From the NCBI GenBank assembly GCA_947467185.1, contig CANIHR010000009.1, positions 1-42,950 of the forward strand: a DNA stretch of 42,950 nucleotides, in the 5' to 3' direction. Below are positions 1 to 42,950 of this stretch, in pieces; within the stretch, counting starts at the first letter, position 1, and every line of letters starts with the position of its first letter. The position numbers and the translations under genes are program-made. The notes below the pieces were generated by a model, which saw only the letters and a list, made by a program, of their open reading frames with translations, was not told where the DNA came from and did not search any database. Source of the stretch: Bryobacterales bacterium. Lineage in GTDB: Bacteria > Acidobacteriota > Terriglobia > Bryobacterales > Bryobacteraceae.

Positions 1-858
1 ACCATCTTCGGCATCGGCCTCGTCAAAACCACAGAGGACTTCGGCGTCCAGGGCGAAACACCCTCCCACCCCGAACTCCTCGACTGGCTCGCCACCGAAT
101 TCGTCCGCTCCAACTGGGACGTAAAACACCTCGTCCGCCTCATGGTCACCTCCGCCGCCTACCGGCAGGCCTCCACCGCCACACCCGATCTCGTCGCCCG
201 CGACCCCGAAAATCGCCTCCTCGCGCGCGGCCCCCGCGTCCGCCTCCCCGCCGAAGCCATCCGCGACCAGGCCCTCTTCGCCTCCGGTCTCCTCGTCGAA
301 CACGTCGGCGGCCCCAGCACAATGCCGTACCAGCCCGCCGGGCTTTGGAAAGAGACCGCCATGCAGGACATGAACTATACCCAGGGCCACGGCGACGACC
401 TCTACCGCCGCGGCCTCTACACCTTCTGGAAACGCACCATCGCCCCGCCCATGATGATGAACTTCGACGCCGCCGGCCGCGAAACCTGCGTCGTCCGCGA
501 GTCCCGCACCGACACCCCCATGCAGGCCTTAAACCTCATGAACGACGTAACCTTTCTGGAAGCCGCCCGAGCCCTGGGTCAGCGCATGATGAATGCGGCC
601 CCAGATCCTGCGAAGCGCCTGCAATACGGCTTCCGACTCCTGCTCTCCCGCTACCCGACGGCGGAAGAAACAAAGGCCCTCGAAGCCAGCCTCAGCTACC
701 ACCGCGACTACTTCCAGACCCGCCCCGCCGCAGCCACCAAACTCCTCGAACAGGGCGAATCCAAACCCGACCCCAGGCTCGCCCCCCAGGAACTTGCCGC
801 GTACGCCAGCGTCGCCTCCCTCATGCTCAATCTCGACGAGGCGGTAACCAAACAATGA
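1..858 (+). CDS. DUF1549/DUF1553 (PSD1-type) protein, C-terminal part
   Basis: The gene enters from the left edge already in frame, so only its C-terminal 285 residues are visible. They carry the DUF1553 signature: [10 protein letters not shown], then [11 protein letters not shown], then SAAYRQ, and later a DRESRTDTP-like segment ([18 protein letters not shown]). Complete members of this family are usually large secreted proteins with an N-terminal cytochrome c-like segment and DUF1549, common in Planctomycetes and Acidobacteria; their biochemical role is not established, though a place in polysaccharide or sulfated-glycan breakdown is often proposed. The stop codon overlaps the next start (ATGA at 855-858), so it is translationally coupled to a DUF1501 gene, the usual partner. 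Codons end mostly in C, unlike the G-ending preference of genes further right. Confidence 0.9.
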
Positions 859-2252
859 ACTTCTCCAGACGCGATCTTTTCCGCCTCCCCTCCATGACCC
901 TCGGAGCCGCCGCGCTCTCCACCCTAATGGCTGAGGATCAGACCCCGGGCGTCCTTCCCCACTTCCCACCCACCGCCAAACGCGTCATCTACATGTTCCA
1001 GCACGGAGCCCCCTCCCAGCTCGACATGTTCGATCACAAACCCCTCCTCCAGGCCCAGTTCGCGAAAGACCTCCCCGACTCCATCCGCCAGGGCCAGCGC
1101 CTCACCGGCATGACCGCCTTCCAGGCGAAATTCCCCATCGCACCGTCCATCTTCAAATTCGCCCAGCACGGCCAAAGCGGCCAGTGGCTCAGCGAACTCC
1201 TGCCCCACACCGCCAAAATCGCCGACGACATCTGCGTTATCCGCAGCATGCGCACCGAAGCCATCAATCACGACCCCGCCGTTACCTTCTTCCAGACCGG
1301 CTTCCAGCTCGCTGGCCGCCCCAGCATCGGCTCCTGGATCTCCTACGGCCTCGGTTCCGAAAACAAGGACCTCCCCGCCTTCGTCGTCATGGTCTCCCAG
1401 GGCGTCGGCAACACCCAGGCCCTGGCCGACCGCCAGTGGTCCTCGGGCTTCATGCCCACCCAGCACCAGGGCGTCAAATTCCGCTCCGGAGCCGACCCTG
1501 TCCTCTACCTCTCCAACCCCGATGGCTACGAAGACGGAGCCCGCCGCCACTTCCTGGACGACCTCGCGAAGCTCAACAAAATCCGCACCGCCGCCGATCC
1601 CGACCCCGAAATCGGGGCCCGCATCGGCCAGTACGAAATGGCCTACCGGATGCAGCACTCCGTCCCCGAACTGACCGACCTCTCGAGCGAACCCGAATCG
1701 ACCTTCGAACTCTACGGCCCCGACTCCCGCACCCCCGGCACCTACGCCGCCAACTGCATCCTCGCCCGCCGCATGGCCGAACGCGGCGTCCGCTTCGTCC
1801 AGCTCTTCCACCGCGGCTGGGACCAGCACAACAACCTCCCCAAAGAGGTTCGCGGCCAGTGCCTGCAAACCGACCAGCCCTCCGCCGCCCTCGTCATCGA
1901 CCTCAAGCGCCGCGGCCTTCTCAAGGACACCCTCGTCGTCTGGGGCGGTGAATTCGGCCGCACCGTCTACTCCCAGGGAGTCCTCACGGATGCCAATTAC
2001 GGCCGCGACCACCACCCCCGCTGCTTCTCGCTCTGGCTTGCCGGAGGAGGCATCAAGCCCGGCCTCAGCTTCGGAGAAACCGACGACTTCAGCTACAACA
2101 TCACCCAGAACCCCGTCGAGGTCCACGACCTCCACGCGACCATGATGCACTGCCTCGGCATCGACCACAAACGCCTCACGTACAAGTACCAGGGTCGCCA
2201 TTACCGCTTAACTGACGTGAAGGGAAACCTCGTCCCGGAGCTGCTTGCATGA
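855..2252 (+). CDS. DUF1501 family protein with Tat-type signal
   Basis: A 465-residue protein of the DUF1501 family, sulfatase-like in fold. The N-terminus [11 protein letters not shown] followed by an Ala-rich stretch is a twin-arginine export signal, so the protein probably acts in the periplasm or on the surface. Family landmarks visible include [14 protein letters not shown] near residue 50, the [12 protein letters not shown] segment near 135, [10 protein letters not shown] near 158, and FGRT followed later by GRDHHP near residues 370-385. The start at 855 is chosen because it overlaps the upstream stop and begins the signal peptide; the open frame extends further 5' but that part is antisense-like noise over the upstream gene. 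DUF1501 genes are typically paired with DUF1549/DUF1553 genes as here. The exact reaction is unknown. Confidence 0.93.
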
Positions 2253-3205
2253 CCGAACAGGACTGCCTTCGCCTCTCGACAGCGTTTTACGCCCGAGTCG
2301 CGCTCAATCCAGTCCTGCGCCCGCTCTTCCCCGGCAAAACCTTCACCTGCGCCATCAACGAATTCGCCGCGTTCCTCAACCAGTTTCTGGACACCGGAGG
2401 CGACCCGCAAAAGCGCTGGCATCTGAGCCTCCGCGAGTCCCACGACCGCTTCAAACTCACGCCCGAACACCGAGCGGCCTGGCTCCTTTGCATGAAAGAA
2501 GCCTGTGATGACGCAGACTTAAATAACTTCTTCCGCCAGACCTCGAAGTACCTAATCCACCAGGAACCCGGCCCCATAGCGGAACCCGACCTGGCCAAAC
2601 GCTGGACCGCCCAGACGATGGTGGATGCCCTTGTCGCCGCCGTACGAAGCAACAACGACGACGAAGCCATCGCCATCGCCGAACACCCCGACCTGAACCT
2701 GTTCGACGCCTCCGTACGCTGCGGAATCCTCTCGCTGATGCTCCGCAGCCGCCGTCCCAAACTCCACGACCACGCAGCGGAAGCCATCCAGACGAACCCA
2801 GCCATCATCAAAGAACGCTTCGCCGGAAGAACCCTCCTCCACGACGCAGCAGCATCCGGCAACCTCCGCTTCGTCAACCTCCTGCTGACCCTCGGCGCAA
2901 ACCCGAATGAACAAACCGCCGGACGCCCCCCCCCCCTCTACTGCGTAGCCAACGAATGCGGCTCCGAAACCGGCCCCGCAGTAGTGCGCGCCCTGATAGC
3001 CGCCGGAGCCAACCCCAACGCCGCAGACGGGGTTAAACACTGCACCCCGCTCCACATGGCCGCCCGCCGGGGCCACACCGCCATAGCCGAAGCCCTCCTC
3101 GCCTGCGGAGCCGACATCAACGCCCGCGACACCCAGGGCGTCACACCCCTGATGCGAGCCCGCAACTGCCGCAAACCTGCAATCTGGTACAAAGGACTGA
3201 AATGA
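2249..3205 (+). CDS. Truncated hemoglobin fused to ankyrin repeats
   Basis: A 318-residue two-part protein. Residues about 8-103 resemble a group II-like truncated hemoglobin: FYARV at 13-17 (B helix), LFPG at 26-29, GGD after helix E, LRESH65DRF supplying the candidate proximal heme histidine, and AW78LLCM with the G-helix tryptophan typical of the group. Residues about 190-318 are ankyrin repeats: [70 protein letters not shown]. The middle, about 120-185, is helical and unassigned. No signal peptide is seen, so it is probably cytoplasmic, unlike its exported operon neighbours. The start overlaps the previous stop (ATGA, 2249-2252). An 11-C run at 2926-2936 encodes part of RPPP in the ankyrin region, and any one-base slip would truncate the last two repeats. 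The globin assignment is by motif reading only. Confidence 0.75.
2926..2936 (+). repeat. 11-base poly-C tract inside a coding region
   Basis: Eleven consecutive C residues lie within codons 226-230 of the globin-ankyrin gene (Arg-Pro-Pro-Pro-Leu). As given, the reading frame is intact across it. Tracts of this length are prone to slipped-strand mutation and to sequencing error; whether it switches expression cannot be told from one sequence. Confidence 0.9.
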
Positions 3206-4155
3206 ACCGACGCACTTTTCTCCAAACCTCCGCCGCAGCAGGAATGGCCGCCGCAGCCCTGAACGCTGACATGAAGATCCCGATCATCGACTGCCACATC
3301 CACCTGTTCGACGTGAACCGCAAACAGGGAGTGCCCTGGCCCGCGAAGACCGACACGGTCCTCTACAAGACCGCGCTGCCCGATCGCCTCAAAAAGATCG
3401 CCCAGCCCCTCGGCGTCGTCGGTGCCATCGAAGTCGAAGCCAGCCCCTGGTTCGATGACAACCAGTGGGTCCTCGACATCGCCGCGAAGGAGAAGTTCAT
3501 CGTCGGCCACATCGGCGATCTCGAACCCGAAAAACCCGCCTTCCGCGCGCAGCTCGACCGGCTCCACAAGAACCCCCTCTTCCGCGGCATCCGCTACGGA
3601 AACCTCTGGGATCGCGACTTCACCGCCATGATCGGCAAGCCCGAATTCATCGCCGGCATCAAAGCCCTCGCCGACGCCGATCTGGTGATGGACTCCGCCA
3701 ACCCGACGCCACAGCTGATCGCCGACCTCGTCCGCCTCACCGACAAGGTCCCGAGCATCCGCGTCGTCCTCGACCACCTGCCGAGAATGGACCGCCCCTC
3801 CGATCCGAAGGTCCTCCGCAAGTACCAGATGGACCTCGCCGAATTGGGCAAGAGAAAACAGGTCTTCGCAAAGGTCTCCGGAGTCGTAAAAAAGATCAAC
3901 GGCAAGACCGAAGAAAACCCCGCCGTCTACAAAGCCACCATCGACGAAATGTGGGCTATCTTCGGAGAAGACCGCCTCCTCTACGGCAGCGACTGGCCCA
4001 ACAGCGACCAATACGCCGAGTACCCCGTGGAGCTCAAAATCGTCCGCACCTACTTCGAAGCCAAGGGAGCCGAAGCCGCCAACAAGTACTTCTGGAAAAA
4101 CTCCCTCGCCGCCTACAAGTGGGTCCACCGCGACGCCTCGCAGCCGAAGCTGTAA
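3202..4155 (+). CDS. Secreted amidohydrolase family protein (TIM-barrel)
   Basis: A 317-residue metal-dependent hydrolase of the amidohydrolase_2 / lactonase type (COG3618-like). [20 protein letters not shown] at the N-terminus is a twin-arginine signal. The metal-binding start of the barrel is H32-x-H34 in CHIHLFD; the strand with DHLPRMD near residue 193 and the GSDWP aspartate near residue 261 complete the usual set. Relatives act on sugar lactones, 2-pyrone-4,6-dicarboxylate and similar substrates; the substrate here cannot be read from sequence. It overlaps the globin-ankyrin stop by four bases and is the last gene of the operon; its stop codon directly abuts the stop of the convergent gene, leaving no room for an intergenic terminator. 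Confidence 0.88.
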   Translation: MNRRTFLQTSAAAGMAAAALNADMKIPIIDCHIHLFDVNRKQGVPWPAKTDTVLYKTALPDRLKKIAQPLGVVGAIEVEASPWFDDNQWVLDIAAKEKFIVGHIGDLEPEKPAFRAQLDRLHKNPLFRGIRYGNLWDRDFTAMIGKPEFIAGIKALADADLVMDSANPTPQLIADLVRLTDKVPSIRVVLDHLPRMDRPSDPKVLRKYQMDLAELGKRKQVFAKVSGVVKKINGKTEENPAVYKATIDEMWAIFGEDRLLYGSDWPNSDQYAEYPVELKIVRTYFEAKGAEAANKYFWKNSLAAYKWVHRDASQPKL

Positions 4156-5028
4156 CTACAGGCCGAAAGGCCAAACCTGCTGTACCGTTTTACCCAGGAC
4201 CTGCGCCAGGTCGTCGTGGTTCAGGAAGTCGAGATGCTTCCGGAACAGTTCGACGGCCTGTCCGTAGGTCAGTTCTTTTAGTGACACCGGCCAGTCCGTG
4301 CCCCACATCAGCCGCTTCGCCCCGAAGCTGTCGAAGAGGCGTTTCACCTGTTCCTTTGAATCGGGGTAGGGATATGGTTGCTTCGAAAGCGACCACATGT
4401 GCGAAATCTTGACGTAGACCTTCGGGTACCGCTGCAAAGCGAGTAGTAATTCGAGTTTCGCCGGGTCGGCCAGCGGCGAATCGGCCATGTGATCGATCAC
4501 CACCGTAAGCTCCGGATTGCGCTCGATCAGCGGAACAAGATCGGGCATTCGCGTCACCGGAGTCAGCACAGTCATCGGGACCATCAGCTCCGCGCAGCGC
4601 TTCCACAGAGGCGGCATCAGCGGACCCTGCATCCAGTTGCCGTCCGCATTGGCCGAAGGGCTGATGCGGACGCCGCGGAAGCCCTGTTCCGTGAGTTTGC
4701 TGAGGTGGTCGGGCGCTGCCGGGTCTTCGGGATTCACGCGAGCCACCCCGTGGAACATCTTCGGATACCGCTTCAGAACGTCAGCCAGGTAGCTGTTGTC
4801 CCACTTGTAATGGATCACCTGGATGATGACGGTACGAGCCACGCCATTGGCCTTCATCAGCTCCAGCAGCATCTCGGCCGAAGCGTCATCGGCTGGAGGT
4901 TTGGCCCCGGCAGCGAACGGAAACGCCGGGTCGTGTTTGAACACGTGGACGTGCGAGTCAATCGTCAGCGGAGTCGTCTGGGCAGAGGCCGCAGCGGCGA
5001 GTGCTCCGACGAAAGCTCGCCGGTCCAT
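4156..5028 (-). CDS. Second amidohydrolase family protein
   Basis: A 290-residue amidohydrolase_2 family protein related in layout to the gene that converges on it. The N-terminus MDRRAFVGALAAAASAQ is a short Tat-like signal; H26-x-H28 in DSHVHVF is the metal motif, VIDHM near residue 180 and GTDWP near residue 250 are the later metal or catalytic elements. The start at 5028 is preferred over the longer open frame (to 5130) because it begins the signal peptide and overlaps the upstream stop as TAATG. It is the third gene of a minus-strand operon with the DUF6282-like and PLP enzymes. Substrate unknown; two such hydrolases placed tail to tail may be diverged duplicates. Confidence 0.87.
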   Translation of the reverse strand: MDRRAFVGALAAAASAQTTPLTIDSHVHVFKHDPAFPFAAGAKPPADDASAEMLLELMKANGVARTVIIQVIHYKWDNSYLADVLKRYPKMFHGVARVNPEDPAAPDHLSKLTEQGFRGVRISPSANADGNWMQGPLMPPLWKRCAELMVPMTVLTPVTRMPDLVPLIERNPELTVVIDHMADSPLADPAKLELLLALQRYPKVYVKISHMWSLSKQPYPYPDSKEQVKRLFDSFGAKRLMWGTDWPVSLKELTYGQAVELFRKHLDFLNHDDLAQVLGKTVQQVWPFGL

Positions 5029-5900
5029 TACTTCATCCCCAGCGCATGCGCTGGATTGGTCTTTGACATCAGATCGATATCTGCCTGCGAGATGCCTTCC
5101 TTCAGCAGCCCCGCGATATACGCGACCCACCCGTCCGGGTGCAGCGGGTTCGTCGCCTGGCCCAGATCACTCGACATGATGCAGTGCTTCGGCCCCACCT
5201 GCCGCATGGCGTCGGCATACTGCTTCATGGTGAACTCAGGCTTCTTGCCCAACGTCCCGTTGTAGACGAACTCGATGTAAGCACCGAGGTCCGCCGCCTC
5301 TTTCATCTGAGCAATGGTCATCTGGACCGGTGCAATCAGACCATGCGTGACCACCACGTTCTCCACGCCCTGGCGCTTCGCCTCCCGAATGATCATGAGG
5401 CCTTCCTGCGCCGAGGAATGGCCCGTCTCCAGCATCAGATGGTGTTTGGCCGCCAACGCGATCACCGCTTTCGTTTCGGGCAGCAATTCGCCGTTCCGCG
5501 AGACCGACACAAACGGTCGCTTCTCTTTTGAGTAACGCACTTGGTTTTCCGCATCGAATGTGGGCATCCAGATCACACGGCCGAGGTTGCCTTCCACCAT
5601 CACCATGCGTTCGATGGCTGCCGGATTCACGCCGCCCACCGAGCGATTCAGGTCGATGCCACCGAACACCTCCAGATTCGGAGCCTGCTTCTTCACGATC
5701 CACGCCAGCGACGCCGTCGGCTCGTAGTGGTTCTTCAGCACGATCCCCCGCATCCCCCGGGCCTGCGCCAGTTTCACCAGTTCATCGGCGTCAATAGAGC
5801 GGGCCACGCTGTCGGGTCCGGAATGCGCGTGGATGTCCACGATCCCGTTCAACTGCCCAAAAACGGGCAAGGCTGCAAGCAAAGCTACTGCGATCTTCAT
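5028..5900 (-). CDS. DUF6282-like metal-dependent hydrolase, secreted
   Basis: A 290-residue protein whose N-terminus MKIAVALLAALPVFGQ is a Sec signal. After it comes VDIHAHSGPD with H24-x-H26, then LVKLAQARGMRGIVLKNHY, and GGIDLNRSVGGVNP, which match the DUF6282 family of amidohydrolase-like barrels. A late segment GPKHCIMSSDLGQ carries the aspartate expected at the barrel end. The start at 5900 overlaps the stop of the PLP-enzyme gene by four bases (ATGA on the minus strand), and its own stop overlaps the next start. Family function is undetermined; the neighbours suggest hydrolysis of a small compound whose product is an amino or hydroxy acid (inference). Confidence 0.8.
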   Translation of the reverse strand: MKIAVALLAALPVFGQLNGIVDIHAHSGPDSVARSIDADELVKLAQARGMRGIVLKNHYEPTASLAWIVKKQAPNLEVFGGIDLNRSVGGVNPAAIERMVMVEGNLGRVIWMPTFDAENQVRYSKEKRPFVSVSRNGELLPETKAVIALAAKHHLMLETGHSSAQEGLMIIREAKRQGVENVVVTHGLIAPVQMTIAQMKEAADLGAYIEFVYNGTLGKKPEFTMKQYADAMRQVGPKHCIMSSDLGQATNPLHPDGWVAYIAGLLKEGISQADIDLMSKTNPAHALGMK

Positions 5901-6946
5901 AGCTGAATACGCTCCATCACGGGCCAGACTTCTTCCACGTTGTTTCCCCGGCACGCATAAATTCTGTCATACAAATTGGCGGTCGGGTCGCAGTGCGGCG
6001 GAAGCAGTTCGACGCGGTCTCCGACCCGCAATTTGGCGTGGTCGATGTACCCGAATTCGTCGCCGCCCCAGCGGTATCCCGAGCCGGGCAGACCCACAGG
6101 TTCGGGGCCAAACGGCCGGTCCGTCGAGAAGGCCTTGAAACCCGCATCGACCGTCACGAAGTCCGCGTGATTGGCGCTGATGACGGTCGCGAGCACCGTC
6201 ATGGAGTTCTCGAAACCGGCGTCGATCTTGCGGTACGCCAGGTCCATCAGCGGATACGATCCGGCCTGCAGTTCGGTCACTTCAGGTAGCGTCAGATCCA
6301 CCGTCCACGTGCCCGTGCTGCCACCCGAAAGGATGTCGGTGTGCAGCCCATGCGAGGCAAACGCGTCACGAACCGCGACCGCCTGAGCGAAGCAATCCGA
6401 CGAGATACGGCGGCGCTCTTCTTCATTCGCACCATGCGATCCGCTGACCGAATACGCCTGAATGCCGCGCAGCCAAAGATGACTGGCCTGATCGATAGCA
6501 AGCGCGATATCGACGGCCTGATCGAGCGTCGCCGCACCGGTACGATGGTCTCCGATATCGAGGTCCACCAGCACCGAAACCTGGGTATTGGCCGCAGCCG
6601 CCGCTTCCTGATACCAGCGGACCTGGGTGATGTGATCCACCACCACCATCGCGCCCGTCGCGACCGCGCGGGCCATCTTGATCGGGTCCGCCAGCGGCGA
6701 GGTGAGCAGCAGACCGGTGATGCCGGACTTGGCCAGCAGTTCGGCTTCGGGTACCGTCGCGCAGCACATGCCACACGCCCCGGCTGCGAGCTGCCGGCGG
6801 GCCAGCGGGACGCACTTATGTGCCTTCATGTGAGGCCGAAGCTGCTTCCCGGCAGCAGCGGCATCAGCGGCGGCGCGGGCGACGTTCGCTTCCAGCAGGT
6901 CGAGGTCGACCACCAGCGCGGGGGTTGGGATGGTTTGTTTGGTCAA
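5897..6946 (-). CDS. DSD1-family PLP enzyme, D-threonine aldolase-like
   Basis: A fold-type III (alanine-racemase-like) PLP enzyme of about 349 residues. IPTPALVVDLDLLEANV opens the domain, and RPHMKAHK near residue 40 holds the PLP lysine. Near the C-terminus PPHCDPTANLYD supplies a metal site: an H-x-D pair, as described for bacterial D-threonine aldolases, rather than the H-x-C pair of eukaryotic D-serine dehydratase (family knowledge; assignment inferred). Such enzymes cleave D-beta-hydroxy-amino acids to glycine and an aldehyde. No ATG exists near the domain start; TTG at 6946 or TTG at 6952 are the best starts, leaving only about 20 bases to the divergent aminotransferase. A longer frame reaching 7015 would overlap that gene and is less likely. 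Confidence 0.82.
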   Translation of the reverse strand: MTKQTIPTPALVVDLDLLEANVARAAADAAAAGKQLRPHMKAHKCVPLARRQLAAGACGMCCATVPEAELLAKSGITGLLLTSPLADPIKMARAVATGAMVVVDHITQVRWYQEAAAAANTQVSVLVDLDIGDHRTGAATLDQAVDIALAIDQASHLWLRGIQAYSVSGSHGANEEERRRISSDCFAQAVAVRDAFASHGLHTDILSGGSTGTWTVDLTLPEVTELQAGSYPLMDLAYRKIDAGFENSMTVLATVISANHADFVTVDAGFKAFSTDRPFGPEPVGLPGSGYRWGGDEFGYIDHAKLRVGDRVELLPPHCDPTANLYDRIYACRGNNVEEVWPVMERIQL

Positions 6947-6971
6947 AGGCAACTGATATTCTCGGATTGTC

Positions 6972-8132
6972 TTGGATCGTATCGCAGCCCTCAAGCCCAC
7001 GGCGGTCAACGCCATTCTCGCCGAAGTTCGCGCCCTGCAGGCACAGGGTCAGAAGATCGTCTCGCTCATGCGCGGAGAGCCTGATTTCCGCACTCCCGCG
7101 CATATCTCCGAGGCCTGTACGAAGGCCCTGGCGAACGGCAGAACCGGCTATCCCGACAACCGGGGCGAGAAGGCGTTTCGCGATGCCGTCGCCGTCAAAC
7201 TGCAGCGCGACAACGCGCTGACCTACGACCCCGGCCGCGAGATTCTCGCAACCTCCGGAGCGACCTTTGGCATCTACGCCGCCCTCGCCGCCCTGCTCGA
7301 AGAAGGCGACGAAGTCCTGCTGCAGGACCCTGTTTATGACGCCTACCAGTCGCCCGTCCTGCTGTTGGGTGGCGTGGTTCGCAAGGTCAAGTCCGAGATC
7401 GTCAACGGCCGTTTCGCCCTCTCGGCGGAAGCGCTCGAAGCGGCCTGGACACCCCGCGTTAAAGTCCTGATTCTGAACACGCCCTGGAATCCGGTGGGCA
7501 GCGTTCTGACCGCCGACGAACTGCGCGCCGTGGCCGAGTTCTGCGAACGCCGCAACATCTGGCTGATCGGCGACGAGATCTACGAAGCGATCACCTATGG
7601 TGGCGCGAAACACCTCTCCGCGCCCGCTGTGGTGCCGTCGCTCAAACACCGCTACATCCACGTCAACAGCCTGTCAAAGACCTACGCGATGCCGGGCTGG
7701 CGTGTCGGTTACTGTGCCGGACCGACGGCGATGATCGACCGCATGTTTATGGTTCTGGCACAGTCGAGTCGTGGTCCCGCGACCTTCATTCAGGACGCAG
7801 CGGCGGAAGCCCTCAGTGGCTCCCAAGCCTGCGTGGATGACATGCGGACCGAATACACCGCCCGCCGTTCCAAGGTGCTGGCCGCGCTTGACGGCATCCC
7901 CGGAGTGGCCGCGCTGGCACCTGAAGGCGGCTTCTTCGCGATGGCCGATATCCGCGCCTTAGGCCAGCGCTCCAACGACGTCCGGCGGCGTCTGCTGCAG
8001 GAACAGGGTCTGGTCGTTGTCCACGGTGCCGCCTATGGCGAAGCCGGGGAAGGCACGCTCCGCGTCTCGTTCGCCAGCGGCGGCGACGTTCTCGATCGCG
8101 GCCTCGAAGCCCTCCGCCGGGGTCTGGCGTAA
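6972..8132 (+). CDS. Class I/II PLP aminotransferase
   Basis: A 386-residue fold-type I aminotransferase of the aspartate-aminotransferase family. Visible landmarks: GYPDNRGEKAFRDAV near 59-73, NTPWNPVG at 169-176, DEIYE at 201-205, SLSK236TYAMPGWRVGY containing the PLP-binding lysine, and the substrate-carboxylate region TLRVSFA near the end. It would transfer an amino group between an amino acid and a 2-oxo acid in the cytoplasm; the substrate is not readable. The start is TTG at 6972: an in-frame stop at 6954 excludes anything longer, and no ATG precedes the conserved N-terminus. The stop overlaps the next start as TAATG, so it is translationally coupled to the FAD/Fe-S dehydrogenase. Confidence 0.88.
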   Translation: MDRIAALKPTAVNAILAEVRALQAQGQKIVSLMRGEPDFRTPAHISEACTKALANGRTGYPDNRGEKAFRDAVAVKLQRDNALTYDPGREILATSGATFGIYAALAALLEEGDEVLLQDPVYDAYQSPVLLLGGVVRKVKSEIVNGRFALSAEALEAAWTPRVKVLILNTPWNPVGSVLTADELRAVAEFCERRNIWLIGDEIYEAITYGGAKHLSAPAVVPSLKHRYIHVNSLSKTYAMPGWRVGYCAGPTAMIDRMFMVLAQSSRGPATFIQDAAAEALSGSQACVDDMRTEYTARRSKVLAALDGIPGVAALAPEGGFFAMADIRALGQRSNDVRRRLLQEQGLVVVHGAAYGEAGEGTLRVSFASGGDVLDRGLEALRRGLA

Positions 8133-10963
8133 TGTCCCTCGAACAGGACCTGCGAGCCGTCGTCCAGGGAGAAGTTCGTTTCGACAAAGTCTCCCGCGTC
8201 CTGTATTCCACCGACGCCAGCGTTTATCAGATTGAACCCGTCGGTGTCCTCATCCCGACCTGCCGCGAAGACATCATCCGGGCACTCGAAATCTGTCGGC
8301 AGCACAAGACCTCCATCACGATGCGCGGAGGCGGCACCGCGCAGGCGGGCCAGTCGATTGGCGAAGGCCTCCAGATCGACACCTCGAAGTATTACAACCG
8401 CCTGCTCGAAGTGAACGTGGAAGAGGGCTGGGCGCGCGTCGAACCGGGCATCGTCCTCGACGAATTGAACGCGCAACTCGCCCCAACCGGGATGCGGTTT
8501 GCACCCGACATCTCAACCGCCAGCCGCGCCACCGTGGGTGGCATGATGGCCAACAATTCCAGTGGCGCCCGCAGCGTTCTCTACGGCATCACCATCGACC
8601 ATGTTCTGGAGCAAACCGTCCTGCTCTCCGATGGCAGCATCGTCGAATTCCGCGAGACACCGCGTGAGGCCATCCCCACCGGCGATTCACTCGAAGCCCG
8701 CTGTTACCGCAAGGTGCTCGACCTCTCGGCGCAACACGCCGCAGAGATCGACCGGCGCTACCCGAAGATCCTGCGGCGCGTCGGCGGCTACAACCTCGAC
8801 CGCTTTGTGGATACCACCGCCCCCGTCAATCTGGTGCAGATGATGGTCGGCTCCGAAGGCACGCTCGGGATCGTGCTGGAAGCCAAAGTCAAGCTGGTGC
8901 CTCTGCCAAAAGCGAAGGCGCTGATGGCGATCCTCTTCGACGACCTGCTGAAGTCTCTCGCCGCAACGCCGGAAATCCTGAAGCACAAGCCTTCCGCCAT
9001 CGAAGTAATGGACAAGGCCATCCTCGACAACACCCGGCAGAACGCGGGGCTGGAGAAGATTCGCAGCAGCTTCGTCGTAGGCGATCCCGCCGCAATGTTG
9101 TGTGTCGAGTTCTACGCGGACCGCAAGGAAGACCTGCCGCCGCGCCTCGCCGCCCTGGAAGCCGACCTGCGCGCGAAGGGACTCGGATATCACTACCACT
9201 CCGAAACCGAATTACCGGCCCAGGCACGCATCTGGAGCCTTCGCGAAGCCGCATTAGGCCTCTCCATGGCCACTCGTGGCGATGCCAAATCTATCTCCTT
9301 CGTGGAAGACACCGCCGTCGCTCCGGAGAAGCTGAGCGAATTCATCGGGCGCTTCCTGAAAATCATCGAAGCCCACGAAACCACAGCAGGCATTTACGCC
9401 CACGCTTCGGTGGGGTGCCTGCACGTCCGTCCAGTCATCAACATGAAGACCGCCGATGGTGTGGCAAAGTTCCAGTCCGTCGCGCAAGCGGTCGCCGATC
9501 TGGTGCTCGAATTTGGCGGCGCTCTTTCCGGCGAACATGGCGACGGCCTGGTCCGCAGTCCCTTCATGAAGCAGATGTTCGGCGCGACTCTCTACGAAGC
9601 CTTCCGTGAAGTGAAGCGCAGATTCGATCCCGACGGCATCTTCAACCCCGGCAAGATTGTGGACGCCCCGCCAATGACCGCGAATCTACGCTACGGCGCG
9701 GCCTACAAAACTTCAAACCCGTTCACGTTCTTCGACTACTCGGAGTTCGGCGGCATGGCCGGAGCAGTCGAAATGTGCAGCGGCGTCGGAGCCTGCCGCA
9801 AGAAGCTTTCCGGGAACATGTGCCCCTCGTACATGGCGACGAAGGACGAGCGCGATTCCACGCGTGGCCGCGCCAACGTCCTGCGCCTCGCCATGACCGG
9901 CAAAATGGGCGAATCCGGCCTCGGCGACGAGGGCGTTCACGATGCCCTGAGCCTGTGTCTAGAATGCCGCGCGTGCAAAGCGGAGTGTCCGGTTGGAGTG
10001 GACGTGGGGCGCTTCAAGAGCGAATTCCTGGCCGACTACTACACGCGCCACGGCGTACCGCTGAAAGCGACCGCGCTCGGCAATATCCATAAGACCTCGG
10101 AACTGGCAAGCCGCTTCCCTGCCCTCGCGAACGCGGTCGCGAACAACCCCGCCGTGAGGTGGGTGAACGAACTGCTGCTCGGCGTGGATTCCCGCCGTCA
10201 CGTCCCCACCTGGCGGGGCGACACCTTTGAAAAACAGGCCGGTGAGAAACGCGGCGGAAGCGTCACGATTTTTAACGACACCTTCACCAACCACTACGAT
10301 CCCGAGATCGGAATGGCGGCTGTCGAGATTCTGGAACGCAGCGGAATATCCGTGAACGTAGTGCGCCCAGGCTGCTGCGGACGCCCCCTCATCTCGCAGG
10401 GCCTGCTGGAACAGGCAAGAGCACAAGCCGAGCAGATTGTGGAAGCTCTGGCCCCCATTGCAGCACGCGGCGAGAAGATCCTGTTCTGCGAACCAAGTTG
10501 CCTGTCCTCCGTGAAGGAAGACGCCATTGGCCTGCTGCGAGGCGAACTCCAAACCAAAGCCCGTGAAGTCGCGAAAGCCTGCATGATGTTCGACGAGTAC
10601 GCCGCAACCCTCGACCTGAAACTCAAAGAAGTACCGGGCAAGATCCTCCTCCACGGGCACTGCCACCAGAAGTCGATGAACATGCTGTCGGCCAGCGTCG
10701 CGCTGCTGCAAAAGATCCCGAACGCAAAGATCCACGATCTGGACGCAGGCTGCTGCGGCATGGCTGGCTCGTTCGGTTACATGAAAGACAACTACGATGT
10801 CTCGAAAGCCATCGCCGAACGCAAACTGCTCCCTGCCGTCCGCAACATGGGCCCGGACGACATCCTGGTCGCCACCGGAACGTCCTGCCGCCACCAGGTT
10901 CTGGAGCTCGGCAACCGCAAAGCCATCCATCCGGCCGTCCTGATAAGAGACCTTCTATCCTGA
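8132..10963 (+). CDS. FAD-linked 2-hydroxyacid dehydrogenase with Fe-S domain (YdiJ/GlcD-GlcF type)
   Basis: A 943-residue fused flavoprotein. Residues about 20-260 are the PCMH-type FAD domain (RGGGTAQAGQS, GGMMANNSSGARS), followed by the FAD-oxidase C-terminal domain with GEHGDG near 469-474. From C549 (CSGVGACRKK...MCPSYMAT) and from C609 (CLECRACKAECP) come two iron-sulfur binding segments, and the C-terminal part carries two CCG-type motifs (CCGRPL, CCGMAGSFGY). The architecture matches D-lactate, glycolate and D-2-hydroxyglutarate dehydrogenases; the first cysteine block and STRGRAN resemble E. coli YdiJ, a D-2-hydroxyglutarate dehydrogenase. It would pass electrons to quinone at the inner face of the membrane. 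Co-transcription with the aminotransferase suggests sequential amino acid to 2-oxo acid to 2-hydroxy acid chemistry (inference). Confidence 0.92.
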   Translation: MSLEQDLRAVVQGEVRFDKVSRVLYSTDASVYQIEPVGVLIPTCREDIIRALEICRQHKTSITMRGGGTAQAGQSIGEGLQIDTSKYYNRLLEVNVEEGWARVEPGIVLDELNAQLAPTGMRFAPDISTASRATVGGMMANNSSGARSVLYGITIDHVLEQTVLLSDGSIVEFRETPREAIPTGDSLEARCYRKVLDLSAQHAAEIDRRYPKILRRVGGYNLDRFVDTTAPVNLVQMMVGSEGTLGIVLEAKVKLVPLPKAKALMAILFDDLLKSLAATPEILKHKPSAIEVMDKAILDNTRQNAGLEKIRSSFVVGDPAAMLCVEFYADRKEDLPPRLAALEADLRAKGLGYHYHSETELPAQARIWSLREAALGLSMATRGDAKSISFVEDTAVAPEKLSEFIGRFLKIIEAHETTAGIYAHASVGCLHVRPVINMKTADGVAKFQSVAQAVADLVLEFGGALSGEHGDGLVRSPFMKQMFGATLYEAFREVKRRFDPDGIFNPGKIVDAPPMTANLRYGAAYKTSNPFTFFDYSEFGGMAGAVEMCSGVGACRKKLSGNMCPSYMATKDERDSTRGRANVLRLAMTGKMGESGLGDEGVHDALSLCLECRACKAECPVGVDVGRFKSEFLADYYTRHGVPLKATALGNIHKTSELASRFPALANAVANNPAVRWVNELLLGVDSRRHVPTWRGDTFEKQAGEKRGGSVTIFNDTFTNHYDPEIGMAAVEILERSGISVNVVRPGCCGRPLISQGLLEQARAQAEQIVEALAPIAARGEKILFCEPSCLSSVKEDAIGLLRGELQTKAREVAKACMMFDEYAATLDLKLKEVPGKILLHGHCHQKSMNMLSASVALLQKIPNAKIHDLDAGCCGMAGSFGYMKDNYDVSKAIAERKLLPAVRNMGPDDILVATGTSCRHQVLELGNRKAIHPAVLIRDLLS

Positions 10964-10968
10964 AGATT

Positions 10969-11739
10969 GTGACGATTGCTGAACAGGACCGCATCCGCCG
11001 CGGGATAGAAGAGCTGAAGCCGTGGTTTTATGTCCACGATTTTGGTGGTGGCCTGAAGACGACGACGCTGATTCCGGAGCATGTGACCGCGATTCACGAC
11101 ACCCGCCTCGAAATGGTCGAGCGTGCCGTGAAGGACCATTTCGGCACCCGCGCCCAGGGTCTGGAATGCCTCGATATCGGTTGCCATGAAGGCTACTACT
11201 CGCTCGCCATGGAACGCCTCGGCTTCCGGGCGAAAGGCATGGACGCGCGGGACGAAAATCTCCGGCGCGCACGGTTCGTGGCCGAAGCCAGCGAATCGGC
11301 CGTGACCTACCGGACGGGCCGGGTCGAGACACTCGCCGCCGATGAGGGCCGCGATTACGACCTCACACTCTTCCTGGGCCTGCTCTACCACGTGGAAGAC
11401 CCCATGCTGTGTCTGCGGCAGGTCTCTGCGGTGACGCGCGAACTGTGCGTGATCGAAACCCAGGTTGTGGACGAAGTGGAAGGGTACACGGAGTGGGGTT
11501 CGCAGGAATGGACCCGGCCGTACCAGGGCATCATCGCGCTCATCGACGAAGGCGGGGAGTTTGACGCCGGAATTCGCGAGACGGGTGTGACCCCAATGGC
11601 GACCTGCCCCTCGCCCAAAGCGCTGCTGTTCATGCTGCGCCAGGCTGGCTTCAAGCGAGCAGAAATCCTGACGCCGCCGCCGGGCGCTTACGAGCAACAT
11701 GCGAGAGGAAAGCGCGTGGTTTGCGCGGCCTGGAAATGA
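10969..11739 (+). CDS. Class I SAM-dependent methyltransferase
   Basis: A 256-residue methyltransferase. Motif I is LDIGCHEGYYSLAMERLG near residues 65-82, with the acidic residue after strand 2 in GMDARDENL; GLLYHVEDP near 145 matches the post-II region common in CmoB-like and DUF1698-like enzymes. N-terminal PWFYVHDFGGG resembles the aromatic lead-in of that group. The start is GTG at 10969, five bases after the dehydrogenase stop. Its own stop overlaps the next start (ATGA at 11736-11739), pairing it with a second methyltransferase and then an ABC ATPase. The substrate is unknown; a glycan or small molecule is more likely than tRNA given the neighbours (inference). Confidence 0.82.
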   Translation: MTIAEQDRIRRGIEELKPWFYVHDFGGGLKTTTLIPEHVTAIHDTRLEMVERAVKDHFGTRAQGLECLDIGCHEGYYSLAMERLGFRAKGMDARDENLRRARFVAEASESAVTYRTGRVETLAADEGRDYDLTLFLGLLYHVEDPMLCLRQVSAVTRELCVIETQVVDEVEGYTEWGSQEWTRPYQGIIALIDEGGEFDAGIRETGVTPMATCPSPKALLFMLRQAGFKRAEILTPPPGAYEQHARGKRVVCAAWK

Positions 11740-12566
11740 GTTTTCTCGAAGAGCAGGAGCAGTTCAACGCCGCGGCGAAAGCCGAGGGCCTGACCGACAT
11801 CGAACGGTACCAGTGGTATCACACGGTCGATCTGGGCAACGGCCTGGCTACACCGGGAATCTACGATTACCGGGAGACGATTTCGGCCTTCGGTTTCCCG
11901 GACGACATGTCGGGGATGACCGTCCTCGATGTGGGTACGGCGACCGGATTCTTCGCCTTTGAGTTTGAACGACGCGGGGCCAGAGTGGTATCGATGGAAC
12001 TCCCGTCCCTCCGCGATCTCGACCGGTTTCCGGGGCAGGACGTGGAAAGTTCGCTGCGCAAGATCGAGCACATGATGCAGAAGGGCGAGGCCTACACCGA
12101 GCGCGACCTCTACTGGTATCTGCTGGAAGGTCCGTTCCGCTACTGCCGCGAGAAGCTGGGCTCGAAGGTGGAACGCTGCTACTCCACGATCTACGACATC
12201 ACCCTGGAGCGCACGGGCGTTCGCGAGGGTTTCGACTTGGTGTTCATCGGCGACGTTCTGATCCACACGCTGTATCCCCTGAAGGCGCTGGCCGCGCTGG
12301 CACCCCTTTGCCGGGGACAACTGGTGTTAGCGGGCGTGCTGCCGGAAGGTCCGCAGGAACCACCCGCTATGGTCTACATCGGCGGGTCCGACCCGGCGAA
12401 TGACGAGGTTGCCTGGTGGCATCCGAATCTCTCCTGCCTGATGCAGATGCTGCAGAAGCTGGGCTTCGCGACGGTAGACCAGGTGGGCTTCCACAAAGGC
12501 GCGCTCCGGCCCTCGGGCTGGGAGTTTGAGCGCGTCATCCTCAAAGCTACGAAAACACGGCCGTGA
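11736..12566 (+). CDS. Class I SAM-dependent methyltransferase, CmoB-like
   Basis: A 276-residue methyltransferase of the same broad group as its upstream neighbour. YQWYHTVDLGNGLATPGIYDYRE near residues 25-48 is the lead-in seen in CmoB-like enzymes, motif I is VLDVGTATGFFAFEFERRG near 64-82, and VFIGDVLIHTLYPLKAL near 172-188 is motif IV with following helix. The ATG at 11736 is preferred because it overlaps the previous stop, although the frame is open slightly further 5'. Its stop overlaps the GTG start of the ABC ATPase by four bases, so the three genes are coupled. Substrate unknown; with the Wzt-like ATPase next door, methylation of a surface polysaccharide or lipid-linked sugar is a reasonable guess. 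Confidence 0.83.
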   Translation: MSFLEEQEQFNAAAKAEGLTDIERYQWYHTVDLGNGLATPGIYDYRETISAFGFPDDMSGMTVLDVGTATGFFAFEFERRGARVVSMELPSLRDLDRFPGQDVESSLRKIEHMMQKGEAYTERDLYWYLLEGPFRYCREKLGSKVERCYSTIYDITLERTGVREGFDLVFIGDVLIHTLYPLKALAALAPLCRGQLVLAGVLPEGPQEPPAMVYIGGSDPANDEVAWWHPNLSCLMQMLQKLGFATVDQVGFHKGALRPSGWEFERVILKATKTRP

Positions 12567-13825
12567 TTGCCCTTCGCGCGACGAAGCTCTCGAAGACGTA
12601 TCCGGTGGATGGCTCGCCGTGGTCGCGCTTTCGTCATGCGCTGAACCCCGGCTCGAAAGCCCTGCAGGCCGACGGAATCCGTGCGCTGGCCGATGTCAGC
12701 TTCACCGTCAACAGGGGCGAAGCATTCGGGATCGTCGGCACGAACGGGTCGGGCAAAAGCACGCTGCTGCAGATTGTCGCGGGGATCTTGCGGCCTTCAT
12801 CAGGCGAGGTGGAAGTCAACGGGCGCTTGTCGGCTCTGCTGGAACTCGGCTCAGGCTTTTCGCCCGAATTCACCGGGCGGCAGAACGTCTATCTGAACGC
12901 CTCCATCCTCGGCCTGACGCAGGAAGAGACCGAAGCCAAGTTCGAAACGATTGAGCGCTTCGCGGAGATTGGTTCGTTTATCGACCAGCCGATCCGGACG
13001 TATTCGAGCGGCATGGTGCTGCGCCTCGCCTTCGCCGTTGTCGCACACGTGGACCCCGAAGTTCTGATTGTGGACGAGGCGCTGGCGGTGGGCGATATCG
13101 CGTTCCGGCAGCGGTGTATGCGGCGAATTCACGACCTCCGCGCGCGTGGGGTGACGATCCTGTTCGTCTCGCATGACACGGGCGATGTGAAGGCCCTGTG
13201 TGAGCGCTGTCTGTGGCTCGACAAAGGCCGTGTCCAGATGCTGGGGCCAACCGACGACGTGGTGGGTCAGTATCTGCGGTCGGCCATGGAGCAGGAGTCG
13301 GGGACGCGCGAGCACGACCGCGGCAGCCGCGTACATACGCCGGCAAAGGAACTCCACGATGCCTTCGCCGGGAAGCACCGCTTCGGCAACGGGCGCGCGG
13401 CTGTGACTTCCGTTGAAATGGTCTCGGGGGACGGCGCATCCCTGACCGAGTGGCACGGAAAGTATCTGGCTGTAGTGCGGATTCGATTCCGGGCGCTGGC
13501 CTCGCTGGAAACCCCGATCGTCGGCTATTTGGTCCGCAACGAAAAGGGCGAAACGATTTTCGGCACTAATACGGCGCGGGAGGACTGCCCCCTGGCGCCG
13601 CTGGAAGCCGGCGACGATGAGGCAGTGGAGTTCCATCTGACGCTGCCGGAACTGGCGCCGGGACGGTACTTTGTGTCGGCTGCGGTGAGTGAAGGGTCAC
13701 GGGACGAGTTCGAGGTATGCGATTACATCGAAGACGCGCTGGCGCTGGAGACCGCCGCTGACGCACGCGCGATGGACGGGTATGTCCGGCTGCGCTGCCA
13801 GGGTATCACGATCCACCGGCATTAA
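12563..13825 (+). CDS. Wzt-like ABC transporter ATPase with C-terminal glycan-binding-type domain
   Basis: A 420-residue ATPase of the polysaccharide exporter (Wzt/TagH) class. The N-terminal 240 residues hold Walker A GTNGSGKST at 59-67, the Q-loop region SALLELGSGFSPEFTGRQN at 90-108 typical of this class, signature YSSGM at 147-151, Walker B VLIVDEAL at 167-174 and the switch histidine H204. Residues about 275-420 form a beta-rich extension like the Wzt C-terminal domain, which in O-antigen systems recognises the chain terminus. The start is GTG at 12563, overlapping the upstream stop by four bases. No Wzm/TagG permease is present in the window, which is unusual because the two are normally adjacent. 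The pairing with methyltransferases recalls systems where a methylated terminus is the export signal. Confidence 0.88.
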   Translation: MIALRATKLSKTYPVDGSPWSRFRHALNPGSKALQADGIRALADVSFTVNRGEAFGIVGTNGSGKSTLLQIVAGILRPSSGEVEVNGRLSALLELGSGFSPEFTGRQNVYLNASILGLTQEETEAKFETIERFAEIGSFIDQPIRTYSSGMVLRLAFAVVAHVDPEVLIVDEALAVGDIAFRQRCMRRIHDLRARGVTILFVSHDTGDVKALCERCLWLDKGRVQMLGPTDDVVGQYLRSAMEQESGTREHDRGSRVHTPAKELHDAFAGKHRFGNGRAAVTSVEMVSGDGASLTEWHGKYLAVVRIRFRALASLETPIVGYLVRNEKGETIFGTNTAREDCPLAPLEAGDDEAVEFHLTLPELAPGRYFVSAAVSEGSRDEFEVCDYIEDALALETAADARAMDGYVRLRCQGITIHRH

Positions 13826-13840
13826 AGCAAAAACGAGATA

Positions 13841-14365
13841 ATGGCTGCAGCCATGGATCGCAAATCCGGTATTCCCGCAACCCCGAGTTTTGAAGCCACT
13901 CCAATGGTGTTGGGCTTTTTGGCAGCACTGGCGCTACTGGCTTACGCGGTGTTCGATACCACGACCTACCCGCGGCCAAAGAAGCCAAAGGCGCCGCAGG
14001 TGAGCGCGACCTGGTATCAGGACACGGTGGCCCAGTTGATTACGACCAATCAGGAGGCCGAGAAGCAGTTCAAGGCCGGGAATGGCAAAGAGGCCGGGGA
14101 ACTGGTGGAGAAAGGCGAAAAGCTGGCGGCGAAAGTATTGAGTATCCCCCGTCCCACGCTGGAAGCGACGCAGGCCGCATCAGACACCGACGACCTCTAT
14201 GGCCGGATGCTGGCGTCAAACAAGAACTACGGGTGGGCGCGTCTGACCTTCCAAAAAAACGCGGTGCGCTGGAAGTACTGGAAGCCCGCAGATGCGGAAT
14301 CCGAACGGCGCATGAAGCTGGCGCTGGCCGCGATCGCCGAGTGCGACAAGCACATTAACCAGTAG
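13841..14365 (+). CDS. Small membrane-anchored protein of unknown function
   Basis: A 174-residue protein not recognised as a named family. One transmembrane helix is visible at about residues 22-42 (MVLGFLAALALLAYAVF), followed by a Pro/Lys-rich linker and an alpha-helical domain with many Lys, Glu and Ala (EAEKQFKAGNGKEAGELVEKGEKLAAKVL), which resembles tetratricopeptide-like helices but is too short to call. A single N-terminal anchor suggests the rest faces the periplasm or cytoplasm; orientation is not certain. It begins 15 bases after the ABC ATPase stop and may be cotranscribed with it. ATG at 13853 is an alternative start. It converges on the VOC gene with a gap of four bases. Confidence 0.72.
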   Translation: MAAAMDRKSGIPATPSFEATPMVLGFLAALALLAYAVFDTTTYPRPKKPKAPQVSATWYQDTVAQLITTNQEAEKQFKAGNGKEAGELVEKGEKLAAKVLSIPRPTLEATQAASDTDDLYGRMLASNKNYGWARLTFQKNAVRWKYWKPADAESERRMKLALAAIAECDKHINQ

Positions 14366-14369
14366 CCCT

Positions 14370-15299
14370 TTAGTTATGCGGTGGCGGAGCGTCTGACTTC
14401 GGCGCGGGCACGCCATTATCCACCGTCTTCGGCTCCATCAGTTCCGTGCGCGTGCCGTCCGGATCGTACAGATTCATCTGGCGTTTGCGATTGGTGCCGG
14501 TGCGGATTTCGAAAGGTTTTCCGTAGGTCTTTGCAGCCGGGCGGGCTTCGAGTGCAGCTTTCGCTTTATCCATGTCGGCAACTTCGAAGCAGATGTGGTG
14601 CTGGGTGCCTCGCTTGTTCGCTTCGGGGAGCTTGTCGTAGAGCATGAACTCGATGTAGGTGTCGCCATCGGGAACCTTCATGTTGGTCCAGCTGAGAACT
14701 TTTCCGTTGCTGCTACCGCGCCAGATCTCTTCAAAACCAAGAATGTCGCCATAGAATTTACGCGACGCTTCGAGGGAGCCAACAAGAATACCGAGATGCA
14801 TCATGCGGTCTGAGGCGCGGTCCGCGGGCAGAAATTTACCGGTCTCTCGGCGGGTCCAGCCATCAGCGGTGTATTCGACAAATTCGACGGTGTGGCCATC
14901 GGGGTCCTTCACGGTGAAGGCCTTGTTTTTGATGCGGGCGACACCGACTTTATCGGGCACCGGCACACCTTTGGCGGCGAGGTAGACGCGGAGGGCTTCG
15001 ATGTCGTCGGTCTCGAAGGAAATGTGGTTGAGGCGGTCGGTGCCAGGTTCTTTTTCGGGGAAGAGCTCGAGGTACTGATTCTCGTTGACCTTGACGAAGG
15101 TGAGCGAGAGGCTGCCGTCGTTGTTGTTCAGCAGGTACGGTTCCTGATAGCCGAGCAGGCCTGTATAGAACTCGCGGGCCTTCGCCATGTCGTGCACGAA
15201 AAGCGCGATGTGCGCAACTCGGGTGATACGGGGGCGTTTGGGCGCGTCGGCCGCGGGGAGAGCGAGGGCGGCGCAAAGCAGCGCGAGGAGAATTTTCAT
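14370..15299 (-). CDS. Secreted protein with two VOC (glyoxalase-fold) domains
   Basis: A 309-residue protein with a Sec signal (MKILLALLCAALALPAADA) and two vicinal-oxygen-chelate domains: the first begins VAHIALFVHDMAKAREFYTGLLG near residue 28 and ends with TVEFVEYT near 144, and the second begins MHLGILVGSLEASRKFYGDILGF near 166 and ends with TRTELMEP near 290. VOC proteins include glyoxalases, ring-cleavage dioxygenases and fosfomycin-type resistance proteins; which applies is not readable. Periplasmic VOC proteins are less common than cytoplasmic ones. Its start overlaps the stop of the response regulator (minus-strand ATGA at 15299-15296), so it is made as the third product of the two-component operon, which suggests a part in the same stress response. 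Confidence 0.87.
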   Translation of the reverse strand: MKILLALLCAALALPAADAPKRPRITRVAHIALFVHDMAKAREFYTGLLGYQEPYLLNNNDGSLSLTFVKVNENQYLELFPEKEPGTDRLNHISFETDDIEALRVYLAAKGVPVPDKVGVARIKNKAFTVKDPDGHTVEFVEYTADGWTRRETGKFLPADRASDRMMHLGILVGSLEASRKFYGDILGFEEIWRGSSNGKVLSWTNMKVPDGDTYIEFMLYDKLPEANKRGTQHHICFEVADMDKAKAALEARPAAKTYGKPFEIRTGTNRKRQMNLYDPDGTRTELMEPKTVDNGVPAPKSDAPPPHN

Positions 15300-15982
15300 G
15301 CTTCTGCGAATTTATAGCCGACGCCACGGATTGTCAATAAATGCTCCGGAGCTTTGGGATTGAGCTCAAGTTTCTGACGGAGCCAGGCCATGTGGACATC
15401 GACAGTCCGGGTGAAAAGGCTGGCATCGTAGCCCCAAACCTTTTCGAGAAGCTCTTCGCGGGTGAGGGTCTTGCCACGGTTCTCAATCAGGTAGCGCAGC
15501 AACTGGAATTCTCGTGCGGACAGGATGACAGGCTGGCCATCTTTGATGACTTCGGTTTTCGTGAAATCCAGGGTGACGGCACCGAAACGGAAGGTCTCCG
15601 GAGCTGGTTTGGCCCAGGCGATGGCGCGGCGCAGGAGGGCTTCGATACGGGCGAGGAGTTCGGCCATTTCGAAGGGTTTGGCCATGTAGTCGTCGGCCCC
15701 GATTTGCAGGCCTTCGACTTTATCGACGACGCCCCCCCGGGCGGTGAGCATGAGGATCGGCGCAGGAATACCGCCCTGGCGGAGGCGGCGGCAGACATCG
15801 AAACCGCTGCGACCTGGGAGCATAATGTCGAGCAGGATGAGGTCGAAGGCTCCGGTCAGACCACGGGAGAGGCCAATATCGCCATCGGTGGCGGATTCGA
15901 CCTCGTAGCCCTCGCTGGTCAGACGATCCGTGAGGGTGAGGATGAGGCCTTCTTCGTCTTCCACGAGGAGGATCTTTTTCAT
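15296..15982 (-). CDS. OmpR-family response regulator
   Basis: A 228-residue two-domain regulator. The receiver (1-120) has acidic residues in VEDE at 7-10, phosphorylation site D52 in LILLDIMLPG, T80 in MLTA and K102 in AKPFEM. The C-terminal winged helix (about 130-226) includes LSAREFQLLRYLIENRGKTLTREEL, the VWGYD loop and RTVDVHMAWLRQKLE recognition helix, ending TIRGVGYKF. The ATG at 15982 is chosen over the longer open frame because it opens the receiver and overlaps the histidine kinase stop by four bases. It probably binds the 10-base direct repeats at 17575-17605 upstream of its own operon and of the divergent Spy-like gene (inference). Confidence 0.95.
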   Translation of the reverse strand: MKKILLVEDEEGLILTLTDRLTSEGYEVESATDGDIGLSRGLTGAFDLILLDIMLPGRSGFDVCRRLRQGGIPAPILMLTARGGVVDKVEGLQIGADDYMAKPFEMAELLARIEALLRRAIAWAKPAPETFRFGAVTLDFTKTEVIKDGQPVILSAREFQLLRYLIENRGKTLTREELLEKVWGYDASLFTRTVDVHMAWLRQKLELNPKAPEHLLTIRGVGYKFAEA

Positions 15983-17544
15983 GCGCGGGGTTCCTTTGGC
16001 AGGCAGAGGGTGAAGGTGGCGCCCTGGCCTGGACTGCTGACGACGGTAACGGTGCCACCGTGAGCTTCCGCGATGCGCCGAACGACCGAGAGGCCGATAC
16101 CGCTGCCTGGTTTCTGGGCGTCCATGGCCGATTTGGCGCGATAGAAGGGTTCGAAGATGCGGCTCAGGTCGGCACGTTCGATGCCGGCACCGCGGTCGGC
16201 AATGGAGATAGCGACCGAGGTGGCGTCCTGTGATGCCGTAATGCCGAGCCAATGGCCGGACGCGCCGTACTTGCAGGCGTTACCGATGAGGTTGCGGAGG
16301 GCCTGTTCGAGCCACGCAGGATCACCGGAGATTTGCGGCAGGTCACCCGAGATTTGTGTTTCGGCGGTGCACTTCGCCTGCTCGATTTCGAGGCGGCAGG
16401 AAGCGAGGGCATGATTAATGAGATCGGCCACCGAAAGCGACTGAGGATTCGGTGGTTTGGAGCGGTGTTCGAGGCCCGACCAGGTGAGGACGTCATCCAC
16501 CATACGGCTGAGGCGGCGAGATTCCTTACGGATCATGGCTCCGTATTTGGGGACAGAGTCGGCGGAGACGATACCTTCCGCGAGATTGTCGGCCGCCGAG
16601 GCGACGACCGCGATGGGGGTTCGGAGTTCGTGGGAGATACCGGCCACGAATTCCATGCGAAGCCGGGCGAGTTTTTCGCTGCGGCGGGCGGCGAGGATGA
16701 GGAACGCGCTGCTGAGGCCGAGGAGGCCAAGACCGGAGAAGCTGATGAGCAGATCGCGACGCTGGGTGGCGGCAACAACGTCATCCAGTGAACCACTCTG
16801 GCGTCGAATCTGGAGCAGGTTCACGCCGAGATCGGCACGATTGAGGGGGCCGCGCCCGGCGGGGTCAGCCAGAAGGGCGACTTCCATGTCGGGGTGGATG
16901 AAATCGGCGGGTGACGACTGGAAATAGACTTCGCCGTTACGGAGGACGCGAACAGCCCAGGTGGAGCCGTCGCCGAAGTAGCGCTTCGCGAGCTGCGGCA
17001 GAAGGCGTTGGCGGATGGTGTCGAGGTCGAGGATGGCAATGCGGTACCGGATGGGTGGGCGAGCTCCGGCGAACGCCGGGGGCGCGAACATGCCGCGGCC
17101 AGGCGGGGGGCCTCCGGGGAGCTGAACCACCGCGATGGACGGATCGCTCGGGAGCGCGGTGCCGGCTTCGAGGGCTTCGCGAATGGGATCAAGGTTCGCG
17201 GGCCAGTCAAGACCACGCATTTCATGGGCCTCGCGATCAAATTCGAGCAGAGCGAAACCGACGGGGGTGCGCGCAGCTATGTAGGTGTGAGAAATGTAGG
17301 GCGAAGGTACGCCGGAACCTGGAGGTCCGCTGCCTTGCGGGGGCTGGAGGGCACCACGAAGTTCCTCATCGAAGTCGTCCCGGAAACTATTAGCGGAGTG
17401 TTCGAGGTCCGAGTGGATTTGCTGACGGGCCGCGCGGCCAACTTCGCCGATCCAGTGGTACTGGAGGATGCCAAGGACGGGCAGCAGAACCGCGGTGCAG
17501 ACGATAGTCGCGGTGAGGATGTTGCGCTGGCGCCGGGCGGGCAT
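15979..17544 (-). CDS. Membrane sensor histidine kinase
   Basis: A 521-residue sensor kinase. Two transmembrane helices (about 9-30 and 266-286) flank a periplasmic domain of roughly 235 residues with no recognisable named fold; it contains a Gly/Pro-rich loop (PGGPPPGRG near 143-151). The HisKA segment holds H305 in GISHELRTP, and the ATPase domain shows the N box NLIGNACKYG near 418-427, DRGAGI at 450-455 and GSGIGLS at 480-486. It would phosphorylate the response regulator encoded immediately downstream. The start is ATG at 17544; a divergent regulatory region separates it from a Spy/CpxP-like gene, an arrangement reminiscent of envelope-stress systems such as CpxAR-CpxP and BaeSR-Spy. Confidence 0.94.
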   Translation of the reverse strand: MPARRQRNILTATIVCTAVLLPVLGILQYHWIGEVGRAARQQIHSDLEHSANSFRDDFDEELRGALQPPQGSGPPGSGVPSPYISHTYIAARTPVGFALLEFDREAHEMRGLDWPANLDPIREALEAGTALPSDPSIAVVQLPGGPPPGRGMFAPPAFAGARPPIRYRIAILDLDTIRQRLLPQLAKRYFGDGSTWAVRVLRNGEVYFQSSPADFIHPDMEVALLADPAGRGPLNRADLGVNLLQIRRQSGSLDDVVAATQRRDLLISFSGLGLLGLSSAFLILAARRSEKLARLRMEFVAGISHELRTPIAVVASAADNLAEGIVSADSVPKYGAMIRKESRRLSRMVDDVLTWSGLEHRSKPPNPQSLSVADLINHALASCRLEIEQAKCTAETQISGDLPQISGDPAWLEQALRNLIGNACKYGASGHWLGITASQDATSVAISIADRGAGIERADLSRIFEPFYRAKSAMDAQKPGSGIGLSVVRRIAEAHGGTVTVVSSPGQGATFTLCLPKEPRA

Positions 17545-17574
17545 GGCTTTATAGTAGCGGCCCCGGAGACGGTG

Positions 17575-17605
17575 GAATGTTAAGTCGCGGCAAATGAATG
17601 TTAAG
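17575..17605. promoter_or_regulatory. Tandem direct repeats, candidate response-regulator binding site
   Basis: Two perfect copies of GAATGTTAAG lie at 17575-17584 and 17596-17605, 21 bases start to start, which is two helical turns. OmpR-family regulators typically bind such tandem 10-base half-sites as dimers on one face of DNA. The site sits 31 bases upstream of the kinase start and 101 bases upstream of the Spy-like start, so it could serve both divergent transcripts. Binding is inferred, not shown. Confidence 0.6.
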
Positions 17606-17705
17606 AGTGTAAACCCGTGGTTTTGCTTTCATTTAACCCACAGGGGGAGCGAAAGGCGCGTAAATGAAATTGCCGGGGGAAAACAACCGGCGAAGGAGAA
17701 ACGAC

Positions 17706-18281
17706 ATGAACTACACGACATTCTGCAAGACTCTGGTAATCGCTTCGATGGCGACGGCAATGGCCATCGCGCAGCCTCCCGGACGGGGCTTTGGACCGCC
17801 CTCGACGACGAACGGCAGCCAGACTCAGACACCGACAGTGGATAACGTGAAGCAGTACCTGGGTCTGTCGGATACGGACGTCGCGAATCTGGAAGCACTG
17901 CATCAGGCGACCAGGCAGGCCATTCAGCCGCTGGCGGAGCAGTTGCACCAGCAGGAACAGACGCTGCGGCAGTCGATTCAGAATGGCAGCGCGACGGCGG
18001 CGACTATCGGCACGGCAACGCTGGCGATAGAGGCCCTTCGGAAGCAGATTGCGCAGAAGCAGGCTGACGCGCAGGTGAAGGCTGCGGCATCGTTGACGGC
18101 GGCGCAGCAGGCGAAGCTGAAGACGCTGCAGGCGGCGATGGCACTGGCTCCCACAATTCGGGAAGCTCATGTACTGGGGTTGGTGACGCCGCCCGAAGGT
18201 ATGGGACCTGGCGGTATGGGACCTGGCGCAATGGGAGGCTCTGGTGGCCGTGGCCCCGGCGGACGCGGACCGAACTTCTGA
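17706..18281 (+). CDS. Spy/CpxP-like periplasmic helical protein
   Basis: A 191-residue exported protein: signal peptide to about residue 22 (MNYTTFCKTLVIASMATAMAIAQ), a Gly/Pro-rich stretch, then a helical Gln/Ala-rich core (VKQYLGLSDTDVANLEALHQ..., LTAAQQAKLKTLQ) typical of Spy/CpxP or heavy-metal-resistance LTxxQ proteins, and a C-terminal tail of GMGPGG and GRGPGGRGP units. Spy-type proteins are ATP-independent periplasmic chaperones that also feed back on sensor kinases. The ATG at 17706 has a strong ribosome site (AAGGAG at 17693-17698) and starts the signal peptide, so a longer frame from 17664 is rejected. Position opposite a two-component operon, with shared direct repeats between them, supports control by that system. 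Confidence 0.82.
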   Translation: MNYTTFCKTLVIASMATAMAIAQPPGRGFGPPSTTNGSQTQTPTVDNVKQYLGLSDTDVANLEALHQATRQAIQPLAEQLHQQEQTLRQSIQNGSATAATIGTATLAIEALRKQIAQKQADAQVKAAASLTAAQQAKLKTLQAAMALAPTIREAHVLGLVTPPEGMGPGGMGPGAMGGSGGRGPGGRGPNF

Positions 18282-18285
18282 GCCG

Positions 18286-20022
18286 TTATTCGCCGCCCCG
18301 ACCCGACGCGCTCAGATTGTAGAGCGCGTCGAGTTCGGTGCGGAAGTTTTCCATGACCTGCTTGCGGCGGATCTTCATCGTCGCCGTCACTTCACCGTGG
18401 TCGATGGAGAGTTCGCGGGGCAGGATGCGGAACCGCTTCACCTGTTCGAACGGAGCGAGCTGCTTGTTGATGCGGGCCACGATCTTCTGGACTTCGGCCT
18501 GGACGGCAGGATCTTCGTGGGGAGGCTTTGCGGCATCGGCTCCGGGAAGGGTCTGGGCGACGGCGGCGTGGACGGTGATGAGCGCAACCAGGTGGGGCAA
18601 TCGGTCGCCGGCCAGCAGAATCTGGTTGATGAGCGGTTCGAACTTGAACTGGGCTTCCACGCGCGCAGGGAAAATCTTCTTGCCATTGGAGGAGACGATC
18701 AGTTCCTTGCTGCGGCCGGTGATGTGGATGTAGCCTTCGGGGTCGATGGTGCCGATGTCGCCGGTGTGGAGCCAGCCGCCTTCGAAGAGCGCAGCAGTGG
18801 CTTCGGGATCCTTGTAGTAGCCGCTGGAGAGCGCCGGACTCTTGATAAGCAGTTCGCCTTCTTCAGAGACCGAGAATTCGACGCCGGGGAGAACTTTACC
18901 GATGCTGCCGGGGCGGGGGGCATCCACCGGGTTGATGGTGGCGACGCCACCTTCGGTGAGACCGAAGGCTTCGATGAGCGGGATGCCGATGGCGTCGTAA
19001 AACTCCATGAGGTCAGCGCCGAGCGGGGCGGCTCCGGAGACAGCGAGGCGAAGGCGTCCGCCGAGGCGTTCCCGGATCTTGCTGAAGATGACTTTGTTCG
19101 CGAGTTTGAGAGGTGCCGAGATGCGCCACGGCACGGACTTGCCGGCATGTTTGTAACGGGCCGCGGCGAGACCAAGGGCCAGGGCACCATAGAAGGCCTT
19201 CTGGGCGAGCGGAGACTTCTTGAGAACCTCGGTCCGGATGCTGCTGTACATACGCTCCCAGACGCGGGGCGGGGCCAGGAAGAACGTGGGGCGGACGGCC
19301 TTGATTTCGTTCGGCAGGCGGGCCAGGTTTTCCGCAAATGACACCATTGTGCCGGTGCGAATCGGCAAAAGCTCCACGCCGATTCGCTGCGCGATGTGGG
19401 CGGAGGGCAGGAAGGCTACGGTGCAGTCTTCGGGGCCAAGCGGCACCACGCCGGGGGCCATGTTGACGTTGCCGGCGAGGGAACCCTGAGTGGCCATCAC
19501 CATCTTGGGGTCACCGGTGGCGCCGGAGGTGAGGTAGAGGATAGCGTTGTCGGCGGGTGCGACTTCGGCGGCGAACCGGCCGTGGGTTCGGAGGTCGGCG
19601 AGAGAAAGGTAGCCTTCCGCAGTGCCTTCCATCAGGATGATGTGGCTGACGGGCGCGGTCTTCACCTTCGCCAGCATTTTGGCGTTTTCGACGAAGAGGA
19701 TTTTCGCGTCGGCGCGGGCTACGGTAGCGACGAGTTCCTCGGGCGGGTAGCTGGGGTAGAGCGCGGCGGCGACCGAGCCGTTCATCATGATGCCCTGGTC
19801 GACCAGGTAGAACTCAGCGGTGGTTTCCGAACAGATGGCGACGTGGTCGCCCTTACCGATGCCGAGCGACTTCAGGCCGGCGGCGATCTCTTCGGCGGCG
19901 GCCAGATATTGGTTCCACGTCCAGGTTTGAACATTCTTGCCGGAGGGCTGACGAAGGGCAATGCGTTCGCCATGTTCCGCCGCAGCGTTGCGGAGGAGTT
20001 GTGGAACTGTATTCGCGTCCAT
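18286..20022 (-). CDS. Long-chain fatty acid-CoA ligase (AMP-forming)
   Basis: A 578-residue ANL-superfamily ligase of the FadD15-like type. The nucleotide loop is LYLTSGATGDPKMVM near residue 163, deviating from the usual TSGTTGxPKG in two places; later motifs are LPSAHIAQRI near 210, SGAAPLG near 330, EAFGLTEG near 354, GWLHTGDIG near 416 and the GRSKELIVSSNGKKI hinge near 432. It activates fatty acids as acyl-AMP then acyl-CoA. It lies 14 bases downstream of an acyltransferase of the PlsC family on the same strand, which is a sensible pairing for recycling or importing fatty acids into phospholipid. The lost Thr and Gly in the nucleotide loop may slightly alter activity, but all other motifs are intact. 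Confidence 0.92.
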   Translation of the reverse strand: MDANTVPQLLRNAAAEHGERIALRQPSGKNVQTWTWNQYLAAAEEIAAGLKSLGIGKGDHVAICSETTAEFYLVDQGIMMNGSVAAALYPSYPPEELVATVARADAKILFVENAKMLAKVKTAPVSHIILMEGTAEGYLSLADLRTHGRFAAEVAPADNAILYLTSGATGDPKMVMATQGSLAGNVNMAPGVVPLGPEDCTVAFLPSAHIAQRIGVELLPIRTGTMVSFAENLARLPNEIKAVRPTFFLAPPRVWERMYSSIRTEVLKKSPLAQKAFYGALALGLAAARYKHAGKSVPWRISAPLKLANKVIFSKIRERLGGRLRLAVSGAAPLGADLMEFYDAIGIPLIEAFGLTEGGVATINPVDAPRPGSIGKVLPGVEFSVSEEGELLIKSPALSSGYYKDPEATAALFEGGWLHTGDIGTIDPEGYIHITGRSKELIVSSNGKKIFPARVEAQFKFEPLINQILLAGDRLPHLVALITVHAAVAQTLPGADAAKPPHEDPAVQAEVQKIVARINKQLAPFEQVKRFRILPRELSIDHGEVTATMKIRRKQVMENFRTELDALYNLSASGRGGE

Positions 20023-20036
20023 TGAGAACCAGTCTA

Positions 20037-20765
20037 TTATTCCGACTCGTCCACAACCTGGTCGGCCAGAATCGCGACCATGTCCTGCATCTCCTGCGTC
20101 AGCTTGCCGCGGCTCTGGAGGGTCATACCTTTGGTCTCAATGGGGTCGCCGATGCGGAGTTCCACGGGACCGCCACGAACGCGCCAGTGGTGCATGGGGA
20201 GCGCGCGGCGAGTGAAGCGAAGGCCGATGGGCACCACGGGGACCTGGGCCTTAATCGCGATGTAGGCCGCACCCTCTTTGAAAGGCTTCATGTCGTGTTC
20301 GGTGCGCGCGCCTTCCGGGAAGAGCAGGGCCGAGACGCCGGTTTCCTGAATCATTTTGGCGCCGGCACCCATGGACTTCAGGGATTTGCGGACGTCGTCA
20401 CGCACGACCGGAATATGGCCGGCGCGGGCGAGATGCCAGCCCATGAACGGGATCGAAAACAGCCCGACGGTGGCAAAAAAGCGGAACTGGTGGGGCAGCG
20501 TCGACAGGATGACCGGGGTATCGAAATAGCTGGCGTGGTTGCAGGCGAAGACGTAAGTGCCTTCGGGGTCGAGCTTTTCGAGGCCGGTGACTTCCACCTG
20601 AACGAAGGCAACCTTAACGAGAAATCTGGCCCAGGCCTGTGCGATCTTGTGCTGCGTAAAGCCCTTCCGGTCCCACAGGGAGGAGAGAAGAGAGATGCTG
20701 CCAAAGATGATCGTGCTGAAGATGATGCCAGGGGCAGTGATGAAGATTGCTCGAAGGTTCCACAC
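20037..20765 (-). CDS. PlsC-type 1-acylglycerol-3-phosphate acyltransferase
   Basis: A membrane-bound acyltransferase of about 242 residues. The catalytic HX4D is H77-D82 in NHASYFD, and the phosphate-binding motif FPEGAR is at 149-154, with VPVVPIGL downstream. An N-terminal hydrophobic helix (APGIIFSTIIFGSISLL) anchors it. It would acylate lysophosphatidate or a related lysolipid at the inner membrane. The start is uncertain: GTG at 20765 has an AGGA nine bases upstream and leaves a normal promoter region for the divergent cytochrome; the longer frame to GTG 20864 would occupy nearly all of that region and adds a Pro/Arg-rich stretch not typical of the family. It is the first gene of a two-gene minus-strand unit with the acyl-CoA ligase. 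Confidence 0.88.
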   Translation of the reverse strand: MWNLRAIFITAPGIIFSTIIFGSISLLSSLWDRKGFTQHKIAQAWARFLVKVAFVQVEVTGLEKLDPEGTYVFACNHASYFDTPVILSTLPHQFRFFATVGLFSIPFMGWHLARAGHIPVVRDDVRKSLKSMGAGAKMIQETGVSALLFPEGARTEHDMKPFKEGAAYIAIKAQVPVVPIGLRFTRRALPMHHWRVRGGPVELRIGDPIETKGMTLQSRGKLTQEMQDMVAILADQVVDESE

Positions 20766-20816
20766 GGTGAGAATTCCTATTATCGGCTGAAGGCTTCGTT
20801 CGCGTGGGGGAGGCTC

Positions 20817-20845
20817 TCGACTCACGGCCTGGATTCTTGTAGACT
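20817..20845 (+). promoter_or_regulatory. Possible promoter for the monoheme cytochrome gene
   Basis: TCGACT at 20817-20822 and TAGACT at 20840-20845 are 17 bases apart, each matching four of six bases of the housekeeping consensus. A good ribosome site (GGGAGAGG) follows before the ATG at 20870. Weak, motif-only evidence. Confidence 0.3.
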
Positions 20846-20869
20846 GGAGGCAGGGAGAGGACACCTATC

Positions 20870-21196
20870 ATGAAGAAATCTCAATATTTAGCTATTACCG
20901 TTGCCCTGATCGCCGGGTCCGTCCAGGCCTATGCGCAGAAGGGTGATGCGGCCAAGGGTAAGGCCGTGTTCGAACAGTGTTCCGTTTGTCACAACGCGGA
21001 TTCAGCCGAACAGAAGATGGGCCCTGGTCTGAAGGGTCTGTACAAAGTGGCGAAGCTGAAGTCGACCGGCAAGGCCCCGACCGACGCGACCGTTGGCGGC
21101 AAGATCGATGAAGGCGGCAACGGCATGCCCGCTTACAAGGACATGCTGAACGCGAAGGAAAAGGCCGACCTGCTGGCCTACCTGCACACGCTGTAA
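20870..21196 (+). CDS. Small periplasmic monoheme cytochrome c
   Basis: A 108-residue class I cytochrome c with a signal peptide ending near residue 22 (VQAYAQ). Heme attachment is C37-S-V-C40-H41, and M86 in GNGMPAYKDML is the likely sixth ligand. The length and the GPGLKGLYK segment match mitochondrial-type soluble cytochromes. It would carry electrons in the periplasm between dehydrogenases and terminal oxidases. It is a single-gene unit with its own upstream ribosome site (GGGAGAGG, ten bases before the ATG) and a strong terminator immediately after. Candidate donors in the window are the quinoproteins at 29355 and 38750, but no direct link is shown. Confidence 0.92.
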   Translation: MKKSQYLAITVALIAGSVQAYAQKGDAAKGKAVFEQCSVCHNADSAEQKMGPGLKGLYKVAKLKSTGKAPTDATVGGKIDEGGNGMPAYKDMLNAKEKADLLAYLHTL

Positions 21197-21216
21197 GCTG
21201 TTTTGAAAAATCAGAG

Positions 21217-21250
21217 AGGCCGTTGCACCCCTGGTGCGGCGGCCTTTTTT
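21217..21250 (+). terminator. Rho-independent terminator after the cytochrome c gene
   Basis: AGGCCG (21217-21222) pairs with CGGCCT (21240-21245), continued by two wobble-type positions and GCACC (21225-21229) with GGTGC (21233-21237) around a three-base loop. Six T residues follow at 21245-21250. On the other strand the stem is followed by a short T run too, so it may also stop the convergent MerR-CxxC unit. Confidence 0.88.
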
Positions 21251-21253
21251 GTT

Positions 21254-21454
21254 TTAGTCGTCGCCGCGAAGCCAGAGCATCAGCTTTGTGATGGGGTTCG
21301 TGGGCACGCGCCCACCACAAACGACACACTTACCCGACCCCTTGCAGGCCTCGCAAAGGTCACCGGGAACGTTGAAATGAGTGTTTTTGCCGCTGCCAAA
21401 GCAATCCGGGCATCTGCCGGTCTGCTTGCAGTGCAGGCACTTGCCGCCGCCCAT
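21254..21454 (-). CDS. Small CxxC-rich zinc-finger-like protein
   Basis: A 66-residue protein with four CxxC pairs: C6/C9, C15/C18, C34/C37 and C43/C46. The spacing and glycines (CPDCFGSGK, CEACKGSGK) resemble the CxxCxGxG repeats of the DnaJ cysteine-rich domain, which binds two zinc ions, but there is no J domain. The remaining C-terminus is short and ends KLMLWLRGDD. It lies six bases downstream of the MerR-type regulator on the same strand and ends at the bidirectional-looking terminator. Possible roles are zinc storage, a protein-binding adaptor or a regulator partner; none can be chosen from sequence. Its reality is supported by the regular cysteine pattern and tight operon spacing. Confidence 0.72.
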   Translation of the reverse strand: MGGGKCLHCKQTGRCPDCFGSGKNTHFNVPGDLCEACKGSGKCVVCGGRVPTNPITKLMLWLRGDD

Positions 21455-21460
21455 ACGAAA

Positions 21461-21967
21461 TTACCCAACGCGACGGCGGGTTGCGACCTGCGGGGTGCTT
21501 TCCGACGAAGCGGGTTTGCGGTCAATCGGTTCTTTGGCCCGCTTCAGTTGATCGGTGACACAGACAAGGAACATAGGCTGGTCGGCGTTACGGAAGATGT
21601 CGATGATGCGGCCGGGCTGATCTTCCAGATAGATGTTCTTGCCGTCGGTGATGAGGTGGATTTCGCTCTCGGTACCCGAGGCGTCAGCCAGGCGCTTGCC
21701 CATCTCCTTCTGCAGGAAACGCAGAACACGGCGGATCTTTTGCAGCGAGAAACCCTTGCGGCGCAGCTCAGCGATAACGGAAACTTCGACGACTTCGTTC
21801 TCCAGATACACGCGGCGGTGGCCCTGATGGCTGGGGGATACGACGTGACGCTCGTCCCACCACTGGAGCTGGCGCAGACTTACGCCGGCAATGCGTGCAA
21901 CGTCCCCGCTGGAAAATAAGCCAGCTTCGGGCGCGGCGACGGAGACTTCATCTTTTGTTTTGAACAT
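21461..21967 (-). CDS. MerR-family transcriptional regulator
   Basis: A 168-residue DNA-binding protein. The winged helix-turn-helix spans about residues 17-86: LFSSGDVARIAGVSLRQLQWWDE, HRRVYLENEV, then RRKGFSLQKIRRVLRFLQ. The C-terminal part (about 90-150) has mixed strands, ITDGKNIYLEDQPGRIIDIF, rather than the long dimerisation helix and metal-binding cysteines of MerR or ZntR, so the effector is probably not a metal ion. MerR proteins usually twist a promoter with a long spacer to activate it. The gene is first in a two-gene unit with the CxxC protein and is divergent from the FMN oxidase gene (109 bases between), which is its most likely local target. A TAGAAT hexamer at 22001-22006 (minus) may be its own -10 element. 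Confidence 0.88.
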   Translation of the reverse strand: MFKTKDEVSVAAPEAGLFSSGDVARIAGVSLRQLQWWDERHVVSPSHQGHRRVYLENEVVEVSVIAELRRKGFSLQKIRRVLRFLQKEMGKRLADASGTESEIHLITDGKNIYLEDQPGRIIDIFRNADQPMFLVCVTDQLKRAKEPIDRKPASSESTPQVATRRRVG

Positions 21968-22085
21968 TTCCCAATGCCCCTGTACCTTTAGATCTCCTGG
22001 ATTCTACCAGATTTGGGACAGTGTGTGTTGTGGCACGTCGCCGGGCACCCGGGTTTTGTGATACATCTGACTTACCGTGAACGCC

Positions 22086-23270
22086 ATGAATCGACGACAG
22101 GCAGTCCGCCAGCTGGCTCAGTTTTTTGCGGCCTCGCCGCTTTTTGCCGACAGGAAATACAGTGACCCGACCGATGCGCTGCACGACGCGGTGAACGTTT
22201 TCGACTTCGAGCGGATGGCGAAAGCGAAGATGGATCCGCTGGCGTGGGACTACGTGGATGAGGGGTCGGAGGATGAGGCGGCGCTGAAGGCGAACCGGGC
22301 GGCGTTTGAACAACTGATCATCCGGCCGCATTTTCTGGACCGGGATGTGAGCCATGTGGACGTCTCGACCACACTGTTCGGGAAGAAGTTGCCACAGCCG
22401 ATTTACCTGTGTCCGACGGGCGGCAAGAACTGCGTCATGAAAGACGGCGAGAAGGAGACGGCAATCGCGGCGGGCGCTCAGAACACCATGATGGTGACCA
22501 GCGGCGGGATTGACGACGTCTTGCGGTCGGGTAAGGGGCCGAAGGTCTGGTGGCAGTTCACGACGGCTGCAGAGTTCCGGTCGAAAGACAAGATGGCCGA
22601 TTTCGCGGCGAGCCTGAAGGACCGGGGCTGCACGGGAATCTCGGTCACGGTGGACATCTATCACGTCTCGCACCGGGAGCGGAGCATGCACAACGGGCTG
22701 GTGCGGAGCTGGTGCAATCTAAACGGGATTCCGCGCAAGGCGAGCGGTGCACTGGACTACAAACCGGACGATATTCTGTGGGCCAGCGGGGAGATGCCGC
22801 CTGCACTGCGCTTCCCTACCCCAACGTGGGACACACTGCGGCAGTTGCATGAAGCGGCGGATATGCCGGTGATTGTGAAGGGTGTGCTGACCGGTGAGGA
22901 CACGGAGAAGGCCGTGAAGTACGGGCTTTCGGGCGTAGTGGTTTCGAACCACGGGGCGCGGCAGATGGATCAGGTGGGCGGCACGATTGAAGCTCTGCCG
23001 GAGTGCGTGCAGGCCGCAAACGGCAAGATCCCGGTCCTGATCGACGGCGGGTTCCGGCGCGGGACGGACGTATTCAAGGCGTTGGCGCTTGGGGCGTCGG
23101 CGGTAGGAATTGGGCGACCGTACCTGTGGGGTCTCGCGGCGTTCGGGAACCGGGGTGTGGCGCGGGTGATCGAACTGCTGCGGGCGGAACTGGCGACCGA
23201 CATGGGCATGTCCGGAGTATCCGCCGTATCGCAGCTCGACCGATCGTTTGTTAGATCTCGACGCGGCTAA
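22086..23270 (+). CDS. FMN-dependent alpha-hydroxyacid oxidase/dehydrogenase, Tat-like N-terminus
   Basis: A 394-residue member of the LldD/glycolate oxidase family. Landmarks: DFERMAKAKMDPLAWDYVDEGSEDE near 45-70 in place of the usual AGD/E motif, ICPTGG-like YLCPTGG near 122, TVDIYHVSHRER near 200, VIVKGVLTGEDTEKAVKYG near 265, catalytic histidine and arginine in VSNHGARQMD near 291, and DGGFRRGTDVFKALALGA near 325. It would oxidise an L-2-hydroxyacid such as lactate. N-terminal MNRRQAVRQLAQFFAASPLFA looks like a twin-arginine signal, unusual for a family that is mostly cytoplasmic. GTG at 22077 is an alternative start adding three residues. It overlaps the convergent anti-sigma gene by 20 bases. 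Confidence 0.88.
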   Translation: MNRRQAVRQLAQFFAASPLFADRKYSDPTDALHDAVNVFDFERMAKAKMDPLAWDYVDEGSEDEAALKANRAAFEQLIIRPHFLDRDVSHVDVSTTLFGKKLPQPIYLCPTGGKNCVMKDGEKETAIAAGAQNTMMVTSGGIDDVLRSGKGPKVWWQFTTAAEFRSKDKMADFAASLKDRGCTGISVTVDIYHVSHRERSMHNGLVRSWCNLNGIPRKASGALDYKPDDILWASGEMPPALRFPTPTWDTLRQLHEAADMPVIVKGVLTGEDTEKAVKYGLSGVVVSNHGARQMDQVGGTIEALPECVQAANGKIPVLIDGGFRRGTDVFKALALGASAVGIGRPYLWGLAAFGNRGVARVIELLRAELATDMGMSGVSAVSQLDRSFVRSRRG

Positions 23271-24087
23271 AGACTTCGCGCAGTTCCGGAGTCATGGCCC
23301 GCATCGCAGCCATGTTTTCGGCATCACCTGTATTGGAGATCAGGTAAGCAAGGTAGTGGCCGGTTTCAAAGCCCGCGACCTGGAAGCCTTCCGGGTTCGC
23401 GGCGAACAGCCGGGTCCCGGCTTCGGTGACAACAGATTGCAAGTCGTTCTCAAAGGCTTCACCTTTGCCGCGCGGGGTGATGACAAGGGAGATCAACTTG
23501 TCGCCGTTGCGTGCGACCACGTGGATATATTTGCGGTCTTTGAACTGGCAGCGGTGCGCTTCGATGACGTGAAGCCCCAGGGGGACGTGGGTCTGGACGA
23601 TGCGGACCAGGCCACCGAAGTCTTTGCCGAGTTCGGCCGTGAGGGCTTCGAGGGTGGGCGCTTTCGCCGGGTACTTCTGGAACATGGCGCAATGGATGTG
23701 ATCCTGGAGACCGACCCGCAGGATGGGGAGGGCATGCCTGGTGGCGCGGGTAAGAACGGTGTCTTCGGATTCGGGGCGGAAGCGTTTGGCAAGCTGACCG
23801 CCACCAAAAACCACAGCGAGGACCGCGGCGGCGACAGCGAGAAGTTGCGGCCATCGCGAGGCTGTGGACTGGTGATCAAGGCTGGCGCGAACGCGGGCTG
23901 AAAGGTGACCGGGAACCGAGACGCTGTCGGCGACCCCACGAAGTTTTTGGCGCAGCGACTGGCGGCTGACCTGCAAAGCGCTGCATTCCGTGCACCCGGC
24001 CAGGTGCTGCGTAACGGCCTCGGTTGCCGGGCCCAATTCGCGGTCCAGGTAGCGATCCATGTGTACTCTCACCCATTCGCAGGTCAT
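23251..24087 (-). CDS. Anti-sigma factor with zinc-finger domain
   Basis: A 278-residue membrane protein. The N-terminal zf-HC2-type domain has C3, H28, C32 and C35 (HLAGCTEC), the usual zinc-binding set that holds the sigma factor. One transmembrane helix lies at about 80-99 (WPQLLAVAAAVLAVVFGGG), and about 180 extracytoplasmic residues follow with no recognised fold (FQKYPAKAPTLEAL, LGLHVIEAHRCQFKDRKYIHV). The ATG at 24087 is chosen because it overlaps the sigma factor stop (TGA at 24086-24084) and opens the zinc domain; the longer frame upstream is antisense noise over the sigma gene. It should sequester the partner sigma until a periplasmic signal releases it. The large outer domain is probably the sensor. 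Confidence 0.9.
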   Translation of the reverse strand: MTCEWVRVHMDRYLDRELGPATEAVTQHLAGCTECSALQVSRQSLRQKLRGVADSVSVPGHLSARVRASLDHQSTASRWPQLLAVAAAVLAVVFGGGQLAKRFRPESEDTVLTRATRHALPILRVGLQDHIHCAMFQKYPAKAPTLEALTAELGKDFGGLVRIVQTHVPLGLHVIEAHRCQFKDRKYIHVVARNGDKLISLVITPRGKGEAFENDLQSVVTEAGTRLFAANPEGFQVAGFETGHYLAYLISNTGDAENMAAMRAMTPELREVFSRVEI

Positions 24088-24614
24088 TGCTGTTGGTTGT
24101 CCTTGAGTATTCCGTAAGCCCGGGCGGCTCCGGCGAGTTGTTCGCGCAGCAGTTTTCGGCCCCGGCTGAGGCGGGACATCACCGTCCCAATCGGGACCCC
24201 GAGGATTTCGGCGGCATCGCGGTAGGCGAACTCTTCCACATCCACCAGCAGAACGACCGCCTTGAATTCGAGCGGGATGCGGTCGAGCGCGGCGAGGATA
24301 TCCTGATCGGTCAGGGCGGCAGCAACCGGTTCGGGGCTGGCGAGATTCGCTTCCAGGTACTCTTCGTTTTCGCCCATCAGGGGGAAACGGAACCACTTGC
24401 GGCGCTGGTGATTCACGCAGTGGAAGAGGATTTTGAAGAGCCAGGCCCGGCAATTGGTGCCGGGTTCGAAGCGTTCGAACGACTTCCACGCTTGCAGAAA
24501 GGTTTCCTGCACGGCGTCTTCGGCGCGCGTCGGGTCGCCGGTCAAGCGCATGGCGGTGCGGTAGAGGTCGTCCAGGTGCGGCAGGGCATCGGCGTCAAAC
24601 TCGCTGCGACGCAT
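24084..24614 (-). CDS. ECF-type RNA polymerase sigma factor
   Basis: A sigma-70 group 4 factor of about 176 residues. Region 2 reads LDDLYRTAMRLTGDPTRAEDAVQETFLQAWKSF, with NCRAWLFKILFHCVNHQRRK; region 4 reads LDRIPLEFKAVVLLVDVEEFAYRDAAEILGVPIGTVMSRLSRGRKLLRE. It directs transcription of stress or envelope genes and probably its own operon. The start is uncertain: ATG at 24614 opens region 2 at the normal distance, while GTG at 24656 has AGG seven bases upstream and the frame is open to ATG 24716. It overlaps the anti-sigma start by four bases, the standard arrangement for a coupled sigma/anti-sigma pair. Confidence 0.92.
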   Translation of the reverse strand: MRRSEFDADALPHLDDLYRTAMRLTGDPTRAEDAVQETFLQAWKSFERFEPGTNCRAWLFKILFHCVNHQRRKWFRFPLMGENEEYLEANLASPEPVAAALTDQDILAALDRIPLEFKAVVLLVDVEEFAYRDAAEILGVPIGTVMSRLSRGRKLLREQLAGAARAYGILKDNQQQ

Positions 24615-24770
24615 TTGCGCCCGGCTGGCTCGGCCGGTGGAGGGAAAGATCAGCACTTTTGCGCCTCGTGCGGCAGAGGCGGCGGTCCCGACCTGCAACG
24701 GGTGAAGAAATCCCATACAAACTGGGAATCACGTCGCAGGCCCGATTTATTCCGGGAAAGCGAACAAAAT

Positions 24771-25262
24771 TTACTTCTGGAAAGAAGCGATGAGGGCATC
24801 AAAGGCCGCCGTTTGGGCGGCGATGGTCTTTGCCGGGCCGCTAAACTTGACGAACAGGTTGCCGCCCGGCCCTTCCACGATGGCGGCAAGCATACGGTTG
24901 CCGGCTTTGGGCGTCTGTGAAGTCACGGCAGCGCCACCGCTGGCCGTGTAGGTGCCGCTGACGTCCATTCGGGTGACGGGAAGGCCGTGGATCATTGATT
25001 TGGTGACCTTCGAAGGGGCCGGTTTGCCGTCAGCACCCGCAAACTGACTGGACCACCGGGCGATGTTGGCGTCCACGGTACCGCCCTGGCCGGGACCGAA
25101 GAAGTAAACGACGCATTCGGCGTCACCCGCCACATACTGGGCGGCGCGCATGGGGGCCTCGCCTTTGGAGGTCCAACCCTGGGGGGCGGTCCACTTGATA
25201 CCGGCGGCCGACTCGGCCCACACCATGGCGGCCGCAGCGGCCAGAACCAGAAGAATACGCAT
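24771..25262 (-). CDS. Secreted protein of unknown function
   Basis: A 163-residue protein with a clear Sec signal (MRILLVLAAAAAMVWAESAAG). The mature part reads as a small beta-rich domain: IKWTAPQGWTSKGEAPMRAAQY, ECVVYFFGPGQGG, GLPVTRMDVSGTYTAS, LAAIVEGPGGNLFVKFSGPAKTI, ending with a helix FDALIASF. The pattern of protein-quality residues resembles proteins that summarise a stress or binding role, but I do not recognise a named family. It stands alone on the minus strand between the sigma factor gene (155 bases away) and the divergent tadA. Not obviously part of the sigma operon; it could be one of its targets (inference). Confidence 0.72.
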   Translation of the reverse strand: MRILLVLAAAAAMVWAESAAGIKWTAPQGWTSKGEAPMRAAQYVAGDAECVVYFFGPGQGGTVDANIARWSSQFAGADGKPAPSKVTKSMIHGLPVTRMDVSGTYTASGGAAVTSQTPKAGNRMLAAIVEGPGGNLFVKFSGPAKTIAAQTAAFDALIASFQK

Positions 25263-25300
25263 ATCCTGAGTTTATGGCTCTGCCCCCCGACGTCGCGACC

Positions 25301-25780
25301 ATGGAGAAAGACGATGAGGTCTGGATGCGGCTGGCGCTGGCGCTGGCGGACGAGGCTGCTGAGGCGGGCGAAGTGCCGGTGGGCTGCGTGCTGGTCTGGA
25401 ATGGTGAGGTAATCGGGCAGGGTCGGAATTCACCGATTGAGTTGCTGGACCCGACGGCACACGCGGAAATGATGGCGATCCGGCAGGGGGCGCTGGCGCT
25501 GGGGAATTACCGACTGGAAGACGCCACGCTTTATTGCACGCTGGAGCCCTGCGTGATGTGCGCCGGGGCGCTGGTGGCAGCGCGGGTGAAAAGGCTGGTG
25601 TTCGGGGCGCGGGATCTACGCTTTGGCGGGGTCCGGAGTAAGTTCCAGATCGCCGATTCGCCGGTGCTGAATCACCGGGTGGAAGTAACCGAGGGGGTGC
25701 TGGGGGCGGAGGCCACCACGCTGCTCCAAAGGTTCTTCGGGAGCCGTCGGGATCCGGGCGCGAACGCCGCTTCGCGATAA
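25301..25780 (+). CDS. tadA: tRNA adenosine(34) deaminase TadA
   Basis: A 159-residue cytidine/deoxycytidylate deaminase-fold enzyme that converts A34 to inosine in the anticodon of tRNA-Arg(ACG). The zinc and catalytic residues are H54 and E56 in THAEMMAI and C84/C87 in EPCVMCAGAL; VPVGCVLV precedes them and FGARDLRFGG follows, all hallmarks of TadA. The start ATG at 25301 gives the N-terminus MEKDDEVWMRLALALA, which lines up with the family start; ATG at 25274 would add nine residues. It is divergent from the secreted protein gene and followed within six bases by the SDR-like gene. Its substrate tRNA is not in this window; the tRNA-Arg present is the CCG isoacceptor. Confidence 0.93.
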   Translation: MEKDDEVWMRLALALADEAAEAGEVPVGCVLVWNGEVIGQGRNSPIELLDPTAHAEMMAIRQGALALGNYRLEDATLYCTLEPCVMCAGALVAARVKRLVFGARDLRFGGVRSKFQIADSPVLNHRVEVTEGVLGAEATTLLQRFFGSRRDPGANAASR

Positions 25781-25786
25781 TGGTAC

Positions 25787-27343
25787 TTGCTCCCTACAGA
25801 AACTGATAGTTCCTACGAGGCGTTTACCGAACGGGTCCGCGCCGCGATGGACGTGCTTGAATCGATTGCCACGGGCCGTTATCTGCTCGACAAGTTGTCC
25901 GCTGCGGACCGCGAGAGACTGCACCGCGTGGTTGCGCAGGTCCACAACCCGGATAAGCAGGAGTTGCGGCGGATGGCGAAGGCCGCCGAACGCGCCCGCA
26001 GCGAAGCGCAGAAGGATCGTGCCGATTCCGTCCTCCAGGAGACCGGAATTCGCGCCCTGCGCCGCAAGCCGGTGTTCACCACGCCGAACTTCTTCCTGCC
26101 GGATCACCTCGCGCAGCCGGGGTTTGATTCCCGGAAGCTGGACGAACCGGAACCGGAGAAAAAGTACACGGAAACGCCGGATTCGCACCACTGTTATGTG
26201 TGCAAGGTCCACTACAGCGTGGTCCATCATTTTTACGACCAGATGTGCCCGACCTGCGCGGAATTTAACTACGCAAAGCGGTTTGAACTGGCGGATCTGA
26301 GTGGCCGGGTAGCGTTGTTGACGGGTGGCCGGGTCAAGATCGGGTACCAAACCGGGATGAAGCTGTTGCGGTCCGGCGCAACGCTGATTGTGACCACCCG
26401 TTTCCCCCGCGATTCGGCGCAGCGTTACGCGCAGGAGCCGGACTTCCAGGATTGGGCCCACCGGTTGCATATCTATGGCCTGGATCTGCGGCATACGCCG
26501 AGCGTGGAGGCACTGTGCAGCCATCTGCTGGCGACGCTGCCCCGGCTGGACTTCATTGTCAATAATGCGTGCCAGACCGTGCGGCGTCCACCAGAGTTTT
26601 ATGCGCACATGATGGAGACCGAACGGGCGGCACTGGAGAATATGCCGGAAGAGACGCACCGGTTGCTGGGCTCCTATGAGGAATTGCGCGGTGAGGCGCT
26701 GCCGGAGAACAGTTCGGCGCTGGCGCTGAAGGATGGGATCACGCGGGCGGCGGAGTTATCGCAGTTGCCGCTGTTACCGGAAGACCTGGCGGCAGGGAAG
26801 CAGTTATTCCCCGAGGGCCGACTGGATCAGGACATGCAGCAGATCGACCTGCGAGGCCGGAATTCATGGCGCCTGGTGATGGACGAAGTTTCGACCGTGG
26901 AATTGCTGGAAGTGCAGTTGATCAATGCAATTGCGCCGTTCATTATCGATGCGCGGCTGAAGCCCCTGATGATGAAGACGCCGGGGCGGGAGAAGCATAT
27001 TGTGAACGTGTCGGCGGTGGAAGGCCAGTTTTACCGGCTTTGCAAGACGACGCGCCACCCGCATACGAACATGGCGAAGGCCGCGCTGAACATGATGACG
27101 CGAACGGCGGCGGCGGATTATCAGATCGACGGCATCCACATGAATGCGGTGGATACCGGGTGGGTGACGGACGAGGATCCGGCGGAGATTGCAGCGCGGA
27201 AGACGGCGGAGATGCGGTTCCATCCGCCGCTGGATATTGTGGACGGCGCAGCCCGGATTCTGGACCCGATTATTACCGGCATCAACACCGGCGAGCATAT
27301 CTGGGGCCAGTTCCTGAAGGATTACAAGCCGACGGACTGGTAG
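25787..27343 (+). CDS. Atypical SDR protein with N-terminal zinc-knuckle region
   Basis: A 518-residue protein. Residues 1-165 contain a helical region then a candidate zinc site C136/C139 and C154/C157 (HCYVCK, MCPTC). From about 172 a Rossmann fold begins: VALLTGGRVKIG at 175-186 for the cofactor, VNNAC at 258-262, VNVS409 as the catalytic serine strand, and K431 in HTNMAKAAL. The position where SDR enzymes have the catalytic tyrosine of YxxxK is T427. A 70-residue insert (about 270-355) separates the halves. The motif HPHTNMAKAAL appears in a distinct SDR subfamily I recall from other organisms, but its role is unknown to me. The start is TTG at 25787 (an in-frame stop lies at 25778); ATG at 25847 is possible. 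Confidence 0.8.
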   Translation: MLPTETDSSYEAFTERVRAAMDVLESIATGRYLLDKLSAADRERLHRVVAQVHNPDKQELRRMAKAAERARSEAQKDRADSVLQETGIRALRRKPVFTTPNFFLPDHLAQPGFDSRKLDEPEPEKKYTETPDSHHCYVCKVHYSVVHHFYDQMCPTCAEFNYAKRFELADLSGRVALLTGGRVKIGYQTGMKLLRSGATLIVTTRFPRDSAQRYAQEPDFQDWAHRLHIYGLDLRHTPSVEALCSHLLATLPRLDFIVNNACQTVRRPPEFYAHMMETERAALENMPEETHRLLGSYEELRGEALPENSSALALKDGITRAAELSQLPLLPEDLAAGKQLFPEGRLDQDMQQIDLRGRNSWRLVMDEVSTVELLEVQLINAIAPFIIDARLKPLMMKTPGREKHIVNVSAVEGQFYRLCKTTRHPHTNMAKAALNMMTRTAAADYQIDGIHMNAVDTGWVTDEDPAEIAARKTAEMRFHPPLDIVDGAARILDPIITGINTGEHIWGQFLKDYKPTDW

Positions 27344-27352
27344 AGATCAGCG

Positions 27353-27760
27353 TTAGCCGAGGCCGAGGAGGCGCTCGAGCCTGACCTGAAGAATGACCAC
27401 GTCGGGCGATTCCTGGACGGCTTCGTTATACCGTACCTGGAAGTCTGTGCCGTCCTCACGAGGCGACATAATTTCGCGGACCTGAGCTTCGAGCGCGAGG
27501 GCGTCGGGTTGAGTCGCCTTGCTGCGGCGTGACAGGGCTTCGTCGATTTCGACGACAAGGGTCGAGATGGTCTTCAGCCAGGCGAAGTGGGGGTCCCCCA
27601 TAACGAGGGCGAGGTAAGGACCGGGGCCTTTAATGGGGCCATTGGCTGCTTCGTACCTGGCTTTTTCGCGGTCCAGAAGAAGTTTGTGCTGCTGCAGCAG
27701 CAGGGTGCTGACGTGGGTGAGGCGTTCGCGGCTCTCGGCGCTGATGGGTTCCGGTGTCAT
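27353..27760 (-). CDS. Small cytoplasmic protein of unknown function
   Basis: A 135-residue, largely helical protein without signal peptide or membrane segment: LTHVSTLLLQQHKLLLDREKARYE, then GPGPYLALVMGDPHFAWLKTISTLVVEIDEALSRR, and a C-terminal helix ESPDVVILQVRLERLLGLG. The conserved-looking HFAWLKTISTLVVEIDE segment suggests a real family, but I cannot name it. It lies nine bases downstream of the thioredoxin-like gene on the same strand, so the two are probably cotranscribed, and it converges on the SDR gene with nine bases between stops. Confidence 0.68.
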   Translation of the reverse strand: MTPEPISAESRERLTHVSTLLLQQHKLLLDREKARYEAANGPIKGPGPYLALVMGDPHFAWLKTISTLVVEIDEALSRRSKATQPDALALEAQVREIMSPREDGTDFQVRYNEAVQESPDVVILQVRLERLLGLG

Positions 27761-27769
27761 CTGAAACTT

Positions 27770-28294
27770 CTATTGTGTCAGCGTGCGGACCTGGGTGGTG
27801 AGATCGGCGTACGCGGCTTCGTCGAAGGGGCCGTTGTGCTGCCAGCGAACAATACCTTTGGCATCGAGCAGAATCAGGTAGGCAGCGTCCGGTGCTTTGA
27901 ACCCGACGGCCTTTTTCCAGGGATCTACACCACCATAGACGGTAATAACGTTTTCCTGGTCGGCCACAGGGGTACCGCGACGCATGCCGCTGTCAATGAA
28001 CCACTTGCCCATACGGGCCATGCCTCCGATGAGGGGGATTTCGTAGAAGGTGACGGCGGGGTTGTGGTCAAAATCCTTGCGGAAACGGCCCACCCAGGCT
28101 TCGACTTTGAAGCGGGAGGCATAGGTGAAGCCGAGCGCGAGCAGCGCAACCTTGCCTTTGGACGCTTCGGGCAGGACGGCCGCCTTACCGGTGAGGAACT
28201 CACCCTTCAACACGGGAAGCGGCTCACCCGCTTTAACGGCGGCGGGGGCATTCATGGAAACGGCGAGGAGCAGCATGGGCAACATACGTTTCAT
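27770..28294 (-). CDS. Secreted thioredoxin-fold-like protein, possibly ATP10-like
   Basis: A 174-residue protein with a signal peptide (MKRMLPMLLLAVSMNAPAAVKA). The body follows the thioredoxin-like order: GKVALLALGFTYASRFKVEAWVGRF (strand and helix where a CxxC would sit), AVTFYEIPLIGG, then AYLILLDAKGIVRWQHNGPFDE at the end. No CxxC pair is present, so it is not a disulfide oxidoreductase. The terminal DAKGIVRWQHNG and the GMARMGKWFIDSGMRRG segment recall the ATP10 assembly-factor family, a tentative match. The ATG at 28294 opens the signal; the frame further upstream is noise. It is divergent from the ThuA gene with 67 bases between. Confidence 0.7.
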   Translation of the reverse strand: MKRMLPMLLLAVSMNAPAAVKAGEPLPVLKGEFLTGKAAVLPEASKGKVALLALGFTYASRFKVEAWVGRFRKDFDHNPAVTFYEIPLIGGMARMGKWFIDSGMRRGTPVADQENVITVYGGVDPWKKAVGFKAPDAAYLILLDAKGIVRWQHNGPFDEAAYADLTTQVRTLTQ

Positions 28295-28361
28295 GGATGC
28301 AGGTAGAGGGCCAGTGGATAGAAAACCCGTGCGGGAGTATCCTGAACTGGAGTTCTTCGAT

Positions 28362-29342
28362 ATGCGCTGCCTGTTTGGGTTGTTCCTGTTCGCTATATTC
28401 GCAGCTTCGCTGCCGGCCGCAGACCCGTTTCTGGTGTTTGAACCGCAGGGTAAACCGCGGGGGCGCAACATTGTGCTGGTGAGCGGCGATGAGGAGTATC
28501 GGTCGGAGGAATCGCTGCCGCAACTGGCCAAAATTCTGGCGACACGGCACGGCTTCCGGTGCACGGTACTGTTTGCGATCGACAGGAAAGACGGGACGAT
28601 CAACCCGGGGCAAACGGACAACATTCCGGGACTGGAGGCGCTCGATTCAGCCGATCTTCTGATCCTGCTGACGCGATTTCGTGACCTGCCGGATGACCAG
28701 ATGAAGCACTTCGCGGCGTACATCGAATCGGGAAAGCCGATCGTGGGGATTCGCACCGCAACTCACGCGTTCCAGTTGAAGTCGAGTCCGACTTATGCGA
28801 AGTACACGTGGAATGCTGCCGACGGTGGTTTCGGACGGCAGGTGCTGGGCGAAACGTGGATCAAACACCATGGGCAGCACGGCAAGCAGAGTACGCGCGG
28901 AGTATTCGAAGTCCCACATCCGATTCTTACGGGAATACGTAGCGGCGATTTGTGGAGCAAGACCGACGTCTACGAAGCAAAACTGCCCCTGCCTGGCGAC
29001 AGTAAAACGCTGGTGTGGGGCCAGGTTTTGACGGGTATGGAACCGGGAGATCCGGCCGTTGCTGGGCCAGTGAATGAACCGACGATGCCGATTGCCTGGG
29101 TAAAAAGTTACACGGGAAGCGCGGGTAAGACGGCCCGCATCTTTACGACCACCCTGGGTACATCAGAAGATCTGCTGACCGAAGCGAACCGGAGACTGCT
29201 GGTAAATGCCACTTATTGGGCACTGGGCCTGGAACGGCAGATCAAAGCCAGCGCAAATGTCGGACTGGTGGGCGACTACAGGCCACATCCCTTCGGCTTC
29301 GGTACCCATGTAAAGGGCCTGACTCCGGCCAATTTGAAATAA
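28362..29342 (+). CDS. Secreted ThuA domain protein
   Basis: A 326-residue protein with a Sec signal (MRCLFGLFLFAIFAASLPAA). The ThuA-like glutamine-amidotransferase fold shows IVLVSGDEEYRSEESLPQLAKILA near residues 38-60, SADLLILLTRFRDLPDDQM near 101-118, GKPIVGIRTATHAF near 126-140 and WIKHHGQHGK near 166-175. ThuA is linked to trehalose and other sugar use, and family members are common in Acidobacteria and Planctomycetes next to oxidoreductases. The start ATG at 28362 has GGAG ten bases upstream. The heme/PQQ gene begins 12 bases after its stop, so the pair is probably one operon acting on a carbohydrate in the periplasm (inference). Confidence 0.87.
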   Translation: MRCLFGLFLFAIFAASLPAADPFLVFEPQGKPRGRNIVLVSGDEEYRSEESLPQLAKILATRHGFRCTVLFAIDRKDGTINPGQTDNIPGLEALDSADLLILLTRFRDLPDDQMKHFAAYIESGKPIVGIRTATHAFQLKSSPTYAKYTWNAADGGFGRQVLGETWIKHHGQHGKQSTRGVFEVPHPILTGIRSGDLWSKTDVYEAKLPLPGDSKTLVWGQVLTGMEPGDPAVAGPVNEPTMPIAWVKSYTGSAGKTARIFTTTLGTSEDLLTEANRRLLVNATYWALGLERQIKASANVGLVGDYRPHPFGFGTHVKGLTPANLK

Positions 29343-29354
29343 CAGGAAGAAACC

Positions 29355-31133
29355 ATGAGATATAGCCTGCTTGTCTTTGTCCCGCTTGCCCTGTTGGCGC
29401 AGCAACCTGTTCCGCAGGAAGTCTTCAACAGGAATTGCGCAGGCTGCCATGGCGAAGATGCGCGGGGTTCCGGGAAGGGGCCAGGGCTGACGCTGAATCC
29501 GCGCGTGGCGGAGCAATCGAACGAACAGCTTCGGGCCTACCTGGAGCGAGGGAATCCGGCGACGGGCATGCCGTCGTTTTCGGATCTGCCGGCGGCGGAT
29601 CTGCTGGCCCTTGTGCGGCATCTGAAGCGGCTGAATGTGGAGACGATTATCAGTCCGCCACCGGTACCGGGGACCGCGAAAAAGGTATCGTTCGGACCTC
29701 CGCAACCAGGCGACTGGACAACGTACAACGGCAGCGATTCGGCGAACCGCTTCAGCGCACTGAAGCAGATCACGACGGCGAATGTGGCTTCGCTGAAGGT
29801 GAAGTGGGTGTTCCCGATCCAGTATTTTGGGCTGGAGACGACTCCGATTGCCGCCGATGGCTTCCTGTATGTGACGGGGCCGAATCAGGTCTACGCGCTG
29901 GATGCAGTGACGGGCGCTCAGGTGTGGCACTACTCCCGTCCTGCGAGTCCGGGCATGCTGGGGGACTCAAAACTCGGAACAAATCGCGGGGTGGCGATTC
30001 TGGGGAACAAGGTTTTCTTTGTGACGGACAACGCACACCTGCTGGCTCTGGACCGGGCGGAAGGCAAGTTGCTTTGGGAAACGGCGATTGCGCCAGGTAC
30101 GCAGGAACAGCCCTACGGCGGGACGATTGCGCCGCTGATTGTGCACGACAAAGTTATTGTCGGGGTGGCAGGCGCGGATCACGGGATCCGCGGTTTCGTC
30201 GCCGCCTTTGAGCCGGAAAAAGGCGAGCTGGCATGGCGCCGATGGACGGTTCCGAAGAAGGGTGAGCCGGGTATCGAGACCTGGCAGGGGAAGGAACCAG
30301 TGGCGGGTGGCGGATCGACCTGGCTGACGGGGTCGTACGACGCTTCTACAGATACGCTGTACTGGGCGACAGGCAATCCCTGGCCGGATTCCGACGATGT
30401 GGACCGTCCGGGCGACAATCTCTACACGAATTGTGTGCTGGCGCTGGACCCGAAGAGCGGCAACGTGAAGTGGTATTACCAGTTCACGCCGCATGATGTG
30501 AAGGACCGCGACGCGACGGAGCCGAATGTTCTGGTGGATACGGTGTATCAGGGGAAGCCTGCGAAGTTGCTGTTGCATGCCGATCGCAATGGCTTTTTCT
30601 ACGTGTTTGACCGGACGAACGGGAAGATTTTGCTGGCGAAACCATTCATCCGGCGCGTGGACTGGGCGAGCAGCATCGGCGCGGACGGGCGTCCGGTGGT
30701 GAAGGACCCGAAGGGCTGCCCAAGCGATGCGGCGAACTGGGATGCAACGGCGTTTTCCCCGCTGACCAAGATGTACTACCTGATGGCGCTGGAAGAGTGT
30801 GTGGGCGACAAGCCAGGCGGGTATCCGGACCAGAGTGGGCAGCGTTTTCTGCGGGCACTGAACATTGAAACGGGTGAAATTGTATGGGAAGTGGCGCAGC
30901 CAGGGGCGGCGCGGGCGAAGACATGGACGGGGGTGCTGGCGACGGCTGGCGGCGTCCTGTTCTACGGTCGGCCGAATGGCGGATTCGCGGCGGTGGATCA
31001 GAAGACCGGGAAGTCGCTGTGGGAGTTCCCCACCAATGTGCGGATGAAGGCGTCAGCGATGACGTTTTCGGTGGGCGGCAACCAGTATGTGGCTGTAGCG
31101 GCAGGACCGAATATTTTGTGCTTCGGGTTGTAG
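29355..31133 (+). CDS. Cytochrome c-PQQ beta-propeller fusion (quinohemoprotein)
   Basis: A 592-residue exported protein. After the signal peptide (to about residue 17) a cytochrome c domain covers about 18-100 with C28-A-G-C31-H32 and M72 in TGMPSF. The rest is an eight-bladed PQQ-type propeller: WTTYNGSDSANRFSALKQI near 120, blade motifs YALDAVTGAQVWHY, LALDRAEGKLLWE, LALDPKSGNVKWYYQ, ALNIETGEIVWE and AVDQKTGKSLWEF, and WDATAFSP near 455 on the face used for PQQ stacking. It should oxidise an alcohol or aldose in the periplasm and pass electrons to its own heme. The heme domain is N-terminal, whereas classic quinohemoprotein alcohol dehydrogenases carry it at the C-terminus. AGGAAG precedes the ATG. 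It is paired with the ThuA gene. Confidence 0.9.
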   Translation: MRYSLLVFVPLALLAQQPVPQEVFNRNCAGCHGEDARGSGKGPGLTLNPRVAEQSNEQLRAYLERGNPATGMPSFSDLPAADLLALVRHLKRLNVETIISPPPVPGTAKKVSFGPPQPGDWTTYNGSDSANRFSALKQITTANVASLKVKWVFPIQYFGLETTPIAADGFLYVTGPNQVYALDAVTGAQVWHYSRPASPGMLGDSKLGTNRGVAILGNKVFFVTDNAHLLALDRAEGKLLWETAIAPGTQEQPYGGTIAPLIVHDKVIVGVAGADHGIRGFVAAFEPEKGELAWRRWTVPKKGEPGIETWQGKEPVAGGGSTWLTGSYDASTDTLYWATGNPWPDSDDVDRPGDNLYTNCVLALDPKSGNVKWYYQFTPHDVKDRDATEPNVLVDTVYQGKPAKLLLHADRNGFFYVFDRTNGKILLAKPFIRRVDWASSIGADGRPVVKDPKGCPSDAANWDATAFSPLTKMYYLMALEECVGDKPGGYPDQSGQRFLRALNIETGEIVWEVAQPGAARAKTWTGVLATAGGVLFYGRPNGGFAAVDQKTGKSLWEFPTNVRMKASAMTFSVGGNQYVAVAAGPNILCFGL

Positions 31134-31150
31134 GGCAGTTACCGGGCTCT

Positions 31151-31789
31151 TTAGTCGCGGACTTCGTCGAGTATTTTGCGCGCAATTCGCCTGAGGCTCT
31201 TGAGCGGGGATTTGCCGAAACCGACAATGTTTATGGGCTTTGATGACAGCACAAAAATGCGGCCCGGCTCCACCCGCTGGTAATCCATGTAAGGTGCCAG
31301 CTCCGCCATTTCTCTCGGGCCCCAGTAACTCACGTGGTGCTCATCTTCCGAGCCATAGAGCTCCTGCTGGAAGTACTCAGCAGGCGTGGCAATAACCATC
31401 GTGGCGCCATCGGCGATGAAGTGACGTACGATCTCTTTAGCCGGTTCCACTTCCAGGTGCTCGATGACATCGAGCAGCAGTACCGTGTCATAACCCTTCA
31501 GCTCCCTGTAGAGGTTTTCAATACGTCCCTGAAAAACCTGGCGGTACAGATGCGGGATATGGGGCCAGAGATAGTCCGGGTTCGACTCCACGGCATCGAT
31601 GGTCAGATTGCTTTGCTGGGCGAGAGTGCGGGTCGGGTCGGCGCGAACATCGGTGGGAATCCCGTAATACTCGTGCAGCATCCAGCCGTACTTCCCAAAG
31701 CCTTTGCCGATATCGAGCACAACGCGCGGCTTCAGCTTCGAGACAACGTTCGTGATGGTTTCGATCTGGGAGAGGAAGCTGCTGGCCAT
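31151..31789 (-). CDS. Class I SAM-dependent methyltransferase
   Basis: A 212-residue methyltransferase. Motif I is VVLDIGKGFGKYGWMLHEYYG near residues 23-43, with VRADPTRT following where an acidic residue normally binds the ribose, and LLLDVIEHLEVEPAKEIVRHF near 104-124 is motif IV and its helix. MVIATPAEYF near 131 is motif VI-like. The C-terminus is basic (KSLRRIARKILDEVRD). Substrate unknown; glycosylation-cluster enzymes of this size with DVIEHLE are common, but no glycan genes adjoin it. It starts 39 bases downstream of tRNA-Arg on the same strand and may share its transcript. Confidence 0.82.
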   Translation of the reverse strand: MASSFLSQIETITNVVSKLKPRVVLDIGKGFGKYGWMLHEYYGIPTDVRADPTRTLAQQSNLTIDAVESNPDYLWPHIPHLYRQVFQGRIENLYRELKGYDTVLLLDVIEHLEVEPAKEIVRHFIADGATMVIATPAEYFQQELYGSEDEHHVSYWGPREMAELAPYMDYQRVEPGRIFVLSSKPINIVGFGKSPLKSLRRIARKILDEVRD

Positions 31790-31828
31790 GAGAGGCGGGT
31801 GAGGGGTGGTTTGAAAAAAGGAGGGTTT

Positions 31829-31905
31829 TGGTACACCCGAGAGGATTCGAACCTCTGACCTATTGCTCCGGAGGCAATCGCTCTATCCAGCTGAGCTACG
31901 GGTGC
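31829..31905 (-). tRNA. tRNA-Arg, anticodon CCG
   Basis: Read on the minus strand, GCACCCG (acceptor), GCTC/GAGC (D stem), ATTGC-CTCCGGA-GCAAT (anticodon arm), then AGAGG-TTCGAAT-CCTCT (T arm) and CGGGTGT fold as a cloverleaf. The seven-base loop CTCCGGA gives anticodon CCG, decoding CGG arginine codons. The first acceptor pair is a G-T wobble. The 3' CCA is encoded (31831-31829). No intron, truncated copy or integrase is seen nearby. Confidence 0.95.
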
Positions 31906-31977
31906 ACGTGATTTCATTCTAACGTATGCGCCGGAGCGAGGGAGAACTGTTGTGATTCGCCCCCGCTCCGGAGCCTG

Positions 31978-34593
31978 TTAATACGGGTTGATGACGAAGT
32001 CGGGCCAGCAGCTTTCCGCAGCGATGAGACCGTCGAAGCCGATGCGAATCGCACCCGCCCCACCACCCGCCGGAGCGGCAAACTTCGGATCCAGAATGCG
32101 GGCAATCTGGTCGCGAACGCCTTCCAGATGGGCCTTCGTTTCTTTGTCACCGGTCTTCGCCAGCGCGACGCTCACCTGGCCCGAAAGGGCCCGGAGTTCG
32201 GCGCGATAGAAGGGCCGCTCGTCGCCACTGGAGGCAAACTGCCCCGCCAGTTCCGCGGGCAGACCGGCGGGAAGCGCCACCGGAGTGCTGTTCAGCTTCG
32301 TGTTGGCGACATCCAGATACGACCGCTGCAGATTGCGGCGATAAGCATCCACCTTCACCTGCGGGCCGTCGAGTTCGGAGAACACGCCGTGACGAACCGT
32401 CGCGAGGAAGTCCGAGGGACCCCAGGCCGTGGCGCCATCAACTGCCTGCTGTTCCACCAAACGCGCGAACCGTGCGCTGGAGAGCAGACTGTTCAGCATG
32501 CTGTTCTGCGCATTACGAATCCGGTTCAGAACACCAATCGGCTCAATGCGGCGGGAGATCTCGGCATCGAGCGCCCACTTCGGGGTCGCAAGAGCGTTTT
32601 CCGCCAGGAAAGCCACTGCGGCCTGCTGGCGAGCTTTCGGAGTCGGCGTGAAGATGCGGCCCTGCTGGCCAACGTACTTCGTCTGCGAACTGAAGCTGCC
32701 CACAATGGCGGCCACGTGGTTCATTTCCAGAGTCCACTGGCTGAGCATGCGGCCGTAGAGTTCGGCCAGATCCTCGTAGGATTCGCCGTCTTTGGCCGTG
32801 GTGGCGGGCATCAGCATCTTCGCCACACGCTGCAGGTTCTTGAGGCCCGCCGCGCTGGATTTTATGGCATCGGCATCACCAACAGCTTCGGTCAGTTCGC
32901 CGAAGTCAGCTCCACCGGAACCCGCCGTGGAAAAACGAAGCCACGGAGTCGCGTCCTGCTCTTTGGCCCAGGCATTCAGCGTCGGCTTCTCATCTTCGGA
33001 GGTTTTCGCGTTGGGTATGGGTGAATAGCCCCACTTTGTGGCCCAGATGTCGTACGGGCCAATGCCGGGGATCAGGTCCTCCACCGCGATTCCGTCTTCC
33101 GGCTGCGCCACATAGTTGAAGCGGGAATAGTCCATCAGGGACGGCGTGTGCCCCATTTTGTGGACCCAGTCCTTGTCACGCACCTTCGCCTGTTCATACA
33201 TGGAGCTGGACTTCATGTTGTGCTGGAAGCCGAGCGTGTGGCCGACTTCGTGCGCCACCACGTACTGCAGTAATTTGCCCATCAGATCGTCGGGCAGCGG
33301 CAGCTTCTGCGCGCGGGGGTCGAGAGGCCCTACCTGGGTAAAATACCAGGCGCGCTGCAGGTTCATGATGTTGTGATAGAAGCGGATATCGGCGTTGAGG
33401 ATCTCGCCGGTGCGGGGGTCAGAGATGTGCGGACCAACGGCGTTTTCCACGGTGGACGGCATCCAGCGGATGACGGAATTACGAACGTCTTCCGGGCTGA
33501 AGTTCGGATCTTCCGTGGGAGTCGGAGCCATCTTCGCGATGATTGCGTTGCGGAAGCCGGCGGCTTCGAAGGCCTTCTGCCAGCTTTCCACGCCCTGTTT
33601 CATGTAATCGCGCCATTTCACCGGGGTGGCGGCGTCGATGTAATAGACGATGGGCTTCACGGGTTCGGAGACTGCTGCGGACGGGTCCTTCTTTTCCAGA
33701 CGCCAGCGGGCGATGAAGCGAACGCGGGGCGCCCGGTGCTCGTCCTTGCTGAAATCAATCGTGCTGGTGGTGAAGTAGCCGACGCGCTCGTCAAACAGAC
33801 GGGGCAGCATCGGGTTATCGGGCAACTTCACCATGCTGTAGTGGACGACAACGCTGGCAGAACCAGGCCGCATCTGCGCCCCGGCCAGAGCCGCGGGAGC
33901 ACCACCCAGGCCACCGGGCGCTTGTGCGCGGGTGAACGTGAGAGTGGATTCGCCGTCGATATTCTCCGGGAACGCCGAAACACGCTCGATATAGGAGCGG
34001 GAAGCATCCATCGCGGTAGCGCCGAGGTGCTGTCGGATGCCAAACTCCGGGACATCTGTGCTGTAGAGCCGGGTGACTTCGATGACGGGTGAGCCATCCT
34101 TCGCGAAGGCGGCGACCGGGAAGGTCATCAGGATGGTGTCATTATTCGCGGCCCGAACGGCAGTGGCAATGGGAGTTTTGGGGTCAGCGCGAAGGCTGTA
34201 ATTCACGTCGCGGAGGTGGACCTTATTGCCGTTGAGTTCCCAGCGAACCACATGGTTGTTCAGCTGGTCGCCACCGTACCCGACGCCCGCCACGGTTTTC
34301 ACGATGGTGACGTTCCAGAGGTACTCGCGCTCCATTTCCTTCTTCGAGATCTCGAAGTAGTACTTGTCCTTAATCTGGTGGACGGTAAAGATGCCGGCCT
34401 TCGTCTTCGCGTCTTTGGTGATGACGCGGTCATAGGGTTGGGGGTCAGTGCTCGGCGCACCTCCGCGACCGCCGCCGGGCAGAGCGGCAGGGGGGGCGCC
34501 TGCGGCAGGCGGTTCCGCCGGGGGATCCTGGGCGAAGGTCATCGCGGCAAAGACGCTGGCGGCTAAAGCAAATCGGTTGATTTTTCCGATCAT
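31978..34593 (-). CDS. Large secreted zinc metalloprotease (DUF5117/DUF5118 type)
   Basis: An 871-residue exported protein: signal peptide (MIGKINRFALAASVFAAMTFA), a Pro/Ala/Gly-rich linker with GGGRGG at about 40-45, beta-rich N-terminal domains matching DUF5118/DUF5117, then a metzincin-like catalytic domain with H448-E-V-G-H452-T-L-G-F-Q-H458 and the Met-turn-like SLMDYSRFNY about 30 residues later. A long helical C-terminal region (about 560-800) follows. Family members of this size are known from Acidobacteria and Bacteroidetes; their natural substrates are not established. The ATG at 34593 has AAAGGA nine bases upstream. It is a single-gene unit, divergent from two small genes. Confidence 0.92.
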   Translation of the reverse strand: MIGKINRFALAASVFAAMTFAQDPPAEPPAAGAPPAALPGGGRGGAPSTDPQPYDRVITKDAKTKAGIFTVHQIKDKYYFEISKKEMEREYLWNVTIVKTVAGVGYGGDQLNNHVVRWELNGNKVHLRDVNYSLRADPKTPIATAVRAANNDTILMTFPVAAFAKDGSPVIEVTRLYSTDVPEFGIRQHLGATAMDASRSYIERVSAFPENIDGESTLTFTRAQAPGGLGGAPAALAGAQMRPGSASVVVHYSMVKLPDNPMLPRLFDERVGYFTTSTIDFSKDEHRAPRVRFIARWRLEKKDPSAAVSEPVKPIVYYIDAATPVKWRDYMKQGVESWQKAFEAAGFRNAIIAKMAPTPTEDPNFSPEDVRNSVIRWMPSTVENAVGPHISDPRTGEILNADIRFYHNIMNLQRAWYFTQVGPLDPRAQKLPLPDDLMGKLLQYVVAHEVGHTLGFQHNMKSSSMYEQAKVRDKDWVHKMGHTPSLMDYSRFNYVAQPEDGIAVEDLIPGIGPYDIWATKWGYSPIPNAKTSEDEKPTLNAWAKEQDATPWLRFSTAGSGGADFGELTEAVGDADAIKSSAAGLKNLQRVAKMLMPATTAKDGESYEDLAELYGRMLSQWTLEMNHVAAIVGSFSSQTKYVGQQGRIFTPTPKARQQAAVAFLAENALATPKWALDAEISRRIEPIGVLNRIRNAQNSMLNSLLSSARFARLVEQQAVDGATAWGPSDFLATVRHGVFSELDGPQVKVDAYRRNLQRSYLDVANTKLNSTPVALPAGLPAELAGQFASSGDERPFYRAELRALSGQVSVALAKTGDKETKAHLEGVRDQIARILDPKFAAPAGGGAGAIRIGFDGLIAAESCWPDFVINPY

Positions 34594-34702
34594 TCAGAGA
34601 GTTCCTTTCGGGTGCGAAATTGACCAAAGGATAGCATTTCGCGCAGAGAACGATATTTCGTGCCTGAACTTTTGATGCGCGGCATGCGTACCTGAGATTG
34701 CA

Positions 34703-34897
34703 ATGATCAAGTTCCTGCTGTGGTGCATATTGCTGGTGCTCTGCTGGCCGCTGGCTTTGGTAGCTCTCGTGCTCTACCCGATCGTGTGGTTGCTGTTGCT
34801 GCCGTTCCGCATCGTGGGTATTGCGGTGGGGGGCGTGCTGGAACTGGTGTGGGGCCTGGTTACCCTGCCACTGCGAATTCTGAAAGGTATTTTCTAA
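34703..34897 (+). CDS. Very small hydrophobic membrane protein
   Basis: A 64-residue protein that is almost entirely hydrophobic: two membrane-spanning stretches, about 3-36 and 38-58, separated by a proline and an arginine (LLLPFRIVGIAVGG). It ends LRILKGIF, leaving a basic tail. It is followed one base later by the DUF4342 gene on the same strand, so the two are probably translated together. I do not recognise a family name; a role as partner or anchor of the DUF4342 protein is plausible. Confidence 0.7.
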   Translation: MIKFLLWCILLVLCWPLALVALVLYPIVWLLLLPFRIVGIAVGGVLELVWGLVTLPLRILKGIF

Positions 34898-34898
34898 A

Positions 34899-35234
34899 AT
34901 GTCGACCTTGCATTCCGTTGTTGAAGAGATCCGTGTTCTGAGTCATGATCTGGGCGCGAAGGTGAAGGAACTGATTCACGAAGGGAATGTCCGCCGGATC
35001 ATCATTAAGGACGAGCACGGGAATACGTTCATGGAGATTCCGGTGACCGTGGCGGCCGTGGGCGCGATTCTGGCTCCGGTGGCGGCAGCCGTGGGTGCAA
35101 TTGCCGCGATGGCGGCAAAGTTCACCGTGGTGGTGGAAAAAGAAGAAGCCCCGAAGGCACCGGAACCTCCGGTAGTGGTGGTAGTGGTCGAAACTCCCGC
35201 CGAGCCCCCTGCAGAACCGCCTCCCGCCAACTAA
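34899..35234 (+). CDS. DUF4342 domain protein
   Basis: A 111-residue protein. The N-terminal half matches DUF4342: EEIRVLSHDLGAKVKELIHEGNVRRIIIKDEHGNTFMEIPVTV, then an Ala/Val/Gly-rich hydrophobic stretch (about 48-72, AAVGAILAPVAAAVGAIAAMA) that could enter the membrane. The tail is a Pro/Glu/Val-rich low-complexity region (PEPPVVVVVVETPAEPPAEPP). The family is of unknown function and widespread in bacteria. Its TAA stop overlaps the TAG stop of the convergent EamA gene, at 35231-35234. Confidence 0.83.
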   Translation: MSTLHSVVEEIRVLSHDLGAKVKELIHEGNVRRIIIKDEHGNTFMEIPVTVAAVGAILAPVAAAVGAIAAMAAKFTVVVEKEEAPKAPEPPVVVVVVETPAEPPAEPPPAN

Positions 35235-36088
35235 GCGGACTTGCGCGACGCGACCGCGCCACCCAGAACTCCGGTCAGGATTGCTGCCCCGCCCGCCACA
35301 ACATGGCTGGCGGGGCGTTCTCCCTGTAGAATCCAGGCCCAGACGGGGTTGAGCACAGGCTCGACCAACAGCAGGGCAGCAGCTTCCAGCGCGGGGACCG
35401 AACGCACGGATCGAACCACAAACGCATACGCCAGGCCGATCTGGAAAACGCCCAGATAAAGTAGGATCGTTGCGTTCCGGGGTTCAAAGCCGGCCAGAGT
35501 CCGGGAGCCGGCGAAGGGCAGACAGACCGCAAAAGCGATCAGATTCCCCAGCGTGACACTGGCCTCGGCGGTACCACGATCGCCGGATTTCGCCAGCCAG
35601 CGCAGGCCCGTCAGCAGAAAAGCCCAGGCGACTCCGGAGGCCAACCCGGCCAGATCTCCGCTGGTCCAGTGCCAGCCCCCACCCTCCCCGGACATCATCA
35701 GCAGCAGCCCCACGCCGATACAGGCGAAGGTGCCCAATTCTCGGGTGGCGGTCTTCTCCCGCAGCACCAGTGGCCCCAGAAACAGCAGATAAAGGGGTGC
35801 CGTGGCCTGCAGGAAGATCGCGTTTGCGGCCGGACCCAGCTTGTTCGCCACCACAAAAGTAATGAGAGTCGCGGCGTACGCGATGCCGGTCAGGGCGGCC
35901 CGCCACGTCCAGCCACGCCTCGCATTCGGCAGGAAACAGACGAGCGCAATCGCCGCAATAGCCGACCGTAAACAGGCCAGGGGCCAGGCGTCCAGCGTAC
36001 ACGCCTTGATTGCAGCGCCGCCCGTGGAAAACAAGACAGCAGCGGCTAAAAGCTGCAGTCGGGCCCGTACCTCGAAAGAAATTTTCAA
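35231..36088 (-). CDS. DMT superfamily (EamA) transporter
   Basis: A 285-residue protein with about ten hydrophobic helices in two halves, the layout of EamA (RhaT-like) transporters. Landmarks: FSTGGAAIKAC near 20-30, ANAIFLQATAPLYLLFLGPLVLRE near 86-109, and the second-half repeat LEAAALLLVEPVLNPVWAWILQGERP near 233-258, which is the standard signature. It moves small metabolites across the inner membrane; the substrate is unknown. The start is TTG at 36088 with AGGAG directly adjoining, which is closer than ideal, so the true start may be a few codons further in. Only 23 bases separate it from the divergent BrkB-like gene. Confidence 0.88.
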   Translation of the reverse strand: MKISFEVRARLQLLAAAVLFSTGGAAIKACTLDAWPLACLRSAIAAIALVCFLPNARRGWTWRAALTGIAYAATLITFVVANKLGPAANAIFLQATAPLYLLFLGPLVLREKTATRELGTFACIGVGLLLMMSGEGGGWHWTSGDLAGLASGVAWAFLLTGLRWLAKSGDRGTAEASVTLGNLIAFAVCLPFAGSRTLAGFEPRNATILLYLGVFQIGLAYAFVVRSVRSVPALEAAALLLVEPVLNPVWAWILQGERPASHVVAGGAAILTGVLGGAVASRKSA

Positions 36089-36111
36089 CTCCTGAGGGTA
36101 ACCCGAATACC

Positions 36112-37074
36112 ATGGAAGAAGGAACCGGATCTAACCTGGTCCCGTCTATTCACCAGCTTGTGCGCATGACCTTCGAAAGACCCGACCCCTCTCTGCTCGT
36201 CGAGCCTATTGAAGCTCGCGTGCGGCGGTGGCGTCCCACGATCCAGTATCTATCGCAGACCGAGGTCCATGTCTACGCTCTGGCGATCGCGGCCAGCGTG
36301 CTGCTCAGCTTTTTCCCGTTCCTGATCGTGATGCTGACCCTGCTGCGGGACTTCTTCCATTTCCCCGCCGCCGAGCGAGCTCTGGTACTGGCGCTGGGCG
36401 ATTATTTCCCGGGCGACCTGGGCGCTTTCATCATCCGGAACCTGACCAAAGTGAACCATGGCCGCTTCCAGTTGACTTCGGTCATCCTGCTGCTGTTCAC
36501 GGCGAACGGAATCTTCGAACCGCTGGAAGTGGCGCTGAATCGCGCCTGGGGTGTGACGCAGAACCGTAGCTATTTGAAAAACCAGGTCCTCAGCTTCGTG
36601 CTGATTGTGGTTTGCGGTGGCCTCGCGCTGGGTTCTGTGCTGCTGACGGCTGTGAACCAGAGCTTTGTGGCTGGCGAGTACGGTGCGCGGGCGATTCCAT
36701 CCTGGGTTTCCACCACAGTCTTCCGCCTGGCGGCGATTCCCATAACAGTCCTCTCCCTGACACTGATCTACTGGGTGCTGCCGAACCGGCGTGTCCCGGT
36801 CCGCCGAGTGGTGCCCGCCGCGACGATGGTGGGTTTGAGCATCGAAGCCCTGAAGTACCTGTTCCTCTTTGCCTGGCCGTGGATGAACCGCAAATTCACC
36901 AATGAATACGGGCCTTTCCAGTATTCCGTGTCGATCATGGTCTTTGGCATGATGACGTCGTTTATCGTGCTGGCCGGGGCGGAATGGTCGGCGCGCCTGG
37001 CTGGCGGCGACGAACAGGCCCTGCAGACCTCGGACGGCCCGACTCGCCTGGGCCAGATCGTTTCCTGGGATTAA
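36112..37074 (+). CDS. YihY/BrkB family inner-membrane protein
   Basis: A 320-residue integral membrane protein of the YihY (formerly ribonuclease BN-like) family. About six helices are visible, starting with VYALAIAASVLLSFFPFLIVMLTLL near 53-77, then LTSVILLLFTANGIFEPLEVALNRAWGV near 122-149, which is the most conserved part of the family, VLSFVLIVVCGGLALGSVLL, VLSLTLIYWVLPNR and SVSIMVFGMMTSFIVLAGAEW. The function is unknown, although a link to virulence and serum resistance gave the BrkB name. The ATG at 36112 has GAGGGT upstream; the frame extends to 36010 but that overlaps the divergent EamA gene. Confidence 0.9.
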   Translation: MEEGTGSNLVPSIHQLVRMTFERPDPSLLVEPIEARVRRWRPTIQYLSQTEVHVYALAIAASVLLSFFPFLIVMLTLLRDFFHFPAAERALVLALGDYFPGDLGAFIIRNLTKVNHGRFQLTSVILLLFTANGIFEPLEVALNRAWGVTQNRSYLKNQVLSFVLIVVCGGLALGSVLLTAVNQSFVAGEYGARAIPSWVSTTVFRLAAIPITVLSLTLIYWVLPNRRVPVRRVVPAATMVGLSIEALKYLFLFAWPWMNRKFTNEYGPFQYSVSIMVFGMMTSFIVLAGAEWSARLAGGDEQALQTSDGPTRLGQIVSWD

Positions 37075-37096
37075 TTTCCGCGACAGTGCCAATACC

Positions 37097-37115
37097 GTCG
37101 GCAATTGTCCGACAA
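37097..37115. promoter_or_regulatory. Overlapping inverted repeats upstream of the PEP-CTERM gene
   Basis: GTCGG (37097-37101) and CCGAC (37109-37113) form one inverted repeat, and TTGTC-C-GACAA (37105-37115) forms a second overlapping one. They lie just before the TTG start at 37122. The symmetry suits a dimeric repressor but no matching regulator is nearby and chance cannot be excluded in a short GC-rich gap. Confidence 0.3.
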
Positions 37116-37121
37116 TGTTTC

Positions 37122-37769
37122 TTGACACGCCTTTTCCTCGCAGTCCTGCTCTCCGCCTTCGCGGCCATCAGTGCCAACGCCGGCTTGGTTCCTATCAGCT
37201 ACTCCATGCCGAACGGCGATGGCGGCAGCTACTCGGGATACACCGATGACACCTACACCAGTTCCAACTGCCCCGACTGCCCCGGCTACCTGAGCGGCGG
37301 CCTGGGTCAGCTCACAGACGGTATTACGGTGCCCAGCTTCTTCGGTATTGGCGAAGCGTTCACACATAACTACCCCTATATGGTGGGCTGGCTGGCAACC
37401 AGCGTGACGATTACGGCCTTTTTCGACGGGACTCAGACGTTTGGTTCGGTTGGGCTGCATCTTTCCGACTCTCATGGGGCCGCCGGTATTGATCTGCCGA
37501 CCACCATCACCATTGGGGGGAACCAGGTCTTCTCGCCGCAGCCGCAGAGTTCGGAAATTGCCAACGAATGGCACTGGTTTACCCTGGCGCCGGGGACCAC
37601 CGGATCGTCTCTCAGCATCCAAATCGAGCGAGCCAATGGGTCATGGACGTTTATGGACGAAATGGAATTTACTCAGGCGGACGTTTCGGGGACACCCGAA
37701 CCGGGCACCATCGCCCTCGCCCTGTCCGGTCTGGGCCTTGTCGGATTCCTGAAGCGTCGCGGTAAATAA
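37122..37769 (+). CDS. PEP-CTERM surface protein
   Basis: A 215-residue exported protein. The signal peptide is the first 20 residues (start, TRLFLAVLLSAFAAISANA). The body is beta-rich: YTDDTYTSSNCPDCPGYLSGGLGQLTDG, VGWLATSVTITAFFDGTQTFGSVGLHLSD and LSIQIERANGSWTFMDEMEF. The C-terminus carries a PEP-CTERM sorting signal: GTPEPGTIALALSGLGLVGFLKRRGK, that is the PEP motif, a hydrophobic helix and a basic tail, recognised by an exosortase (EpsH family) and linked to exopolysaccharide-producing bacteria. No exosortase gene is in the window. The start is taken as TTG at 37122, which opens the signal peptide; no ATG in frame fits, and the frame is otherwise open back into the BrkB gene. Confidence 0.85.
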   Translation: MTRLFLAVLLSAFAAISANAGLVPISYSMPNGDGGSYSGYTDDTYTSSNCPDCPGYLSGGLGQLTDGITVPSFFGIGEAFTHNYPYMVGWLATSVTITAFFDGTQTFGSVGLHLSDSHGAAGIDLPTTITIGGNQVFSPQPQSSEIANEWHWFTLAPGTTGSSLSIQIERANGSWTFMDEMEFTQADVSGTPEPGTIALALSGLGLVGFLKRRGK

Positions 37770-37782
37770 GCGCTCGGCGCTT
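37768..37782 (+). terminator. Possible short hairpin after the PEP-CTERM gene
   Basis: AAGCGC (37768-37773), loop TCG and GCGCTT (37777-37782) form a perfect six-pair stem that overlaps the stop codon. No T run follows (GACATAATTT), so termination would be weak at best. Confidence 0.3.
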
Positions 37783-37822
37783 GACATAATTTCACGTTTG
37801 CGCCCCCTTCGCCCCGTATAAA
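37781..37822 (+). promoter_or_regulatory. Possible promoter elements for the cytochrome-quinoprotein operon
   Basis: TTGACA at 37781-37786 matches a -35 box perfectly and TATAAA at 37817-37822 matches a -10 box in five of six positions, but they are 30 bases apart, too far to act together in a standard promoter. Each may belong to a different promoter, or a factor may act across the long gap. The ribosome site GAGGTG at 37861-37866 follows. Confidence 0.35.
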
Positions 37823-37871
37823 CTGGACTGGACAGACTCTCGCGGTCTTCAGTTCCACACGAGGTGAAAAA

Positions 37872-38753
37872 TTGCACGTATTAAATAAGATGACGATAGC
37901 CGCTTTGCTTGCGGCACTGTCACTGGCCGCCCAGGCCCCGGCCCCGGGTGCCGGCGGACGTGGCGGCAGAGGCGGCGCCGCTCCGACTGCCCCCGCCTTT
38001 GTACGGCCTGCAGCATATCCGGAACGTCCCCCGGTCGCCAAAGACATTCTGGATCGTGGCCGCGCAGCCTACGGCGTGAATTGCAATTTCTGTCACGGCT
38101 CCGACGCCCGTGGCGGTGAAGGCGGCCCCAACCTGCTCCGCTCCGAACTCGTGCTCAATGACAAGCGCGGCGAACTGATCGGCAAGGTGATCCTCAACGG
38201 CCAGGGCGAAATGCCCGCTATCAAGCTGAGCGACTCTACGATCGGCGATATCGCCGACTACATCCACTCTTTCAAGGTCGGCGGCTATGACATCACCCGC
38301 AACCCGCCCCCCAGCATTCTGGTTGGCGACGCGAAGGCCGGCGAACAGGCGTTCGCGAAGACCTGCGGTTCGTGCCACTCCGTTACCGGTGACCTGAAGG
38401 GCATCGGCAGCAAGATCGCCGACCCGAAAGCTCTGCAGAATGGCTGGCTGATGCCCGGCGGTGGCGGCGGACGCGGCGGTGGCCGTGGTGGTCCCTCCCC
38501 GTTCAACGTTCCTCCGGTTACCGTAACGGTAACCCCGACCGGCGGCAAAGCGATCACTGGCCGCCTAGTCCGCATTGACGACTTCATCGTGACGCTGACC
38601 GACGATGCCGGCACCCAGAAGACTTTCCGCCGCGACGGCGAAGTGCCGAAGGTGGTGATTAACGATCCGATGAAGGCCCACAAGGACCTGCTGCCCAAAT
38701 ACACCGACGCCGATATTCACAACATCACTTCCTACCTGGTGACGATTAAATGA
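37872..38753 (+). CDS. Diheme cytochrome c with C-terminal beta domain
   Basis: A 293-residue exported cytochrome. After the signal peptide (about 1-21) come a Gly/Arg-rich linker GGRGGRGG (28-35), heme 1 at C71-N-F-C-H75 with M114 (QGEMPAI) as possible ligand, heme 2 at C165-G-S-C-H169, a second Gly/Arg-rich insert at 196-207 and a C-terminal region of about 85 residues (PVTVTVTPTGGKAITGRLVRIDDF...KVVINDPMKAHKDLL) that has no cysteines. The start is TTG at 37872, favoured by GAGGTG at 37861-37866 at normal spacing; ATG at 37890 is the alternative. The stop overlaps the quinoprotein start (ATGA at 38750). It is paralogous to the gene at 40458, so the quinoprotein is sandwiched between two related electron acceptors. 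Confidence 0.9.
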   Translation: MHVLNKMTIAALLAALSLAAQAPAPGAGGRGGRGGAAPTAPAFVRPAAYPERPPVAKDILDRGRAAYGVNCNFCHGSDARGGEGGPNLLRSELVLNDKRGELIGKVILNGQGEMPAIKLSDSTIGDIADYIHSFKVGGYDITRNPPPSILVGDAKAGEQAFAKTCGSCHSVTGDLKGIGSKIADPKALQNGWLMPGGGGGRGGGRGGPSPFNVPPVTVTVTPTGGKAITGRLVRIDDFIVTLTDDAGTQKTFRRDGEVPKVVINDPMKAHKDLLPKYTDADIHNITSYLVTIK

Positions 38754-40444
38754 CCATCAAGAAAATCCTTTTAACGGCCTCTGTCAGCCTGTTGCCGGTC
38801 CTGCTTTCCGCCCAGGCTCTTGACCCCACAGTTCTCAGCAAGCCCCTGGGCGCTACGGACACCTGGCCCACCTATTCCGGCGACTACTCCGGCAAGCGTT
38901 TCAGCAGCCTGAAGCAGATTAACCAGACGAACGTGAAGAACCTGACCCTCTCCTGGGTTGGAAAAGTCACGCCGGGCGCTGGTGCCGGTGGCGGACGCGG
39001 CGGCTTTGGTGGTGGCAACCCCGTGATCATTGGCGGCGAAGGCCAGGCCGACCCGAACGCGGGCGGTGGCTTCGGCGGCGCGGCGAACATTCGCGCTTCC
39101 ATCCTGCAGGTGGGCGGCGTTCTCTACCTCTCACTGCCGGATAACGCGTGGGCAGTGGACGCGCGCGATGGCCATGAAATCTGGCACTACTTCTGGAAGA
39201 CCAAGGGCGGCACACATATCGGCAACCGTGGTCTGGGCATGTGGAACAACTACGTCTACATGGAAACCCCGGACGATTACATCGTCTGCCTCGATGCGGC
39301 GACCGGCAAAGAGAAGTGGCACAAGGAAATCGCCAGCTTCAACCAGCAGTACTTCTCGACGATGTCACCCATCGTCATCGGCAACCACATCCTGACTGGT
39401 ACCGGTAATGATCTGGACGAACCGGGCTACATTCAGTCGCTCGACCCGGAGACCGGCGAAGTGCAGTGGCGCTTCTACACCGTGCCCATGAAGAAGGGCG
39501 ATCCGGGTCTGGAGACCTGGGGCAGCCTCGACGGCGCGAAGCATGGCGCGGGCAACGTCTGGATTCCAGGTTCGTACGATCCGGAAACCAAGCTGTACAT
39601 TGTGGGCACCGGCAACCCGTCTCCCGCTTACACGAATCCGCAGAGCCGCGATGGCGACAATCTGTACACCTGCTCCATCGTGGCGGTGAACGTGGAAACC
39701 GGCAAGATGGCCTGGTATTACCAGCTGAATCCGCACGACACGCATGACTGGGATTCCACGGAAACCCCGATCCTGTTCGACGGCGAATTCAAGGGTAAGC
39801 AGCGCAAGATGGTGGCCCATGCCGACCGCAACGGCTACTTCTATCTGCTGGACCGGCTGACCGGCGAACATCTGCTGACCAGCAAATTCTCCGACGCCGC
39901 CAACTGGGTGAAGGAAGTGAACGCGAAGGGCCAGACGATCCGCGATCCGAAGAAGGATTCCATCGTCCCCGGCGCACTGGTTTCGCCGAACAACGGTGGC
40001 GCCACCAACTGGCCGCCTCCGGCGTTTTCGCCCAACACCGGCCTGTTCTATGTGCCCACCAACGAAGCCTATGCCATGTACTACCTGACCGAAACCGATC
40101 CTCGCGGCGCGATGGGTCTGGGCGGCAAGGATGAAACGGGTCTGGGTTCGCTCGGTTCCTACCTGACCGCAATTGACTACAAGACGGGTAAAACCGCGTG
40201 GCGTCACCGCTATCCCGGTCTGGGTGGCAATGTCGGCAACGGCATTCTGGCCACGGCCGGGGGCCTGGTTTTCGCTGGTGATGCCGGTGGCAACCTGGTG
40301 GCGTACAACGACGCGACCGGTAAGATCCTGTGGCACTCGCATATCGGGAACGTTTCCAACGCACCCGAAAGCTATACGCTGGATGGCAAACAGTACATTC
40401 TGGTTGCCGCCGGCGACACGCTGTTTACGTTCTGCCTGTACTAG
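38750..40444 (+). CDS. PQQ-dependent alcohol dehydrogenase-like quinoprotein
   Basis: A 564-residue exported beta-propeller of the PQQ dehydrogenase family with a signal peptide (LLTASVSLLPVLLSAQA). Landmarks: WPTYSGDYSGKRFSSLKQIN near 42-61, a Gly/Arg-rich insert GAGAGGGRGGFGGG near 75-90 placed in the first blade, blade repeats VDARDGHEIWHY, CLDAATGKEKWHK, SLDPETGEVQWRF, VNVETGKMAWYYQ and AIDYKTGKTAWRH, and ATNWPPPAFSP near 421 on the PQQ face. It has no heme motif of its own, so the flanking diheme cytochromes are the likely electron acceptors. The substrate (alcohol, aldose or aldehyde) is not readable, and no vicinal Cys-Cys pair is seen. Start and upstream stop overlap by four bases. 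Confidence 0.9.
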   Translation: MTIKKILLTASVSLLPVLLSAQALDPTVLSKPLGATDTWPTYSGDYSGKRFSSLKQINQTNVKNLTLSWVGKVTPGAGAGGGRGGFGGGNPVIIGGEGQADPNAGGGFGGAANIRASILQVGGVLYLSLPDNAWAVDARDGHEIWHYFWKTKGGTHIGNRGLGMWNNYVYMETPDDYIVCLDAATGKEKWHKEIASFNQQYFSTMSPIVIGNHILTGTGNDLDEPGYIQSLDPETGEVQWRFYTVPMKKGDPGLETWGSLDGAKHGAGNVWIPGSYDPETKLYIVGTGNPSPAYTNPQSRDGDNLYTCSIVAVNVETGKMAWYYQLNPHDTHDWDSTETPILFDGEFKGKQRKMVAHADRNGYFYLLDRLTGEHLLTSKFSDAANWVKEVNAKGQTIRDPKKDSIVPGALVSPNNGGATNWPPPAFSPNTGLFYVPTNEAYAMYYLTETDPRGAMGLGGKDETGLGSLGSYLTAIDYKTGKTAWRHRYPGLGGNVGNGILATAGGLVFAGDAGGNLVAYNDATGKILWHSHIGNVSNAPESYTLDGKQYILVAAGDTLFTFCLY

Positions 40445-40457
40445 AGGTGATTTGACA

Positions 40458-41276
40458 ATGCGCAAAGCCATCACTACCGCAGTTCTGACGTTTTCTGTGT
40501 TGACTTGTGCCTGGGGGCAAGCGCCTCCGGGGGCGGGTCCGGGACGCGGTGGTGGTGGCGGCGCGGCGTTTCCGCAGCGTGCTCCCGGCGACCCCGCCGT
40601 GGTGGCTCGCGGCCGGGCGCAGTATGGGATCCACTGCAATTTCTGCCACGGGTCGGACGCCCGCGGAGGTGAGGGCGGGCCAAACCTGCTGCGCTCCGAT
40701 ATTGTCCTGAATGATCAAAAGGGTGAGGGGATTGCCCCGGTGGTGCTGAACGGGCGTGGCGAGATGCCGAGTCTGCAACTGACTGCCGGACAGATCGCGG
40801 ATATCGCGGCGTTCATCCACAATTTTCCGGTTAACAACCGAGATCCGGCACGCTTCAAGCCGCCAACGATTCTGGTGGGAAATGCGGCAGCAGGCGAAGC
40901 ATTTTTTAAGACTACCTGCGCAGGTTGCCACTCCGTGACCGGCGACCTGAAGGGGATTGGCGCGAAGTTCGCGGACCCGAAGGCGCTGCAGAACTACTGG
41001 CTGCTGCCGGCGGGCGGCGGTCGGGGCGCGGTGGCTCCGGCGCACCTGAAGCCGGTGACCGTGACGGTGGGAACGACCACCGGACGGCTGGTTCGTATCG
41101 ACGATTTTGTGGTGACGCTGGCGCTGCCGAATGGCTCGCAGCAAACGTTCCGCCGCAGTGGCGATGTGCCGAAGGTTGTGATCAACGACCCCATGCAGGG
41201 CCATAAGGATCTGTTCCCGAAGTATAAGGACGACGACATCCACAACCTGACTTCGTACCTGGTGACGGTTAAGTAG
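40458..41276 (+). CDS. Second diheme cytochrome c, paralog of 37872-38753
   Basis: A 272-residue exported protein closely matching the first cytochrome of the operon: signal peptide to about residue 20, a Gly/Arg-rich stretch GRGGGGGAA (29-37), heme 1 at C60-N-F-C-H64, M104 in RGEMPSL, heme 2 at C155-A-G-C-H159, and the same C-terminal domain (GRLVRIDDFVVTLALPNG..., KVVINDPMQGHKDL). The internal Gly-rich insert after heme 2 is shorter than in the paralog. GAGGTG precedes the ATG at 40458. The futalosine hydrolase gene begins directly after its stop. Two copies flanking one quinoprotein suggest either duplication with specialisation or a heterodimeric electron relay. Confidence 0.9.
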   Translation: MRKAITTAVLTFSVLTCAWGQAPPGAGPGRGGGGGAAFPQRAPGDPAVVARGRAQYGIHCNFCHGSDARGGEGGPNLLRSDIVLNDQKGEGIAPVVLNGRGEMPSLQLTAGQIADIAAFIHNFPVNNRDPARFKPPTILVGNAAAGEAFFKTTCAGCHSVTGDLKGIGAKFADPKALQNYWLLPAGGGRGAVAPAHLKPVTVTVGTTTGRLVRIDDFVVTLALPNGSQQTFRRSGDVPKVVINDPMQGHKDLFPKYKDDDIHNLTSYLVTVK

Positions 41277-41912
41277 TTGGCCGCCGACCTGGTTGTCTGC
41301 ACCGCGACGGACCTGGAGAGCGCACTGCTGCGTTCCCTACTGCCCGCGGAAGTTCCACTAGTGGTGACAGGCGTGGGCGCGGTGAATGCCGCGATTGCGC
41401 TGACGCGGTTTCTGGAGCGTGAGGGCACGAAAGCGGTGGTAGTCTGCGGGATTGGTGGGGCGTATCCTGGTTCCGGGCTGGCCGTTGGGGATATCGCGTG
41501 GGCGAAAAGTGAAGCCTATGGGGATCTGGGCGCGGCTTCGCCGCAAGGGTTCCTCGATATGCAGACGATGGGCTTTCCGGTCATCAGTGGTGATAACCCC
41601 GTTTACAACGTGCTGCCGCTGCAGTTGCGGCCAGCCGGAGCGGAATGGGTTCGTTTTGTCACGGTGAATACCTGTACCGGCAGCGATGCGTCCGCGGCGG
41701 AACTGGTGGGGCGCACCGGCGGTGCTGTCGAGAACATGGAGGGCGCGGCAGTCGCTCATGTCGCACGGCTATACGGCATCCCGTGTGGCGAGGTCCGGGG
41801 AATCAGCAATCCGGTTGGAAACCGCGACCGCAGCGTGTGGCGCGTGAAGGACGCGGCACTGGCTGCTCAGGAAGCCCTGCTGGCTGCACTCCAAGAATTA
41901 AGACAGAGTTGA
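41277..41912 (+). CDS. mqnB: Futalosine hydrolase MqnB
   Basis: A 211-residue member of the nucleoside phosphorylase/hydrolase fold. LVVCTATDLESALL opens the domain, VVCGIGGAYPGSGLAVGDI near 58-76 is the base/ribose binding segment, and VENMEGAAVAHVARLYGIPCGEVRGISNPVGNRD near 150-183 carries the ENMEGAA catalytic region seen in MTA/SAH-type hydrolases and the NxVGxRDR motif typical of futalosine hydrolase. It releases hypoxanthine from futalosine, the second step of the futalosine route to menaquinone. The start is TTG at 41277, directly after the cytochrome stop, so it is translated with the cytochrome operon. Its last 15 bases overlap the convergent lipoprotein gene. Confidence 0.85.
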   Translation: MAADLVVCTATDLESALLRSLLPAEVPLVVTGVGAVNAAIALTRFLEREGTKAVVVCGIGGAYPGSGLAVGDIAWAKSEAYGDLGAASPQGFLDMQTMGFPVISGDNPVYNVLPLQLRPAGAEWVRFVTVNTCTGSDASAAELVGRTGGAVENMEGAAVAHVARLYGIPCGEVRGISNPVGNRDRSVWRVKDAALAAQEALLAALQELRQS

Positions 41913-42497
41913 CAGGAACGTCCCGGTAGTCGCTTCTACCAGGACGGAGAAGACACTGCTGCCGACGCTTTCACCCCAGATGACGCGCCACACCGGCAGG
42001 TTGATGTTGCGGCCCATCTCCAGGTAGTAAGAGATCGGCATGGTGGGGTTCTTCTTCGCGTACTCGCCGCCGTGCTTCATAGCCACTTCCAGCGCCGCGT
42101 CGGTATCGATCTTGGCCGCCGCGATCACGAACGAGCGGTGATCGTCCGCCCACTGGTTCGCCGCGTCCGCGAACACACCCTTGCGCAGCGTGGGGCTGAC
42201 ATCGAAGACACAATCCACGTAGGCCCGCTTCTGGCCTTTGGCCTGTGAAGCGAAGACCACCTGCCACGCACCGGTCTTGCCGGGCTGCGGCTTCACCTGA
42301 GCGATATCCATGCTGGAGACATGCAGGATGCTGACGTCGGGTGCCCACTGTCGCGCCATGCCATACGCCTGATAGAGGGCACGAAGGCCGGTAATCGGCT
42401 CAGCGGGTTTGGCCGCTTCCTTGACAGGCGTGTCGGAGCCACACGCCGTGATCATCAGGGCGGCAGGCGTGAGGGCGAGCAGTTCGCGGCGATTCAT
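41898..42497 (-). CDS. Putative lipoprotein of unknown function
   Basis: A 199-residue exported protein. The N-terminus [19 protein letters not shown]19 ends in a lipobox (MITAC), with a twin arginine before it, so the mature protein is probably lipid-anchored at C19. The body has [30 protein letters not shown] near 40-69, [24 protein letters not shown] near 80-103 and a final segment [28 protein letters not shown] typical of PepSY-like small beta domains, but no firm family call is possible. It separates mqnB and mqnD and is convergent with the first and divergent from the second (76 bases). Confidence 0.75.
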
Positions 42498-42573
42498 GCA
42501 CCTTCAGTGTAGACCTGTCCTACAAGCTCAACAGGGGGCCATGAGATACTTGTGGTTTCGACCGCAGGAAACC

Positions 42574-42950
42574 ATGTCTTCTTCTACACCTCTTGAAATC
42601 GCCACCGCGCACAGTCCTGATTCCGATGACGCTTTCATGTTTTACGCCCTGGCCACGAAGAAACTTCGCTCTTCGATGGTTACTTTCAAGCACCAGTTGG
42701 CGGATATTGAGACCCTGAACAAGAAAGCGCAGGAAGGGTTTTACGACCTGACCGCCATCTCGTACCACGCGTATCCGTATGTTTCTGATAAATATGTAAT
42801 TATGGCCGCCGGATCGAGCATCGGCGATGGTTATGGTCCGTCAGTCGTGGCACAGCACCCGATGGACGCATCCGAGATCAAGGGCAAGAAGATTGCTGTC
42901 CCCGGACTGAAGACGACGGCATACCTGGCACTGAAGATTTTTGAGCCTGA
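42574..42950 (+). CDS. mqnD: 1,4-dihydroxy-6-naphthoate synthase MqnD, N-terminal part
   Basis: The gene runs off the right edge; 125 residues are seen. They match the start of Mqn[25 protein letters not shown] near residues 6-29, [27 protein letters not shown] near 42-68, [14 protein letters not shown] near 79-92 and [18 protein letters not shown]. MqnD cleaves cyclic dehypoxanthinylfutalosine to 1,4-dihydroxy-6-naphthoate in the futalosine menaquinone pathway. The ATG at 42574 is preferred: AGGAA lies seven bases upstream and it starts the conserved domain; ATG at 42541 is in frame but has no ribosome site. Confidence 0.88.

Follow-up and report, generated by a model that had tools for sequence, protein, structure and literature searches.

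The locus described here raises the question of what an SDR-like protein does once the catalytic tyrosine of its active site is gone, and whether such a protein is still an enzyme. The protein is encoded by a 518-aa open reading frame in a Bryobacterales contig, of which the whole stretch analysed, 42,950 nucleotides long, is referred to as the window. Judged from its sequence, it represents an uncharacterised and distinct family of classical-SDR descent, equipped with a module of four cysteines (C4 module) and an insert of about 100 residues. The features on which the first part of the argument draws are the following:

25787..27343, forward strand: gene of the C4-module SDR family, 518 aa, TTG start, stop included
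25787..26179, forward strand: N-terminal helical extension, variable, residues 1-131 (0/131 columns invariant)
26180..26290, forward strand: C4 module, residues 132-168, CYVCK-x13-CPTC
26591..26893, forward strand: insert of ~100 residues, residues ~269-369
25274-25780, forward strand: tadA-type deaminase gene (Pfam MafB19-deam/dCMP_cyt_deam_1), 6 bp upstream of the SDR gene

The gene, its distribution and its neighbours

The reading frame at 25787-27343 on the forward strand has the appearance of a genuine gene subject to purifying selection. The dN/dS ratio between the window gene and its 90%-identical relative L001 is about 0.06 (NG86; the single usable pair), synonymous sites being saturated between the window and L002, which makes that pair unusable for dN/dS; between L003 and L005 the dN/dS terms are 0.083/2.015. 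A consensus scan of positions 25100-27800 returned no promoter-like site. Two Pfam families score above their cut-offs, adh_short (7.7e-16) and adh_short_C2 (8.5e-15), in two pieces flanking the insert, and three other Pfam matches of the 518-aa protein are below their own cut-offs. NCBIfam gives 164 matches, and among the 25 listed none reaches the curated cut-off, the top one being gluconate 5-dehydrogenase PRK08213.1 with 63.1 bits against a cut-off of 279. Two annotated copies carry no more than the label 'SDR family NAD(P)-dependent oxidoreductase'. Among the papers listed by topic searches of PMC none describes the family, and its motif strings drew no paper from the PMC full text. In the excerpted part of PMC6774946, zinc-binding proteins of one Xanthomonas are catalogued in silico, 15 SDRs among them by accession.

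The gene is single copy in the window's genome, where the next match is another SDR-like protein (E 7.2e-9). This second-best match, at L082 1429-2283 (forward strand), carries the motif YCASR, in which Arg replaces the Lys of YxxxK. A scan of the genome collection found 215 relatives at E<=1e-3; 80 of them, with 65-90% identity over the best segment, were kept. Their hosts are Acidobacteriota, Xanthomonas, Stenotrophomonas and kin, Rhodanobacter and Dokdonella, together with one betaproteobacterial and one Gemmatimonadaceae bin. A 65%-identical copy in a record titled Bacillus subtilis (L070) has neighbours in common with Stenotrophomonas loci and probably reflects a contaminated assembly.

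The distribution is patchy. In genome counts that include the centre genome and that rest, for the larger samples, on the scoring of only a few candidate places in each genome, the gene was found in 12 of 247 sampled Acidobacteriota genomes (E<=1e-60), in 6 of 61 genomes of the window's own family (E<=1e-50), in 2 of 299 of the phylum of the Xanthomonas centre G306 (E<=1e-50), and in 49 of 200 of the phylum of the Gemmatimonadaceae centre G307 (E<=1e-40). Ten of these last 49 positive genomes hold two matches each. Paired copies are seen as L135/L136 in G624, L137/L138 in G679 and L139/L140 in G684, and one copy from each pair (L136, L138 and L140) groups with the other two in a separate clade with support 100/100. 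More distant members are carried by plasmids of Deinococcus, Streptomyces (two) and Tsukamurella, 4 among 72,556 records, and by one viral-collection contig (L115); phage records gave no match at E<=1e-8 and PADLOC no match to a defence system. In a tree of 55 rows, 25 of them ungrouped, the Pseudomonadota and Acidobacteriota labels need two changes each, which fits some transfer between phyla without proving it; several of the branches are long.

Neighbouring genes, called by a GC-bias script, offer no shared partner within four genes of the family gene in 109 loci (702 proteins). The largest neighbour clusters of these 109 loci span four groups, a count that takes 30 Xanthomonas loci as one group and 14 mostly Stenotrophomonas loci as another. 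It may be low by one at most, L086 having been counted as L001, in which a 200-base piece of L086 does not occur. In Gemmatimonadota, for 18 of 20 loci plus L115, the largest neighbour cluster spans three loci, the script having missed the family gene in the other two of the 20. Ten neighbours from nine loci include eight with unrelated Pfam families and two without any Pfam match. Synteny is local: several neighbours are common to the window and L001, and L075 and L086 have MsrA-like and IMPDH-like neighbours in common. The deaminase just upstream was considered as a functional partner and dropped, because no neighbour is widely conserved across the family. Elsewhere in the window, a PQQ-type dehydrogenase with a cytochrome c domain is encoded at 29355-31133, downstream of a ThuA-like gene. 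On a 67.6-kb Tsukamurella plasmid, the relative at L101 7695-9161 lies between a gene for a 243-aa protein without a Pfam match and a nucleoside hydrolase gene.

C4 module, insert and predicted fold

Conservation was read from 141 loci, which give 120 distinct C-terminal sequences and, with the window row (which repeats one of them), an alignment of 121 rows. Such an alignment of homologs had been proposed with the original prediction as a check, and the active-site motif HPHTNMAK and the four cysteines are invariant in it. C136, C139, C154 and C157 are unchanged in 121/121 rows, so that the C2-C2 site goes beyond chance. Their spacing is C-x2-C-x14-C-x2-C; the zinc knuckle of the original prediction thus stands as a C2-C2 site, which probably binds zinc, and falls as a knuckle, since it is not of the CCHC type. 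The extension preceding it is far shorter in L098 (422 aa in total) and L115 (431 aa in total). The long insert is present as had been described, and six of its 101 columns are invariant (Y272, D354, N359, S360, W361 and V368).

A first AlphaFold model, which used no sequences from outside the family, was of low quality (mean pLDDT 54.3). A second, from 56 rows including 32 other SDRs, reached a mean pLDDT of 77.1; it leans to the SDR fold through these 32 sequences in its alignment, so its fold match is partly built in. The SDR matches found by sequence, in Pfam and in a PDB profile search, are independent of the model. In the second model, 10-residue blocks of 171-260 and 371-410 have pLDDT values of 89-98, confidence is moderate in the loop 411-420 with E412 and K420 (mean 73) and in residues 421-430 (mean 81), and it is low in 461-479. 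The C4 module, also of moderate confidence (pLDDT 72-84), is modelled as short strands at 134-135 and 142-143 followed by a helix at 155-165.

Structure comparison covered residues 169-518, and the part before residue 167 barely entered it. The model superposes on tropinone reductase I (1ae1_B) with Z 25.2 and rmsd 2.7 over 226 residues, on noroxomaritidine reductase (5ff9_C) with Z 24.3 and rmsd 2.2 over 219, and on SDR-Zt with Z 23.9 and rmsd 3.0 over 227. Among the 50 matches listed, Z runs from 25.2 to 23.3 and no single relative stands out; the top Foldseek match is 9kd1_G (E 1.5e-12). Both the sequence matches and the model assign the core of the protein to the SDR fold.

Active-site columns

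The motifs and residues relevant to catalysis are the following:

26321..26344, forward strand: TGGRVKIG, altered glycine motif, residues 179-186, K184 for the middle Gly
26561..26587, forward strand: NNACQTVRR, altered NNAG motif, residues 259-267
26924..26926, forward strand: N380, the SDR active-site Asn, retained (N in 121/121 rows)
27014..27016, forward strand: A410, catalytic-serine column, on which MAFFT, hhalign and the phmmer match to 3cxr concur
27020..27022, forward strand: E412, invariant acid at Ser+2 (121/121 rows)
27032..27034, forward strand: Y416, non-conserved tyrosine (Y 113, S 4, G 2, N 1, T 1 in 121 rows)
27056..27079, forward strand: HPHTNMAK, residues 424-431, all eight invariant (121/121 rows)
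27152..27163, forward strand: DTGW, PG motif with T457 for Pro, residues 456-459

Columns were assigned by aligning the family with 32 other SDRs by MAFFT in three modes. These SDRs derive from one NNAG-type DNA pattern that gave 120 stretches, 80 of which were taken; 43 of the 80 passed a script filter (TG...G motif, YxxxK, 200-330 aa), and removal of near copies left 32. Counts of Tyr and Lys among them are circular, since the filter required YxxxK, the Ser column was unfiltered, and the middle position of the glycine motif was allowed to be G, R, K, S or Q.

The Rossmann motif TGGRVKIG is present as first described. Within TGxxxGxG, the Thr is found in 120/121 rows and both outer glycines in all, and position 184 is Lys in 120/121 rows and Gly only in L095, against Gly in 31/32 of the other SDRs. 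In the NNAG motif, N260, A261, Q263, T264 and R267 are invariant and N259 occurs in 118/121 rows, the Gly being replaced by Cys in 115 and by Ala in 6. Position 457, aligned by hhalign with the PG-motif Pro, is Thr in 120/121 rows and Pro only in L095, against an invariant Pro in the 32 other SDRs; D456 and W459 flank it unchanged.

As for the catalytic residues themselves, the Asn column (N380) holds Asn in 25/32 of the other SDRs. The serine column, with Ser in 31/32 of them, is A410 in 120/121 family rows and Ser in L095, and the assignment of S409 as the catalytic serine in the original prediction was off by one column. MAFFT puts the Tyr column of YxxxK at T427 in each of its three modes, pairwise alignments with 3cxr and 8hjw put it at H426 with a gap of one residue, and the hhalign profile comparison (99.7% probability) at R423 with a gap of four. 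Across the 121 rows, position 423 varies among R, K, G, F and Q, positions 426 and 427 never change, and a Tyr occurs at none of the three; the claim that T427 stands where the Tyr should be was in this respect well founded. Because helix 425-446 of the model is continuous, T427, four residues before K431, is the simplest reading of the Tyr place. The Lys of YxxxK, already recognised at the outset, is K431 in 121/121 rows. By alignment, the catalytic Ser and Tyr are both lost, and N380 and K431 are retained.

Could another tyrosine serve instead? The original prediction named Y416 as a possible substitute, and replacement of the catalytic acid by this residue would agree with its presence in 113/121 rows. 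The eight remaining rows (four plasmid, one viral-collection and three Acidobacteriota) have S, G, N or T there and keep N380, E412, K420, H424, H426, T427 and K431, and Y416 was rejected as the family's substitute acid, a role now regarded as very improbable. Invariant tyrosines are limited to Y137, Y272 and Y513; next to Y416, R417 is Arg in 119/121 rows.

Residues unchanged in 121/121 rows include, in addition to the four cysteines and N380, E412, K420, H424, P425, H426, T427, N428, M429, A430, K431, D456 and W459, and E412, K420, H424, H426, T427, N428 and K431 stay the same even in rows that share as little as 45% identity with the window sequence over 132-518. Invariant columns make up 20/38 of 403-440 against 54/349 in the rest of 132-518 (Fisher p ~9e-7, for boundaries chosen after the alignment was seen). 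This density of invariance leans towards catalysis. It bears on the main rival explanation, according to which the protein is a non-catalytic sensor or scaffold that binds NADP(H) in the manner of NmrA or HSCARG and touches a partner through the C4 module. Such a role would suit the alteration of two of the four catalytic residues, of the Gly of the glycine motif and of the Pro of the PG motif, as well as the fusion of a zinc-like module, and parts of PMC3144213 name NmrA and HSCARG as SDRs with an irregular active site that sense redox state. However, the strip around the active site is conserved more strongly than any other part of the protein and shows no erosion, Asn and Lys are retained, and there is no widely conserved neighbour as candidate partner. 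A sensor or scaffold is accordingly considered unlikely, though it is the strongest of the alternatives.

The divergent member L095 (1498-2901, reverse strand) forms the longest branch and retains Ser 410, Gly 184 and Pro 457, together with T427, HPHTNMAK and the four cysteines. This fits a loss of the Tyr before that of Ser, Gly and Pro, although reversal in L095 is also possible, and would make it a possible intermediate, the least changed member among those found. With L095 as query, a search of 247 Acidobacteriota genomes at E<=1e-20 yielded no genome beyond the 12 already found with the family profile, all of which it recovered, a limited test with at most six candidate places scored per genome. 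Together with the four cysteines and HPHTNMAK in every row, this result bears out the earlier suggestion that the proteins form a subfamily of their own, one whose active site is altered, and the conservation seen then in HPHTNMAKAAL extends through the whole of HPHTNMAK.

Possible chemistry and comparison with known systems

The most likely role of the protein is that of an active enzyme with a Glu/His/Lys relay, on the grounds of the Ser+2 and Tyr-3 residues of SDR-Zt and of the precedent set by the Tyr-less WbpM and PglF. The conservation, the alignment columns and the SDR-like core are observed; the cofactor, the catalysis, the proton route, the zinc and the roles of the insert and the pocket residues are inferred. 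The protein would act on its own as an NADP(H)-dependent oxidoreductase, descended from classical SDRs and with its proton-transfer machinery rebuilt, a reading to which a little less than an even chance is given. The narrower formulation is held tentatively: an active SDR branch in which the Ser and Tyr of N-S-Y-K are replaced by a relay of E412, H424 and H426 acting on K431, with a C4 metal module fused to it.

In this enzyme, the Rossmann half would bind the cofactor. An Arg after strand 2 in SDRs goes with a preference for NADP(H), and the Arg at this place in TTRFP suggests NADP(H) here. Proton transfer would run through the invariant E412 (Ser+2) and H424/H426, with K431. H426 may itself be the functional stand-in for the Tyr, opposite which it is placed in several pairwise alignments, the spacing to the Lys then being longer by one residue. 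K420, R267, Q263 and W459 could aid substrate binding, the insert would cap the pocket, and the C4 module, fused directly before strand 1, would have a part in structure or assembly. As a guess, the substrate would be an imine or an activated C=C bond rather than a plain ketone.

Reduction of a conjugated C=C bond could also follow another route. The 2,4-dienoyl-CoA reductases work without the standard Tyr, by direct hydride transfer, and take the proton from solvent or from one acid. The family might act in the same manner, since it retains Asn and Lys and matches the peroxisomal 2,4-dienoyl-CoA reductase 4fc6 (E 2.2e-8, among 59 PDB matches). The best stretch of this match is, however, the cofactor half only (profile 163-256), as for many of the listed SDRs, and the family lacks a conserved set of genes next to it; this route is thus judged improbable.

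The relay reading draws on the imine-reducing SDR-Zt, in which, according to the sections available of PMC7540600, C150 at Ser+2 is described as proton-mediating: the C150A variant is nearly inactive, C150S is impaired and C150D is like wild type. The same sections report that H158 at Tyr-3 contributes, activity being lowered in H158A. With T427 as the Tyr place, E412 at Ser+2 and H424 at Tyr-3 have the same spacing as C150 and H158. In WbpM and PglF, the Tyr column holds Met, yet both are functional SDRs, as stated in the part of PMC8987622 consulted. An active family would show that, of all oxidoreductase centres, the one studied most can be reconstructed with neither its serine nor its acid; an inactive one would call for an explanation of why an NADP(H)-binding scaffold with a zinc-type module is so highly conserved.

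Set against known systems, the protein is an uncharacterised version of a known fold and not a new kind of system. With the classical SDRs (PF00106/PF13561; FabG, gluconate 5-dehydrogenase, tropinone reductase) it has in common the Rossmann core, on which the model superposes, the T-G and I-G of the glycine motif, NNA, the active-site Asn and the Lys. Contrary to them, the family has Ser changed to Ala, Tyr to Thr, the Gly of the glycine motif to Lys and the Pro of PG to Thr, and bears a C4 module in front and an insert of ~100 residues. The enzyme 4fc6 is similar as an SDR sequence match, but its chain of 277 residues is too short for both additions. The UDP-GlcNAc 4,6-dehydratases WbpM and PglF also do without the Tyr of YxxxK; unlike the family, they act on nucleotide sugars as dehydratases, carry a TDK motif and have Met in place of the Tyr (PMC8987622, in the same part), and they are absent among the listed sequence and structure matches of the family. 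Noroxomaritidine reductase and SDR-Zt, which reduce imines and enones, resemble the model with Z scores of 24.3 and 23.9, which are not above those of other SDRs beyond the tie margin. SDR-Zt is further alike in the positions of its functional residues, Ser+2 and Tyr-3, but, in the excerpts of PMC7540600, it keeps Ser148, Tyr161 and Lys165, no zinc-type module is mentioned, and its Ser+2 residue assists the Tyr instead of replacing it.
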